A stretch of 64,000 nucleotides of DNA, from positions 6,717,547 through 6,781,546 of the forward strand of contig CM074193.1 in assembly GCA_037179385.1 (NCBI GenBank). Direction: 5' to 3'. A program made the position numbers and the translations under genes. The notes under the pieces were generated by a model. It was not told where the DNA came from. It was given only the letters and a program-made list of their open reading frames with translations, and did no database searches. This stretch comes from Holothuria scabra (lineage: Eukaryota > Echinodermata > Holothuroidea > Aspidochirotida > Holothuriidae). Shown piece after piece: positions 1-64,000 of the stretch; positions within the stretch are counted from its first letter, which is position 1, and each line of letters starts with the position of its first letter.

Positions 1-781
1 CATACTGTATGCACAACAGCGCAAAGATAACACAGACCTAACCTGTACACAGCACCATGTACGTAATATGACTACAGTATATTATCACAGATCAGTTCCT
101 AATTTATGCATGGGAGGACACTGCAGTATACAGTACAACAACACTACACCCCAGGCATACAAAACTGTCTGCCAAAGACTATGGTTATGAGTAACAAGTC
201 AAATTTTCCTAAGATTAAAAAAAGTACAGTGTGGTAGGTGAATCTGCTCCAAGTGCCAATTTGCACTGTACTATATATCCTCCAATGAGATGCAAGTCCA
301 GTCATTGAATGAATGAGTCATGTCTCATGGTCTTTGATCTGTCAATAACAGAGAAGAACTCTTCCTATCCTAACTCCTCAGCACATGTACATGTGTACAG
401 TAGGCCTACACAAATGAACCTGTACATTGGTAGGTAATTAATAAACCATGGAAAAATCAAATGACAAAACTTGTGTGAAGGTACAGGAGGATAGAGTCAC
501 TGAACTCTAATAGTAAAGGGGAAATTGGGACAATACTAACGTAGCTGCAATGATGATGGGCATCATCGCAGATCTTTAATGGCTGTTCCTAAGTAGCCCA
601 TTAAAATTGACCATTATATAAGGTCAATACCACTTCAGTTTGGACCTGAAGTTTCCCCTGATAATTTATTTTAATCTTCCTATCATCAAATTGATAACCT
701 ATAATTATATTGTCATACAGTACCTTTGCTGTTAGTTAAAGAGTAGTAGGCCTAAACACAGCTTATAAATGGAAGTAATAA

Positions 782-1090
782 GGCGCAGAAGGCGCAGAAA
801 CACAAAAAGAGGGGGGTGGGTAATTACATGAGTACCACTAAAACCCGAAGTCCTAATTGATTTTTTCCCACGCTTTAGTTATGAACTAGGTTTCGGGGGA
901 CAAAGGCTTGCTTCAAGGCTCAGGTGCAAATTTGAAGGATTTTAAAGGTCATTTATTTGTGTAAGTTGTGTAAAATTTCTACAAAAGTGTCCTCTCTTTC
1001 AAAAAGAAACCAAGATAAGGGCAGTTTTTTATTTTTTTTTTTTTGAAAAGAGGGACAAAGTTCCCCCTCCCTTTCCCCCCTCTTCCAGAA
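782..1090 (+). repeat. Dispersed repeat family A, copy 1
   Basis: This is one of four diverged copies of a roughly 300-bp interspersed repeat (others at 20985-21325, 29148-29460 and, inverted, 31500-31645). Shared landmarks in order are a start with GCAGAAACACAAAAAG and a G-run, then CTAAACCC-AAGTC, a GGACAAA-GCTTGCTTC block, TATTTGTGTAAGT, and AAAGTGTCCTCTCTTT, ending with a purine-rich GAAAGAGGGACAAAGTTC. No clear target duplication or reading frame was seen, so the class is unknown. Confidence 0.7.
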
Positions 1091-4000
1091 ACACTGACCT
1101 TTGTGTCATAACCAATGATGGACTACGTCTGGCATGCCTAGCCCCACTGCAATGAAACTCTTTACATAAAGCAAGGCTCAGAGGACATTTGTTGTCTGTC
1201 ATCTTTTAGGTGTGCAGTACAATTGACAGGATGGGGAGAAATGTCCTCTTAGTTTTTCACTGGTTAACAACCCCACCTTTTTTACCTAGTACATTTTCCA
1301 AATCACTTGACAACTTCATTCAACTTGCAAAACAGTAGTGTTTGCGCAGGTTACCTGGGTACCTGCCCGCCATTGTATTACCCTGTTCCAAATCTACAGT
1401 ACTACCTGAACCTAAAAAAATACAGCATGCAAAAATAATCACCCTATTTAAGCTATTGCCCACGGTAATGGACAAAAATATTTTGCCAATTGGGTAAATA
1501 TTCTCCGAGACGGAAAATGAAGAGAGCCCCTAGAAATTATGTTCAAGTTTGAAAGTTGTTTGTACTTTGTTTCGCAAAGTTGAAACTTTTATCAGCATGC
1601 GGCGTGATAGTGCTACTGTAAGGCAGTGACCCTTTTCACATATCACACATCCATCACTTATTATAAAATCTTGCACGCAAGCTACCTGACGGCCATGCAA
1701 AATCACACCATACTGTTTTACGCAGAAACTAGCAGGCATTTCAACCTGCCCAGCTGGCAATGACTGTTCCCGCAATGTTCAGCACGCTACGTAAACTGAG
1801 TCATGTATATGTATGGCCTTTATTTATTACTGTATACCACCGTACCTCGAGTATAATCCTCGAATATTTCATAGTTTTAATGTGTCACTTTAAAGCAGGT
1901 CCAGATTTTGCTACTATACTTAATGACATACTAAGACATCACTGCAATGACAGTGACACTGTAAATCTTCACAAAAAGGTTTTGGAAACAGGCCATTACA
2001 CATTATGTTAGTTTGCCCCAAAATGGCACTCGCGCAAAATACGAAGTTTATGTATGCAAGCATGCACGGATGTCAACACAAGGCTAGTATGTGAGAACAT
2101 ATCCCTTTCCTGATGATGCTATGGCATATTATCCATTAACTTGAGCAAATTTAACATGTCTGACGTTGTTTGTTTATATTCGGTACTTTTGGACATGCAA
2201 GAGAATACCTTATACCTTATGACAAATCAAGTGTTTTTGAACTTGTGAATGTGATCCCTAAATCTCCCATACCGCTGTAAATATTATTAATGTCTTATGA
2301 TGTATGCTTAACAAAATGTTGCCATCTTAAAGTCACCGTAACATGTGCCTGTTACCCAGTACCCAAAGGGTATGGCAATCAGGTACGGCAATCGGGTACC
2401 CGTGAAAACACTACCAAACAGGGCCATAAAATATCATATCTATAACTTTTTGAGGGTGTTAGATGGTTTGTACCATATGGCAAAGCTTTAAAGCACAAAG
2501 TACAAAGTCAAGTTTCAATGCAAAAAAATGCAAAAGACAAAAAAACTGAATTTCTTTGCATCCTCCATGTACTACAGTATGAAGCTTGTATCCTGTCTTG
2601 CACTGACTCTGAACAGTATTTTTGTTCATGCCTGCATAATTTCTCCAAAGTCAAAACAAAACTCTGTGACCTTACCAGGCTCACGTTCCTATAATCTTTG
2701 CTTCATGCATTATACTTTTCTGCTGATAAACAGACTACATTGTGAACTGTTGGGAAACATTGGAACTATACCATGATGGAAGCCCTGCAGGCATTCAACA
2801 CACCATGTCTAGCTTCCCCTACTACTGCACTACATGTGAACCTTTCATTTGTGTCATTTACACAGATGCCTAAAAACATCAATAGTAATTACATCTCTTC
2901 ATGCTGTGAATGCGAGGCTTGGATGAAGTTGATTATTCATATGATCCTAGAGTTTTATATGTATGCAAACAAATTGCAACAGTGCACAGTGAAACCTGCT
3001 TTCAACAAGGAGCCTCTCTGAGTTCAAACAACAACATCCTTTTAGCCATGATAGTCCTTCACATCTTTTTTTAAAAACCTGAGAAATTACTGTACCTCTA
3101 TGTAAATTCAAGAGGGAGGCTTTTTATGTCAACTTCTAAAGAACTGCAGCATAAAATTCTGCTGATTATTTCAAGCAAAACCTAATGCCCTCAAGTCTTA
3201 ATATAAAGGAACAGTGGACTGACAAATATGATTACATTATATAGGCATTAGGCAACAGAACAACACATGTACTGCTAGTGATTTTGCAGGGCTGAGAAAA
3301 TGTTTATTTCCCAGGAAGAGAGAAAACTTCCCAAAAGTTCTCCCTATATTTCCATACACAGAAGGGAAATTTCTCTCTAGTTGCCAGAATTTCCATCCAG
3401 ACCCCAAAATTTCCTGAGAAAAAGCTTCCCAGTTTTCCAACTTTTATCATCCATGGTGTTTTTGTTTTGGAAGACAGCTGCTAACACATTGCAAAGTTCC
3501 AAAATAGATGCCCTTGGAATATGTAACAATAACAATTGAAAGAAAAAGTTGTCACACAAAGTCCAAGCTTCTTGCTAATATGTAAAAAGTTAAAAGCAGC
3601 ACTGAATGTAATCTGGAAGCTGGTACAATAATGAATAGTAATTTAGTTTACAAAACAGTGCTACTGTACCTGAAGGAGGGAGGGTCTTATAATAGGTACT
3701 GAAAAGACTCAACTTCTTCGGGAGAAATTAAATTAACCCAACTGATTATCCTGTGATACAGACTTTTTACACACAAAACATGGAACAATTGCTCCACAAA
3801 TTTCAGTAAATTTATATCAGTACGTCAACAAATTTTGTACCAAAAATTAAGGTTTTATTTATTTGTGATAGAGAGGCCCAGAAACCTAAAAGTAGCTATG
3901 TAAATTTTAAATATTAAATTACAGAACTCCAGGATACAGATTGTTTGCTCCCTCTAGAACTTTGGTAAACAACAGGTCATAGGCCTACATTTTACAAATG

Positions 4001-7000
4001 GAGCTATCCAATGTTGGATTCACTGAGCAGAGAATTCGTCCCTAACATCCCCAATAAGGTAAACGTTATGTAGCCCACAATTCAAATTGCAATACATTTA
4101 CTGGATCACTGAATACCCCACTCTCTCCATTCTGTTCTCAACTGCACAATAATTTTCTTAACATTAGGGCAAATCTTGACTGGATTTCCAGCCTATTAAC
4201 ATCACACCATTTGTGCCTGCCTCTTTTCATGAATTAAATTTCCTTCAACGGTGAAGCTTTTTGACACACAATTACATGTCTGGGTAGGGTAGCAGGGGAC
4301 TTTAGAACTGCCAATTTCAACTTCTGTCTACAGTAATCTGAAATCTGACAAGTGAAACATTGTCACAATAGTAGACTAGTGTGCTCTACAGTCAGTTTTT
4401 GTACTTGCTATTAAACACCATCTTTTTAATGAAAACACTCTACAGAGGAATATTAAAAGACATTACACTATATCAAAGCTATGTTTACATTAATGGTTAG
4501 GCTCAAGATTATGTATTTTTACTGAATTTTTATGTAGTAAAAAGGTCCTTTGACTATACAGAATACTCAAAAAATGAAGGCAAGTTTTTCATGTATTAAT
4601 ACTGGGGTAAACTATTCCTAAAATACTGCCATCAAATCTTCCGTTTCAGCATTTCATCAAAAGTGATCATTTCCATAGCTAATGCAGGAAAAGAGGCTCA
4701 TTTCCAGGTAAAGAAGCAATTATCTTTCCATCCTGTGTTCTACAGATAAGGGAAAATATCAAACTCCTAACTTTCCCTCCAAATAAACCAAAACTTCCCA
4801 GTAAGGGACCTCCCTCTTCCCTGATTTTCACTAACCATGCATGAAAGGCCTTCCTCTTTGAAATTTGAACCAGTCGTGCACTTTTAATACAACAGTACAT
4901 GAAGAATGGGCCACTCTTCATATTTATCACCAACCTCTGAAAGGCACATTGAACTGCTTCTGAAGTACTGCACCTGACTTGAACCATATGAAACATTCTT
5001 CATACAGTACCATTCAATTCTCTCTGAGGCCCACTCTGCAATAGATGTAAAATACAGTTGATGTAGTAGGCCTAATGTAAATTCACAACTAATGAGTTCA
5101 ACCTGGACAGGTCTTTCAAACCCAAGCTTGTATCATTTAACATAAGATTTCCCTCAGGCCTATCCACACAACAGCAGCTTTTCTTTTTCTTTTCATGGTG
5201 AGTTTAGTTTTCACAATGATTAGCCCAGAGTTGACTGACCCTTTTGACCCCTGTGGTACTTGCAAGGTACAAACACATTCAATGTTAAATAACAAAGCCA
5301 ATGACAGACATAACAAACCAAACCATGATTAAAAGGAGGAAGTCATGAAACTAAGAAGGTAGTGAGTGCCAAATGACCAAACAACCACATCTTACCATGA
5401 AGGAGGAGACCGTCTTTCCTGGTCAAAGTTGGATGACTGATGGATCTTTAATGGAAGAATTAGATGACATCATACCGTACCTGCAGTCTCATTGAATCAG
5501 TGGTGAATAAAGGTTCGGACAATAAATGCAGTCTATTCTTTTGGGGTTTTGCCATACATACATACATACATGTACAGTATCCCCATATTGGCACCAAACA
5601 ATTTTCCATTTTATGTGACCTGTCAGTCACAGCCCATCACACTCTATAGTCAATACAGGACTATTCTTGAAATTTCTCTGGCCAGCATGCATTCAAGGGT
5701 CTGTGATTTTCAGGTTTGCCTATGTTTTCCCCCAAAGATGTATTATCTCCCTCCCTCCCTCCCCCACACTTTCATACTTACTGTCCACTGCTACCTAAAT
5801 TCCATGGCAAGAATGAGTAAGTTGAAATGCAGCACAATTTCTTGTAGCAAATCTTGATTACACATGACCATTACTGAATGTCTTACAGTTTATTCCATGA
5901 AATTCTAGGTCAGCAATGTAAAAATGGTATAAAATTTGCACACTGCGCTTTACTTCATACTACACTGTAATGTGGAACTTTGTTGTAGCACAAGTAGTTT
6001 TTGCAGCTCATGTTATGGGACATTTACTTAGTATTAAGTGCCATGAAATTGGCCATATTTCACTATAACAGTCTTTTTATCACTCAAGGGTCAAATTCAT
6101 CTTTAAAACTATGGTAGCAGGTTCTAGTGGTCAGTTTTTGAAAACTGCTTAATGGTACAGTAACATTTCTTTTTCACTTTGTAACAACATTCTGGCCAAA
6201 TTTCTGGGCACACAAACCAAACAAAATGGTCATCTGCTGTAAGTAAGGTTATCTCTGCAAATTACTTCTTACAGTACGTGTGGAGTTCTTCCTTTTTTTT
6301 TTTTTGAAACTTTCTCAAAAGAATAAGACTTCTTTCCAATCAGACTGTGAAAGGCACTGGATGACAAGAAATTTCTCTTCACATTTTACAATGCTAGCTT
6401 ACAGTATGTATTGCTCTTCCCATAATTGATTAGATTGGCTCTGCATGTATTTAGCATTATTAACTCTTACCACAAAATGGCAGACTCTACAATGTCAGCC
6501 TTTCAAGGTTAATCAAGGCTTAATCAATGTAAAGCCAACACAGTATTGTGTATATTGCAATTACATCTGTTCTAAAGCTAGTACTGTAAGTATATGCTTA
6601 AGGCATTAAGAGCATACTAATACAAAGTTGTGCCCTAAGATCATCACTATCTGTACTGTACAATTTTATCGCCTTGCAGAGCAGCTTCGTTGGTTAATGA
6701 GAAAAGGCCAGTATTTTTTCCACCACAAGATAAAAATACTGGAGTTAATGACAAATTAATTTAAATTTAGTTAAATACATGTGCTACCATTCTATCAAAA
6801 TGAACCTGTATGTGTTCAGAATTTGCTTTCAGTCATGCTAAAGATTACATGAGTAATGTCAGGACCTCAAGATTTTGTAGTGAATTAAAATTTTCTGTTC
6901 TCTGAGATTGTTCTTCCTACAGTTAAACAGAAAACTTGAGAAAGCCCTAAAATGATGCCAAGCTCCATTTCATACACAGAACTAGACAGCTGTAAATGTG

Positions 7001-10000
7001 TACACTGGGTTAAACCTTGATGTTTACGTAGGTCTCTTCAAAGATTTTAACTATGCTTATGATAAACAACTATTGTGTGTAGATCAAATATTCACTCCAT
7101 TTAAAATCAATTTAAAGCATGATCAGGTCATTAGTAATGGTGAGCTGAAACAAAAAACACAAAAGATAGATATCAAACACATTTAACGAAATTGTGCCCT
7201 CAAGTCTTGGATGAATCATAAATTTATGTACTAACTAAGCTAAGTAGTTTTGTCACCTGCCCATACCACAAAAAGTAAACATCACTTTGCCTCACTGCAA
7301 TCAGGACTGAACTTTTGAGTCTTTCTATATGGTACAGTACATTTACAATCCAAACTGAGAGTTTTTGAGATTCACATAGGGTAGACAGACTTCCTTCCTC
7401 CCTGCTTGCAACTGGGAGGGACCTTAGAAAGTTCTTCTGACCACCCCAATAAAATGATTGCAAAAACACAAACTTAATCTCACTAAAACAGTAGGCCTAC
7501 TGAACAATGTGAATAATCAGCCCTTGAGTTTTAGATTTTCCAGGTATGCTTCAAATCACACTCCTTCAAAAATTAAAAAGTGTGGTAGGTGTGCTGTCGT
7601 AGTAAATTTTTATAAATTTATCTGGGTTCCCATTCTTTATCTAGCTGTGCAAAAATTAACAGTGATTTGAGGTAAGTGATGATGTCCAACTGCACTCCTA
7701 CACCTAAAAAATTTGAGGCCTGAACAATGCAGGTGATATAAGAGGACTTCACGAAGTGTTAAAATGTAGATGCCAACAGGATTATCACTAGTTCATTTTT
7801 TGAGCTGGGTAATTTGTGATCTAAGCAGAGTGGGTGTCCCACATCCCCTTTGAAATTTTTTCTTCTCAGGTTGAAGAGTGCTTACAAAAAACAAGGAATT
7901 ATCACTCAACTCTCAAGAAATCTAAGAATTTTATCTAGTTTGGGTAAGAAATTTGTACAGGGCAGTGATGCTGATATTAACTGCAAGCACTGGGTAAATA
8001 TTGTGAGAAGTGGGGGGAACCGCCCAGTGCTGCCCAGCATGGTGAAAACCCTGGATGCCAACAATGGGGCTCATTAAAACTGCCACCTAACAGTACAGTA
8101 GATGGGGAAGACAAAATCTTTCAGACAAGTATGGTATTTAATATTGTACCTTAGTCTCCAAACATGTACCTTGGCTGAGTCTCTTCTAAAGGACTTCATG
8201 CCATGCCATCAAATATAAATTTCAGAAATGAGGAGAGATTTACAATTGAGGGTATAACATCAAAAACATAATGAATAACTTTCAAACTCTTTCCTATGCT
8301 CTATACCATTTTTGAAAGAGTTAAGAGTGTTTTTTCCTTTTCACATATTATACCAATAATGTGATTGAGCTTTGACTTGCTGTATTGTTGTACTGTAAAT
8401 ATTCAGGGGCAATGCACACTGTTTAACAAGAAATGTCCTTACTGGCTAGCGATAACCCTAATCCCTCTTAACCCGAACAAAGAATACAATCGATACAATA
8501 CAATGGCAACAACCAATCAAGAAACACCTCTTTAAACTGTGCGCATCAACCCAATATCCACTTTGTGTAGTTTGGATACTGGACACAGGTACCTGGTATA
8601 TGAATCATTGGTACAGAAATTAGTTTCATCCTCAATTTTTATTCCCCCATGACCTTTTAAGTTATACAGTAAGGTCAGTATATTATACATTTTTGCAACT
8701 TGTCTACTTCCTAATTTAAATTATTCACTGGTGCATGAAAACTGTCTACCAACAAAGAATCTACAACAGACTTGACAGTCAATCAGACAATGAGGTTAAC
8801 AAAGTTACTAAGTTAGCAGGTTCACTGGCAGGTTTTGCAAACACCCCTTAATGGGGAAACCATTCACTACAAGTTTGCTTCCAGGTGGGATTCAGAAAAA
8901 TGACATGCTGAAAACTTTACAGCTTGCTTACTTTTTGGCATTGGTTTAAAACCTGACACTCAACATTATGTTAATGTTTCACTCCATTTATTAAGCCTAC
9001 AGTAATAGTTGATAATGCATGAATGCCATGACATGTAACAAAATAATTGATACATGGGACCAAACAAAATATTAAATTATGCTATGGTGTGACAAACTGT
9101 CAGCTACAGCATGCATACAGAAAAGCATGTGATGAAGAGAAGTGCAATAATACACAGCTACTGCAGTTTTAACAGCTCCAAATAAAAATTACAAACATGA
9201 CACAATAGGCCTACTTATGACACAATGAGATTGGTTTAAAACTTTCAAACAATATTACTTAAGTGAAGAGAGGCATAAACTTTAAATCAAACTGTTGGAT
9301 TTCAAAAATCAAGAGGTGCCATGCCATTTTTCACTATGACCCGTGAGATACACTTTTGCTGAAACATCCATTGAGGGTAAATGATTGGTGGTAACCACCA
9401 CAAACTGAAGGGAGTGAATCTCCTGAAGTCAATCCCCCTTTGAAATTGTTCCTTTATGGGATACATTTCTTGGTTTTTAACTCCAAGTTTATAGACCAGT
9501 GTAGCGGCTGTAGCCTACTCAACCCAAAACCTACCTGGTTAACCCAAACGCCAAACTATGAGGAACAAAAAGTTACTCATGAATCAAACTTTCATAGATC
9601 TAAGAAGAGAAGTTTCCTGATGCTGTTGAAGAAAAATAAGATCTTCTGAGAGCAAAAAGATTGCAAAAAACATGTAAAAAAAGAGCTAAGCAAATCAAGA
9701 TGTTGATCATTCCACTGGCTATGAAACAGCCTTGGGCTAGTTACGATAGCATCCAGATGGAGATGGAATACTAGTACCACTAGTTCCATTGCTACAGAAG
9801 TGATCATTCCATGGTAGATGGACTGTCCAGGAATAGTAGTACTTAGATATAGGTGAGGTAAGTAGCAGCATAATAGGTCCAGGGATTCACATCATGGTTA
9901 AGAGGCAAAACCCAATGAATAGGGCTAGTAAGTTCCAAGTAGTGAAACACTAGTGGAGCAACTGGTTTCTATGTGTTGCATGCCTAGAAGCTTCAGGAGA

Positions 10001-10434
10001 TGCTCTCAAGTGATCAATTTTAATTGCAAAACTACTCGAATAGGTAAATTTGCATTCATTGTGCACGAATACGACTTTAGGCCTACTTATTCACTCTCAC
10101 AGCCATTTATGTTTAGCTAATCCTGAAAGGAAATTACAGTTTTATGGGACGTAAAGGGTTACAGTTAGTTTCTGCCCTCGCTACTTCCCCCCCCCCCTTT
10201 TATTTTTAGCAGAAAACATCTTTTTGGGAGGCGGAAAGTAATGGAATGTAATATCAGTGGTACTTTTGTCAAATGAAGATTCCACCAACTTTTCCTTAAA
10301 GTTTCAGACTTCATCGATGTCTTTTACTATTCAATTGCGTCGCCCGATGCTGCCATGTTGACGTCTTTCAGCAACATTCTCACTAGTCACTGTAGAGTGT
10401 AGACTTAAGTATACTAATACGTACTTACGTACAG

Positions 10435-10826
10435 CAGGCCTCGATTTTCAGAAAAATTTATGGTAGTCCTTCGGGCAACCAAGTCACTATTTTTAGTTGT
10501 CCGCAAACAAATTTGGTTGTCCGAAACATTTTTGCACAATTACAAAACAGTTAATGTGTTTATTTGTATTGTTAGTCTCAAAAAATAAAAAGTGATGATT
10601 TTTGAGAGACAAAAACACTTGGAAATCTGAAATATTGCATGATAGAAACAGTCGAAAGTGCTGATCAGCCAGCAGTACACTTTTTCAATCAGATAAAGCA
10701 AGTTGCTGTATAATTCATTGTAAGAGAAAAATGGTTGTCCATTGGACAACCAACCTCTAACTTTTGGTTGTCCATATGGAATTTCAGTTGTCCCGGACAA
10801 TCGGACAACCACGAAAATCGAGCCCT
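10435..10826. mobile_element. Nested MITE with AGGSCTCGATTTTC termini
   Basis: The inverted termini are AGGCCTCGATTTTC (left) and AGGGCTCGATTTTC (right, read inward). They are flanked by a 6-bp direct repeat GTACAG at 10429-10434 and 10827-10832. The related element at 38 kb runs through this point uninterrupted, which supports the boundaries. The interior is rich in TTGGTTGTCC and its complement and can fold back. It has no reading frame resembling a transposase. It may be hAT-like by its terminal sequence, but the duplication is shorter than 8 bp. Confidence 0.75.
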
Positions 10827-11081
10827 GTACAGGTATACTGTATTCGGTGCTGTGAACAATTGTTCACACATTCAGCATTATAAGCCTACCTATAGACAAG
10901 GGGACTACTTATACGTAAAAAAAATACAAGCCAGTGACTAGACTTAACATTTAGAAAAAAGGTCATACAATTCATTCTATTCGATGAGGGTGCTGAAAAA
11001 GTTTTAGGCCAATCCACAAATTGTTGTCTTGTATAGGCCTGCTTGGATTTGAAATTTTAAGTTAACAGTTATATAAATTTG

Positions 11082-11904
11082 GGTAGGATCGGTAGCTGGT
11101 CATTTCGCCCCCTTGCCAGTTCGCCCCCAAGAATAAACCAGTTCGCCCCCTAAGACCTGCCAGTTCGCCCCCAAAGACCTACCGGTTCGCCCCCTAATCT
11201 TTTTGAAGCAGGTCCCCTTACAATAAGCGAATGTTTTAGAACAAACGATGTCCACGAAGTGAAGTTTCTAATTCAGTTCCTTTTTTCAGATGAGATTGAG
11301 TTCATTTTTAAAGGTGAAACAAGTTGTTCATTTGTACCAACTCATAACGTTACCGTACGCTCGTGCACAATTGCTGAGTGTTAATTGTGTTGATTATGAT
11401 TGATAGTACTGATGTACGCTTTCTATCTACGTTGTCGTTGCTACATCGTTCGTTTGCTTCGTTGTGTAAACGTACGCAAATCATATTTTGTGGTTGTTTT
11501 GTTTAGTTCTATTTAAAATTTCCAATAAATGGCGCAAAAACTGAAAATGATTTTAAAAAAATGCTAAACTTGCCTGTGAAACTTAATTCTGGACCGTGCA
11601 AGAGAATACCAGGTCAACTTAACATATGACTGGTTGGTGTGTCACCCATCCTTACTTGACTTGGTTTTTGTCACATTCTGGCCAACTATCATAACTTTTT
11701 TAAAATTTCTGTTATGAAAACTACAAAAAAACTGCATTTAAAGGTCAGTTTATTCGATGTCATACTCAGAAGTATTTGGGGGCGAAACGACCGCCTCGTT
11801 GGGGGCGAAACGACTTCCACTATGGGGCGAACTGGCAAGGGGGCGAAACGACCGGGCGAACTGGTTGGGGGCGAACTGGCTAGGGGGCGAAATGACCGGT
11901 AACC
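11082..11904. mobile_element. Mutator-like foldback MITE with GGGGGCGAA repeats
   Basis: This 823-bp insertion is flanked by the 9-bp direct repeat ATAAATTTG (11073-11081 and 11905-11913). The termini begin GGTAGGATCGG and, on the other strand, GGTTACCGGTC, and both continue into GTCATTTCGCCCCC. Within about 110 bp of each end a short GC-rich module (GTTCGCCCCC or its complement) is repeated five or more times in opposite orientation. The central 550 bp is AT-rich with no recognisable protein. The empty site is visible in the homologous copy near 38.47 kb. Confidence 0.85.
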
Positions 11905-12347
11905 ATAAATTTGACACATGTACGTTCAAACATTACTTTCCACCCCAACATCTTTAGGGGCAGAAAGTATGAGGGGGAAACTATCGAGGGCGGAAACTAA
12001 CGGACCCCGACGTAAAGTAAGGTTACACAAACAGGTTATGGGTCTGTGTGCCAAAGGCATAGTGTTATTGGCAGGTCTACCACTGCCTGTGTGCAGGGTA
12101 CACAGTGGCCCTACTGTATGGTGAGAATATGGTGGGTCACTGATGTAACAGTCAAACCAGAGTAATGATTAAATATACCTGAAAGTAGGCCAACATATTC
12201 TGATGCATCATTATGGTCAGGAATAGGCCTAGGGGATAAAACAATGGGCTGAGTTTCTGTACAGTACATGCAGTATTAGTATTACATGGACCCAGCACTC
12301 AATTTACAGTAGCAGGTGCAAAAATTAAAAATGTTCACAATACTTAC

Positions 12348-12630
12348 GAACTTTAACAGCTCTGGCGTCTAATTTTGAAACATTTTCCTCTAATTTTACC
12401 ACCCGGATAGTAAGGTCAGCGGTCCTTTCGGCCAGTTTATTCCCTTCCAGAAGGACTTCATCGAAGATGGAGTTCGCTTGATGAGCCAAGTTTGCTAACT
12501 GCATCACTAGCCCACACAGAGTGTTGTTGCAGACTCTTACAGTTACGGTTTCTATTTCCGATAGTCCATCGTTTGGTAGTGGTCTGTTGCTCAAATCCAC
12601 CGGTTCTACCGTTCTTTTGACGAACGGCAT
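12348..12630 (-). CDS. WASF: WASF/WAVE family protein, first coding exon
   Basis: WAVE proteins activate Arp2/3-driven actin nucleation downstream of Rac as part of the WAVE regulatory complex. The exon starts at the ATG at 12630 and encodes 94 residues plus one base. It begins MPFVKRTVEPVDLSNRPLP, which lines up with the conserved MPLVKR start of vertebrate WASF1-3. It goes on through the amphipathic WAVE homology helix (LVMQLANLAHQANSIFDEVL, then LAERTADLTIRVVKLEENVSKLDAR) that contacts ABI and BRK1. It ends at a consensus donor (GTTC, then GTAAGT at 12347-12342), phase 1. The proline-rich and VCA regions must lie beyond the left edge. No in-frame damage is present, so the gene looks functional. 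Confidence 0.9.
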
Positions 12631-14923
12631 GTTGAACGGTGGATCTGAGTCCCCTCACACACCTTCTGAGTTAAAAAATCCTGATTTTATTTCTTCAGTC
12701 CAGGCAGTTCGTTGCTCTGATCTTCAGCTGGCTAGTCATCATAGCACACATCAGAGCATTTTTGAATTACATGCATAGTTTTGTACATAGGCTACACGAC
12801 GAACCGAAATTAGCCGACTTGGTGCACCTGCAGCGCAGCAGTTGTACCGCTCATAATATAACGGTACACGGGACTATGAGTGTACACAGTACAGCAGTAC
12901 GTGCACGTTCAACCAACTTACGTGTTTACAAGCAATTGTGATCATTGTACATACTCCCCAAAATATTTCTGGAATTGTAAATAGAGGGCGTAACCAGTTT
13001 CAAAGACTAGACGTTCCAATAGGACCGCTCTGCAAAAGTCAAAGAGGTCTTATGGGGTCCCCACAAAAGCAATTTTCCAAGCCATTCATGAAATGGGACA
13101 GTTTATTGAACTACTCCAAATTTGGGTAAAGCCTTAAAGGACGTTCTTATCTAACTTCCCTTGCTGGATGTTCAATTTGAAGAGCAGTACTTCCTTCAAT
13201 GGAACCTTTATTTAAAAAAAAGTCTTGTCAGATTGACATACTATGACTCCAATGGCTTATATATAAGTTTTGCTTTACTGTGCATTTATTTTTAATATAT
13301 ATAATATTTCAATATATATTTATAATATTTTATTTATTCATTGAGTAAAGAAGTTTTCCATACTTAGTAATTCAACTGCAGGAAGAAACAAGGATATTCT
13401 ACCAGTGGCACAGGAAGCCTGGTTTTGAAGTCGGTGGTTGACAATTATGGGGAGAACCGCTATCAGCTATCGTAGCGTAGCGCCACTATCAGCTGTAGAA
13501 AAGCCGCAAAGAGTCCCAGAAAATTTTGGAAACAAATAACCTAAAATCGCCGGAAGTAGCTTTCACAAGCTCAGCAAATATCAAAGCTCTTGAAGTTTGA
13601 CAACATCTCTGTTGAACGATATTGACAGATTGTGAAAATGTGGTGACGTTTTCCTACTTCACAAAAATCGAGAGTCTGATAAAATGTGTAGGGCACGTAT
13701 GTTCTCCGTAAGCGGCTTATGTTATAAAATGAAAAATGTGCCATGAAAGCTGATCTCTGTAGAAAACAATAGCTTGAATTCATTGTAATTGAACAAAACT
13801 GACCAAGCGACCCTTTTGGGATGGTGGGCCTCCCCACTTGGGTGCTCCACTGATTAAAAAATTTAAAAAAGGGGACTACTCAAGGTGGAGGACAAACAAC
13901 TAGCGGGTGCTCATGGGACGGGAGACGGTGCCCCCCAGTGTAAACCCATCTCCTAGCAGTTTGAAAAATTTAACGGATGCCGAAGGGTACTATTTCAAAC
14001 TGGTTAAAAGTTAATAATCCTTTAATCAAGGAAATTAGTCTTGCTTGCACGGATTTGTATGGGTGTGGTGGGATGAAACTTCTACCAAACATTCAATGAG
14101 AAATTCAGTTTTTGTTAGGTGGGTTACATGCCAAATTGTATGCTACTGCTGTGCATCTTTGTTAAAGATTTGAAACTGATCGTGAATAAGTTAGTTCGGT
14201 AATTCGTTGTCGCATGGAATTGTGGGGCATGGCGTTGGGATACATTTGCAATACTAAGCATAAATCTGAATAGGCAACCCAACCGAAAATAGGGATTCAG
14301 CTCCACTCAACAGCAGATTAAAATGTATGTTTTTACATCAAAAAACACTTCAACAAAGTTCACTGCACAGAACCATACATGATTCCTTCTTATGCGGGTT
14401 GGACAAGAAAGAATTATGTCACCAAATTTTCATGTAAACTCAAATTTTGGAACATGTGTTGAAGTTGCGGGATTGGTTTGTTTATCACCACCAAATTACC
14501 GAACTCGCTTATTAAGGAATCGCCGTTATTTTGATGAGGCAAGACTCCATTATTCCACTGATGCATGATATAACCATTAGACAGGCAATAAAGCTACTTA
14601 AAATAGGAAAGTTTGTGTTGTGCCTTTACAAAGTTTTAGCTGGCATTCAAATGATAGAAGCCTACCTTAGAAAACATACCGGTATATACGAAGAATTTTG
14701 AAAATATTGCAGTCTTAGCTTAAAGGAAGATCGAAATAAAGGCAAATGACAGAGAGGGGCTAAGGGGTACATAAAAGGCTTATTTTCTAATGCATTCTTA
14801 GTATAAATATACTTATTTGAATAAGCGTGAGTAATATGTATAAATATACCATACCGGTAAATCAAATCACTGCAAAATACACAGATAAATTAAATAATGT
14901 TGGCTTACATAACTCCAATGCAG
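12631..14923. other. Upstream region of WASF homologue, no gene seen
   Basis: The first 200 bp upstream of the WASF ATG are richer in CpG than the surroundings and are the likely 5' leader and promoter; no TATA box was assigned. The rest holds an AT-rich patch (TATAT/AATAT, about 13286-13335) and otherwise unremarkable AT-rich DNA. I see no exon or delimited mobile element. Confidence 0.4.
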
Positions 14924-15312
14924 CAGGCGCGTTGCTAGAAGGGAGAGAAAGGACCCACCCCAAGCAACTTGCATTGGGGTAGCCACGGTCGGGAGGGGGT
15001 GGGGTCAGATACCCCCCATGACCCAACCTTGCAATGCAAAAACACCTAAAATAGCGTTTTTTCTCTCTATCCTTAGACTTTTCCTTTTAGAAATCAAATA
15101 CGTAAACTGACCTTGACATCTTTGAGGAGATATGAATCTATTAATCCGATCTAATTGACTTGTCCGCTAGCCATTACACACCTACAACCGTATATCCCGT
15201 TTGTGGAGAACTGCTTGTAGTATACAACCAGAACCAGAACCATTTCGGCCCCAAACCCCCCAAGACACCAACCCCCACCCCCTCCCATGACACAATCCTG
15301 GCTACGCGCCTG
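14924..15312. mobile_element. hAT-like MITE with CAGGCGCG termini
   Basis: Inverted termini CAGGCGCGTTGCTAG (left) and CAGGCGCGTAGCCAGG (right, read inward) enclose 389 bp. CAGGCGCGTAGCCAGG is a terminus commonly seen in animal hAT non-autonomous elements. The interior has G-rich then C-rich tracts. The flanking 8-mers (CAATGCAG and AAGCAAAG) do not match, so the target duplication is decayed or the ends are slightly off. Confidence 0.6.
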
Positions 15313-15733
15313 AAGCAAAGTAGGCCTATTGGTATTTTAAATTTTTATTTTACAAAATTACTAGTGTTCCAATTATCCATGTGCGGGTAAATATGCTTAG
15401 GATGTGCTAGTTCAAGGAACCTGGGGGCATTTAAATTTGAATGGACCAACAAGCTTAGAGCACTGATAGCATCATACTTGTCAACTCTACTGATACCGTA
15501 CTTGGAAAATTGTAGGCCTTTGTCATATCAAACACAAATGGTGTCTAGTGGTAGGCGTACATACAAAAACAAAACCTACCGTAACACTTGTTTGAAGCGA
15601 TTGTGCGATTCTGCATACTTGTAGAATGATAAATTATTTGCCAGCAATATGAGTGTTTTTCGATTTTCATGTATGATGTGGTTATTCCTACAAAATAATG
15701 TGTTTTATTGCATGCAAAATACTGTATAGCTTA

Positions 15734-16113
15734 CACTCTAAAATCAAAAGAGTGAACTTAGTCTCTCTTTGATCGAGTGAAAAGTGTAAATTCACTCCAT
15801 TAGAGTGAAGTTCCCTCCAAAAAGAGTGAAGTTCGCTCCAAAAAGAGTGAAATTCACTAGAGGAAGAGGGAAAATTCACTCTTCCACGAGTGCCTGCAAT
15901 GATCGCTCTTTTTTTAAGAGCGATCACTGTGGGCACTCCATCAAGAGTGAAACTTCGCTCGCTTTAAGGAAATTTCACTCTTTTTGGAGTGAACTTCACT
16001 CTTTTTGGAGGGAAATTCACTCCTCTTGGAGTGAATTATCACTCTAATGGAGTGAATTTACACTTTTCACTCGATCAAAGAGTGACCAAGTTCACTCTTT
16101 TGATTTTAGAGTG
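15734..16113. mobile_element. CACTCTAAAATC palindromic MITE, copy 1
   Basis: This is a 380-bp near-perfect palindrome. Its termini CACTCTAAAATCAAAAGAGT are inverted at the two ends and flanked by TA on both sides (15732-15733, 16114-16115), the target of Tc1/mariner-type elements. The interior is a dense alternation of TTCACTC and GAGTGAA at about 18-bp spacing. It closes on a central inverted repeat, GATCGCTC, a T-run, then GAGCGATC. It has no transposase; apparent short open frames arise from the repeat. Confidence 0.9.
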
Positions 16114-16638
16114 TATGCACCAATTACACATAAAAACAAAAAAAAATAACACCGTGGGAACTCCCTTCAGCAATTCCCGCCCCGTCTCCGAGTCCTAACG
16201 AAAGCATCCGCCCCTCCCACTAGAAAAACTTCAGGTTACGTGCTTGTGCCAGTGTTCCGCATTCTAGACTATGAAATTGCCAAAAGTACGGCTGTTCGCG
16301 AATGCCGCGTCCTCTTCTTTTCTGGAAATATTTCAATTGCTAGAATAATTCGGTACACCTGGTCTATGTTTGTCCAAATATTGGTCACCATGCACTGATG
16401 AGAATAGAGTGTGAATCATGCGAAGTGTGCGAGAATTGTTGTGAAATCCGTCTCCCCATTTTTGTTAAGAAATAAGTGTGAGCGGAATGCAAAAGACAAG
16501 GAACTCAAACAGTTTGGAAAGAATTTCCTTGCAAGATTGATAATTTGTGGTATTTACTTATATTTAGGTATATTTTGGTGTTTCTTTCTCCCTCCTCTTC
16601 CCTTTTTACCATATTCTCGCTCCTTCTAGTTTTCCTTA

Positions 16639-17040
16639 CACTCTAAAATCAAAGGAGTGAACTTAGTCACTCTTTGATCGAGTGAAAAGTATAAATTCGC
16701 TCCATAAGAGTGATAATTCACTCCAAGAGGAGTGAATTTTCCTCCAAAAAGGGTGAAGTTCACTCCAAAAAGAGTGAAATTCTCTTGAAACGAGTGAAGT
16801 TTCCCTCTTGATGGAGTGCCCACAGTGATCGCTCTTAAAAAAAGAGCGATCATTGCAGGCACTCGTGGAAGAGTGAATTTTCCCTCTTCCTCTAGTGAAT
16901 TTCACTCTTTTTGGAGCGAACTTCACTCTTTTTGGAGGGAACTTCACTCCTCTTGGAGTGAATTATCACTCTTATGGAGCGAATTTATACTTTTCACTCG
17001 ATCAAAGAGTGACTAAGTTCACTCTTTTGATTTTAGAGTG
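16639..17040. mobile_element. CACTCTAAAATC palindromic MITE, copy 2
   Basis: This is the second copy, 402 bp, with the same termini and TA on each side (16637-16638, 17041-17042). The asymmetric parts of its centre (GCCCACAGTGATCGC and GATCATTGCAGGCACTCG) run opposite to copy 1, so the two copies, 525 bp apart, form an inverted pair. Copy 2 keeps the dense GAGTGAA/TTCACTC alternation. It is non-coding. Confidence 0.9.
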
Positions 17041-17770
17041 TATTCATTCTCATTCATCAGAGAAGACACGGTCCTCTTCCTCAACACTCTCGGATACAAT
17101 TCGTTTTAATACTTTGGCCCTTAAAGATATTTTAGTCCCTCTCTATGTCGTTCTATTTTTGTTAAGTATTGCCTAGCTATAGGACAAAATGGACAGGGGC
17201 ATTTCTATGGATCGAATAGTTGTGTTGTTGGAAAAAAAAAAGTATCCGTACAAATGGAAAAAAATACGCAAAACAGAAGGACAGGATAAAGAAAAAAAAA
17301 ACCCTCCGGAAAATGCTATCTAAATAGTGGGCAATATCGACAGACGTTGCCAAACTCGTTCTAATTTACCTAAAACACATGGGTGTCAAACCTGGGAGCA
17401 TCAATCTTTGGGGGGGGGGGGGGAGGGGATGGGGACACATTTACACCCACTGACTTCATATTTTTACAAATTATTTTTTTTTACGGAAGTGACCTTCCCC
17501 CCACCCCCCCACCCACACACACACACACACACAAATTTGAGGAAAGATTGACGCTACTGCTGTAACAATACGTTCATACTCATTTAACTGCTAGCCGGCT
17601 CCGGTTTAGTACTGCTGGTAGGAACATGTTGTTGATACAACAATGACTTCACAAATTATTGCGCAATTTACCATTTTAATTTAAGTGAATAAACTTCAAC
17701 ACTTTATATCTCTGCTCAATAATATCCTATAAAGTAGAGAGTTGAGTAGAGATATTCCTTAACATTATAC
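17041..17770. other. Low-complexity intergenic stretch
   Basis: Contains A-runs (17230-17305), a G-run at 17409-17425, a T-run, C-runs and a (CA)n microsatellite at 17514-17533. No gene or delimited transposon is seen. Confidence 0.5.
17514..17533 (+). repeat. (CA)n microsatellite
   Basis: About ten uninterrupted CA dinucleotides, directly after C-rich sequence. Confidence 0.9.
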
Positions 17771-18044
17771 TAGCTCAGCAAGGCTTCTGGTACGCTTTAC
17801 ACAAATGTAGTGCACTTATAAACTTTGGTCTGGTTATAAATGCCTACATGGGACATATATGCACCATATCTGTCCCATATAAAATTTGGGCCTTATCAAA
17901 TTTTATATGGGCCATATATTCCTTTATATTATATCAAGGATATCGGCCCAATTTTTGTATTTTTGTTATAGCCAGTTACAAATTCCGTATCTGGACCAGG
18001 TATGAACCAGATACAAATTTCCATATATGGATTTTGAGTAAGGG
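17771..18044 (+). mobile_element. Truncated copy of the CCCTTACTC-terminus element
   Basis: It starts with AGCTCAGCAAGGCTTCTGG and shares TACGCTTTACACAAA, then GTGCACTTATAAA-TTTGGTC and CATATATGCACCATA with 51550-51650. It carries the same degenerate CATATCTGG/TATGGGCC body and ends on GATTTTGAGTAAGGG like the right end of the 49650-51994 element. The left terminus and the snRNA-like units are missing, so it is a 5' truncated or deleted relative. Confidence 0.65.
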
Positions 18045-18049
18045 TTAGC

Positions 18050-18240
18050 TCTCCTCGAAGTATCTTTCATAATGTGTTTTACTTCATTATTTCATATTCA
18101 AGCCCAACCAAGAAGTAACTCTTAGAAAATGTCACATTTTATGGGAATAAACATTACCATAGGTCTCAACAACCAGTCATGGAATAGGACAGCCTACTAC
18201 GCTAGGGGCGGCTGCAATTAAGTGTTGCATGGGTGTGAAG
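18050..18240 (+). repeat. Diverged copy of the 35-kb TTAA element
   Basis: Similar along its length to 35090-35280. Shared blocks are CGAAGTATCTTTCA / CAAAGTATCTGTCA, CATATTCAAG, ACCAAG-AGTAACT, AACATTACCAT / AACATTGTCAT and CAACAACCAGTCATGGAA / CAACAGCCAATCATGAAA, then GGACAG-CTACTAC. Ends are not preserved. Confidence 0.55.
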
Positions 18241-20423
18241 CATTTTTTGTAGCTCATGTCCTGAAAGTAGTAAAAAGGAATTAGCCGTCCAAAAAGTACA
18301 AGTACCCGTTAAAATGTCTCAAATGCAAGTGTCCAAGAAACATTTGTAGAGAGACATCCGTACTACATAAATAAACAAAAGACAAACCTTGGGCCTACAT
18401 ATATTTTTCATCCTAATTTGACTGAACCCAACCAATACTTACACGAAATCGTGTGGAAAAATGAACACTAGAAACTTCTAACTCAAACACCAGTTATTCC
18501 GTCATATGAATATCATGTGGGGTCATGCCTTCTGAAAGGCATTTAGAAAACATTTCATATAGAGAAAGTAAAAGTGAGGATTTGGTTCCAAAGCTTCTGT
18601 CTGTGTAATGCTAAAGAATGTCAACGTTGGTCAACTTTGAATGACCAAGACACGAAGCAATGCTTTACAATATCTCAGTGAACTATAAAAACTGATAGAA
18701 ACACATTTAGTCCATTTTTGGACTGAAGGTGCTCAATGCTGACAAAATACATTTCTTTTGGGGCATTTTATTCTCATTTTATTCAAATAGTCTATCAGTA
18801 CACTGCCAACAAATGGACTGGGAGGGCAATTTGAAATGAGAAAAAAAAAATTGACTGCTCAAACATAAAACTACCATTTTCCCTTCTTCTGACAGCATTT
18901 CGTCTGGATGCTTTCTCGCCATCGTCATTACCTTGTTAAATCGTGAGGACATCCAGTCAATTCTTCTTTTATTTTTTCATGGTTTTTAACAAGAAAGGAA
19001 TATGTTGTTTGTGAATAAAAAGTACCGGAACCATATCACTTTACCCCCCTCCACCCACCCCTTCTCGTTTCGCCCTTTCTGTGTTCTATGAAACCTGAAC
19101 GACTTCTCCTTACATAATCGGAAGTGTGGGTGGAAAGGAGCAATCGCTGATTTCAATCACTCTTTAAGTTTATTTTAGTTGTACAAATGTATTTCATCCC
19201 GAATTGCGTTTTGGCACTCCCTTTTGTAAATAACGAAGACCCATATGTGATCACAATCGTGAAAACAGACCATGGGATGGTTTGGGAATTGTCATAAATC
19301 ACTTTCTACCCGACATCTCTGAACCTTTATTCGTATTTTCTTCATGTCACCGTAGGCTGAGAAGGTTCAAAACATCACAAAGGACCAACCCATTTCAAAA
19401 GGCTACACCGTGCCAAGAAAAAAATTCATGGAGTTGTTTGCGGTAACTATTTACCGTCAAAGATGTAGGTCTGCTGAAGGGAACAGCCATTGATAATTGA
19501 CGAGAGACTGTTGTGAATGGGGGAAAGTTTACTCAAGAGTGAAACAAGTTCTTGTCGCCCGAGACCACAGACACGGCAGCATCGTAAATAATTACCAATT
19601 TTCTTCATTTATCCGACCAAGATACCCATATGAGGAAAAATTCTGCAACAAAGACCGTGTAACATTCGATCGAATGTGACTGTAAAATTTATAAGGGGGC
19701 CGTGTTGAGATTTCAATGTGCCAGGTTCTACAGACTTTTTGTCATTGGGTAACAAAGACCGACGCGAAGGCGTGAAACGCCTGGTCTTTGTTACAAGGTA
19801 ATATCGATGTTTAAGAGGGAGGTTCAATAATAATTTAAAAGAAACGCATATTTGCTTAGTTTGATCTATGGAGATGACAGATGTTTGCTGGTAACGAACG
19901 GCTCGCGCTTCAGGGTCGAAGAATAATTGGACCGAGAAAATTTCAGATCAGAAGAAACGGGAGGGAAAGTTCAAAGGGGAATTTTCTGGCAGTTTTAACA
20001 TTCCGATACCTAAAAAAAAAGAAAAAAAAGGGATATTTAGGCTTGTGTGTATGCATGCCCAAATAGAAAATCTTCAATTTCTAGCACCGTTTTCCTGATA
20101 CTTCAATTATATTTTTTGCCCATAGCTTGAAAAATTATGTCAAAATCACTCTCAACACTTGCAGCACCACAAAAACGTTTTTTTTTAACACATAAATTTG
20201 TCGAGGAGTGAGCATATTATATAGAGCATAGACTTGATAGCAAAACGATGTTGCAAAAGTGGGAAGCACCACCAACTTGAAATTAAGCATCGTTTTACTC
20301 AGTCAACAATATTTATATTGCAAAGTGTGGAGGGTGACTGAAATTTAATTCAGTGTCCAGAATTAACAACACAGTGTACACAATATTAGTAGGGAAGTGA
20401 CTTCTATCACCATCCCATGGTGA
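18241..20423. other. Intergenic stretch with one short hairpin
   Basis: AT-rich DNA with no gene found. One perfect-arm hairpin is visible at 19748-19792, where GTAACAAAGACC and GGTCTTTGTTAC enclose GACGCGAAGGCGTGAAACGC. Near it sits the palindrome ACATTCGATCGAATGT (19660-19677). Neither is tied to a gene. Confidence 0.4.
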
Positions 20424-20637
20424 GCGAAGTTTCACTCTTGTTGGAGTGCCCACAGTGATCGCTCTTATCGCTCTTAAAAAAAGAGTGATCATTGCAGGCA
20501 CTCGTGGAAGAGTGAATTTCACTCTTTTTTGGAGTGAACTTCACTCCTCTTGGAGTGAATTATCACTCTAATGGAGTGAATTTACACTTTTCACTCTATC
20601 AAAGAGTGACTAAGTTCACTCTTTTGATTTTAGAGTG
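20424..20637. mobile_element. CACTCTAAAATC MITE, left-truncated copy 3
   Basis: The right half (GTTCACTCTTTTGATTTTAGAGTG followed by TA at 20638-20639 when read in short blocks) and the central GATCGCTC region match copies 1 and 2. The left terminal arm is absent and the core has a local duplication (GATCGCTCTTATCGCTCTT). It is a deletion derivative. Confidence 0.8.
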
Positions 20638-20984
20638 TACTGAATGCCAAGTATGCAGCCTTTCTTGTGTCATGTTAAATGAATGTGAGCAAAAGTGGAG
20701 TGGGTGGGGTGAGGGGGAAGTTACCATTTTTTATTGACCTTATGACCTATAGGCTTGAAACTAAAAGATAGGACAAAGTAATAACACAATGAACAGAATT
20801 AAATATGAATGAAACCATGTTTGTTTTTATATGTAAAGTACATGATTTTTAACACATATGACAAGAGATATTGATCTGGATATTATTGAAATATTGTCAA
20901 ACAAAACTTTTTCAATCCCAGAATGAAATTAAACATATTTATAAGAAGGGTTTAACATCACATCAAGTTTGAAATGTTCGAGGC

Positions 20985-21325
20985 GGGGATTCTGGCAGAA
21001 ACACAAAAAGGGGGGGGGGGGGATTTGATTACTGCTAAACCCCAAGTCCAGACTGATTCTGTCCTAGGTTAAACTTACAAGTGGGTTCAGGAGGACAAAA
21101 GCTTGCTTCATGGCTCCTGTAAGGTGCAATTTGATGGGTTTTAAATACCATCTATTTGTGTAAGTCCAAACATTGCTGAAAAAGTGTCCTCTCTTTAATA
21201 TAAACCAAGATATTGCCATTTTTTAAAATTTTTATGGAAATGAAAAGGTGGGGGGGGGGATTTTACCTGCCTTCTTTTGGAAACTCTTGGAAAGGGGGCC
21301 AAGTTCTCTCCCCCCCTATGCCCTA
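20985..21325 (+). repeat. Dispersed repeat family A, copy 2
   Basis: It is collinear with 782-1090. It starts with CAGAAACACAAAAAGG and a long G-run, keeps AAACCCCAAGTCC, GGACAAAAGCTTGCTTC, TATTTGTGTAAGT and AAAGTGTCCTCTCTTT, and ends in a purine-rich tract with GGCCAAGTTC. It has no visible coding potential. Confidence 0.7.
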
Positions 21326-23652
21326 TGACAGGGGTACTTATCCTAAGCATTTTGGTGAAATTTGCATTGAAATCTGAGGTAAGGTTCTCAAGATATGAGC
21401 AAGTGTAGCTGTCACATTTTCAACAAAAAGTGAACTTGGAGCAAGTACATATGACAAATCTTCACATAAATGAAAAGTCTTTTGTTCTTCTTTCAAATTT
21501 AAAACCTATTTTCTCCTCAAGAAATCCATATTATGAAAATGTGATTGCATAAGTGCCATGAGAATTTACAAACTTTGCATTTGTCACAGAGAGGTCCTAT
21601 CCCTATTAACTTCAAAGTCAGCACAAAAGTCTGAAAAAACAAAGCAAGTAAAACATCCCTTGTCAATGTAAGGAAGTGATATCACATCTGCTGCCCTCAA
21701 GATCACTTTGGAATACTTTCAACTCGGACATGTATTTCTTCAGATATCAGCAAATGAAGTATCTCAAGAAATACATGTTTGAGTTGAAAGGAAATTTCAC
21801 CTCATGGTGTGAAATTTACTTTTCTGCTTAAATTTACCCCTTAAGCATCATTAAACCCCATTACAGTTTCTCTGGTAGGATGTAAAATATATATATATAT
21901 TATTTTACACAAAATACTCCAGCTTTCTTCAGCCCTATTCTTCAAAAAGGATTGCAATTTGCATACATAGACCTGCCTTGTAAAACATAGGCTGTGTAGT
22001 TATTCTGTTGGGTGTATGCTACAGTAAATGTTACTTTTTATTTGTTTACCTTAAAAATGATCTTCTCGTCATCAAAATCAAATCAAAGGCTAAATATTCC
22101 TCAAGTCTAACATTTATTGCAGTTTCAGTCAAATATTATTATAAATATAAAATATATTTCTAAAAAAGGAAGGCCAGAATATTTTCTACCTTCAGAAATA
22201 TCAAAATTAGGTGTAAATTGCTTTGTTCGTCAACCACATCCATAAATGATTGTTCAATAAAACTGATTCAGAACAAAATATATCCAGGCACAGTATACTG
22301 TATCACCGTAACAAGGACCACAGCCATGAAGGTGGTGGAGGCTGTGCCTAAAAACAATGCATATGGAACTTTGACAACACAAACCAAAATCCTGTCAATT
22401 TTGCTGCCATAACAAAAGGCCCTTTATGTAGCATTCCAGCCTGTGTTCCTCTAAACACACCACTTTACTTCCTTCCCCTCCACCATTGCCACAAACATGT
22501 ATTGTTGGCTCTATCTCTGTGCCCATGGGGCAAAAAACAGAAAACCTTCATCTAGGTAACTAACTCTGTGTCCATCAAATCCATCAGTACGGTCACTTAG
22601 TTTAATGCAATCTTTAAATATCTATTGTACATTTTAGTCCTTCTCTTGCCCTCTTACACTTACAGAAACAAATTCATTTCACCCACATTAACAGGGTCCT
22701 TTTCAGAAAACTAAACATATGTATAGATGCAGAAATTTAATTTTGACATGGGGTAAACATTACACTTGCCCTTGAAATGGATGAAAATAACTCCCACTTT
22801 GCAAGGTATATTAACATGACTTTCAACTACTGAGATTGTAGCAAGTAGACGGAATAACACTGCGTATAATATAATGTTGTTGCAGATCGTACAATAAGGA
22901 GAGGTTGCAAACTAATAAACAACTTGTAAAAATATGTTCATGCTTACATGGAGTGATATGTAGAGGGCAGTATTGCTAAAAAAAAAAAAAAGTGGTCAGA
23001 GGTATAGAATGGAATCTACTTTAATCTTTGGATTTGTATAGAAAGGTTTCCTGTGCAACAAAAACAAAACTAAATATAATGTGTTCAGTATGCTACTATG
23101 ACTGGGTACATACTCCAAAAAATAACACAATTAGCATGTTATTTTGGTTGGGTATGAATTCTGAAAAAAAATTATTTTTGATTTATCTAAACTTAAAAAA
23201 TCTGGCACATAAAAATTCCTGAGAGGAGAATAAAATTCTATTCACCCATTACATTAATAGTCCAGAAATTATATGAGATATATTTCTTGATCTTTTAACA
23301 AGCAAACCAGCATATCATGTTCAATAATAAACTAAAACAAAGTAGTAAACTATTCTAAAATGATAAAAGAAATCTTAATTTTTTTCTTGGACGAGGAATT
23401 GACCACAATAAGAGTAACTCCAAATTCCGTGAATGATACAACTACTTGCTACAAGGTTTTCCCCATGATAACTCCATGATAAATAAAAACCCATAAAAAA
23501 ATCAGAACATCTTATTGGAAATAAAAAAATATTACATTTTTCTCCATATTTATTTATATATCCACACATATTTGATTGTCTGTCTCATTCCATGAATACT
23601 AGAAGATATATTGGTCATATTATTATTTGCCATTAGAGTGTTGACAGGTTTT
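21326..23652. other. Intergenic stretch
   Basis: AT-rich, with a short (AT)n tract near 21888-21902. The segment 21350-21500 resembles one arm of the TTAA element at 52461-52986 (shared AAAAAGTG-ACTTGG-GCAAG block), suggesting an old relative. No exon recognised. Confidence 0.35.
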
Positions 23653-24015
23653 CAGGGGTTTCCAAACTTTTCAAAGGGGCATCCTCAATTCAGGTAGCAC
23701 CACCACAGCACAACTCCAATCCCTAATAAAATATCTACTTCTACAGTGCTTCTCATGTTGCATGCAGTGTGTAGCTTCTATCATAGCTGTATAGTACAAG
23801 GGCGTAATGTTACACTGCCATGACAAGTGTTCAGTCTGTGCAATCTGTTCTTTAACTTACAAAGATCAAATTGCAAGTAATACTAACCGCTGATATTTTC
23901 TACACATAGTTTATCCTCAGTCTTATAGCTTTGTTAAGTCAAACCAGCCAGTGAAACCACTAGAATTGCTTGGCACACCCATTTGAAGTCGTGATCCCAG
24001 GTTTGGGAAACCATG
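23653..24015. mobile_element. hAT-like MITE with CAGGGGTTTCCAAAC terminus
   Basis: The left end CAGGGGTTTCCAAACTTTTC is inverted at the right end, which read inward is CATGGTTTCCCAAACCTGGG. Similar termini are frequent in animal hAT elements. No matching 8-bp flanks were found, so the exact ends are uncertain. Non-coding. Confidence 0.5.
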
Positions 24016-27000
24016 AATTAGCATGACACACCACTGCTGTTAATACCAAATTGCATGTGTGCTAATTACAAGGAACAAAGGCCAGCCAGCTATCATACTG
24101 CGTTAATGCGAGGCCATTAGTTCTATTCTGCCAAAAAATACTAACAAGTCATGAGCTTTGATAAAATTGTAATAAATACCATTAAAACTGCCAAAAGCAT
24201 TAGAAAAGCTCACTTAAGATTCAAGAAAGATTTCACTTTATCCATCCTATACCCTTGTTAATGAAAATTAAAACCTCTTACACATATACCTCAATAATGT
24301 GGCTGAAGTAGAAAAGTTTATCACTGCATTATATTTACTAGTTTTTGTCTGTGGGGAAATTTTCTAAGCATTCCTTGTTTTGAAAGTCATACAAATAGCA
24401 TTTCCCTTGGCAAAATTGCACTGTTTAAGTGGTTTACCATTCAGAAAAAAATCAAGGCCACTTCTGAGTTGCCTACCCCCACCTCCACCCTTAATTTGAC
24501 CATTTCAACATTTAATTCAAGGTCTAGTGGTGTTATACAAATGATATAAAACAGTGATGTCAAACCATTTCTACTATATCATCCTGCCTTGCTCTGATAA
24601 AAATATCCAAAGAGCCTCTTCTCTGTTGTCAAATAATGTGTAGACTTGTCAGAAATGTTCTTTAAAAAGGAAATAAGGAAGTACATGTCCCCAACCACAG
24701 TTTTGAATACAACTGCCATTCACAGTAAAATATTTGTTACTCCCGCCTGCCATGTTGGGATATCTTCAATGACCTGCTGCTTGTGATTGCCTCTGTTGTC
24801 ATTTCCTCATACAGAGCTGATCACTCTGTTCATTTTTCAAGACCTACATGCTGCTATTAAATTCAGGGCCAGCTGATCTTTTTCCTCTTAGCATCTGGTG
24901 CATCTTTGTTCTGCGAAAAAAAAAAAAATAATGTTCCCATGGAAATGTTTGGAAAATGACTTGCAAATATCTCCACAACTATTGTTCACGCAAATTACTT
25001 TGTCTGAAAATTGTTTCCAATTACAGGAAAGGCATCATAGCAATGCGTTTTCTAAAGTGCACCTATTGAATAAAACAGGGAACAGATACACTAGACACAC
25101 GAGAGATAAATTTGCTTGAAAGACAAAAAATCACTAGAAAAGAGATACTGGAAAATAGGGACAAGATGAAATTTGTCATCCTTGAATGTGTTGTTGATAG
25201 TGTTGTTGAAACTCCATGTGTGTTACAAAATAGTCTTGTCACCAGGTGTCTTTGTAATATTTTTGTTGGAATGAATTGGGTGTCTTAAAAACAGTCAAAA
25301 AGGAATGAACACAGCCAAAATTACCAGAAACAAGTTCAGAGATGAAGCAATGGTAAGAAGGACTGGCAAATTAAACATAATAATGCTCTCAATTCTGCAT
25401 ATCTCAAACTAAAAATACATACATACCTGGAGACATTGTTTTTATATTTAGTACACTATACAGGGATAAGAAAGATCAGGCCTCCTGCAGGGATTTCCCT
25501 TAACTTTTTTTTTCAGTCGCCGGCGGGGCTAGTTGAAAAATGTTTTGGGTAGTCCGCCAGCAGCTTGACTAGCCTGCATGGCTTCAGTGTTCTTGGCTTC
25601 ATATATATGGTATTGCAATATCTAGCGTGAAAGTCACTTATTGAATATAAATATGAATGGGGAAAACTGGAACGGACAGAAAAATAAAGACAAAAACTAT
25701 ACACAGTGAAAACAATGGTATACAACACACTTAAATAGACCTCATCAATGCAGAGCCCAGCTTTTTGGTCAATACACCATTTTCAAGAATCTGGACCGAG
25801 TGACAGAAACACCTGAAGTAACAGTTGGGGGATCTCCAAGACCACAGAAGTTTGGACTCTGTGATTACTGCTACTGCTTCCCCACACTTTATTCATCAAT
25901 TACTCAAGGATGGACAAAAGACATTTTTTTCTCCTAATAACTTCCAAATGTTCGGTAGACACAATGGTAATGTGATGTTTTGACACCCAATTTGTACATA
26001 AGGTCATGCGGTTGTACTGTCACTTGATGTATTACTAAGCTTGAACATTTCAATGGATCCACGTTGCCCGGTGGTGCCAAGACAAAATGGATACCTGCTG
26101 AATTTTCTAAATATCTTATAAGCCAATATTTGTTTCCAGGAGGACCCTTGTGTTATGCATGTTGAAAGTACTTTTTGCCCCCCTCCCAGTTCACATCGGT
26201 AACATTCCCACCTTAGTAACTCTAAGTGGAAAATTACGTCATAAAGTTTGAATGAATTTTCTTGATAAGTAAAGTGATATTCAATTTCATTCATGCTCTG
26301 GGAGTCTGGGTCTGACAGAGTGTGAACTTGGTGTAGAAACTTTTGGTTAAAAGTCTGATAGTGTTTTGGGTATTAAAAGGTCCTACACCTGTGGTAATTG
26401 GTGACATTTCTTCAGTTGCCCGTCTGACTACTGAGGAAGGGTTCTTCACTCGTCTGAGGCTGTTTTCAGTTGCAAATGGTGACCGGTTGAGTGCTAACTT
26501 CGAACTCTGCTCCTGGCATCCCCAGTGATGCAGATTTTAAATTTGTCATAAGTAACAACTGAGGCAAAATCAAGTCCCTGTCTAGGTCTGCTTGTCACCA
26601 ATGCTTACCCTCTTATCATTCATGAGAAACCCCATTTCAGGAAGGAAGACACCTTGACATAATTTGACATTTTTCTCAGTTCATTTTATTAAAGCTATCT
26701 ACAACAATCTACTGTTAAGTTTGGTCTCCTTCAAGCTTTCCTGAATGACCATTCTCTTCTAACCTTAATTTTTTTCCCATTTTAATTTTCAAGAAGATAT
26801 CATGGAGAAGTTATATTACAGCAAAACAATACAGCAATGGTGAGCTGCATTCTTTACTTCATCATTCAAATGTATTCTGGAGTGTTTTCTAAGGTCAAAA
26901 GGCCTCAGTGTCCTTTGAACATGATGTACAAATTCTCTACATTTCCTGAGATCATCACAAGACTTTCACTGCTTTCAACAAATAAAAACATCACTATTTA

Positions 27001-27911
27001 ATACTGTGAGGAAAAATTCCAAATTCATATAAGACATATATTACAACACTTGCCATTGACATTGGGTTCACAAATTACTCCAAACATTACAGATAAGGAT
27101 CCTCCAAACCTAAGCATGCAAAGTACATAGAAGACAAACATTACACGTTCAGGATCCCTGAAACCTAAGGTTCCCAACCTGCCCAAACTGGCGGAACAGG
27201 AACAAGGGAAACCCTGCACAAGCGAGATCCCACCAGAAAAAAACTACAAGAACCAGACCCCTTGACAAGGAGCCCACAAAAGCCGTCCTGAAGGTCTCCC
27301 CCCCAAAATGGGGGGAGAACCTCAGGGAGGGAAGAAGCTCCCCAAATGACCAAAACCCGAAGGAGGAAGGAAGAAGGAGGAAGATACCCGCAAAGAGGAG
27401 CCTCCCAACCACGACCATCGGAACCTGTCCTACACAAAACACTGTAAACAACTAACACAGAAAAGGCCGCTAAGGGCAGGAAAACACAATTCCGCAAAAA
27501 AACCCAAACAGAAAAGGATACTCATCGTGACAGCCTGCAAGAACGGTAGCGGAAGAACTCAGCAATTGGAAACTATCCAAATGGGAACAAAACACGAAAA
27601 TCCAGGCACAAAACGAAAGGAAAGAAACCAGGGAAGAAAACAAGTTGCGTATAAAAAGATGGTACGCAAGAAAAGGATGATGGAGGGCGTCCTTCCTCCT
27701 CATGTGGGAAGGAAGAGAGCCCTCCCTTGCAGTGCTATTGGTTTACCAGGGTTGGCTGCAGGTAGGTGGGGACTACATGTGTGAATAGGAGGTAAGTAGA
27801 CGGGTGGAGTAGATTACTCCATCAAATACAACTTAGTTCCAATTTTTGATGACATTTTTCTCAAAATTTTCATTTTTGTAGTCAGAAAGAATTCAAATTA
27901 AAATATCTTAC
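24016..27911. other. Region 3' of ashwin exon 3, last exon not found
   Basis: The ashwin homologue must end in this direction, because the exon ending at 27912 closes with a splice donor. I could not pick out the terminal exon. The segment 27140-27790 is distinctly purine- and CpG-richer than its surroundings, with open frames on both strands. It looks like an unclassified repeat or an old insertion rather than a gene, since no family is recognisable. Confidence 0.35.
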
Positions 27912-28551
27912 TTCAGCTACAGGAGTGGTGATGGGTCTTTTGATGGTAGTTTTATTTTCTCCATCTGTCCTCTTCTTTTGTCCTAGGTGACCCAAAGCTT
28001 TACGGACAGCATCCTTACCAGCATCAGATACTACATGTAACCTTGTTGGAGACATGACCTTTGTTTTAGATTCATCGTTGCCTGAATTAAATGTTATCCG
28101 TCTTCTTCCAGGTTTAGGAGACAAATTATTGGATGATTCCTTACTTTTTGAAATATTAATAGACTGCTTGGTTGAAATTAGTAAACCATGCTGTTTTGCA
28201 GAACTGTTTTCTTTGATGTGAGGTTTATCATTTTTGGTATCTGAAAAAGTTATCTTAACCCTGCCTGGTTTTTTAGTATTTCCTTCTGGTGATGAGGGTT
28301 TAGTTTCTTTCTTTAATTTTCCTCCACCATCCGTTTTCTCAGGAGATGAGGACAGTTTCACCTTGGATAGCCCTGTGCGTATCTTTGTGACATTTCTGTC
28401 TGACTGTTTTACAATAGGAGTTGATGAACCAAGCTTAATTACAGCTCTCTTTTTATTTATTACTACTGGAGGAGGTTTGAGCCTTGGTCCTGAGGAAAGA
28501 TTCAGTTCTGATGAAATGAGCAGACCCTTTTTAACCTCAGAAGTTTTATTT
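27912..28551 (-). CDS. C2orf49: Ashwin homologue, coding exon 3
   Basis: Ashwin is a small lysine- and serine-rich nuclear protein found with the RTCB tRNA-ligase complex (DDX1, FAM98B, RTRAF). This 640-bp internal exon has a good acceptor (CTCTGTTTCAG ending at 28552) and a donor (GAA, then GTAAGA from 27911). It enters in phase 2, matching exon 2, and leaves in phase 0. It encodes about 213 residues of basic, low-complexity sequence with RLKPPPVVINKKR, which resembles the RLKPPP block of vertebrate ashwin, and two copies of a PGR(V/R)(K/R)ITF motif. No stops interrupt it. Confidence 0.75.
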
Positions 28552-29147
28552 CTGAAACAGAGAAGAAAAAATGCATCTGATCAGTTTAGACACAATGAGA
28601 CATTTTCGACCATTCAATAAAAACTTGCATCAACTTTTTCAATATTTAAATCAGTTTTTGTATAGAATTAGGGCAACTTCTTAACCTACTGTATGGCACA
28701 CCATAACATTAAGGCTGGGTTTAAGTAACTAAAAAGACTTCTTTAACTTAAAAGAACTGGCATTTAACACCACAAGTTGTGGAACCAAAAAACAATATTC
28801 AATCTCTTACAATAAGTTTGCATCTGGTATACTCATGTTAGCTAAGTGACCACTTGAACATCACTCTTATTTATATGACAATGCCACCTTATCTAAGAAA
28901 CAAAACAAATTAAACTTTCTTTGAATACTGAGTTAAAATATTCAGGCAATAAGGTTGAACTTTTTTATATCTTTACATTATATCATGTAGCTTGCTCTGC
29001 TCAGTCAAATTTTATTGTCTTTTGGTAATAGCTGCCTTAGAATGTCATACACATGAATCAACTCCCCTTGGTAGGCTATTATGACATGACTACTTGAACC
29101 AAGGATAGGATGTAGCTACTTCTGTCTGTTTGCTTAACAGACAGCAG

Positions 29148-29460
29148 GGGATTTTGCTAAAAAAATAAAAAAGGGTAGACAGGAAGGGTTTACTACTGCC
29201 AAACCCCAGATCCAGATTGATGAACTTGGTCAAAGTCACAGGTGGATTCAGGGGTACAAAAGCTCTATACATGATGCAAAAAGAATGGTTTTAGAAAAAG
29301 TTTCTTTCCGTAACTTTGACAATGCTGCAAAGGTGTCCTCTTCCTAAAGAAGAAAAAAGGATACTGAAATATTTTATTTTATGGAAACCAAATGGGAGAG
29401 GGGGTGGTATTTTACCCTCTGCCTCCAGGAAAGAGGGACAAATTCCCATTTGACAGGAAC
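29148..29460 (+). repeat. Dispersed repeat family A, copy 3
   Basis: It shares AAACCCCAGATCCAG, GGTGGATTCAGGGG, ACAAAAGCTC, AAGGTGTCCTCTTCCT and a terminal GGAAAGAGGGACAAATTC with the copies at 782 and 20985. It lies in the intron between ashwin exons 2 and 3, antisense to the gene. Confidence 0.65.
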
Positions 29461-29722
29461 CATATGTTGCACTCAAACAGGCATCCATGAAATGTTGAGT
29501 GGGGATGTGGTGGTAGTGATGGTGGTGGTAAACTAGCCCCTCTCCCAAATATGGTTAGACAAGTATGCTACTGTACAGTATATGAAGTTGTGAACAGTCT
29601 GTATCATTGCACCCATAACCTCATTCTCATAAAACCTAAAATTTACTGACGTTGATGGAAAATATACATCAAAATACAAACTAATAATCAAGTAAGCAAA
29701 ATATAAAGTCAGTGCCACTTAC

Positions 29723-29925
29723 TTCTTAGGATTCTGATATTCCACAGTACTTTGACCTTTTTCAACTTTTGGTTTCAAAGCATCTAATTTTTTGATAAGT
29801 GCCTTTGTCCTCTTCCCCCTCCTATTATTTCTTGGAAGACGTTGAGGTAGTGGCATTAATGTACGTTGAAACAAATTCACCAACTTAGCTTTGTCAATGT
29901 CGGCTTCATCTATCTTGATATGTCT
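29723..29925 (-). CDS. C2orf49: Ashwin homologue, coding exon 2
   Basis: This is the most diagnostic exon. The acceptor is CTTCTGCTACAG (ending 29926) and the donor is AA, then GTAAGTGG from 29722. The 203 bp encode RHIKIDEADIDKAKLVNLFQ then RTLMPLPQRLPRNNRRGKR. This matches the ashwin core, where a short helical segment is followed by a PLPQR-x-LP-x-N-x-x-GK signature. It starts in phase 0 after exon 1 and ends in phase 2, fitting exon 3 exactly. The rest is lysine-rich. The phase match across three exons is strong evidence that the gene is intact. Confidence 0.88.
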
Positions 29926-30366
29926 CTGTAGCAGAAGTAAAAGATGAAGTGTAACTGAAATTAAACAAGATCATTCCCAGGTCACCATGGAAAAATAGCC
30001 CAATTTGAACTTTTGGAGGGAGAACAAAAAATATTGGCAATGATAGGTCACAATAGAGTAAAAAAGTGACTTATCCCTTTCCGTAATACTAATAATTCCA
30101 CATGAAATGTTTTATACCATTTGCTGGTTATTATCAATGAGGCTACCTGGAGTGGGATCCTCTACAGTATATAATGCCAATTCCATTCCTCACCCTTAAT
30201 CCTACACAATACATTGGACACTTCCATTGGTCAGTCTCCAATTCTCTTTCCCCAATACCTTGCAGATTATGCAATGTACTTTTGCTAGTTTCTGTTAAAA
30301 ACCAAACTGTTGCATGCTTGCACTAATTTACAGTCAGGCCATGCAAGAAATCAATGGTGTGATAGC

Positions 30367-30884
30367 TAGGGCTGCCACGATAACCATTTTTCATTTATCG
30401 ATATCGTCAGTATTTCCGCGACGACATCGCGATATCGCGCATTAAGTCTTAACATTTTCCATCAGCGCCAAGGAATTAGCAAAAAAGTTGTTTATTGCAT
30501 GCAGCCACTACTGACATACCAAAAGTGAGGGGAGATTGATTATGCGTGCATGTAGCAATATTGATTGTGCAGAAGAACTCTTCACAAGTCTGGAACATAT
30601 GTGAGCTGTTACAATATTCATTGTATGCATTTTGAAACAGCTTCCGATTTTATATCATGTTTTCTTGTGGTGGGTTACATGCAGTTTTTCATTTTTTGTG
30701 ACATCATAAATTATGATCATTTCAGGTTACTGACTTTAGACAATAAAAAAAGGGGGGATTTCACAGTGGTTTAGTCATTCATTTGATTTTTTGCGATATC
30801 ACATCTTGACAAAACATTGGTCATTATCGTCGGGGCAAAACTGTATCGACGATATCGCGATATCGCAATATCTTGGCAGCCCTA
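30367..30884. mobile_element. hAT MITE, 518 bp, TAGGGCTGCCA termini
   Basis: The inverted termini TAGGGCTGCCACGATA (left) and TAGGGCTGCCAAGATA (right, inward) are flanked by a perfect 8-bp duplication GTGATAGC (30359-30366, 30885-30892). Subterminal ATCGATATCG / CGATATCGCG palindromes are clustered at both ends. No transposase frame is present. The 8-bp target and TAGGG ends are characteristic of hAT elements. Confidence 0.9.
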
Positions 30885-31499
30885 GTGATAGCTTTATTCT
30901 TGCTGTTTCCATATTAAACATCCAATAGACTTTTTGCATATGATGTTAGAGAGCAGAAAATTTGCTTTGGGGGCAAAACAGAACAACAAAACAAAAAGAG
31001 GCATCCATCCCCCCACCCCCAGACTAAAAGTAATACTTGCAATAACATTGACCAATTTGCAAACTTAGCAACCATTTTTTAGCATGTGCACTCAAACAAC
31101 TGGAGCTATTCTATAAGGAACTAGCCTTAAACATGACCTTTCCTTGCTACAGTATGATGCCTGTCTGCACATGACATCCTCCACATACTGTTTCAGTGTG
31201 TTATCTGCAAGCAAACCTCAACACCATAAATTGAATTTATTCTGTACAAGACAATGGTAAAAAGGAGGCAGGGATCCATTTTTATGGTTATCAAGTTGTT
31301 CAGGAAGACTAAAATTCTGTGTGGACACAAAAATAAAATGTTGGTTGTCCAACAGATGACCATTTTTCTCAATAAGAATTAAAACTCTTTTAATCTGATT
31401 CAAGACCATTCTGTCATTCATAATGTTTCTTATTAAAGAAGAGGACAATTTTAAGCAATGTTTGAACCTAAATTTATAAAAAACCCTTTCAACCAAGCA

Positions 31500-31645
31500 G
31501 CTTGCATCTTGTAGGGGCCATGAAAAAAGCTTTTTTCCATGAACCCACCTGTAACTTTGGCCACAGGCAGCATCAATTTAGACTTTCGGTTTGGCAGTAA
31601 TGAATACCCCCTTCCTTTTTTGAGTTTCTGCTGGAATTACAGGGT
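31500..31645 (-). repeat. Dispersed repeat family A, copy 4 (partial, inverted)
   Basis: On the minus strand it reads GCAGAAACTCAAAAAAGGAA, then ACTGCCAAACCGAAAGTCTA and TTACAGGTGGGTTCATGG. It matches the first half of the other three copies. Confidence 0.6.
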
Positions 31646-32194
31646 AGCTTCCAGTAAGTCTTCTATCAATTGACTCCCTACAGCAAACCTGTTCCCACTT
31701 GTTCCCAAATTCAGCAAATTTCTATAATTTTTGACAATTTGAAATGTGGAAATTTTGGGTGATAATATTTACTGGATTTCAAAAAAGGGAAATTGAATTT
31801 TAAGCTGTGGAAGCACTTGCTTAAGATTAAGCATTGCATTGATGAACAGTGTAGGCCCTGCACTCTAAATGATAGAAACATCAAAACAAATAAAAATTGG
31901 AAGAAAAAACTATATCAAGATCAAGAGGTAAACATTAGTAACATTCTATAAAATACTCATAAAATATTGGAACAAGTTTACATTGCAGCACTCTTAGTGT
32001 AATCTTGTTGGCCTTTTGAGAAAATCATTCCATTCTTTTGCCTCTATATGGAAAAAACCCTTCCTTGTTCATGGACAAATACTATAGAATATCATGTATA
32101 TAAATACTCTACATGTATATGTGAATTCAGAACATAAATGTGTTACCATTGTGTCAACATATGTCAGTCAATGTACACTGTGTACACTTTGTAG

Positions 32195-32253
32195 TTTCCT
32201 CCCCATGAATATGAAGGAGGAAACTAATGGGTCTGGAAACTAACAGACCCCCT
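32195..32253. repeat. Fragment of Mutator-like terminal sequence
   Basis: GTAGTTTCCTCCCCATGA and GGAGGAAACTAATGGGTC, then GGAAACTAACAGACCCCC, recall both termini of the 10157-12008 family brought close together. It is probably a short deletion remnant. Confidence 0.45.
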
Positions 32254-32597
32254 AGAAGTTGGAGTGCCACTACTGTAGCCTGAAACCCTTACTCAGGAAC
32301 TTAAACTAAAGACTCAGTTAAGAAATTCTAGCCTACTTAGTCAATGCTTATGCTAGAGTTACACTGGTCAACCTTACTTTTTGGCAAGCCTATTTTGTGG
32401 GAGAATGGTTGTGGTGGTTAAGTCCATGATTAAGTTACAAGACTGCTGTAAGAGGAGAGCCAGAGGTGGCATACTAGTTTGTTATACGACACATTCCACT
32501 GAGGTTGTGAAAATACGGGACTAAACCAGTCATGTTTTAAATGCAGCCCTGCTTGCCCACTTTGCCTGTGCTACCCAAACATAGCCCAGCTATACAA

Positions 32598-32737
32598 TAG
32601 GGCTGTCAATTTTTGATTAATGAGTTAAAAGATCATGTATAAATTGTGTCATGAGATTAATCGAAAGTGGCCTTGTACTAACTGATTATTTGATCCACCA
32701 TTAAAGGTCAATTTATTGTTAAACACTCCCAGCCCTA
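32598..32737. mobile_element. hAT MITE, 140 bp, TAGGGCTG termini
   Basis: TAGGGCTGTCAATTTTTGAT at the left and CAGCCCTA at the right are flanked by the perfect 8-bp duplication CTATACAA (32590-32597, 32738-32745). It is very short and has no coding capacity. Confidence 0.88.
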
Positions 32738-32925
32738 CTATACAATGTACTTACAGATCAACTAAGTGTGGCATAACTTGTTACCATCAGGGAGCCGGCT
32801 ACATGTACAGCAAAGAAAGGGCAAAATTCACACTTTCACAGTTGGTCGCACATTTGATTTTATGCCCAACAGAAAGTAAAACTTATGTGATCTATTTTTA
32901 AACTTGTCAGAGCTAATAAATGAAA

Positions 32926-33653
32926 CAGTGTTCTAATTAGGTCCCCAAACCCTCAACTTTTCCAAGAGTCCCTTCAAATTTCTGAGGGTCCCATATTTTT
33001 TGGAAGAGTCCCACTTCCTTTGGCCCTTATTCCAAATGCTAGAAGTGTAGACTGCGCTATTCACACCCAAACTTCACCTGCCAAAACAACTACGAGAGCT
33101 TGTATTGCTGAAAAAACTGTAGACTGGATATGGATGAAAGTTCCCTGCATGCGCCATAAATCACTCCTGGACAATAATCAGTAACGCTCCGCAATTTCTA
33201 CTCAGATATTCTGCCGTGATATTTGCAACAAGCCGCTGCGTACTTGAAAACTGGTCTGGCACTGACAAGTGATGTTACTCTGACCAAGGTGGACAACAGC
33301 ACGACGGATGATTTAGTACGTACGTAGCACCGGTGATATAGCAGAACTGGGCCACATTACTAATATCGGTCTAGTTGGATAAAGTTTTCTGGTTGAGTGG
33401 AATACAAACTGCGGTGCTAAGAAACTTTGGCAGGCAGATTTCCTACATGGACTTTGTGAAGTGACATCGACAATGAACATTTCAAGGCAATGGGTGCGTG
33501 TGAACTTTTCAACACAAAACTTTCTATGCCTCCTTGCCAAAATTTTACATGCGATTTGCAAGCAAATCCCGTGCGTCCCTGGGAAGCACAGGATTTTGTT
33601 TCAAGCGTTTCGAGTCAAACTCGCCCGGCGCTTGGGTTAGTGAGAACCCTGTG
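32926..33653. mobile_element. hAT-type element, 728 bp, non-coding
   Basis: The left end CAGTGTTCTAATTAGG and right end (read inward CACAGGGTTCTCACTAACC) are flanked by an 8-bp duplication AAATGAAA (32918-32925, 33654-33661). The interior is CpG-richer than the neighbourhood and has an open frame of about 80 codons on the minus strand that resembles nothing I know. It is likely a deletion derivative of a hAT transposon. Confidence 0.75.
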
Positions 33654-33757
33654 AAATGAAATTATGTTTCAGAAAAACCCAAAACAAGGTATTCTCAAAA
33701 AGCAACATCATCAAGGATGTGACAAATAGAAGCCCTACTTTGGATCGAGGTTCTATA

Positions 33758-35000
33758 CACTGTTAGAAATTTCTCTGTAAAATTTACATAATTTTTATGG
33801 CAAATTTTTTTCCAACCAAATAATGTTTTTTTTACAGCCAGACTGTAATCATGAAAAAACATTAAGTGTTTGTTTTTTCTTTACAGTTTTTGCATGTAAA
33901 TTAGTTTACAAATGTCTACTGTAAAATCGAATTACAGAATTGTTCTGTTTTTTTTTTACCTTAATTTTATGTGAATTTACAGCCTACTGTTTTCATTCTA
34001 GGCTTTTTAATATTTATTATAATATCGCTTTTTTCCTTTCATATGTTATTACGTAACAAACACTTCACCATTACGTAGATCAGGTATTTGCTTATCAACG
34101 TAATGTGTCGTTACGAAGTTATTTTCAATCAAAACACAATGAGGATGCTTTGTTATCACATTGTTGTCCAGTAGAATGCTATCTCTAGGAATTTTGTAAT
34201 TGGAAAGTCACATTTTTGGTACAATATAATAATTGTTTTTAAAATAAATATGACAAAGAATGCAAATACATTGGTTGCAAACATTTCCAGGCAAGGTAAA
34301 CAATAAGTTTATCACTTCCTGATTAAAAAAAGCCAAAAAAGATATTATTCAAAGCAACAGCAATCCTTTTGTTAGGAAAATGCCTACAAAATAAGCTCCA
34401 CCCATTTATGCAAAATGAGATTTACATCATAAAGTGGTAAATTTACAGACTCTTTCAAGTAAATTTGTGAAACGTTTTTAATTCGATCAAGTGCATGAGC
34501 GCCTGTGGCGATGAGTTGACATCAGTATACCAATTGTCAGTATAATAAATGTAAGTTAATTTTCAAATAGGGCCATAAATTTGCCAAAAATGTTTTCTTT
34601 TTTAACTGAAACTTCGCAGAACGATGCATGTTATATCTTGAAAATTTTCTGGCTATTTCTTATTTGTTTGTTTGTTTGGGCTTATTTTTGTTTCTTTTTC
34701 AGCGTAAAAACAAAATGAATGTTTGTTAAATGACAGTATATTTATGTGAAATCAGAAAAATACAAAATACTGTTAAAATTTCTGTACATTTACAGAAAAA
34801 GTTTTACAAAGCAGTAAAATTTGGTTAAAAAAGCAGACAGAAATGGTTTTTCAAATAAACAGAAAATACATGTTAAACAACCTTTTTTTATTGTAGAAAT
34901 ACAAAGTGTCTGTAAAGATACAGAAAATCTCTATTAAAAGTAAAATACAAAAAGTTTAAGTTAAAAAAAGTCTGTAAATTTACAGAAATTTTTAACAGTG
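33758..35000. mobile_element. TA-target DNA transposon derivative, 1243 bp
   Basis: The termini CACTGTTAGAAATTTC (left) and CACTGTTAAAAATTTC (right, inward) are flanked by TA on both sides (33756-33757, 35001-35002). The interior is very AT-rich, with recurrent TGTAAATTTACA-type motifs. No transposase frame survives. It is consistent with a Tc1/mariner-superfamily non-autonomous element. Confidence 0.8.
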
Positions 35001-35041
35001 TAGGCCTAGTAACGCCTGCTAGTACTGTGTACTATGCTTAA

Positions 35042-35295
35042 AGGTAAAGAGCAGTCCCCCTTAACTTATTTTGAAGAAAAAGCTAAATAGCACAATTTTT
35101 GTCTTATTCCTCTTCAAAGTATCTGTCAATACATTGTATGATTTAACTATTGCATATTCAAGGTAAACCAAGCAGTTACTTCTAGTAAATTTTACATTTG
35201 AAGAGAAAAAACATTGTCATGTGGCTCCCAACAGCCAATCATGAAACTGGACAGTCTACTACATTACTTCAATTTGGGATGACTGCTCTTGCCCT
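35042..35295. mobile_element. TTAA-target MITE, 254 bp
   Basis: AGGTAAAGAGCAGTCCCCC at the left and the inverted AGGGCAAGAGCAGTCATCC at the right are each bordered by TTAA (35038-35041, 35296-35299). TTAA targets are used by piggyBac and Kolobok elements. A diverged relative lies at 18050-18240. Confidence 0.85.
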
Positions 35296-35837
35296 TTAAC
35301 GTAGGACCTACTCTGTACACAATCCTTGTCCATTCGCCTCTTAAAATCACATAGATGTGCACTTTGAATATTTGCCCGATATTCTTCAACTCCTCACGGC
35401 TTCAAAAATGCACCTATAACTACCATAGTTGTTATGAATGATCCCCTGTCATAATATTCAACTTTCTTGTCCAGGTTTCTTCAAATGGAAGCAAGCAAGA
35501 AGAAAAAATTTGGAGGTTAAAATAGGTTAAAATGAACATGAGACAGAATTTATGGAAATTCTGAAATTTAATCCAGAAATTAACATTAGAATTAGAATGT
35601 GGAAATGTTGCAAAGCATCCAGTTCCAGATCTCAACTGTGGCCAAGGACTCTAGTGTAGAGTAAAACAAAGTGAAAGTAGCCGAGTCCTGTTCAAAGACT
35701 ATGCTTCCCTGACATTTCTTGTTCCTTTGTCCTGTTACCTTAGGAAGAATGAAGCCTTTGTGCAATTGCAGACAGTGCAGGCAGATTACAAAAATGTGTA
35801 GAAAAAAACCAGTAGGCCTATACAGCCTTCACTTGAC

Positions 35838-37880
35838 CATAGCATACAGTAGCATAGCATAGCATTGCACAGCACAGCACAACACAACACAACATAACAG
35901 GTTGAAGGGCAAAGGAGGGCCAAGGCCCCATAAGATGCCCTGAAGTCCAAGCCCTAAACAAAAACCAAACCCCCAAACCTGGACAACAGCCACAAACAAT
36001 CAGATTCTACCACAGTCATGGAATAATTTGTCAATTTCAACCTTAAAGCAGTGAACTGACAGGGAGTTAACTACCCAATCTGGTAGACAATTCCAATCAT
36101 TGACAATGCTATGGGAGAAACTTAACTTCCTAATGTCAAGCCTTGCAAAAGGCTTTTCCAGCTTTTTACAATGCCCACGAACTCAAGATCTACTTTGAAC
36201 CATAAACATCAAGTCAAAAGGGGATTCCTTTCAGAAGGAAACTTGTAAACCTGGAACATGCCCCCCTCCCCCCCCTCCTTAATCCTTCTCAGCTCCAAAG
36301 TGGTAAGCCCAAGATGTTCAAGACTAGCATGAAACCGTAAATTTCTCATCTCAGGTGAGTGACTCTTCTCTGAACTTGCTCCTTTTCACAGAAGGGGCTC
36401 CAAGACTGAGCTGCATAGTCAAGATGGGGTCTTACCAACTGCTTATACAAATTAAGTACAGTACAATATCCTTCCTAAAATTGATGATATTCCTCTTGAT
36501 CAATCCAAGCACTCTATTAGTCTTTGCCTCAGTGGATGCATACTGCCTTGATGGCTTTAAATCCCCAGTAATTACAACACCCAGATCTTTCTCTAAGGTA
36601 ACATTACTCACAACACTACCACTCATGTTATAATCATAGCTTTAGAAAACCTTTATTGACCAAAATGAAGGACTTTACACTTACCTGCATTAAAAGGCAT
36701 TTGTCAAGTCTGAGAACAAGAAAATAACCTATCCATATCTTTCTGCAGCAGTATGGCATCATCCAAAATGCTCATCTTCCTATAAAGCTTTGAATTATCA
36801 GCAAACTTACTTAAATACAAGATTTTAAAGAACTATGAATATCATTGATGAAAGTTAAGAAAAGAAGTGGACCAAGGACAGAACCCCTTGGCTCTCCACT
36901 TGTGACTTCTTTCCAAGAAGAGACTCTCTGAGATCTACCATGAAGCCACAAATTTATCCAATCAGCACAATTGCCCTGAATACCTAACCTATGCAGTTTA
37001 ACCATAAGCCTACCTAATGGAACTTTATCAAAGACCTTTGAAAAGTCAAGGTAAATGACATCAACGCCATACCCAGAATCAAGAGATGAAGAGACGTCTC
37101 CAAGAAAGCTAAGTAATTTAGAAACACAAGATCTGCTTGGCAGGAAACCATGCTGTGACAGATTAAGTAACTCATTATCTAAAAGATACTTACTGTATGT
37201 AAACTATCCTTGATTCATTAATACTTTTTGAGAATGCTGGCTTGTGACTGGTCAGTTGCCTATGTTCTAATCCAGTGTACAGACACAGGGTGTATGTATC
37301 GCCTCAGGTCTCTCAGCTCATATGCCTGACATCATACTGTAGCCTGTTGGAATCTGATGTAGAGACATGGGCACCATTGACTTTATTCCCTAATTAAATA
37401 TTCCATAACTTTGCACACAACACTAGTTAAACTGACAGGGCTGTAATTGCAAGGCATTCTTTGATCCCTCTTCTTAAAAATTGGAGTATCATTTGCTACC
37501 TGCCAGCCAGTAGGAACAAAACTTGAGTCCAGACTCTTCTAAAATGTGATGGAATGAGGAACTGACAAAATCTCAGAGCATTCATGTAAAATGGCTGGGT
37601 GGACCCCATCTAGCCCAGGGGCCTTACTAGCATTCAAACTCTTACTCTCTAACTTTCTACAAACCTGTTCCTCCGAATAAATGACATAACTGATTGAAGA
37701 AGAGATATCAGAACCCCTACAAGTCTCCAACAAAGATGATTCCTTAGTAAAGATGGATACAACATAGTCATTTAACAAATTAGCCATATCCTGATGGTCA
37801 CTATACCAAAGTATTATCATCACCTTTAAGATCACCTTTAACGGTGATCCAAGCTTAGAGGGCACGGGCATGGTCACAAG
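35838..37880 (-). mobile_element. Decayed CR1/Jockey-type LINE, minus strand
   Basis: Fragments of a reverse transcriptase occur in order on the minus strand. A pre-palm segment with KAPGLDGVHP lies near 37610. Then come NCADWINLWLHGRSQRVS and GSVLGPLLFLTFINDIHSSL near 36830-36990. The catalytic box near 36800 reads FADN instead of FADD. A C-terminal KDLGVVITGDLKPS-like segment follows near 36560-36600. Frameshifts and stops separate them. The 3' tail (left end, 35838-35899) is a pentanucleotide series of TGCTA/TGTTG/TGTTA units after CCTCCTTTGCCCTTCAACC, as in CR1-like elements. Not functional. Confidence 0.85.
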
Positions 37881-38102
37881 GGCAGCAATATCAATTCAAT
37901 TGTATTAGCCAATTAGGCTGGGAAATGACTCAAGTTATTGAAAAGGGCATTCAGGGCTAGCCTAGGCCAAAGCTAGGAAGCCCTACACAGATGCCTTTGG
38001 CATTTTAAGCGATGCGCAAAAATTTGTATAGCTGGGCTGTTTTCAAAATATATTGAACTGGGCTACAATTAGTATGACCCAACTAACCAGATAGTATAAG
38101 AT

Positions 38103-38996
38103 GGGGTCTGCTAGTTTCAGCCCTCGGTAGTTTTCACCCATTACTTTCCACCCCTAACGTCATGGGGTGGAAAGTATTGTTTGAACTTTAAACATAGTAA
38201 CAGGTGTTGCATTAAATGGTAAAAGATATCGATGAAGTTTGAACCTTTCAGAAAAAGTTGATGGGATCTTCACTTGACAAAAGTACCACTGATATCACAT
38301 TCCATTCCATTCCATTACGTTCTGCCTCCCAAAAAGATGTTTTCAGCTAAAAAAAAAATGGAGGAAAACACTGTTTTTGACACGTTAGTTTCCGCCCTGG
38401 GTAGTTTCCCCCCATTACTTTCAGCCTCTAAAAATCTTAGGGTGGAAAGTATTGTTTGAACTTAAATGTGTTAAAAATAGCTGTTAACTTCAAATTTCAA
38501 ATCCAAGTACAAAACAACAATGAAATTTGTTGATAGGACTAAACCTTTTTCAGCATCCTCATTGCAAAGAATGAATTGTATGACCTTTTTTCTAAATATC
38601 AGGTCTAGTCACTGACTTGTATTTTTTACTAATGAGTAGTCTGCTTGTCTATGGGCTGCTTATGCTGACTGTGTGAACAATTGTTCACAGCACTGAATGC
38701 CATGTATACTTGTACGTAAGTACATATTTGTATACCTAGGTTTACAGTGAGAATGTTGCTTGGAAAGAAGTCAACATGGCAGTAATGGGTGTTGCATTAA
38801 ATGGTAAAAGACATCGATGAAGTTTGAAACTTTAAGAAAAAGTTGATGGAATCTTCACTTGACAAAAGTTCCACTGATATCACATTCCATTCCATTACGT
38901 TCTGCCTCCCAAAAAGATGTTTTCTGCTAAAAAAATGGAGGAAAACACTGTTTTTGACGGGTGGAAAGCAGCAAGTGTGGAAATTAACTGTGACCC
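38103..38996 (+). mobile_element. Mutator-like element, head-to-tail dimer
   Basis: This is the same family as 10157-12008 but without that copy's nested insertions. A 5' unit (38103-38377) with an internal deletion is followed by a second unit that begins at GTTAGTTTCCGCCC near 38384 and runs to 38996. A roughly 170-bp block beginning GGTGTTGCATTAAATGGTAA occurs in both (38203 and 38789). The outer termini are GGGGTCTGCTAGTTTC and, inward, GGTCACAGTTAATTTC. Flanking 9-mers do not match. Confidence 0.75.
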
Positions 38997-39003
38997 ATTA
39001 GGT

Positions 39004-41220
39004 GTAACCTATTAGATTCATAGCTCCCAAGTTCCCAGAGGCTAGATGCGGGTCCAACTGATCTGTCCGTTGGTGGATCGCCGGCCTGGGGGAAGGGTAT
39101 AAGGGGAGAGAGTGTCAAAAATTTTTGAATTTGTAAGTGTCTAGATGCAAAATGGTGGCTCTTTTTTTGGCAAATCAGTCAACACAACATTGCTAGGTTA
39201 CTGCCAAAAAGGTTCAGTCCGGTACTAAATTTTTTGCAGAAATGGCCTAGGAAAATATGTGTTCAGAAATTTGCCACGATAATATACGGATACTCACAAA
39301 TGTCCAATAACTAAAACATCTCCTAATCACAACATGCAATCGTGCTTGTTGCCATAAATTTTGGTGCATTACTGGTGCAATTTGCAGTCATCCACTCGAT
39401 TTTACCGCTACAATCAATACCGCAAGTGATTTCCAGTAGGCCTATATGTCTTCCATACATCTAGCATGGCATTCTAGCCATGAAAACAAATCAAGAACGT
39501 TAGGAACTGTTAAGACAGTCCAGAACGTTCGTTTGATGGGAAACTCTTAGACAAGCCCCACCTCTAACCCGCAAAGTGGGCATTCATTTTCTCTACCGAG
39601 CGCAGCGTTGCACGACGTTTACACTACAGTATTTATGCAGTGTCAGGAATATATTCCATACCCGCTACGAAGGTTAGAAAATAGTAGGGTTGTCGCACTA
39701 AAAATACGACTACACAAAAAATATCAAACTTCAAGAATTTGACTGATTTACATTGTTAAGTACCCTTTTCTAAGCAACCATGCCACATTTTTTCAAAATC
39801 CGACCAATATTTTTCAAAATATAGCCCATTTTATGTCTCCATAATCCTTACGGTTTCTCCAAATCGCCATATGTTCAGTGTTACGATCTGCCTGCAAAAG
39901 TTGGTCAAAAACAACATCGTACCTGCTCACTCATACCCTTTGATTATTCATCACTGTGTTACGTACACCAGATGTGCCGGCGTGAATATGCAACGTTACT
40001 GGACAAGACACTCAGTGATCACGAGTCCTTGTCATGATAGCTTGCGTTCTGTGTACGTAACATGCATTAACAAGTGGCACATAGCCTGCTTACACACAGT
40101 CTATGCTATAGCAGTCCGTACATGTGCTTTAATACGCACACGTACACAAATACGAAATTTACTAACCGTACTTCGGTATTGCACGTACAGGTATATACAA
40201 TACAGTACTGTATGTAAGCATACTGGTGGGAAATCCCTTGTTGCTAAGCTGAACAATGGGCTCATACATAAACATATCAATGTCGCCTCAGTACAAAAGA
40301 TGTAGGCAGGGACAAATGGGCTGTTTTATTTAAAGCGAGCGTGCATCAGGGCTGAGCAAAAAATCATTTTTTTTTCTTCGGAAATGGAAAGATCATAAAA
40401 AACGCTACAAAATGATACCTGGAAGCAATTGCGGATTTTTCTCGAACCCATTGTCACCATCATGTCACCAATGTTTTAAGCCCAAAAATGGTAAAGAAAT
40501 ATTAGTTTGGGCAATCACTTCCCTCCATTATAATGGAGAGTTCCTTTTCTTCTTTCTAACAATATATGGGTTGTAGGGGTCGGAGGTTCAGCCCCAATGC
40601 CCGATCAAGTCAAAGATGGCTGTGTGTGGCATTTTACGTGTGACCAAAACACACTTTTGACTGTCACCGTTGCAACGATGCTTCAAAGGGATTGTAAGAA
40701 ACTGTAACATATTTTTTTTTCTTTTTGTTTTAAAGCTTATTTGGTGAAATATCATAGAAGAAATATGTCTTTGGTATACTGATTTTACAGTGTGGGCAAA
40801 ATTTCGACAATTTTGAATGTCGTAAATTCATTTTTTAAACACGCTGTTTTAGCGATTTTGTGTTTGGGTGTGAGTAGTTCCGCGAGAATTTTGGAGAAAA
40901 ATTCTGTGTGTGTGCGACAACCCTAACGATAGCGGTGTTGCGACAGCAAACATCAGTACCTAGGCCTATGCATTGTATAGCGGCGCATGGGGTTGAATAC
41001 TCTATGCTGTGAGATACGATTTCATGAATTTGTAGTTTTCAGTAAGCTGAATTATTTGTTAATTTTTGAGGTTCTCTGGCTACTTCGAAGATTTGAACTG
41101 CGGGTTTTTCAGATAGCTTGGCGGGTCAGCCGTCTTGGGTGTTCAAATGCGGGTCAGATCCGCAAAATGCGGGTCACTTGGGAGGTATGTTGATTACTGG
41201 TTACCGTAACCTATTAGATT
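39004..41220. other. Segment between 15-bp direct repeats
   Basis: GTAACCTATTAGATT occurs at 39004-39018 and 41206-41220. The 2.2 kb between them contains a later hAT-like insertion (39685-40925) and sequence rich in TGCGGGTC near both ends. This may be a long target duplication around an old insertion, or chance. The nature of the inserted sequence is not recognised. Confidence 0.4.
39685..40925. mobile_element. hAT-like non-autonomous element, 1241 bp
   Basis: A 14-bp perfect inverted terminus TAGGGTTGTCGCAC (left) / GTGCGACAACCCTA (right). The flanks GAAAATAG and ACGATAGC resemble each other only partly, so the target duplication is not secure. The interior has an open frame of 144 codons on the plus strand (39871-40305) with no recognisable domain; it is considered chance. 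Confidence 0.65.
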
Positions 41221-41287
41221 ACTGGTTCAGGGTTGGCAGAAGTTAAATAAACCAACTTTAGTACATTGTAGAAAGGAGATAAGCCTT

Positions 41288-42238
41288 ATGTCTATTAATA
41301 TAAATGGTCTGAGAGGGAAAAAACTTGATCTCCAGTCCCTCCTTAATTCTGCTGAACCTGATATCGTTGCATTGCAGGAGACTAAAATTGACAATTCAGT
41401 TACTGATAGGGAGCTTTTTCCAGATTGCCTGAATTATACTGTTTTTAGAAATGACTGCACCCTTGGAGGTGGTGGTACTATGCTGCTTATTAAAAATTAC
41501 CTAGCCCCCACTGGTGCAAATTTTCTTTCCAATGGGTCTGAGTCAGTTACGATCAATTATAGAAATAGAAATCCCTCATTTCATATACTAGGTGACTTTA
41601 ATTTTAGGCTCATTGACTGGAAGACTAGATTGAATAAGGAAAATGAGACCTGTCTCACCAGCAGTAATGGTCAACTCCTTGTTGACATTGTTGATGATTT
41701 TGCCGCAGATCAACTTGTTAAATTTGCCACTAGAGGTAACAATACTCTCGGTTTAGTCATTTCTAATACTCCCAACCTGTACTCTGAAGTCAGCAGTTTT
41801 GACCCACTTAGTGACCATGACATTATCTTTTGTAAATTGAGGTGCTTTTCCCCTAGGCCTAAGCAACCACGTAGACTTATCCAACAGTATTCCAAAGGGG
41901 ATTATGACACTATGAGGTATGAAACCAGAAATTTCGCCACTGGTTACCTAAATGGCAGACAAGATAGTCGTACTATTGAAGAAAACTGGTTCCTCATTAG
42001 GTCTTTTCTCGAGAGAACTGTGAAAAAAAACATCCCGTCCAAACTTTCTAAAACTAGGAAATCTCTTCCCTGGGTCACTGATTATATCTGTAGGATGATA
42101 AAGAGAAGGAACAGACTTCATGCTTTGTACAAGAAGACTAAAAAATTATATTTTTACAATAAGTGGGTTGACCTTCGCGCTAGTATTAAGAAAGAGGTAT
42201 TCAATTCTCATACTGTAGGAAATACATTAACGGCATGA
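41288..42238 (+). pseudogene. LINE endonuclease domain, internally deleted
   Basis: The frame opens with MSININGLRGKKLDLQSLL and has the metal-binding ALQETKI motif. It then jumps from SNGSESVTI straight to PSFHILGDFNF, so the part normally between them (roughly 50-60 residues with the WxR and YRPP motifs) is deleted. The later LGDFN and LSDHDIIFCKL catalytic motifs remain. The usual LDLVxTN motif reads LGLVISN. The domain nicks target DNA in functional relatives; this copy is presumed inactive. Confidence 0.85.
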
Positions 42239-42368
42239 TAGATGATATTACTCATGACTCCAAACCCTTTTGGAGGTATATTAATGGTCAGAGGAAAGAT
42301 AATCATAGTATCCCCCCTAACAGGTCTGTGGTAAAATAGCTAATAGTGATAAGGATAAGGCTGAAGCC

Positions 42369-43992
42369 TTGAATAGCCAGTTCAGTAGTGTTTTTACTAG
42401 AGACTCCTTTGACTCTGTCCCTCTACAGAGAAGACCTATCTGTAGTAGAATGGCTGATATTTCCATCTCTACATTTGGGGTTGAAAAGTTGTTGCAAAAC
42501 CTTAAGATTAGTAAGGCCATGGGTCATGAAAATATACACCCATGGGTTCTTAGAGAGCTTGCTACTGATCTTGCTCCAATGATCAGTCATCTTTTCCAGC
42601 AATCAATCAACAGTGGTCAAGTCCCCAAGGACTGGAAAAGGGCAAATATCTGTCCTATTTTTAAGAAGAACGATAGCTCTCTCCCATCCAACTATCGCCC
42701 TGTCTCTCTTACTTGTATATGTTGTAAGCTACTTGAGCATATTATCAGCTCAAATATGATGGATCACTATCAAGCGAATAACAGCCTTTCCTCTAAACAG
42801 CATGCATTTAGAAAAAATCATAGTTGTGATACACAGTTACTGTCCGTTGTGGGCGATTGGACCTCCGCCTTAGATAAAAATAAACAAGTTGATGTCTTCA
42901 TGCTGAACTTTGAGAAGGCTTTTGATACAGTTCCTCATGAACTACTTAAGACGAAGTTATTCTCCTTGGGGGTGTCTAGGCAAGTCATAAATTGGATTGA
43001 TAACTTTCTTGCTGACCGTTCACAATCAGTTGTTGTTAATGGTACTAGGTCTGCTTCTGCTCCAGTCCTTTCTGGTGTTCCTCAAGGGTCTGTCCTTGGA
43101 CCAGTACTTTTCTTGTCTTATATTAATGATATTGTTAGTGCTGCTTCTTCTGAAGTTAGGTTGTTTGATGACTGTGTTTGCTGTAGAGTCATCAATAATC
43201 CCAGTGACTGCAGTGAGTTACAAAAGGACATTATAAACTTGGGCCAGTGGGCCAAAACTTGGGGTATGAGATTCCATCTGGCTAAGTGTAATGTTATGTC
43301 TGTTACTAGGAAGCATAACCCAATAATCTATAATTATACTCTTAATGGGGCTACTCTGACAAGGGTTGATTCAATTAAGCATCTGGTGGTGACTATCACT
43401 AAGAATCTCAGCTGGGGCAAACATATCCAACTTGTTTGTAACAAGGGAAATAAGATCTTAGGCCTATTACGCAGGAACCTCTCATTTTGTTCCAAAGATG
43501 TGAAATTGGTGGCCTATAAAGGTTTACTAAGGCCCTTGTTGGAGTATGCTTGTTCCCTCTGGGATCCACATCAGATTTCACTCCAAGATAGATTGGAGGG
43601 AGTACAAAAAAGATCTGCTAGGTTTATATCCGGCGAGTACTCCCGTATAGTTGGCTCTATGACTGCACTCCTCAAAGATCTAGGTCTACATACTTTGTCT
43701 GACCGCCGGAGACTTTGCAGACTCATAATTTTTGCCAAAGGTATTTACGGCCAAGCTAACATCCCCCTCTCTAATCTGTGTGAACCCACTCATTGTTCTC
43801 GTAACATGCATGCTTTGCACTTTCGCTCCCCCCCCCCCCCTCTGCAAGGACTAACTGTTTTAAGTACAGTTTTGTCCCTAGCCTAGGCCTAATACTATTC
43901 CGGATTGGAATAACCTCCCAGAGAGTCTTATTGCGGGGGCCATAAGTCACCCAAAGCCAGTGGATTTCATTATGAACTCTTTGAGGGCCTGA
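42369..43992 (+). pseudogene. LINE reverse transcriptase, inactivated
   Basis: A 505-residue open frame spans fingers, palm and thumb. PSNYRPVSLT lies at residues 106-115, and motif A VFMLNFEKAFDTVPH at 176-190. Motif B is LSGVPQGSVLGPVLF, 234-248. The catalytic box reads LFDD (265-268) where relatives have FADD, so one residue is missing next to the catalytic aspartates. The frame then shifts at a C-run near 43835. The expected C-terminus (IPDWNNLPESL to MNSLRA) continues in another frame to the stop at 43990-43992. It joins upstream to the endonuclease frame through at least two frame breaks. Confidence 0.9.
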
Positions 43993-44129
43993 CTGATCAC
44001 ACCACACATACGCGGTGTATAATTGTCCTTTGGGATGTCTCACCGTTTTGAAGAAGAAGGCACTTAGGCCGTTAACGTTAGGTCCAATCTTAATAACAAT
44101 GTAACCATAGCCTAACGTTAGGCAAGGCC

Positions 44130-46111
44130 TAGTCCTCAGTAAAGGACTATGTATGGACGGTCGCGTAATTGCTCCCTATACATAGTCCTTACTCCTGTGA
44201 TACCGCGGTTGCTGGTCTTCGACAGTAATAGTTACTGTCGAAAATTGCTTTGTTAATTTCAGCCATCTTACTATATAACCTCACTCTTCACCGACCCAAT
44301 CTCCTTGAAACAAACCTTACCGAAGTGCTGGTGTGCTTATCATCGATGATAAACCATCGAAATGTCTTCCAAATCAAGGATAAAGTCACCTATTTTCGTT
44401 CCTCTTGTTCATTTTAACCACAGCAGATGCAATTGTTTACGTTCGAGCTGCAGGCGCCGTCCGCTATTGATGACGTCATGGAATGATGGCGCCAATTCAT
44501 ATCGTTGCCAAGCGGACTGAACCCCGTTGTATTTTCCTCTTAATTCCGGGTGCAATACGTAAAGTGATTATTTGAGTTACATATCTTACATTGCTATATA
44601 AAATATGCCATATAGTAACTTTTTTATGGAAAAAATTATATTTAAATAAGTTGGAAACTATTTCGGCAACAATACTGAGTTTTATCTAGTTACATTTGAT
44701 ACAATATATTGTTTTTATAAACATCTCTTTCTTAATTTCTTTTTTTCATTTTTTGCATGGTTTTTAATGGGTACCGTACTTTTGGCAACCTGTCTATGCG
44801 TCTTACTTAGAACACTTTTGCGCATTATGGAACATTTCATTTCACACAGAGTTTGCTTTCTGCATTTTAATTGTCTTCGGAATACCCCTGCACCGTCTGG
44901 CTAACGCCACTGTGCCATAATAGAGGAAGTAGAACTATTTCTACCCCTAACTTGAAAAAGGGGAAAGTGATCAAGCAATGAAAATTTCTTGTAGGCGTAT
45001 GATTCTTCAGCTCTCCTTTGGTCAAAATATCATATTCAGCACATTTAAAAAAAAAAAAAGAGTGAAAATGATCACTCACCTCACTCAAAATAAAAGGCGG
45101 TAATATGTACGCCATACTCTTTCCGTAGCCAGTTGGTAAGACCCCTATATCTTTACCCTGTAAGATAGCGGCAGCAAGTTGCACCTGCTTTTCTTTGAGG
45201 TCAAGATAGAAATGATGTCTTTCTTTTATTTGACCAAATGTGAAACGCACCGTTTCCTCCGCCATGTTGAACAAAACGGATTTTCTCGTTCTCCGATCCA
45301 AAGTACGCTGTGGTGTGTGTACGCACTTGCTGTCTTATTCAGTAGTTGAACTGGTGCAACATCGGTTGCAACCAATCAAAATTAAGGAATTATAGGGAAA
45401 AACGCGATTTATTACGCGAACATGCGAAGAACAGGTAAGCGTTGTCGAAGATACGGTGCCCATAGGATGCCGTTATAAATTAAAAGAAAGATGATTGAAA
45501 CGAGATATTCATTAAAAAATAAGGAAAAACTTCTTTTAGGTTAACATTTGCAATCGCATTAATAAGAGAAGCATCGTTTTGGAAAGGGTTAGGCCTTTCT
45601 GATCTTTGCCAACAAAATTTAAACCAAAGTATTTTATTGTTTTATACAACGATTACAAATTACTGCGTGTGCTTGCATGCACCTCTACACCCGAAGAATA
45701 GAAGAAAAAATTTCACGGGGTTCAGGCCTTGACAACGCAACGAGTGTAATATTTGGAGCGCCATCATTTTATGACCTCATAAACAGCTGTTTTTAGAATG
45801 AACAAACTTTTGACACGCTCTACACGTTAAAGAAGACGCACACCGAAAGTGAACATTTTTATTCTGGATTTTTTATTCTTTTGTAAGTAAATTGTGAGTA
45901 AATCGTATGGTGAAACATCGGTTACATTTTCAAGATACGTTTGAAGCCAAAAAATAGAGATTTTAGGACCGGTAGTCATCTCAAGAGGAAAAACTGTTTG
46001 TAATGTTAATACTGACGATAAATCATCCCACTATTACCATGCACAGGAGTAAGGACTATGTATAGGGAGCAATTACGCGACCGTCCATACATAGTCCTTT
46101 ACTGAGGACTA
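44130..46111 (-). mobile_element. Inverted-repeat element carrying a RecQ-like exon
   Basis: A perfect 70-bp inverted repeat (44130-44199 and 46042-46111, outer end TAGTCCTCAGTAAAGGAC) is flanked by a 9-bp direct repeat GGCAAGGCC (44121-44129 and 46112-46120). Weaker inverted similarity continues inward: AATGATGGCGCC near 44500 pairs with GGCGCCATCATT-like sequence near 45760. Inside lie a RecQ-like helicase first exon and its leader on the minus strand, but no transposase. The 9-bp target is the size used by Mutator-like elements. It resembles a gene-fragment-capturing (Pack-type) element. It lies 118 bp from ashwin exon 1. Confidence 0.85.
45080..45265 (-). CDS. RecQ-like SF2 helicase, first exon only
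   Basis: RecQ-family enzymes are ATP-dependent 3'-5' DNA helicases. The exon starts at the ATG at 45265, chosen over the one at 45301 because of its stronger context (CAAC before ATGGCG). It encodes 62 residues. The Q-motif-like segment is LKEKQVQLAAAILQGKD, followed by Walker A as GVLPTGYGKS (residues 41-50) and MAYILPPFIL. It ends at a consensus donor (GAG, then GTGAGT from 45079), phase 0. No continuation (DEAH box, motifs III-VI) was found on the minus strand down to 44200, so within this element it is a fragment. Whether a downstream exon exists elsewhere is unknown. Confidence 0.75.
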
Positions 46112-46228
46112 GGCAAGGCCAAGACTAGTTATTCCCTTAGTTTTAACATACCCATTTATGGGCATATTTTCATCTTCCCTGAATAGAATCAGATGCAACC
46201 ACTTCGCCGACTACACATTCATATTTAC

Positions 46229-46324
46229 CTCTCTTAGCAAGCGGAGCAGTTCTTCTTTCGCCAGTAATTCAGGGTTTGACATGTCAACAGGGCGCTGAGC
46301 ATCACTGTCCGTGGAGGTAGCCAT
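46229..46324 (-). CDS. C2orf49: Ashwin homologue, first coding exon
   Basis: This 96-bp exon encodes 32 residues from an ATG at 46324: MATSTDSDAQRPVDMSNPEL followed by LAKEELLRLLRE. It ends in phase 0 at a GTAAAT donor (46228). NPELLAKEELLRLLRE corresponds to the HPELLSQEFLLLTLEQ helix at the N-terminus of vertebrate ashwin. It joins in frame to exon 2 (RHIKIDEAD). The start context CAAA-ATGG is acceptable. The identification rests on this continuity and on the conserved PELL-x-x-E-x-LL pattern. Confidence 0.85.
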
Positions 46325-46561
46325 TTTGATTTAGGTAGTGGCGTTATTCACAATTATGCAGAAGAGTCTAAAATAAAATGGTGTAAGTTTTTTCGACTTT
46401 CACAATGTCAGTATTGAAGGTTTGTGATCATTGGTGTCATATTTATTTTTCATCGTTACGTTGTCCCGTTGAAGACACTTCGTTGGATTTGGGGACGTTA
46501 CCCCTCATGTCGAAAAGTTTGTACACAAAACTAACTTCATGATTGTTATCATGAAGGGCGC

Positions 46562-46785
46562 CTATAGAGGCTTTTCACATGACGTCATAATACTCTCCGG
46601 CGGCCATGTTGGAGTACATGTAACTACGTAGTAAACCATACAGGACGCGCTTGCTCGTTGAATTTGTACACACCGTGCATATCACAGTGCACACTTTGCA
46701 GTGCGTTCGGCACAAAACCACGTGTATTTGGCGTGAATGTCCTCCAGCATGGCGGCTCCGTGACGCAATTGCAAAGCCTCTATAG
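46562..46785. mobile_element. MITE upstream of ashwin with CTATAGAGGCTTT ends
   Basis: Inverted ends CTATAGAGGCTTTTCA and CTATAGAGGCTTTGCA enclose 224 bp. The inverted similarity extends about 60 bp and includes the GGCGGCCATGTTGGAG / GAGCCGCCATGCTGGAG pair and a TGACGTCA site. CTATAG could be part of the terminus or a 6-bp target duplication. It lies about 240 bp upstream of the ashwin ATG. Confidence 0.7.
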
Positions 46786-47056
46786 TGTAAATTTTGGGGG
46801 GTATATACACACGTTTTCTCCAGTGACAGATACACAGTTATTTGGTTTTATTTGGAGAATAGTGTAACGGAGTTTACATCTGCATCTTGAAGGAAAACCT
46901 CAAGAAAATTTGGGGAGGAGCCAGGAATTAGTTGGAATCATCTGGTATGAGAACTGCGGGAACGTTCTTCCGTTTCATTATTACCATAAGTCAAACATTT
47001 CTCGAGCATACCCCTAAATTTCCATCGCGCTTATCGCGTCCAAACGTAGGAAGCAG

Positions 47057-47215
47057 TATAACATAACATAACAGGTTAAAGGGCAAAGGAGGGCTGTAAA
47101 GGCCCCATAAGACGCCCTGTAATCCAAAAAAACCCCCAAAACAAAGCAAACCACCAACACCTAAAGAGCCCAGAAAGATTACATTCTACCACAGTCATGG
47201 AAAAACTTGTATGAA
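47057..47215 (-). mobile_element. 3' end fragment of CR1-like LINE
   Basis: On the minus strand it ends CCTTTGCCCTTTAACC then TGTTATGTTATGTTAT. It shares GGGCAAAGGAGGGC, GGCCCCATAAGA-GCCCTG and ATTCTACCACAGTCATGGAA with 35880-36030. Only about 160 bp of the 3' region remain. Confidence 0.8.
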
Positions 47216-47379
47216 AGTGGTTGAACAATTAAACGCTTTTTTCTACGACTAATATAAGGACGATTTCTCTCTCTAAAAAAATAATAAATAAATGCCGTAA
47301 TTCATTTCTAAGATGAAACTACTTACTGTCCTCTCAGACAAACATATATTGAACATTGATAACATTTAATAACTAATTA

Positions 47380-47900
47380 GAACCCAACTACACGGACTAC
47401 TCAACTGACAGGGTTGAAAAATATCTGCTGACAGGCGCATATGAGAGCATTTGAGTACGGTATGGCCAATGATTCCCTGTGAAGTATGAAGTTTTGCTTG
47501 AAAGACTATCTAAGGGGAGCGCCACTTTCGGTTGGAACGGAGCGTAGGCCTATAGAAAATTTTGAAAAATCTTGACCCTTCAAACATCCGGAATGGCGTT
47601 TCTCGGGCTTGTACGTTGTTGCTAAGCAGCTGGGAGCAACACTTTTCAGGAGAAAATGGCAAGCACTCAAATTTCCTGATTTTTTCGTTAAAGTATGAAA
47701 ACAACTGTTACTACTCTTTCAAAGGGATGTACATGGGCCTATAATTTTCTGGCCCTTGATTAGGGACGCAAATTTCAGCCAAATTTGAAGATAGTGGAGC
47801 TTGTATTGCAGAAAGTTGGTCATTCTGCAAGAAAATTTTAAAAAGTTGTGGATTCATGAAGAATATGCACTTCTTATACTAGTGGCAAATCTGAGAATGA
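47380..47900. repeat. Dispersed repeat family C, copy 1
   Basis: It contains GGGGAGCGCCACTTTCGG, GAAAATTTTGAAAAATC, GACCCTTC and GGAATGGCGTTTCTC in the same order as two tandem copies at 52050-52400. The outer part (CTACTCAAC-GACAGGG, ATATGAGAGCAT, TTGCAGAAAG) also recurs near 55250-55450. The class is unknown. Confidence 0.5.
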
Positions 47901-48189
47901 TTGCTCGACGACTTTTTCTTAAAGGCAGTCATTCGTCACTCTAAACTGCAGTTTCAGTACACATATATCAAAAGTCTCAATTAGTACAGCTCTTTGATTG
48001 GCATCACATTCAAACAATGCATCATAGCTAAATTACCCAGCATGGGCACTGAGAGTGTCTTGATTACACATTATGGACTTGTATGGCCACTGGGACAAGC
48101 CATGATCGAAGCAATAAACTAGGATTGTGTCTGGATAAAGATGAGTTTTTTTTTATAAATGTGGGAGGGGCCAGATGTTAGTAGGTTGG

Positions 48190-48452
48190 GAGAATTGGAA
48201 CTGTTTGGGATGATGAAAGTATGCCTTTAAGTCCTCCCGACCCCGCTAGCAAGAGTCGTCCGGCGAAACCAATGCAAACTGTAAACTGCTTCCCGGCGAA
48301 GAAGCTATGACTTCCACTGAAGTTCCACACTTGACCAACCTCACGGCACTCAGACCATTTATATTAGTGGTCTGTCATGTATGGCTCCCTTCTAGACTGG
48401 ATGAAAAGAACAGATACTACACATGATCTTAGCCAAAAGGCCGAGAAACCAG
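48190..48452 (-). ncRNA. U2 snRNA-headed unit, minus-strand copy (likely retroposed)
   Basis: On the minus strand it starts near 48452 with TTCTCGGCCTTTTGGCTAAG, then ATCATGTGTAGTATCTGTTC, nearly identical to the U2 snRNA 5' domain including the GTAGTA branch-site-pairing box. After about 50 bases the sequence leaves U2 and follows a body shared with the unit at 50611-50831: AAATGGTCTGA, GAGGTTGGTCAAGTGT, a GCTTC-GAAGC hairpin, GGTTTCGCCG, and GGGTCGGGAGGACTT. No U2 Sm site or 3' stem-loops are seen. It is best read as a SINE-like element with a U2-derived head; a novel snRNA-like gene is the alternative. Confidence 0.7.
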
Positions 48453-48689
48453 TATGATGTAAGGACCGTCTGAACATCTCTAGCAAGCTGAACATCTTTG
48501 TTGCTGCTGTCATGTAGTATGGGGCACTCTCCATGACCTTTAACAGTACCATCTAGTTGTTTACGAGCACTTCTCCCTTCCTTTTGTCCCAGATTCCCAG
48601 GATCGTTTTTGTTTCCCGTCACGTTTTACCGGTGAACGTGACATATTACTTCATCTGAGCAGTTCCAAGTGTACGCTGTAACCCATATT

Positions 48690-48728
48690 TACCCTCCTTT
48701 GCCCTTAAACTTGTTATGTTATGTTATA
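48690..48728 (+). mobile_element. LINE 3' tail fragment
   Basis: TACCCTCCTTTGCCCTTAAA, then CTTGTTATGTTATGTTAT. This is the same 3' end as the CR1-like fragments at 35.9 and 47.1 kb, in opposite orientation. Sequence upstream (48240-48690) was not recognised as LINE coding sequence. Confidence 0.65.
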
Positions 48729-49264
48729 TTTTCAAGGTTTGGCCAATTTCACCCTCTGCAGCCTCCTCGTTGGTCATTTAGATCAGCACACTCATTTATA
48801 TTCATTTAATTTGGCGCGTCATAACTTTTGACCAATCGGGACTGCAATCAGTATTAGGAACTTCCCACAACCCTCGTGGCTTGGAAGTATGAGACAAACT
48901 TCCAGCCCGCAAGCTGGTCACTCGTGCAGGAGGCCTCAGAGCACTTGAGCAACCTGCCGATATTAAGGCATGCCGAAGAATAACCAAACTTGATCTTTTT
49001 TTAATCATCTCAATGAACGAATAAATCAAATAAAATCGAGTGGAACTCTGATCTATTCTTTTGTGTCCGGCTACTCAAGATCTCCGTACCGATACATCAA
49101 CTACTTTACAATACATGTCATTCAAGGCCTACGAACAGAGACACTCTTCCATGAGAGAGACACTCTCCGGTGACACTTCAAAAGTTTCCCAAATTTTGTT
49201 GTCCTTTGTAGACAAAATACTTCAAAATCAAGAGCCTGCATTGGCGAAAATTGGAATTATAATG

Positions 49265-49330
49265 GAATAATAGTACAATAGATTTATATAGCGCCTTACA
49301 TATAACAATCTCAAAGCGCTTAACAAAAGT
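49265..49330 (+). repeat. ATATAGCGC / AAAGCGCTT dispersed motif
   Basis: TAGATTTATATAGCGCCTTA followed by CTCAAAGCGCTTAACA. It is a widely dispersed animal repeat motif by my recollection; only a short fragment is present. Confidence 0.4.
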
Positions 49331-49684
49331 TATAAAATAAGAGTTAGAACAGGAAGGTTTTATGTGAAGAGGAATTTACAAAAATATCAATTTAGCTTGC
49401 GGTATCTCTTGATCATTTAGTGTCACATACGGTAAATATCCGATTTTGCCATTGCACTACACAGCATGTCAAGTTGCACTTTGCGGCTCCACATAAAGCG
49501 CGCCGTAAACTTTGTTTCTTTTGGAATTTGGCGAAATGAAAAAGAGGTTTTCTGACCCGAAAAATGGGGGATAGAAGCATGCTCCCACCTCTCTAATTTT
49601 TCACTGGGGCTATCGTTTTCTACGCCTGTGACATGGTGTCACTTCCAAACCCTTACTCAAAATCCAGATATGGATTGATATCTG

Positions 49685-49990
49685 GATATATCTGGTTAAA
49701 TAAAGCCTTTATATGGCCATATCAAGCCAGATATGACTTGATGAAATGCCTTCCCAGATATGCAAATAAAGTTTGATATGGCCATATCAAGCCAGATATA
49801 ACTTGATTCAATCCCTGTCCAGATATGCAAATAAAGTTTTATATGGCCATATCAAGCCGTATATAAATTGATGAAATACCTTCCAGATATACAAGTAAAG
49901 TTTTATATGGCCATATCAAGCCAGATATAACTGATTAAAATACCACGACAGAATTGCATATAAACTTTTACATAGCCATATTAATACTTT
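49685..49990 (+). repeat. Minisatellite, about 64-bp period
   Basis: About four and a half copies of a unit containing TTTATATGGCCATATCAAGC, CAGATATGACTTGATGAAAT and CTTCCCAGATATGCAAATAAA. Copies diverge progressively to the right. Confidence 0.85.
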
Positions 49991-50402
49991 TTGGCTTAAT
50001 TTGTGTACATGTCCTACATAAAGACCTTCTCTGGAAGCTGAACAAGTATCAGCAAACCAAAATGAGAAGATTCAAACCATATTCAGCCATATTATACTAA
50101 CATATGCAAATAAATTTCCAATGTGGGTGTGGTCAGGAATTTAGGGCCCTGATTTTCTTTTCATTGTAATTAAGTGTGTAATATGTGAAAAATCATGAAA
50201 CCTTCAACAAAATACGTTGAGATATTGCCCCATATGATAATTTAAACCAACAATGCGGTGCAAAGATTTAAAAGTAGGAATTTCAAAGCAGTTTTTATTT
50301 CACTATTAAATAATTTAACAACTTCAAATACTTAAGTCAATGTTGTTCAATGTGCATTCAAATTTCAAATTTGTTATAGATGTTCAGATAGCCCTTAACA
50401 TT

Positions 50403-50599
50403 ATGCTGGCTCCAGTCTGTAGCTTCTGTTCTATTCAGCCAGTCTAGAGCAGGACCACTCAGTGTTTGCCCTTTGGAGGGCGTACTTGTCCATTTGGGAC
50501 GTTAAGCTCCTTAAGGGAGCAGAACTCCTCCGGGAGTAATCGTTTGGTTTTCGCCCCTTGGCTCTTCGCCAGAGAGTCGTGGGGACTTTTAGAAAAAAG
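50403..50599 (+). ncRNA. Structured snRNA-like unit 1
   Basis: It begins with a short hairpin (CTGGCTCCAG) and then GTAGCTTCTGTTCTATTCAG, which aligns with the GTAGTATCTGTTCTTTTCA part of the U2-headed unit 2. It has successive hairpins: GCCC-GGGC (50468-50481), GTCC-GGAC, GCTCC-GGAGC (50506-50520) and ACTCC-GGAGT (50524-50537). It ends in GTCGTGGGGACTTTTAGAAAAAAG. The A-rich end recurs in all units and could be a retroposon tail. Confidence 0.6.
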
Positions 50600-50610
50600 A
50601 TTATGCTGGC

Positions 50611-50831
50611 TCGCTTCTCGGCCTTTTGGCTAAGATCATGTGTAGTATCTGTTCTTTTCACCCAGTCAAGAATGGAGCCATGCATGGCTCCAGTAATGTA
50701 AATGGTCTGAAGGCCTTGAGGTTGGTCAAGTGTTGTCCTTAAGTGGACGTATAGCTTCTTCGGGAAGCAGTATCAAGTTTGGTTTCACCGAACGGCCCTT
50801 TGCCAGAGGGTCGGGAGGACTTTGGAAAAAA
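50611..50831 (+). ncRNA. U2-headed unit 2 with nearly intact U2 5' domain
   Basis: TCGCTTCTCGGCCTTTTGGC, then TAAGATCATGTGTAGTATCT and GTTCTT, reproduce the first 46 or so bases of U2 snRNA with about one change, so stem I and the branch-site-pairing GTAGTA box are kept. The remainder is not U2. A perfect GGAGCCATGCATGGCTCC hairpin follows, then GTCC-GGAC, a GCTTC-GAAGC hairpin (50754-50768), and a terminal CCCT-AGGG hairpin before GGAGGACTTTGGAAAAAA. The same architecture is found on the minus strand at 48190-48452. Function is unknown. Confidence 0.7.
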
Positions 50832-50835
50832 TATG

Positions 50836-51058
50836 CTGGCTCAGATCCTGGGCATGACGTTAAACTGCATCCAGGTTGTGGCTTCTGTTCTATTCAGCCA
50901 GTCTAGAGCAGGACCACTCAGTGTTTGCCCTTTGGAGGGCGTACTTGTCCATTTGGGACGTTAAGCTCCTTAAGGGAGCAGAACTCCTCCGGGAGTAATC
51001 GTTTGGTTTTCGCCCCTTGGATCTTCGCCAGAGAGTCGTGGGGACTTATAGAAAAAAG
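50836..51058 (+). ncRNA. Structured snRNA-like unit 3
   Basis: The head is replaced by GATCCTGGGCATGACG with the partner GCATCCAGGTTGTGG, forming a CCTGG-CCAGG stem where U2 has stem I. From GCTTCTGTTCTATTCAG onward it is almost identical to unit 1 and ends GGGACTTATAGAAAAAAG. Confidence 0.6.
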
Positions 51059-51281
51059 CTCAGATCGTCCTGGGCATGACGTTAAACTGCATCCAGGTTG
51101 TGGCTTCTTTTCTATTCAGCCAGTCTAGAGCAGGACCACTCAGTGTTTGCCCTTTGGAGGGCGTACTTGTACATTTGGGACGTTAAGCTCTTTAAGGGAG
51201 CAGAACTCCTCCGGGAGTAATCGTTTGGTTTTCGCCCCTTGGCTCTTCGCCAGAAAGTCGTGGGAACTTTTAGAAAAAAAG
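51059..51281 (+). ncRNA. Structured snRNA-like unit 4
   Basis: Near-identical to unit 3, including the CCTGGGCATGACG / GCATCCAGG head. A few substitutions (GTACATTTGGGAC, GCTCTTTAAGGGAGC, CAGAAAGTCG) mostly fall in loops or at wobble-tolerant positions. It ends TTTTAGAAAAAAAG. Confidence 0.6.
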
Positions 51282-51299
51282 GCTCAGATCGAAGGCCGA

Positions 51300-51558
51300 G
51301 TATAGCGGCCGAGTATGGAAGATCGAGTATAGCGATTGTGCAGGCTTTCAGCCTCTCGGCCTACTGGCCGTGGCTTCTGTTCTATTCAGCCAGTCTAGAG
51401 CAGGACCACTCAGTGTTTGCCCTTTGGAGGGCGTACTTGTCCATTTGGGACGTTAAGCTCCTTAAGGGAGCAGAACTCCTCCGGGAGTAATCGTTTGGTT
51501 TTCGCCCCTTGGCTCTTCGCCAGAGAGTGGTGGGGACTTTTAGAAAAAAGCTCAGAAG
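51300..51558 (+). ncRNA. Structured snRNA-like unit 5
   Basis: It is preceded by three short CGAGTATAGCG / CGAGTATGG repeats (51297-51345). The head CAGCCTCTCGGCCTACTGGC CGTGG is a diverged U2 stem I in which the stem bases still pair (CGGCC with GGCCG). The body is as in unit 1 and ends TTTTAGAAAAAAGCTCAG. Confidence 0.55.
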
Positions 51559-51599
51559 GCTTCTGATACGCTTTACACAAAAGCAGTGCACTAATAAAT

Positions 51600-51990
51600 T
51601 TTGGTCCAGTCATATATGGTCCAGACATGGAACATATATGCACCATACTTGTCTCCTAAATATGGGATCAATACAGTAAATCTTTATATAAACCAGATAT
51701 GGCGCTGCTTTATATAGGATCAGTATGAAATAGCTTTATATAAACCATATATAGTATTGCGTTATATGGTTCATATTTGTTCCAGATACAGACCTGATCC
51801 AGATAAAATTTTTGTCTGGCCCATATATGTATTAGATCTGGTTCTGGTACAGATCAAGGTTATATCTGCCCAATTTTTTATCTGGCCCAGATATAAATCC
51901 CATATCTGCAGCAGATACGGGCCAGATATGAAATCCATATCTGACCCATATATGGAATTTCATATCTGGCCCATATCTGGATTTGGAGTA
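51600..51990 (+). repeat. Degenerate CATATCTGG satellite arm
   Basis: Short irregular repeats of CCATATCTGGCCCAGATATG type, many self-complementary. They form the right arm of the 49650-51994 element. The sequence loses clear periodicity towards 51700. Confidence 0.7.
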
Positions 51991-52049
51991 AGGGAAGGCG
52001 TACCGGCGCATTTCAGTTAGGGGACAGAAGATCTTCGAGTTGCCCGAAA

Positions 52050-52400
52050 AATGTTATTTTTTCCGGAAGACTATCCAAGCGGAGCGCCACCACTTTCGTG
52101 GAGCGTACAGAAAGTTTTGAAAAATTGTACCCTTCACCCAGCCGGAAATGGCATTTTCCCAGGCTTACAAGGAGTATCTAAGCAGTCGCTAATTTGAATT
52201 TCGTTTGCAGAAGAAACATTCATTTCAAACTAAATTTCAGCCGGAGAGACCAAGTGGAGCTCCACCATTAGTTGGCGCGAAACTTGCAGAAAATTTGGAT
52301 AAATCGGACCCCTTAGACAGTCGAAAATGGCATTTCCCAGGCTTAAAAGGATGATCCACGTAGTCACTATTTGATAAAAAATTACCAGACAAAATGTTCC
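52050..52400 (+). repeat. Dispersed repeat family C, two tandem copies
   Basis: Two adjacent diverged copies: GCGGAGCGCCACCACTTTCG at 52080 and GTGGAGCTCCACCATTAG at 52255. Each is followed by GAAAATTTTGA-like sequence, ACCC-TTCA or ACCCCTTAGA, GAAAATGGCATTTCCCAGGC and a TAGTCACTA-like end. They are related to 47500-47670. Confidence 0.55.
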
Positions 52401-52460
52401 ACTATACCAATGGATGAAATGGGCTTATTTTCGAGGTAAAAACTAAAAAAACGGAATTAA

Positions 52461-52986
52461 AAGAATAGTTCAAAGCCAAATTTATGATATGTTAAAGAGG
52501 AACATATTCAAAGCATTCTGGTGAAAGTTTCATTAAATGTTTAGTTCTCGAGATATTAGCAATTGAGGTTGACACATATTCTATAAAAAGTGGACTTGGC
52601 GCAAGCAGGTGTGATGTCATGGATTCACATTGTTGGTCAATGTTTTGTTTTTCTTAAGGTGTGACCTTAAATTGAGTAGGTTGTTATCTTGCTCCTAAGG
52701 AATATAAAATATTTAAAATCCCACTGCTCAAGATGTACCTATACGGTGTCATCATATCAGAATTTAGTAGCATAAATTGGAGGTAAATTCTAAAGAAAAA
52801 CAATACATTGGTCAACAAATCCTCATGACATCACGCCTGCTTGTTTCAAGTTCATTCTAAGTAGAAAATTTGCCACATTCAATTGCTAATAACTCGAGAA
52901 CCGAAATGAACAAAAATTTCAATAGAATACGAAGAATATTATCCTTTTTGACATATCAAAAATAAATTTGACTCTGGGCTATTCCT
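52461..52986. mobile_element. TTAA-target foldback MITE, 526 bp
   Basis: The termini AAGAATAGTTCAAAGCCAAA and (inward) AGGAATAGCCCAGAGTCAAA are bordered by TTAA at 52457-52460 and 52987-52990. The inverted arms extend about 170 bp. They include TTCTCGAGATATTAGCAATT paired with TTCTCGAGTTATTAGCAATT and GCAAGCAGGTGTGATGTCAT paired with ACAAGCAGGCGTGATGTCAT. There is no coding capacity. Confidence 0.85.
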
Positions 52987-53918
52987 TTAAAAACATGTTA
53001 ATGTATTTTACTCTATTGCGACTTCTGGCTGAATTCAATATATTGAATTGATAAAATTGTCTATGTAACCGTCCGAACTCCCGAACATGATTTTACTTTT
53101 ATAAGTGACCATTTTTGAAAAAGTCACGTTACGAGATGGGTGGGAATTTTCTTGCAGAATTATGGAAAGACATTCTTACACCGTATCATTATAGTATCGA
53201 AGAACAAATTACTCTGTTCCATAACCATTGCCCGACTTTGTCTTTAGGGGAAGGTTAGATGACAAACTATTGGGCACTGCAGTTGAAGTGCCCAGTTGCC
53301 ATAGGCAATGGAAAACGTCCCAACATTTTGTCAACCTTTTCCCGAATATTTAACAATTTTGAGCAAAGTTTTTGCAAAACTACAGTATGAAGTGAGACTG
53401 AGGAACACCTTTTTCACATAAGCTACCCGAATGTGTCGCAAATCTTTTTTATCGTCCATAAAAGTTTGCTTTGAATATGTGCCGTTTTTCGGGAAAAGAT
53501 TGGAAAGTATCAAAATAATTGGTTATTTATGTCATTATGTTGCACAAGATTTAAAAACAGAATAATTGTTTCTTTTTAGCGATAGGTTTCCGAAATGAGT
53601 GGAGTTTTTTCTTCTTTTATTTTTTTATTTTCCGTTAATATGTTACACTGCCTATGATACTTTTCTATTTTCGGACAAATGCTTGAAGGAATTCAGATAT
53701 TTGAACATTTCGGGCATTGTGGGTTGTGTTGTAAAAACTGTGAAGTAAAGCTCACGAGAAATAGTTTTTTTGTAATCACACTGATTTTTCATGAAAATTT
53801 TTCCGCGACTATGACGTTTCTTTCCCTTTTCCCGCATATCTTCAAGAATTTGGACAGGCCTAGCAAACTTCTGAAAACCATGCGATTTTTTTAAAACTCA
53901 AGTGGCTGTCCAATTTTT

Positions 53919-53962
53919 CCCAAATTACTGCCCGATTCTTCCCAAATTACTGCCCGATTCTT
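53919..53962 (+). repeat. 22-bp tandem duplication
   Basis: CCCAAATTACTGCCCGATTC plus TT occurs twice in direct succession. Confidence 0.9.
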
Positions 53963-54192
53963 TTCCAGTATTTTTGATTTAGCGGAAACTTGGGAGGGTG
54001 GCAGTCTGTCCTCTGTCCCGTCTCGTACGCCATGGTCTCTACTGACTACTTCATATAACCCTTCGTCGGTTCTGGGTACCCACTTGTCTTTCTTGAAAAG
54101 GTCCCTCTGGTACTGGGGGTCCTCTAGAAAGCTTGTGAGATTTAAAATTTAGAGACGCAACTGAAAGAGGTGCTTTAATTGTCGGGGCACTG

Positions 54193-54262
54193 CAGGCGCG
54201 GATCCAGACATTTAAAAAAAAAAAGGGGGGGGAGGGGGGCTGAGGCCTAGAGGAAGCGGGTA
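54193..54262 (+). mobile_element. hAT-like terminus, solitary
   Basis: CAGGCGCGGATCCAGACATT followed by an A-run and G-run, typical of hAT non-autonomous ends. No partner terminus was found; a similar inverted end (AAGGGGGGGGG with ATCCGTGCCTG) lies separately at 55925-55982. Confidence 0.4.
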
Positions 54263-55122
54263 GTAGGGACGCGTACGGTGATTCTCTGTTTGAATATCTC
54301 GGTGGCGTAGGAAGCAATATGAAAGTGTGTGTGTGGGGGGGGGGGGGACAATTTTGGACCATGTATCTCTCCCTACCCCATTAACCAAAAGGTACATTTT
54401 TTATGCTATTTTTTCCTTTTTTCTACGAGCAAGAACATTTTTTAAATTAAAAAAAATCTGATTTTTCTTAAGTTTGAACACTGGACTCTACTGCGCACGT
54501 CGAAAATTTGGGTCCTTTTACACATTTGTGTACTGCAGGAAATAGTTTAGATTCATGGTTTCCTGTACGGATATTCATCATTTGGGGGACCATCGATGAA
54601 TCTGCGTTTCCTGTTAGCATATAATAGCATGTCTACTGAAGATCGTTTTTGTTACATAATGTTATCTAAGGAGTGCGGAATGAGGCCTCTCGGCGACATT
54701 GATAAGGCTTTCGAAACTCTTATCTTGTTTTAGACAAAATATTTAAATATTAAAAGACTTTATTGAAGAAAACTTTAGGGAAACGGCACAGTGGCTCGGA
54801 AAGTTCACCACTGACTGCTTTATGAGCGACCACTTACTACATAAAGGGTAGCAAGGTAGGGCGTGCGGAAAAATTGCCTTTTTAAAAACTAATAATTACA
54901 AATATGAAGCTTTTATCAGGGAGAATTCGGAATTTTAGGAAAGAAAAGTTGGGAACACCGTTATGTATTTGACTGGTGTCTCAAATGGCAAATTTCCGAT
55001 TTTTTCACTTATTCGAGCCAAAGGCTATCTCCCCTCCTTCCTGTAGCCGTACGTCATTACTCTGCATTATTGTTCATTGAAAACATTTTGACACTTCAAT
55101 AACTAAAGAATCCATCTACACT

Positions 55123-55245
55123 AGCCCTTGAACAGGGCTGTGTGTTACGTTACATGGCCTAAGCTCATTTCATTACACTCCATGTGATGTGGAGTGTAAT
55201 GAGCTTAGGCCATGTAACGTAACACACAGCCCTGTTCAAGGGCTA
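55123..55245. mobile_element. hAT MITE, 123-bp almost perfect palindrome
   Basis: The termini TAGCCCTTGAACAGGGCTGT and its inverse are flanked by a perfect 8-bp duplication ATCTACAC (55115-55122, 55246-55253). The two arms pair over nearly their full length around a short CATGTGATGTGG centre. The lack of divergence between the arms suggests recent insertion or strong foldback preservation. Confidence 0.92.
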
Positions 55246-58075
55246 ATCTACACAGACTACTCAACAGAGTGTGTATGAGAGCATAAATCGCGACCACTCG
55301 GGCTTGCAAGTAGTAGCTAAGTTTTCCGAATTCTTTTGTGTGAATACTACTGTATCAGAGACGTATTGCGGCGCGCGAATCGCGCCTGAATTTCCCCTTT
55401 GAAACAAATATATGTAGATATGGAGCTTGTAATGCAGAAAGCTTTGGATTCTTAGTATAACCTGTACCTGCTCCACTGGGGGCACCCAGATGGCCACAGC
55501 AACATGAATTGGTCCAAAAGTTTGCACATCCCTGCTCTATAGCTTTATGAACCACCATTGGAAACGGAGACGAGACTAACGTGCTGACCCCGACAGTTCA
55601 CAGCCACCACGATACATTACAGGCATGGGCTGACGTGCGACTGTGTGAACATGGTTAAGTCGGTAATGCTCATAACATCATGACAGAGGTCAATTGGCGT
55701 ACTGCTATTCACGTTAGTCAAATCTTGTTTTGACTAGGGAGTTGAAGCTCTATGTTATGAGGAAGGTAAGGCGGCAGAAAGTATTTGATAGCCTATTCAC
55801 CCCGGTTTAATATCATACCAAGTTGGTGTATTTGGATTTTTGTTGGGAAAGGATGAGCCTGAAATAGGCCCTTGAATATTCTCATAGATAAACATTTAGT
55901 GTATTTGTTATTATTGATTTGACGCAAAAGGGGGGTGGGGGCTGAGGCTGTAAAAGCCCCCCCCCCCTTGATCCGTGCCTGCACTGTACAAATGGGCACT
56001 CATTTAGTTGTTTGTTTTTTATGAACAGTACATTAATCAAGATAAATGCTGTCTCCGGGAGCAACACTTCTGTGAAGTCCAGTAAGCACTTCCTATCCAG
56101 GAATCCTTTTCTTCCTGGTTTGATGTTATGCGGTAAATCAAATTAGTCACTAGTTAACCAGGGGTGTGAAGGTTGCTCTGCCAAGTATTTCTTATTCACA
56201 GACACAAAGTATACACCAATTACACCAAATACACCAATTTGTTCCCCATAGCCAATAGTCTCTAAAGAGAACACTTTTTATGGAATATGATGGGAACTTT
56301 TGTAACTTTGTTTACTTTTGAAAGCATACAGAGTAAAGCACCAGTGTTTAACATATGGGCTCAATTAAAGCAATTTTGGGGAAGTAATTGGCTTCAGTAG
56401 CTGGCAGATGTATACCAAGCATTGAGTAAAAACAAATGCTTGGGTAAGGGTGATGGAACTTTGAGCTTTTGTTGCAAAAAATATTCATGGTCATGGAATG
56501 ATTAATTGATAGTAAATGAATGTCCATGAATGTCCAACTAACTAGCATTCCTTTAAGTGGTTGCTTGCTCTGCCAAGGCTTCAGCTAGTTTACTTTTACG
56601 ATTTAGTGTGTAAGGCAATCGAGGAATTGATAGGGATAAGTGACCATTTAACACTACTGAAGGGGGGGGGGGGTTAAGTAGGCTACTATCTCCTTGTGAA
56701 AGAGTTCCTTGTGAAAAATGGAATATCCCACATATCACAGTACACTATGACACACCAAAATAATACAAGAGTTTCAGGGTCAAAAAGTGTATTTAATGCA
56801 ACACATTTCCTCCAAAAAATTTAGTTTTAAAAGTTTTTTATGAAAACAATTGTAACCCATGGAAAATATGGTGCATTATTTGACCTAAAGGACAATTCAT
56901 TGTCATGCAGCTCTCATAACATTTTCTTGACTCCCACAAAAATCATGTTGAAGCTTACTACACATTTCGAAGATTTTAGCCCCCTGGTAGAAGTCCTCCC
57001 TCCAAGACATTTCACACTCTTCAGCACCTTGACAGACTTACTTCATGCATGGAAACAACAAAATGGACACTATCAGCAATGCTTAATCACAAAGTATATC
57101 ATAGTGGTATACACTTCTAATCAAAGGCATTTAACATACCCTGATAGTATCTTCAGTTCTCCAAAATAGTTATTACACATAGCATGACTACCCAGCACTA
57201 TGGCATTACCCAGGCTACAGATATTAGTATAGAAAGATTAGCTGTGACAACTCAGTTTGTTCTACTCAATAATATCCAAAATATGTCACTGAATTCTGAG
57301 CAATCTTGCGCAGTTGACCTCCTAACCTCATCTCTTTATGCCCCGTATGGGTTGTGGTATATATTACCTTCTAAAATTGTTACCATTTACTAGTAGCTTT
57401 CAACATAAAGGTGTGTCTTAAGCTTACTTTGAATATCAAAATTTGTCTGCTAAATACTACATTACATTAGAAGCTGTGAAACATTCTTACAAACCCTCAA
57501 GCAATCATTACTCACAGTTATAATTTCTAGAAATTCTATTATCAGTTGAAGCAAACAAATTTTTAATATCCGTGTCAATCAGTCAAAGAGCGCAACTAAT
57601 TCTCTTCCCAAGTTCTGTTTGATAAATTTTCTTTGATTGACAATAATTATTTCCTCTCAGCTGTCTTTAATCCAAGTGGAAGACACATTCTTGTCAAAGA
57701 CACAGGGACTTGTTTATGTCCAAACATGTCTTTGTTTATGTTTCTCATCAAACTTGACCATGTTTGCAATCTTGGGGGATAGAGAGGATGGCGAGTTATG
57801 ATCTGGATATATTACGGGCAATGTCAGGGATAAGGCTAAAAAGGTTGCTTTGCCTACATATTTCTGAGAAACTGTGGATCTGTGACTCAAAGCAAAATGT
57901 CTGAACAGATGTGGAGTCACAAGAAAGATATGTTAAAACATAGAGATGTCATGGAAGAAAGGCACTACTCAAAAACAATTGCCCAATGCTTCAAGCTTCC
58001 TTTACTGTGAGATTTATGACCAGTGTATAAAGTTCCCACCGTCTAATCTTGTACAATTATACACTTTGTTCTTCA
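55246..58075. other. Intergenic stretch 3' of the PDSS2-like gene
   Basis: Contains part of repeat family C (55250-55450), C- and G-runs (55930-55980, 56660-56675) and otherwise AT-rich DNA. The last 500 bp or so probably include the 3' UTR of the PDSS2-like gene. No convincing exon was identified. Confidence 0.4.
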
Positions 58076-58231
58076 CTAAAAAGTTGTTAAGGCACGAAGA
58101 AGGTTGTACAAGGCATCCTTAGCTTCTTTGTTGGGAAATTCCTTAATAAGTTTCATTGCACAATCCACATAATGCAGACACATACTCTTAGCTTCTGTGA
58201 CAGCAGAACTTCTTTGCACTGTTTTAAAAAT
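58076..58231 (-). CDS. PDSS2: Polyprenyl diphosphate synthase subunit 2-like, last exon
   Basis: The acceptor TCCTCTCTTTCAG precedes 58231, and 51 residues follow to a TAG at 58078-58076: IFKTVQRSSAVTEAKSMCLH, then YVDCAMKLIKEFPNKEAKDA, then LYNLLRALTTF. The pattern AK-x-x-C-x-x-Y-x-x-x-AM-x-x-x-x-x-FP-x-x-EAK-x-AL-x-N-x-x-x-A-x-T-x-F is that of the C-terminal helices of PDSS2, the regulatory subunit of the mitochondrial enzyme that makes the ubiquinone side chain. Only this exon lies in view, so the catalytic-like core cannot be checked. Another isoprenyl synthase is possible. Confidence 0.65.
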   Translation of the reverse strand: MFKTVQRSSAVTEAKSMCLHYVDCAMKLIKEFPNKEAKDALYNLLRALTTF

Positions 58232-60109
58232 CTGAAAGAGAGGATGAAAAAAGAAATGTAATTTAAAAATTTTTCTCTAGTACATTTTTCTTCTACGAAC
58301 ACCATTTAAAACTGATGTTAAACGGTTTTTCTAAAATGAAACATATTCTTATATCTCTTTAAAAATGTGAAAAAGGTACTCCTTTTGTTACAATATGGTT
58401 AATCAACATAATACACAATACTTGCTTCATGAGATGTTTTATACAATATTTATGAATGTAAGTCGAACAAGCTGTCACCCTAAATGCACAAAATATTATT
58501 CTGAACAACACTGGATGTTGTAGGAAACTTTCATTTGGAACCATTTGTTCAAAAAAGAGAATTCCATACTTCTCTTTAGACATCATTATGAAATGGAAAT
58601 TATTTTCTTTTAAATAAATGGAGACATGTCTTATCCAAAACAGTGACCACAGAGATGGAGGAAGAAGGGGTTCGAAATGCTAGTAAATTGTTAAACATAT
58701 TAGGCCACTTTTATGATTAGCTTCCTCCCCCCCTTCCCCCCTCCCCCCAGTCAATTCAATATTTGCTCCGCTGCCCCTGCAAAAAAAGAGTTAGTAGTTA
58801 CATGGAATTTTACAGCCCAGTTTCTTAATAATTGGTTTAAGTGAAACAAGCAACAGCCTTTTGCAGTTGTGGCTCACTGGCCAGTTTTCCCTACTCCATT
58901 GCTTATAATGAGCAATATAAAGCACAAAGGAAATGGGTTCCATTTTTAAAGTCTCTGGTATGACGCAGCCAGAACTTGAACTCTAGACTTCCTGACTGTG
59001 GTAAACAATAGCTAGCAGTACTGTGCAGTATTGTGTAATAGGGAATTTCTTAAAATCAAAGGAGAGCTTGATCAAAGGCTGGTGCATAAACACAATGAGC
59101 TAACTATATGCACACAAAGTATTGTATATTTATACAAGAATGTATACAGAGGTCAAATGCTGCTTTAGTCTGAGTAAAGCTTTCAAGTAACTGCACCAAA
59201 GGGACAATAAGCAACTGCTTCAGACATATTTCAATTAAACATGGACCAAGTTGACCATATACTGCCATCTTGTTGCATCACATGACACTAACCCAGGCTT
59301 TCCGAACTGGCGGTGGGGGCGCCATTTGTAGCGCTCTGAAGCAGTCCAGTTGGCGCGCAGCACCCTACCACAAAAAAAGACTAGAAAGCCAAAAGACTAA
59401 GTGATTCCTTGCCATATGATATATTGTAATAATGAACATGGATGCCCACATGACAAGCATGAGATCCCTCACAAATACTTGAGCCCTCAGAGTTACCCTT
59501 CTTGAGATACAGTGTTTACAAGGTTTTGACCTTTTTACCTCTGGTGACCCAAAATGACCTTTCACTCTCACTTAAAACATTAGGGAGCAACTACCTAAAA
59601 AGACCATCAACATGCTAAATATGAGCAATTCACAAACTGAGTATGAGATCCCTCCACAGTTCAATAACCACATAAAAATGTCATGTCTACAAGGTTTTGC
59701 CCTTTTGTGACCCCAAGATTTGACCTCTACAAACAAGAGAAATCCCCCATGCAGTTATGATGCTGGTAAACTATGTTGTCTATTAACTTGATAAAGAGAT
59801 ATTTTTGAAACAAGCTCTTTTAAATCAAATTCTACAACCCCTAGCTATCCGTTATTCACTTTCTTAGCTCCTATTGGCTACTTCAGTGTCATGTGACCAT
59901 TAAAAACAATCCGTTATTTTTGCAATAACGGGCAGTTAGCCTCATTAACATGCATAAGTCAATAGTAACACTACTTATTTGGAGGGTATCAAGACTGTCT
60001 GCTGTTGTTATGCAACAGAATTGTGGTGGTTTGGAACCACTGGACCATACCACAGTGTACAGTACAGTACAACTGTATACTGCAAAGGTCCACAGCTCCT
60101 TCAGTAACA
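58232..60109. other. Presumed PDSS2-like intron
   Basis: Lies upstream of the terminal exon on the minus strand, so it is inferred to be intron. AT-rich, with a C-run near 58728-58748. At 59911-59931 CCGTTATTTTTGCAATAACGG forms a short hairpin sharing the CCGTTATT motif with the repeats around the recombinase gene; a lone CCGTTATT is at 59849-59856. Confidence 0.45.
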
Positions 60110-60281
60110 ATGGATGTTCCCTGCTTTGATCTCAAATTTGAGCCATGTGATGTGGACAAAGAAAATAGCAGTACGTGTAGATTTCCACAACTGTCTGAAA
60201 GTGACGTGAAGTGTATTGAAGATGGAAGACTAGAAGCTTCAACTAAATGAGCCACAAAGTGGGGAGTACAGATTTTCAAAG
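60110..60281 (+). pseudogene. Crypton-like recombinase, exon 1 with in-frame stop
   Basis: From an ATG at 60110 the frame reads FPQLSESDVKCIEDGRLEAS, a typical N-terminus of KIAA1958-like Crypton proteins. It then meets TGA at 60248-60250 and resumes ATKWGVQIFK up to a GTCAGT donor at 60282. A single C-to-T change in a CGA arginine codon would produce this stop. Otherwise the exon joins in frame to exon 2 (ATTTTCAAAG then AATGGTTG, giving IFKEWL). It could also be a real stop with translation from a later start in exon 2, but that would lose the conserved N-terminal helix. Confidence 0.7.
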
Positions 60282-60561
60282 GTCAGTCAGCCAGCTACAG
60301 TAACATAGCCAATACTTGATTCAACTAAGCCTAGCCCAGGCCCAAGTACTATAGATAACCTTACAACATACAACAACAAACTAAGCCATACTAAGTTACG
60401 TGTCAGAAATAAATTGCTCTAGCACTGTCTTTAAATACTAGTGACTTTTAGCAAAGTTATGGACAATGCAGTGAACCAGTGTGTTTCTCAACAAATAAAT
60501 TGTAGTGGGCTGCTGAAATTAATTGACAAATTTTTTAAGTTGGCAAGATCCTCAATTTGAG

Positions 60562-60785
60562 GTATAAATTACATTAGGCTGCAAATTGCAGTTGGCAGAT
60601 TATCATTGGTGAATAAACCGTCGAGACTCCGAATTTGGCAAATAACGGACGAGGTGAAGCCGAGTCCGTTATTTGCCAGATTTGGAGTTGTCGAGACCCA
60701 AAATTTGACAAAATAACGGACGAGATGCAGCCGAGTCCGTTATTTTGCCAAATTTTGGGTCGTGGCAGTTTATAAGTTACTTGCC
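60562..60785. repeat. Double-hairpin repeat in the recombinase intron
   Basis: Two adjacent hairpins share a loop GACGAGRTGMAGCCGAGTC and stems made of TTTGGCAAATAACG / CGTTATTTGCCAGATTT (60633-60686) and AATTTGACAAAATAACG / CGTTATTTTGCCAAATTT (60700-60757). The block begins with ATAAATTACATTAGGCTGC and ATTGGTGAATAAACCGTC, both also present in the repeat at 62705-62865. It lies wholly within the 60282-60923 intron. Confidence 0.8.
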
Positions 60786-60923
60786 TACTATTCTCTGAGC
60801 AATGAAAAATTAAACTGACTAACTTTGGCTATTATTAAGTTTGGAGAAATGTTCCACAAATAACATTGCATAATGAACTACTATAGCTAGCCTAGGCCTA
60901 AGCCTACACTTTTTTCTTCACAG

Positions 60924-62122
60924 AATGGTTGAAAGAGAGACAACATGATGTAATGTTTGAAGACCTTCCAGAAAACCAGTTAGATGAGCTCTTGAGGCAA
61001 TTCTATGGAGAAGTCTGCACAAAGAAAGGCAACCAGTATGGCAAGTCAGCAATGGCTGGCATAAGATCAGCAATCAACAGGCATTTGGGTGGTGCACCAT
61101 TTAACAGAAACATTAACATTATAACAGATCCTAAATTCCGCAGATCTAATAACATGTCTGTTGGTCTGATAAAACAAATGAAGAAAGATGGTTTGGATAA
61201 GACCAAACACCACACTGCCATTAGTGACAAAGACCTCAAGAAGCTGTATTCATCAGATGTCTTCAACAATGAAAGTCCACTGAGCCTCCTGAGGAAAGTC
61301 TGGTTCAATGTGACATTTTATTTTGGACGTAGAGGAAGTGAAGGTCAGCATCGCCTTACCAAGGATTCATTCACTGTAGGAAGAGATGATGCTGGCAGGG
61401 AGTTTGTTGAAATGTCGATGAATGAAAAAGAAAAAAATCACCCTGGCACTACTTCTGATGGCCAGCACAAACAGTCACGGATGTACAACATTCCTGATGA
61501 TGAAGCAAATTGCCCTGTTTTTGCCTTCAAGTTGTACATGGAGAAGCTAAATCCTAATACAAACACTTTCTTTCAGCGTCCACTCAACACAAAACCAAAT
61601 GATGAAAGTGCCCCTTGGTTCATGAATGCTGTCATTGGTGAGAAAAAGTTGCAGGGGATGATGAAGGAGATCTCTCAACTTGCAAAACTGTCATGTATCT
61701 ATACCAATCACTGTATCAGGGCAACAACCTGCACAGTCCTTGACAAAGCGGGCCACAAGACCCATGAAATCATGGCAGTGACTGGACACAAAAGCGAAAG
61801 TAGTGTTCGCTCCTACGTAAACCGCTTGAGCAGTGGGCAAAAGAGGCAATTATCAGATAATTTAAGCGCCCAGTGTGTAAGTTCTAGCGAGTACACTCAA
61901 ACCGGCAACAGCCTAGTGTTACACAGTTGCGAAAACACTACGGATCAACGTAACGTCGTTAGAGTACCTCGAACTGATGCGGAGCCTAACGTTAGGCCTA
62001 GCACTAACAGTAACACCAACCTGTCAATGTCGTTCGAAGAGCAAAGCATAGCTTTATCCTCAATATTTCAGGGCTGCAACTTTCGTGCACCACTAAATGT
62101 GACTGTTAATAAGTCTTCGTGA
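60924..62122 (+). CDS. Crypton-type tyrosine recombinase, exon 2
   Basis: It follows a clean acceptor (TTTTTTCTTCACAG ending 60923). The 399 residues include a SAM-like N-terminal domain (GVQIFKEWL to QYGKSAMAGIRSAINRHL) and the DUF3504-type catalytic domain of the KIAA1958/Crypton family. The catalytic set is visible. The first arginine lies in YFGRRGSEGQ (residue 193 or 194 counting both exons), the HxxR in NHCIRATTC (H320, R323), and the third histidine in TGHKSESS (H346). The nucleophile tyrosine is in VRSYVNR (Y355). The C-terminal 90 residues are low-complexity and polar. Apart from the exon 1 stop the gene is undamaged. Family members are transposon recombinases or domesticated derivatives. 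Confidence 0.88.
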
Positions 62123-62704
62123 ACATTCATATCTTTTCTTCTCAAGAGTTAGTCGATTTATCAAACGTTTCACCTTATTTCACTTCACCAGTTTTCACAG
62201 GTTACATTGTTTATAATCGTTGAAGTATGCTTTCAGTAAGTGTATTCTGCACTTTGGTCAACCTTTAACTTTGACCTTTGACAATTGCGCAATTTCAAGT
62301 TCAGTAAACAAATTCTTTTTCAAGTTCAGGATAAAACTATCGAGGAAGTAAATGTTCTACTATTAATCAACTTTGAAGTATCTATAAAATGTTTATTTTG
62401 CCGTTGTCAAATTTAGTGTAAAGAAATTAGCTTATACATAATAGTAGTACGTGACACATACTGTACTGTACACAGTCTATTACTATAAAGGCGGTCAAGG
62501 TCACCATTTTGTTGTTCGCCAGGAAACATCAAAAGGCAAAAATTACAAGAATGGTGGTAATAGAAACCGTCAGAAATAGTAATTGCTCATTGGTTGTCAT
62601 CACTGTCTGTTATTGTACTTGCTGCAAATTGCTTTTTTTAGACCCAATTTATCAGAATTTCTTTCATTTTTCGTACTTTTTATCAGATTTGTGGTTGTAG
62701 AATA
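62123..62704. other. 3' flank of recombinase gene
   Basis: AT-rich, probably 3' UTR and spacer; no polyadenylation signal was assigned with confidence and no further exon was seen. Confidence 0.4.
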
Positions 62705-62865
62705 GGAATAAATTACATAAGGCTGCCTTTTATTGGTGAATAAACCGTCTCGACCCAAAATTTGACAAAATAACGGACTCGGCTGCGCCTCGTCCGTTAT
62801 TTTTCCAAATTTGGGGTCTCGACGGTTTATCCACCAATAAAAGGCAGCCTTATGTAATTTATTCC
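62705..62865. repeat. 161-bp palindromic repeat behind the recombinase gene
   Basis: GGAATAAATTACATAAGGCT at the left is exactly inverted at the right (AGCCTTATGTAATTTATTCC). Inner arms TTATTGGTGAATAAACCGTC and GACGGTTTATCCACCAATAA, then the CCCAAAATTTGACAAAATAACG hairpin around CTCGGCTGCGCCTCGTCCG. It shares arms and core with the intronic block at 60562-60785. No obvious target duplication. Confidence 0.85.
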
Positions 62866-64000
62866 TTAAATTTCGGGTACTGAGGATGGCTCTCTACATA
62901 ATGATGTCTCTATGATCCAAAAAGTTGACTGCATTGAGGTTAGTGTTACAACAAGTCCTAATCCTAACAGTCATCCATGAATTGGAACTTACAGTAGAGA
63001 CTTCTCAACAGAAAGGTGTAACCTTGGCTATTAGTGGTGGTCCTTTTGTATTTGTTTTTTGGTGTAATATGCTTCCCAAAGGTTATGATGTCCTTGAAAA
63101 TTAACAAAAAATGGGAACCCTATTAATCCAGATATTAACAAGATTTGTAATTAGCCTTAAATTGTCTGCTTGAAGGAACACCACATAACAACGTACAAGT
63201 CAAGTGTCCTTTGTTTGATACACAGTAGATGCTACTATGCTTGTTTTGATTACATGAACTATAGTACTTTCTGAAAAACAAGCCTTACTGAGAGGGCTAA
63301 ATAAGCGTCAAAGTCAGACACTATCTTTAGACAGGTAGGAAATGGCTAAATCCATTGAGCTGTATGATTCAATGAGAAAACCCCTCAGGACACTGTTGCA
63401 GTCAAATGTGATAAATTAGGTAAGATAACAGTGACCAGCAATTTTCACAGACTGGTGGGTCAGTTACAATTTGATTCATTCAATTAGACAATCTCAGTTC
63501 AAGCATGCTCAAGGGTATTTGATTCAAATGATCAGATATTTAGTTCTTTTTATAAAACTAATTACCCGTGGTGTATTCAATTATCTAGTTCCCACTTACA
63601 TGTCCTTATGAGGACAGTGGCACAAGTTTTGTCTGTAACTTTTAACAATCTTTGAAACTAAATTTAATGTTATCTTCATTTTTTCTTTAGGGTTATGGAA
63701 GAAACAATGTTTGTATGCTCTAAAAGAAATTTTGGGCATCATACAGAGCACTTGATCTGTTCAAAAGTAAACACTTATGAAGTTCCCCACTGAACAATTC
63801 CTCTGCTTTGTGGGCATGGATTTTGCTCTACCCACTTACTCTTATGCATATAAATACTGGCACTACATGTTATAGGGCAAAACTTCAAACCAAAATCAAC
63901 ATAAATACTGTACCAAATGCACTTTTATGCACTTTAGACATTCTCTATACAGTGAGATTGCTTCAGTACATATTTTGAAATCACCCAACTTGATTATTTA
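62866..64000. other. Right-edge stretch with no feature seen
   Basis: AT-rich DNA with no recognisable exon, RNA gene or delimited repeat. It may belong to the PDSS2-like intron. Confidence 0.4.

What the first reader, a model, noticed from the sequence alone, without database searches (positions are those of the whole stretch)
50403..51558. Tandem array of U2-headed, structured snRNA-like units
Five units of about 180-220 bp lie head to tail. One has a nearly intact U2 snRNA 5' domain (stem I plus GTAGTA branch-site box) fused to a non-U2 body of serial hairpins; the others keep only the TCTGTTCT part. Hairpins are maintained although sequences differ: GCTTC-GAAGC in unit 2 corresponds to ACTCC-GGAGT in the other units. 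The U2 stem I is replaced by an unrelated CCTGG-CCAGG stem in units 3 and 4, and by CGGCC-GGCCG in unit 5. Such paired changes suggest selection on RNA structure at some time. U1/U2-headed SINEs (SINEU) are known from crocodilians; I know of none described in this kind of genome.
Basis: partly seen in the sequence, partly recalled or inferred. Interest (0 to 1): 0.82.

Follow-up and report, generated by a model that had tools for sequence, protein, structure and literature searches.

The report
U2 snRNA-headed SINEs stacked in tandem
The five-unit array is a pile-up of short jumping elements, some carrying the first 51 letters of the animal's own U2 splicing RNA; one element of the same set sits inside a U2 gene behind that gene's promoter, which suggests how such elements obtain U2 heads.

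Summary
The array is real and is a stack of SINE insertions, not snRNA genes. Units 1, 3, 4, 5 are one SINE type (B, 93.5-98.9% identical); unit 2 and a copy on the other strand at 48.2-48.45 kb are a U2-headed type (A). An empty copy of the host site lies near 17.75 kb, and target-site duplications separate the units. In the 1.19-Gb genome (unnamed) the A head-body junction occurs 1,357 times exactly and 5,382 times with up to 3 mismatches, a B word 1,562 times, reversed controls 0. The A consensus head equals nt 2-51 of three U2 genes read in this genome, 50 of 50. One B SINE sits inside a U2 gene behind its promoter, at the site Keno and Utopia use; a second insertion of about 5.3 kb, nearly confined to the U2 cluster, uses that site too. 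I propose that SINEs entering U2 genes inherit promoter and head. Closest known: crocodilian SINEU. The intermediate is seen; transcription and mobilisation are inferred.

The parts
49650..51994 (.). Host element of the array: repeat with 24-bp inverted ends (49650-49673 and 51971-51994), probably a non-autonomous DNA transposon
   Evidence: pair I6 (96% complementary); one search end search; transposon class inferred, no clear TSD seen
17750..18044 (+). Another copy of the host element with the target site empty (CCTTAACATTATACTAGCTCAGcAAGGCTTCTGG), ending in the same 24-bp end at 18021-18044
   Evidence: sequence; joined array flanks match 17750-17879 in one block, 81.2% over 133, E 1.3e-27
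50400..50412 (+). Left copy of target site ATTATGCTGGCTC
50413..50599 (+). Unit 1: type B SINE, 5'-truncated, tail AAAAAAG
50600..50612 (+). Target-site duplication ATTATGCTGGCTC between units 1 and 2
50611..50831 (+). Unit 2: type A SINE with U2 head (50611-50660 = host U2 nt 2-51), tail AAAAAA; its first two letters are shared with the duplication
   Evidence: (RF00004 62.4 bits)
50832..50842 (+). Target-site duplication TATGCTGGCTC between units 2 and 3 (continues as AGA to 50845)
   Evidence: (L001)
50846..51057 (+). Unit 3: type B SINE with CCTGG-CCAGG head
51058..51064 (+). Target-site duplication GCTCAGA between units 3 and 4
51065..51281 (+). Unit 4: type B SINE with CCTGG-CCAGG head
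51282..51288 (+). Target-site duplication GCTCAGA between units 4 and 5
51289..51549 (+). Unit 5: type B SINE with a longer, compound head that includes a U2-like stem
   Evidence: D12; module Q
51550..51556 (+). Right copy of target site GCTCAGA, continuing into the host element
48222..48450 (-). Second, older type A SINE with U2 head; 82.7% to unit 2 over 220 bp; its upstream 38-40 bp resemble the array's upstream flank
   Evidence: (I11)

Best explanation
The array is a series of SINE insertions at nearly one point of a transposon copy; each insertion duplicated the site, so the next could land beside it. Shown: types A (U2-headed) and B belong to a dispersed SINE set with target-site duplications, and the A head is the first 51 nt of the host's own U2 RNA. 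Inferred: SINEs gain U2 heads by entering a U2 gene at about nt 38/39, the Keno/Utopia site. The staggered cut leaves U2 nt 1 to about 46-51 between the intact U2 promoter and the SINE; the promoter makes a chimeric RNA (U2 head, SINE body, A-run, first target letters GTA), which is reverse-transcribed into other places. Repeated rounds stack heads; type B keeps what looks like an older U2 remnant (TTCTGTTCTATTCAGC). Confidence by step: successive SINE insertions 0.95; U2 origin of the head 0.98; head gained through U2-gene insertion rather than template switching 0.65.
For: Empty site near 17.75 kb; duplications at each junction. 40 full-length matches at 94-100% on many chromosomes, best 40 of 4138 candidates; junction counts 1,357 and 5,382, B word 1,562, reversed controls 0. 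TSD score 9 or more in 13 of 30 copies against 16 of 569 shuffled pairings. A consensus head = U2 nt 2-51, 50 of 50, in each of three genes read. L052: B SINE in a U2 gene, upstream 224 of 230 bases as in an intact gene, U2 nt 1-46, SINE, A6, then U2 from nt 36. Same U2 site as Keno/Utopia (PMC4640811). Nine tail-to-U2 junctions, 8 in or at the edge of the U2 cluster; seven of the eight matches to one such insertion's 3' end lie there. GTA after the A-run in 20 of 30 dispersed A copies. Three dispersed places join an A-like tail to the U2 site, control 0. Extra head modules between TSD and U2 start in 6 of 30 copies.
Against: No A junction directly behind the U2 promoter (0 with up to 3 mismatches). 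The L052 junction has no dispersed progeny: itself plus one place on C16 with 3 mismatches, not read. The 218 bp before one U2 junction share only a short A-rich end with the SINEs, so the partner element is not shown. Most dispersed copies are not at U2-like sites.
Confidence: 0.65

Rival explanations
1. Template switching: while copying a SINE body at a new site the reverse transcriptase jumped onto U2 snRNA and copied it to its 5' end, so the head came from RNA and not from insertion into a U2 gene.
For: Such chimeras are documented for U6 and other snRNAs (PMC4476161, passages). The head starts at U2 +1 and ends inside U2. No A copy behind a U2 promoter was found. The extra head modules in 6 of 30 copies would also fit jumps.
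Against: A standing B insertion in a U2 gene with U2 nt 1-46 upstream; tail letters GTA in 20 of 30 copies equal the U2 target letters; in that paper internal initiation on an snRNA during switching was not seen for U6 but was for U5. It leaves the source of transcription open.
Confidence: 0.3
2. The array grew by tandem duplication (unequal exchange) of one unit, as a young satellite, rather than by separate insertions.
For: B units are 93.5-98.9% identical; units 3, 4 and 5 share the GCTCAGA junction.
Against: Heads and 5' ends differ between units with nearly identical bodies (units 1 and 3 against 5: 98.9% and 98.4%); junction letters differ; mixed arrays stand at other loci (at least 10 of 30 A loci have another SINE of the set within 300 bp). 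Units 3 and 4 could still be one duplication.
Confidence: 0.1
3. The units are functional small nuclear RNA genes with a U2-like head, kept by selection on structure.
For: Two of four folded units are more stable than shuffles (unit 2 z -2.97, unit 5 z -3.40); 10 of 53 pairs double-changed between A and B; stem positions vary a little less (3.5% against 4.7%).
Against: The other two folded are not (48-kb copy z -1.36, unit 3 z -1.09); within A, covariation term +3.3 and more breaks than kept changes; no Sm site or U2 3' half; thousands of dispersed copies with TSDs.
Confidence: 0.03

Closest known systems
SINEU (Kojima 2015, GBE 7:1702; crocodilian SINEs with U1/U2 heads)
   Same: snRNA-derived head, dispersed short retroposon; by recall of the abstract also recurrent head addition, and insertion preference for a DNA transposon
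   Different: Other animal; head identical to the host's U2; several further head modules; a relative standing inside a U2 gene. Sequence relation not tested: the paper is not held
Keno and Utopia (U2-gene-specific non-LTR retrotransposons, PMC4640811)
   Same: Same insertion point in U2 genes for the B SINE of L052 and for the insertion ending at L053
   Different: The SINEs have no coding capacity of that kind and are mostly dispersed; the coding content of the L053 insertion was not read
snRNA-LINE chimeric pseudogenes by template switching (PMC4476161)
   Same: snRNA fused 5' of a retroposon between TSDs
   Different: There separate one-off chimeras, mostly U6; here one fusion type multiplied to more than a thousand exact junction copies
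Ciona U2_sat / SINE-derived satellites
   Same: U2-derived or SINE-derived tandem repeats (PMC4640811 passage; PMC11121367 seen only in a listing)
   Different: Here units are separated by target-site duplications and carry unlike heads

Membership tests
SINEU | Head derived from U1 or U2 snRNA | tested here: met
   A consensus head = host U2 nt 2-51, 50 of 50; type B keeps only a short U2-like remnant
SINEU | Short, dispersed, high-copy element with target-site duplications | tested here: met
SINEU | Repeated addition of heads at the 5' end (recalled) | tested here: met
   extra module between TSD and U2 start in 6 of 30 copies; several heads on B bodies
SINEU | Mobilised by a Tx1-clade LINE with target preference (recalled) | not tested
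   No partner LINE identified; one search found no long shared 3' end with the U2-site insertion
SINEU | Sequence relation to crocodilian SINEU bodies | not testable with these tools
   sequences and paper not held
Pol III SINE (tRNA/5S/7SL type) | Internal A and B boxes | tested here: not met
   Best A- and B-box matches in the 6 units: none beats 300 shuffles at the 5% level (closest 10%, A box of the 48-kb copy); TTTT lies inside the U2 heads of both A units
U2 snRNA gene | Full-length U2 with Sm site and 3' stems behind a U2 promoter | tested here: not met
   window hits align only with the 5' domain (62.4 and 52.3 bits, against 182.9-186.6 for the scored true genes); no promoter copy
Keno/Utopia (for the insertion ending at L053) | Insertion at the U2 nt 38/39 site | tested here: met
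   site as in PMC4640811
Keno/Utopia (for the insertion ending at L053) | Reverse transcriptase with AP-type or restriction-like endonuclease | not tested
Satellite DNA | Units arise by tandem duplication | tested here: inconclusive
   TSDs and unlike heads speak against; units 3 and 4 could be a duplication

The most novel reading that the evidence does not exclude
Host U2 genes act as head-and-promoter factories for SINEs: a SINE enters a U2 gene at the Keno/Utopia site, is transcribed from the U2 promoter with a U2 head and a target-matching GTA tail, and seeds a new U2-headed lineage; repeated rounds build the modular heads. L052 is a standing intermediate of this cycle.
Probability: 0.5. 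Interest if true: 0.82.

Novelty: new variant of a known kind. Interest (0 to 1): 0.66.

Why it matters
How promoterless snRNA-headed SINEs arise and get transcribed is, to my knowledge, open. A SINE caught inside a U2 gene, with the expected head length and tail letters in its dispersed relatives, turns this into a testable series of steps. In the rows and passages seen from searches (listings capped; most subscription papers not held) I saw no U2-headed SINE outside reptiles and birds and no SINE inside a U2 gene, so a large U2-headed family in another animal would widen the class. It also shows how site duplication builds tandem SINE arrays that resemble RNA gene clusters.

Tried and rejected
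Other RNA origin of the heads: Rfam at E up to 10 on units 3-5 gave 4 weak hits, all far below gathering (best SNORA18, 18.7 bits against 70). 20 of the 30 A loci scanned at E up to 0.05 gave U2 in all 20 (19 above gathering, L027 at 45.6 just below), one tRNA and two miRNA-like matches.

Strict target specificity: rejected, since most of the 30 A copies lie elsewhere; but 4 of 30 (L001, L009, L019, L027) lie at or beside the array's target, and L006, L012, L020, L024 lie within about 15 bp of each other in another repeat. L004, L018, L023, L026 share one TSD and may be one insertion copied with its host repeat.

Discarded or failed: a pair count with misplaced columns; a script that stopped with an error, redone; the flank test, whose random draws include overlaps with the query, is not used as a probability. 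Pattern scans of viral contigs and genome contigs: 0 matches. A general-consensus U2 word is absent from this genome; the host U2 reads GATCATGTG. Organism: the best named relatives of two window proteins, both of mobile elements, are Ptychodera (42%) and Apostichopus (64%); unnamed records scored higher, so I do not identify the animal.

Full report
What is in the window. Searches confirm five head-to-tail units at 50413-51549. Units 1, 3, 4 and 5 share one body (type B; 93.5-98.9% identical). Unit 2 has another body and a U2 head (type A; RF00004, 62.4 bits). A second type A copy lies on the - strand at 48222-48450 (52.3 bits; 82.7% to unit 2 over 220 bp). A profile search of the window finds these six and one chance-level match (E 0.17).

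The array is an insertion. It sits inside an element with 24-bp inverted ends (49650-49673 / 51971-51994, 96%). Another copy, at 17.75-18.04 kb, has no SINE: the array's joined flanks match it in one block across the junction (81.2% over 133, E 1.3e-27). ATTATGCTGGCTC stands before unit 1 and again before unit 2, TATGCTGGCTC after unit 2, and GCTCAGA before unit 3 and after units 3, 4 and 5. I read these as target-site duplications; each insertion rebuilt the site for the next. Unlike 5' ends on bodies 98.4-98.9% identical (units 1 and 3 against 5) fit separate insertions better than tandem duplication; units 3 and 4 could be either.

The family. The genome (1,192,178,128 bases, 31 contigs) was searched with unit 2: 40 of 4138 first-look candidates were scored; 40 full-length matches are 94-100% identical on many chromosomes, and two more are partial. 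The exact head-body junction occurs 1,357 times (683 + and 674 -), with up to three mismatches 5,382 times, and a B word 1,562 times, each with 0 in the reversed control. The body search with B lists only 41 places; the tool says that it skips words very common in this genome. In 20 systematic 10-kb stretches, 5 hold a copy of A or B (L034 with several in a row, L038, L039, L044; L048 for B). Scaled up, that is some 30,000 loci, with a wide error since only 5 were observed. The 30 best A copies differ by 1.4-4.1% from their consensus; the sampled A matches are older (71-86%), the sampled B copy is 98.8%.

TSDs and stacked heads. With a narrow search 13 of 30 copies reach TSD score 9, against 16 of 569 shuffled pairings. 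With a wide search, for which no shuffle control was made, 20 of 30 reach score 10; one of these (L009) is spurious because both sides are SINE. In 6 of 30 the TSD lies 9-42 nt upstream of the U2 start, so extra sequence precedes U2. One module (P) has 8 matches, before A, B and C bodies. B bodies carry several heads; the CCTGG-CCAGG head of units 3 and 4 recurs in L017, L025, L028 and in L048, a lone copy with TSD GCTACGGACCAGCT. At least 10 of 30 A loci have another SINE of the set within 300 bp, so arrays like the window's are frequent.

The head is the host's own U2. RF00004 finds true U2 genes in a tandem cluster on C1, 4.296-4.398 Mb (46 scored of 80,574 candidates, all 46 in that cluster, 182.9-186.6 bits). 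Three genes read in L051 begin ATCGCTTC...CTGTTCTTTTCAGCTTAATATC; the A consensus equals nt 2-51 in 50 of 50 places and diverges at once. Only the 5' domain is kept: no Sm site, no 3' stems.

The U2-gene intermediate. One exact B word maps into the U2 cluster (only the first 100 of 1,562 places were listed, so others may exist). L052 shows a B SINE inside a U2 gene: upstream 224 of 230 bases as in an intact gene, U2 nt 1-46, SINE, A6, then GTATCTGTTCT (nt 36-46) and the rest of U2. The duplication is 11 bp, or 8 bp if GTA is counted to the tail. Utopia insertions resume U2 at nt 39 and Keno uses the same 3' site (PMC4640811: section 6 read, other passages). In this genome nine places join an A-rich tail to resumed U2, 8 of them in or at the edge of the cluster. 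The 218 bases before one of them (L053) have 8 matches genome-wide: 5 full-length (98-100%) and 2 partial in or at the edge of the cluster, one at 78% about 110 kb further on. Four of the five full ones stand 6.08 kb apart; with a U2 unit of about 0.73 kb this suggests an insertion of about 5.3 kb. Two of the nine junctions (C1:4386104 and C1:5467112) have no L053-like match, and one L053 match (C1:4330942) has no listed junction. The coding content is unread.

The model and its limits. A SINE that enters U2 at that site keeps U2 nt 1 to about 46-51 next to the U2 promoter; the chimeric RNA would start at U2 +1 and, read into the target, end AAAAAAGTA. The A family fits: it starts at U2 +1 or +2 in many copies, its head ends at nt 51, and GTA follows the A-run in 20 of 30 copies. 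Three dispersed places join an A-like tail to the U2 site (up to 3 mismatches, control 0; letters not shown). Against it: no A junction behind the U2 promoter; no progeny of the L052 junction, only itself and a 3-mismatch place on C16; no long 3' similarity to the U2-site insertion. Template switching (PMC4476161, passages) remains the main rival. Transcription and mobilisation are inferred. Pol III boxes do not stand out: none of 6 units beats shuffles at 5%.

RNA structure. Between A and B 10 of 53 consensus pairs show double changes, covariation term -1.15, on about three independent sequences. Within A the covariation term is a penalty (+3.3) and 2 of 65 pairs show double changes. Over 38 copies and five stems, one-sided breaks are 36, one-sided kept 22, two-sided kept 4, two-sided broken 1; stem positions change slightly less than others (3.5% against 4.7%). 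Folding beats shuffles clearly for units 2 and 5 (z -2.97, -3.40) and not for the 48-kb copy and unit 3 (z -1.36, -1.09). This fits decaying copies of a structured source RNA, not selected RNA genes.

Literature. SINEU is named in two Repbase papers (PMC4455052, PMC5753468; passages); the second credits Kojima 2015 with sequence-specific Tx1 elements in crocodilians. PMC8010984 (passage) names avian, crocodilian and mammalian genomes for SINEU and SINE28 together. The hagfish SINE paper names snRNA heads in general (PMC7245038, passages); PMC13174262 only cites Kojima 2015 at the searched terms. Kojima 2015 itself is not held; what I say of it beyond these passages is recalled. The listings of searches are capped; among the rows shown I saw no U2-headed SINE outside those animals and no SINE inside a U2 gene.

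Noticed in passing
G000 C1:4.325-4.401 Mb (L053 for one end): Insertion of about 5.3 kb repeated in the U2 gene cluster at the Keno/Utopia site, nearly confined to the cluster: probably a U2-specific non-LTR retrotransposon.
   Followed up: partly
window 41210-43886 (+): LINE-like pair of open frames: endonuclease (PF03372) and reverse transcriptase (PF00078) in two ORFs; best named relative Apostichopus, 64%.
   Followed up: partly
window 60902-62122 (+): DUF3504 / tyrosine-recombinase ORF of 406 aa, Crypton-like.
   Followed up: partly
window 49698-49981 and 51611-51994: The host element of the array carries internal direct and inverted repeats of a CCAGATATGG-like motif.
   Followed up: no
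L004, L018, L023, L026 near 1500: Four A copies at one position with one TSD in a repeat: a SINE probably copied along with its host repeat.
   Followed up: no
L027 481-780 and 1720-1900; L029 1700-1980: A third body type (C) with the same 3' style; in L027 it is followed by another U2-like head.
   Followed up: partly
G000 C1:42822129-42849590: Four exact B words about 9.1 kb apart, perhaps a tandem repeat of about 9 kb that contains a SINE.
   Followed up: no
L021 near the A copy: A doubled U2 start (AGCTTCTCGGCCT before GGCTTCTCGGCC) between TSD and body.
   Followed up: no
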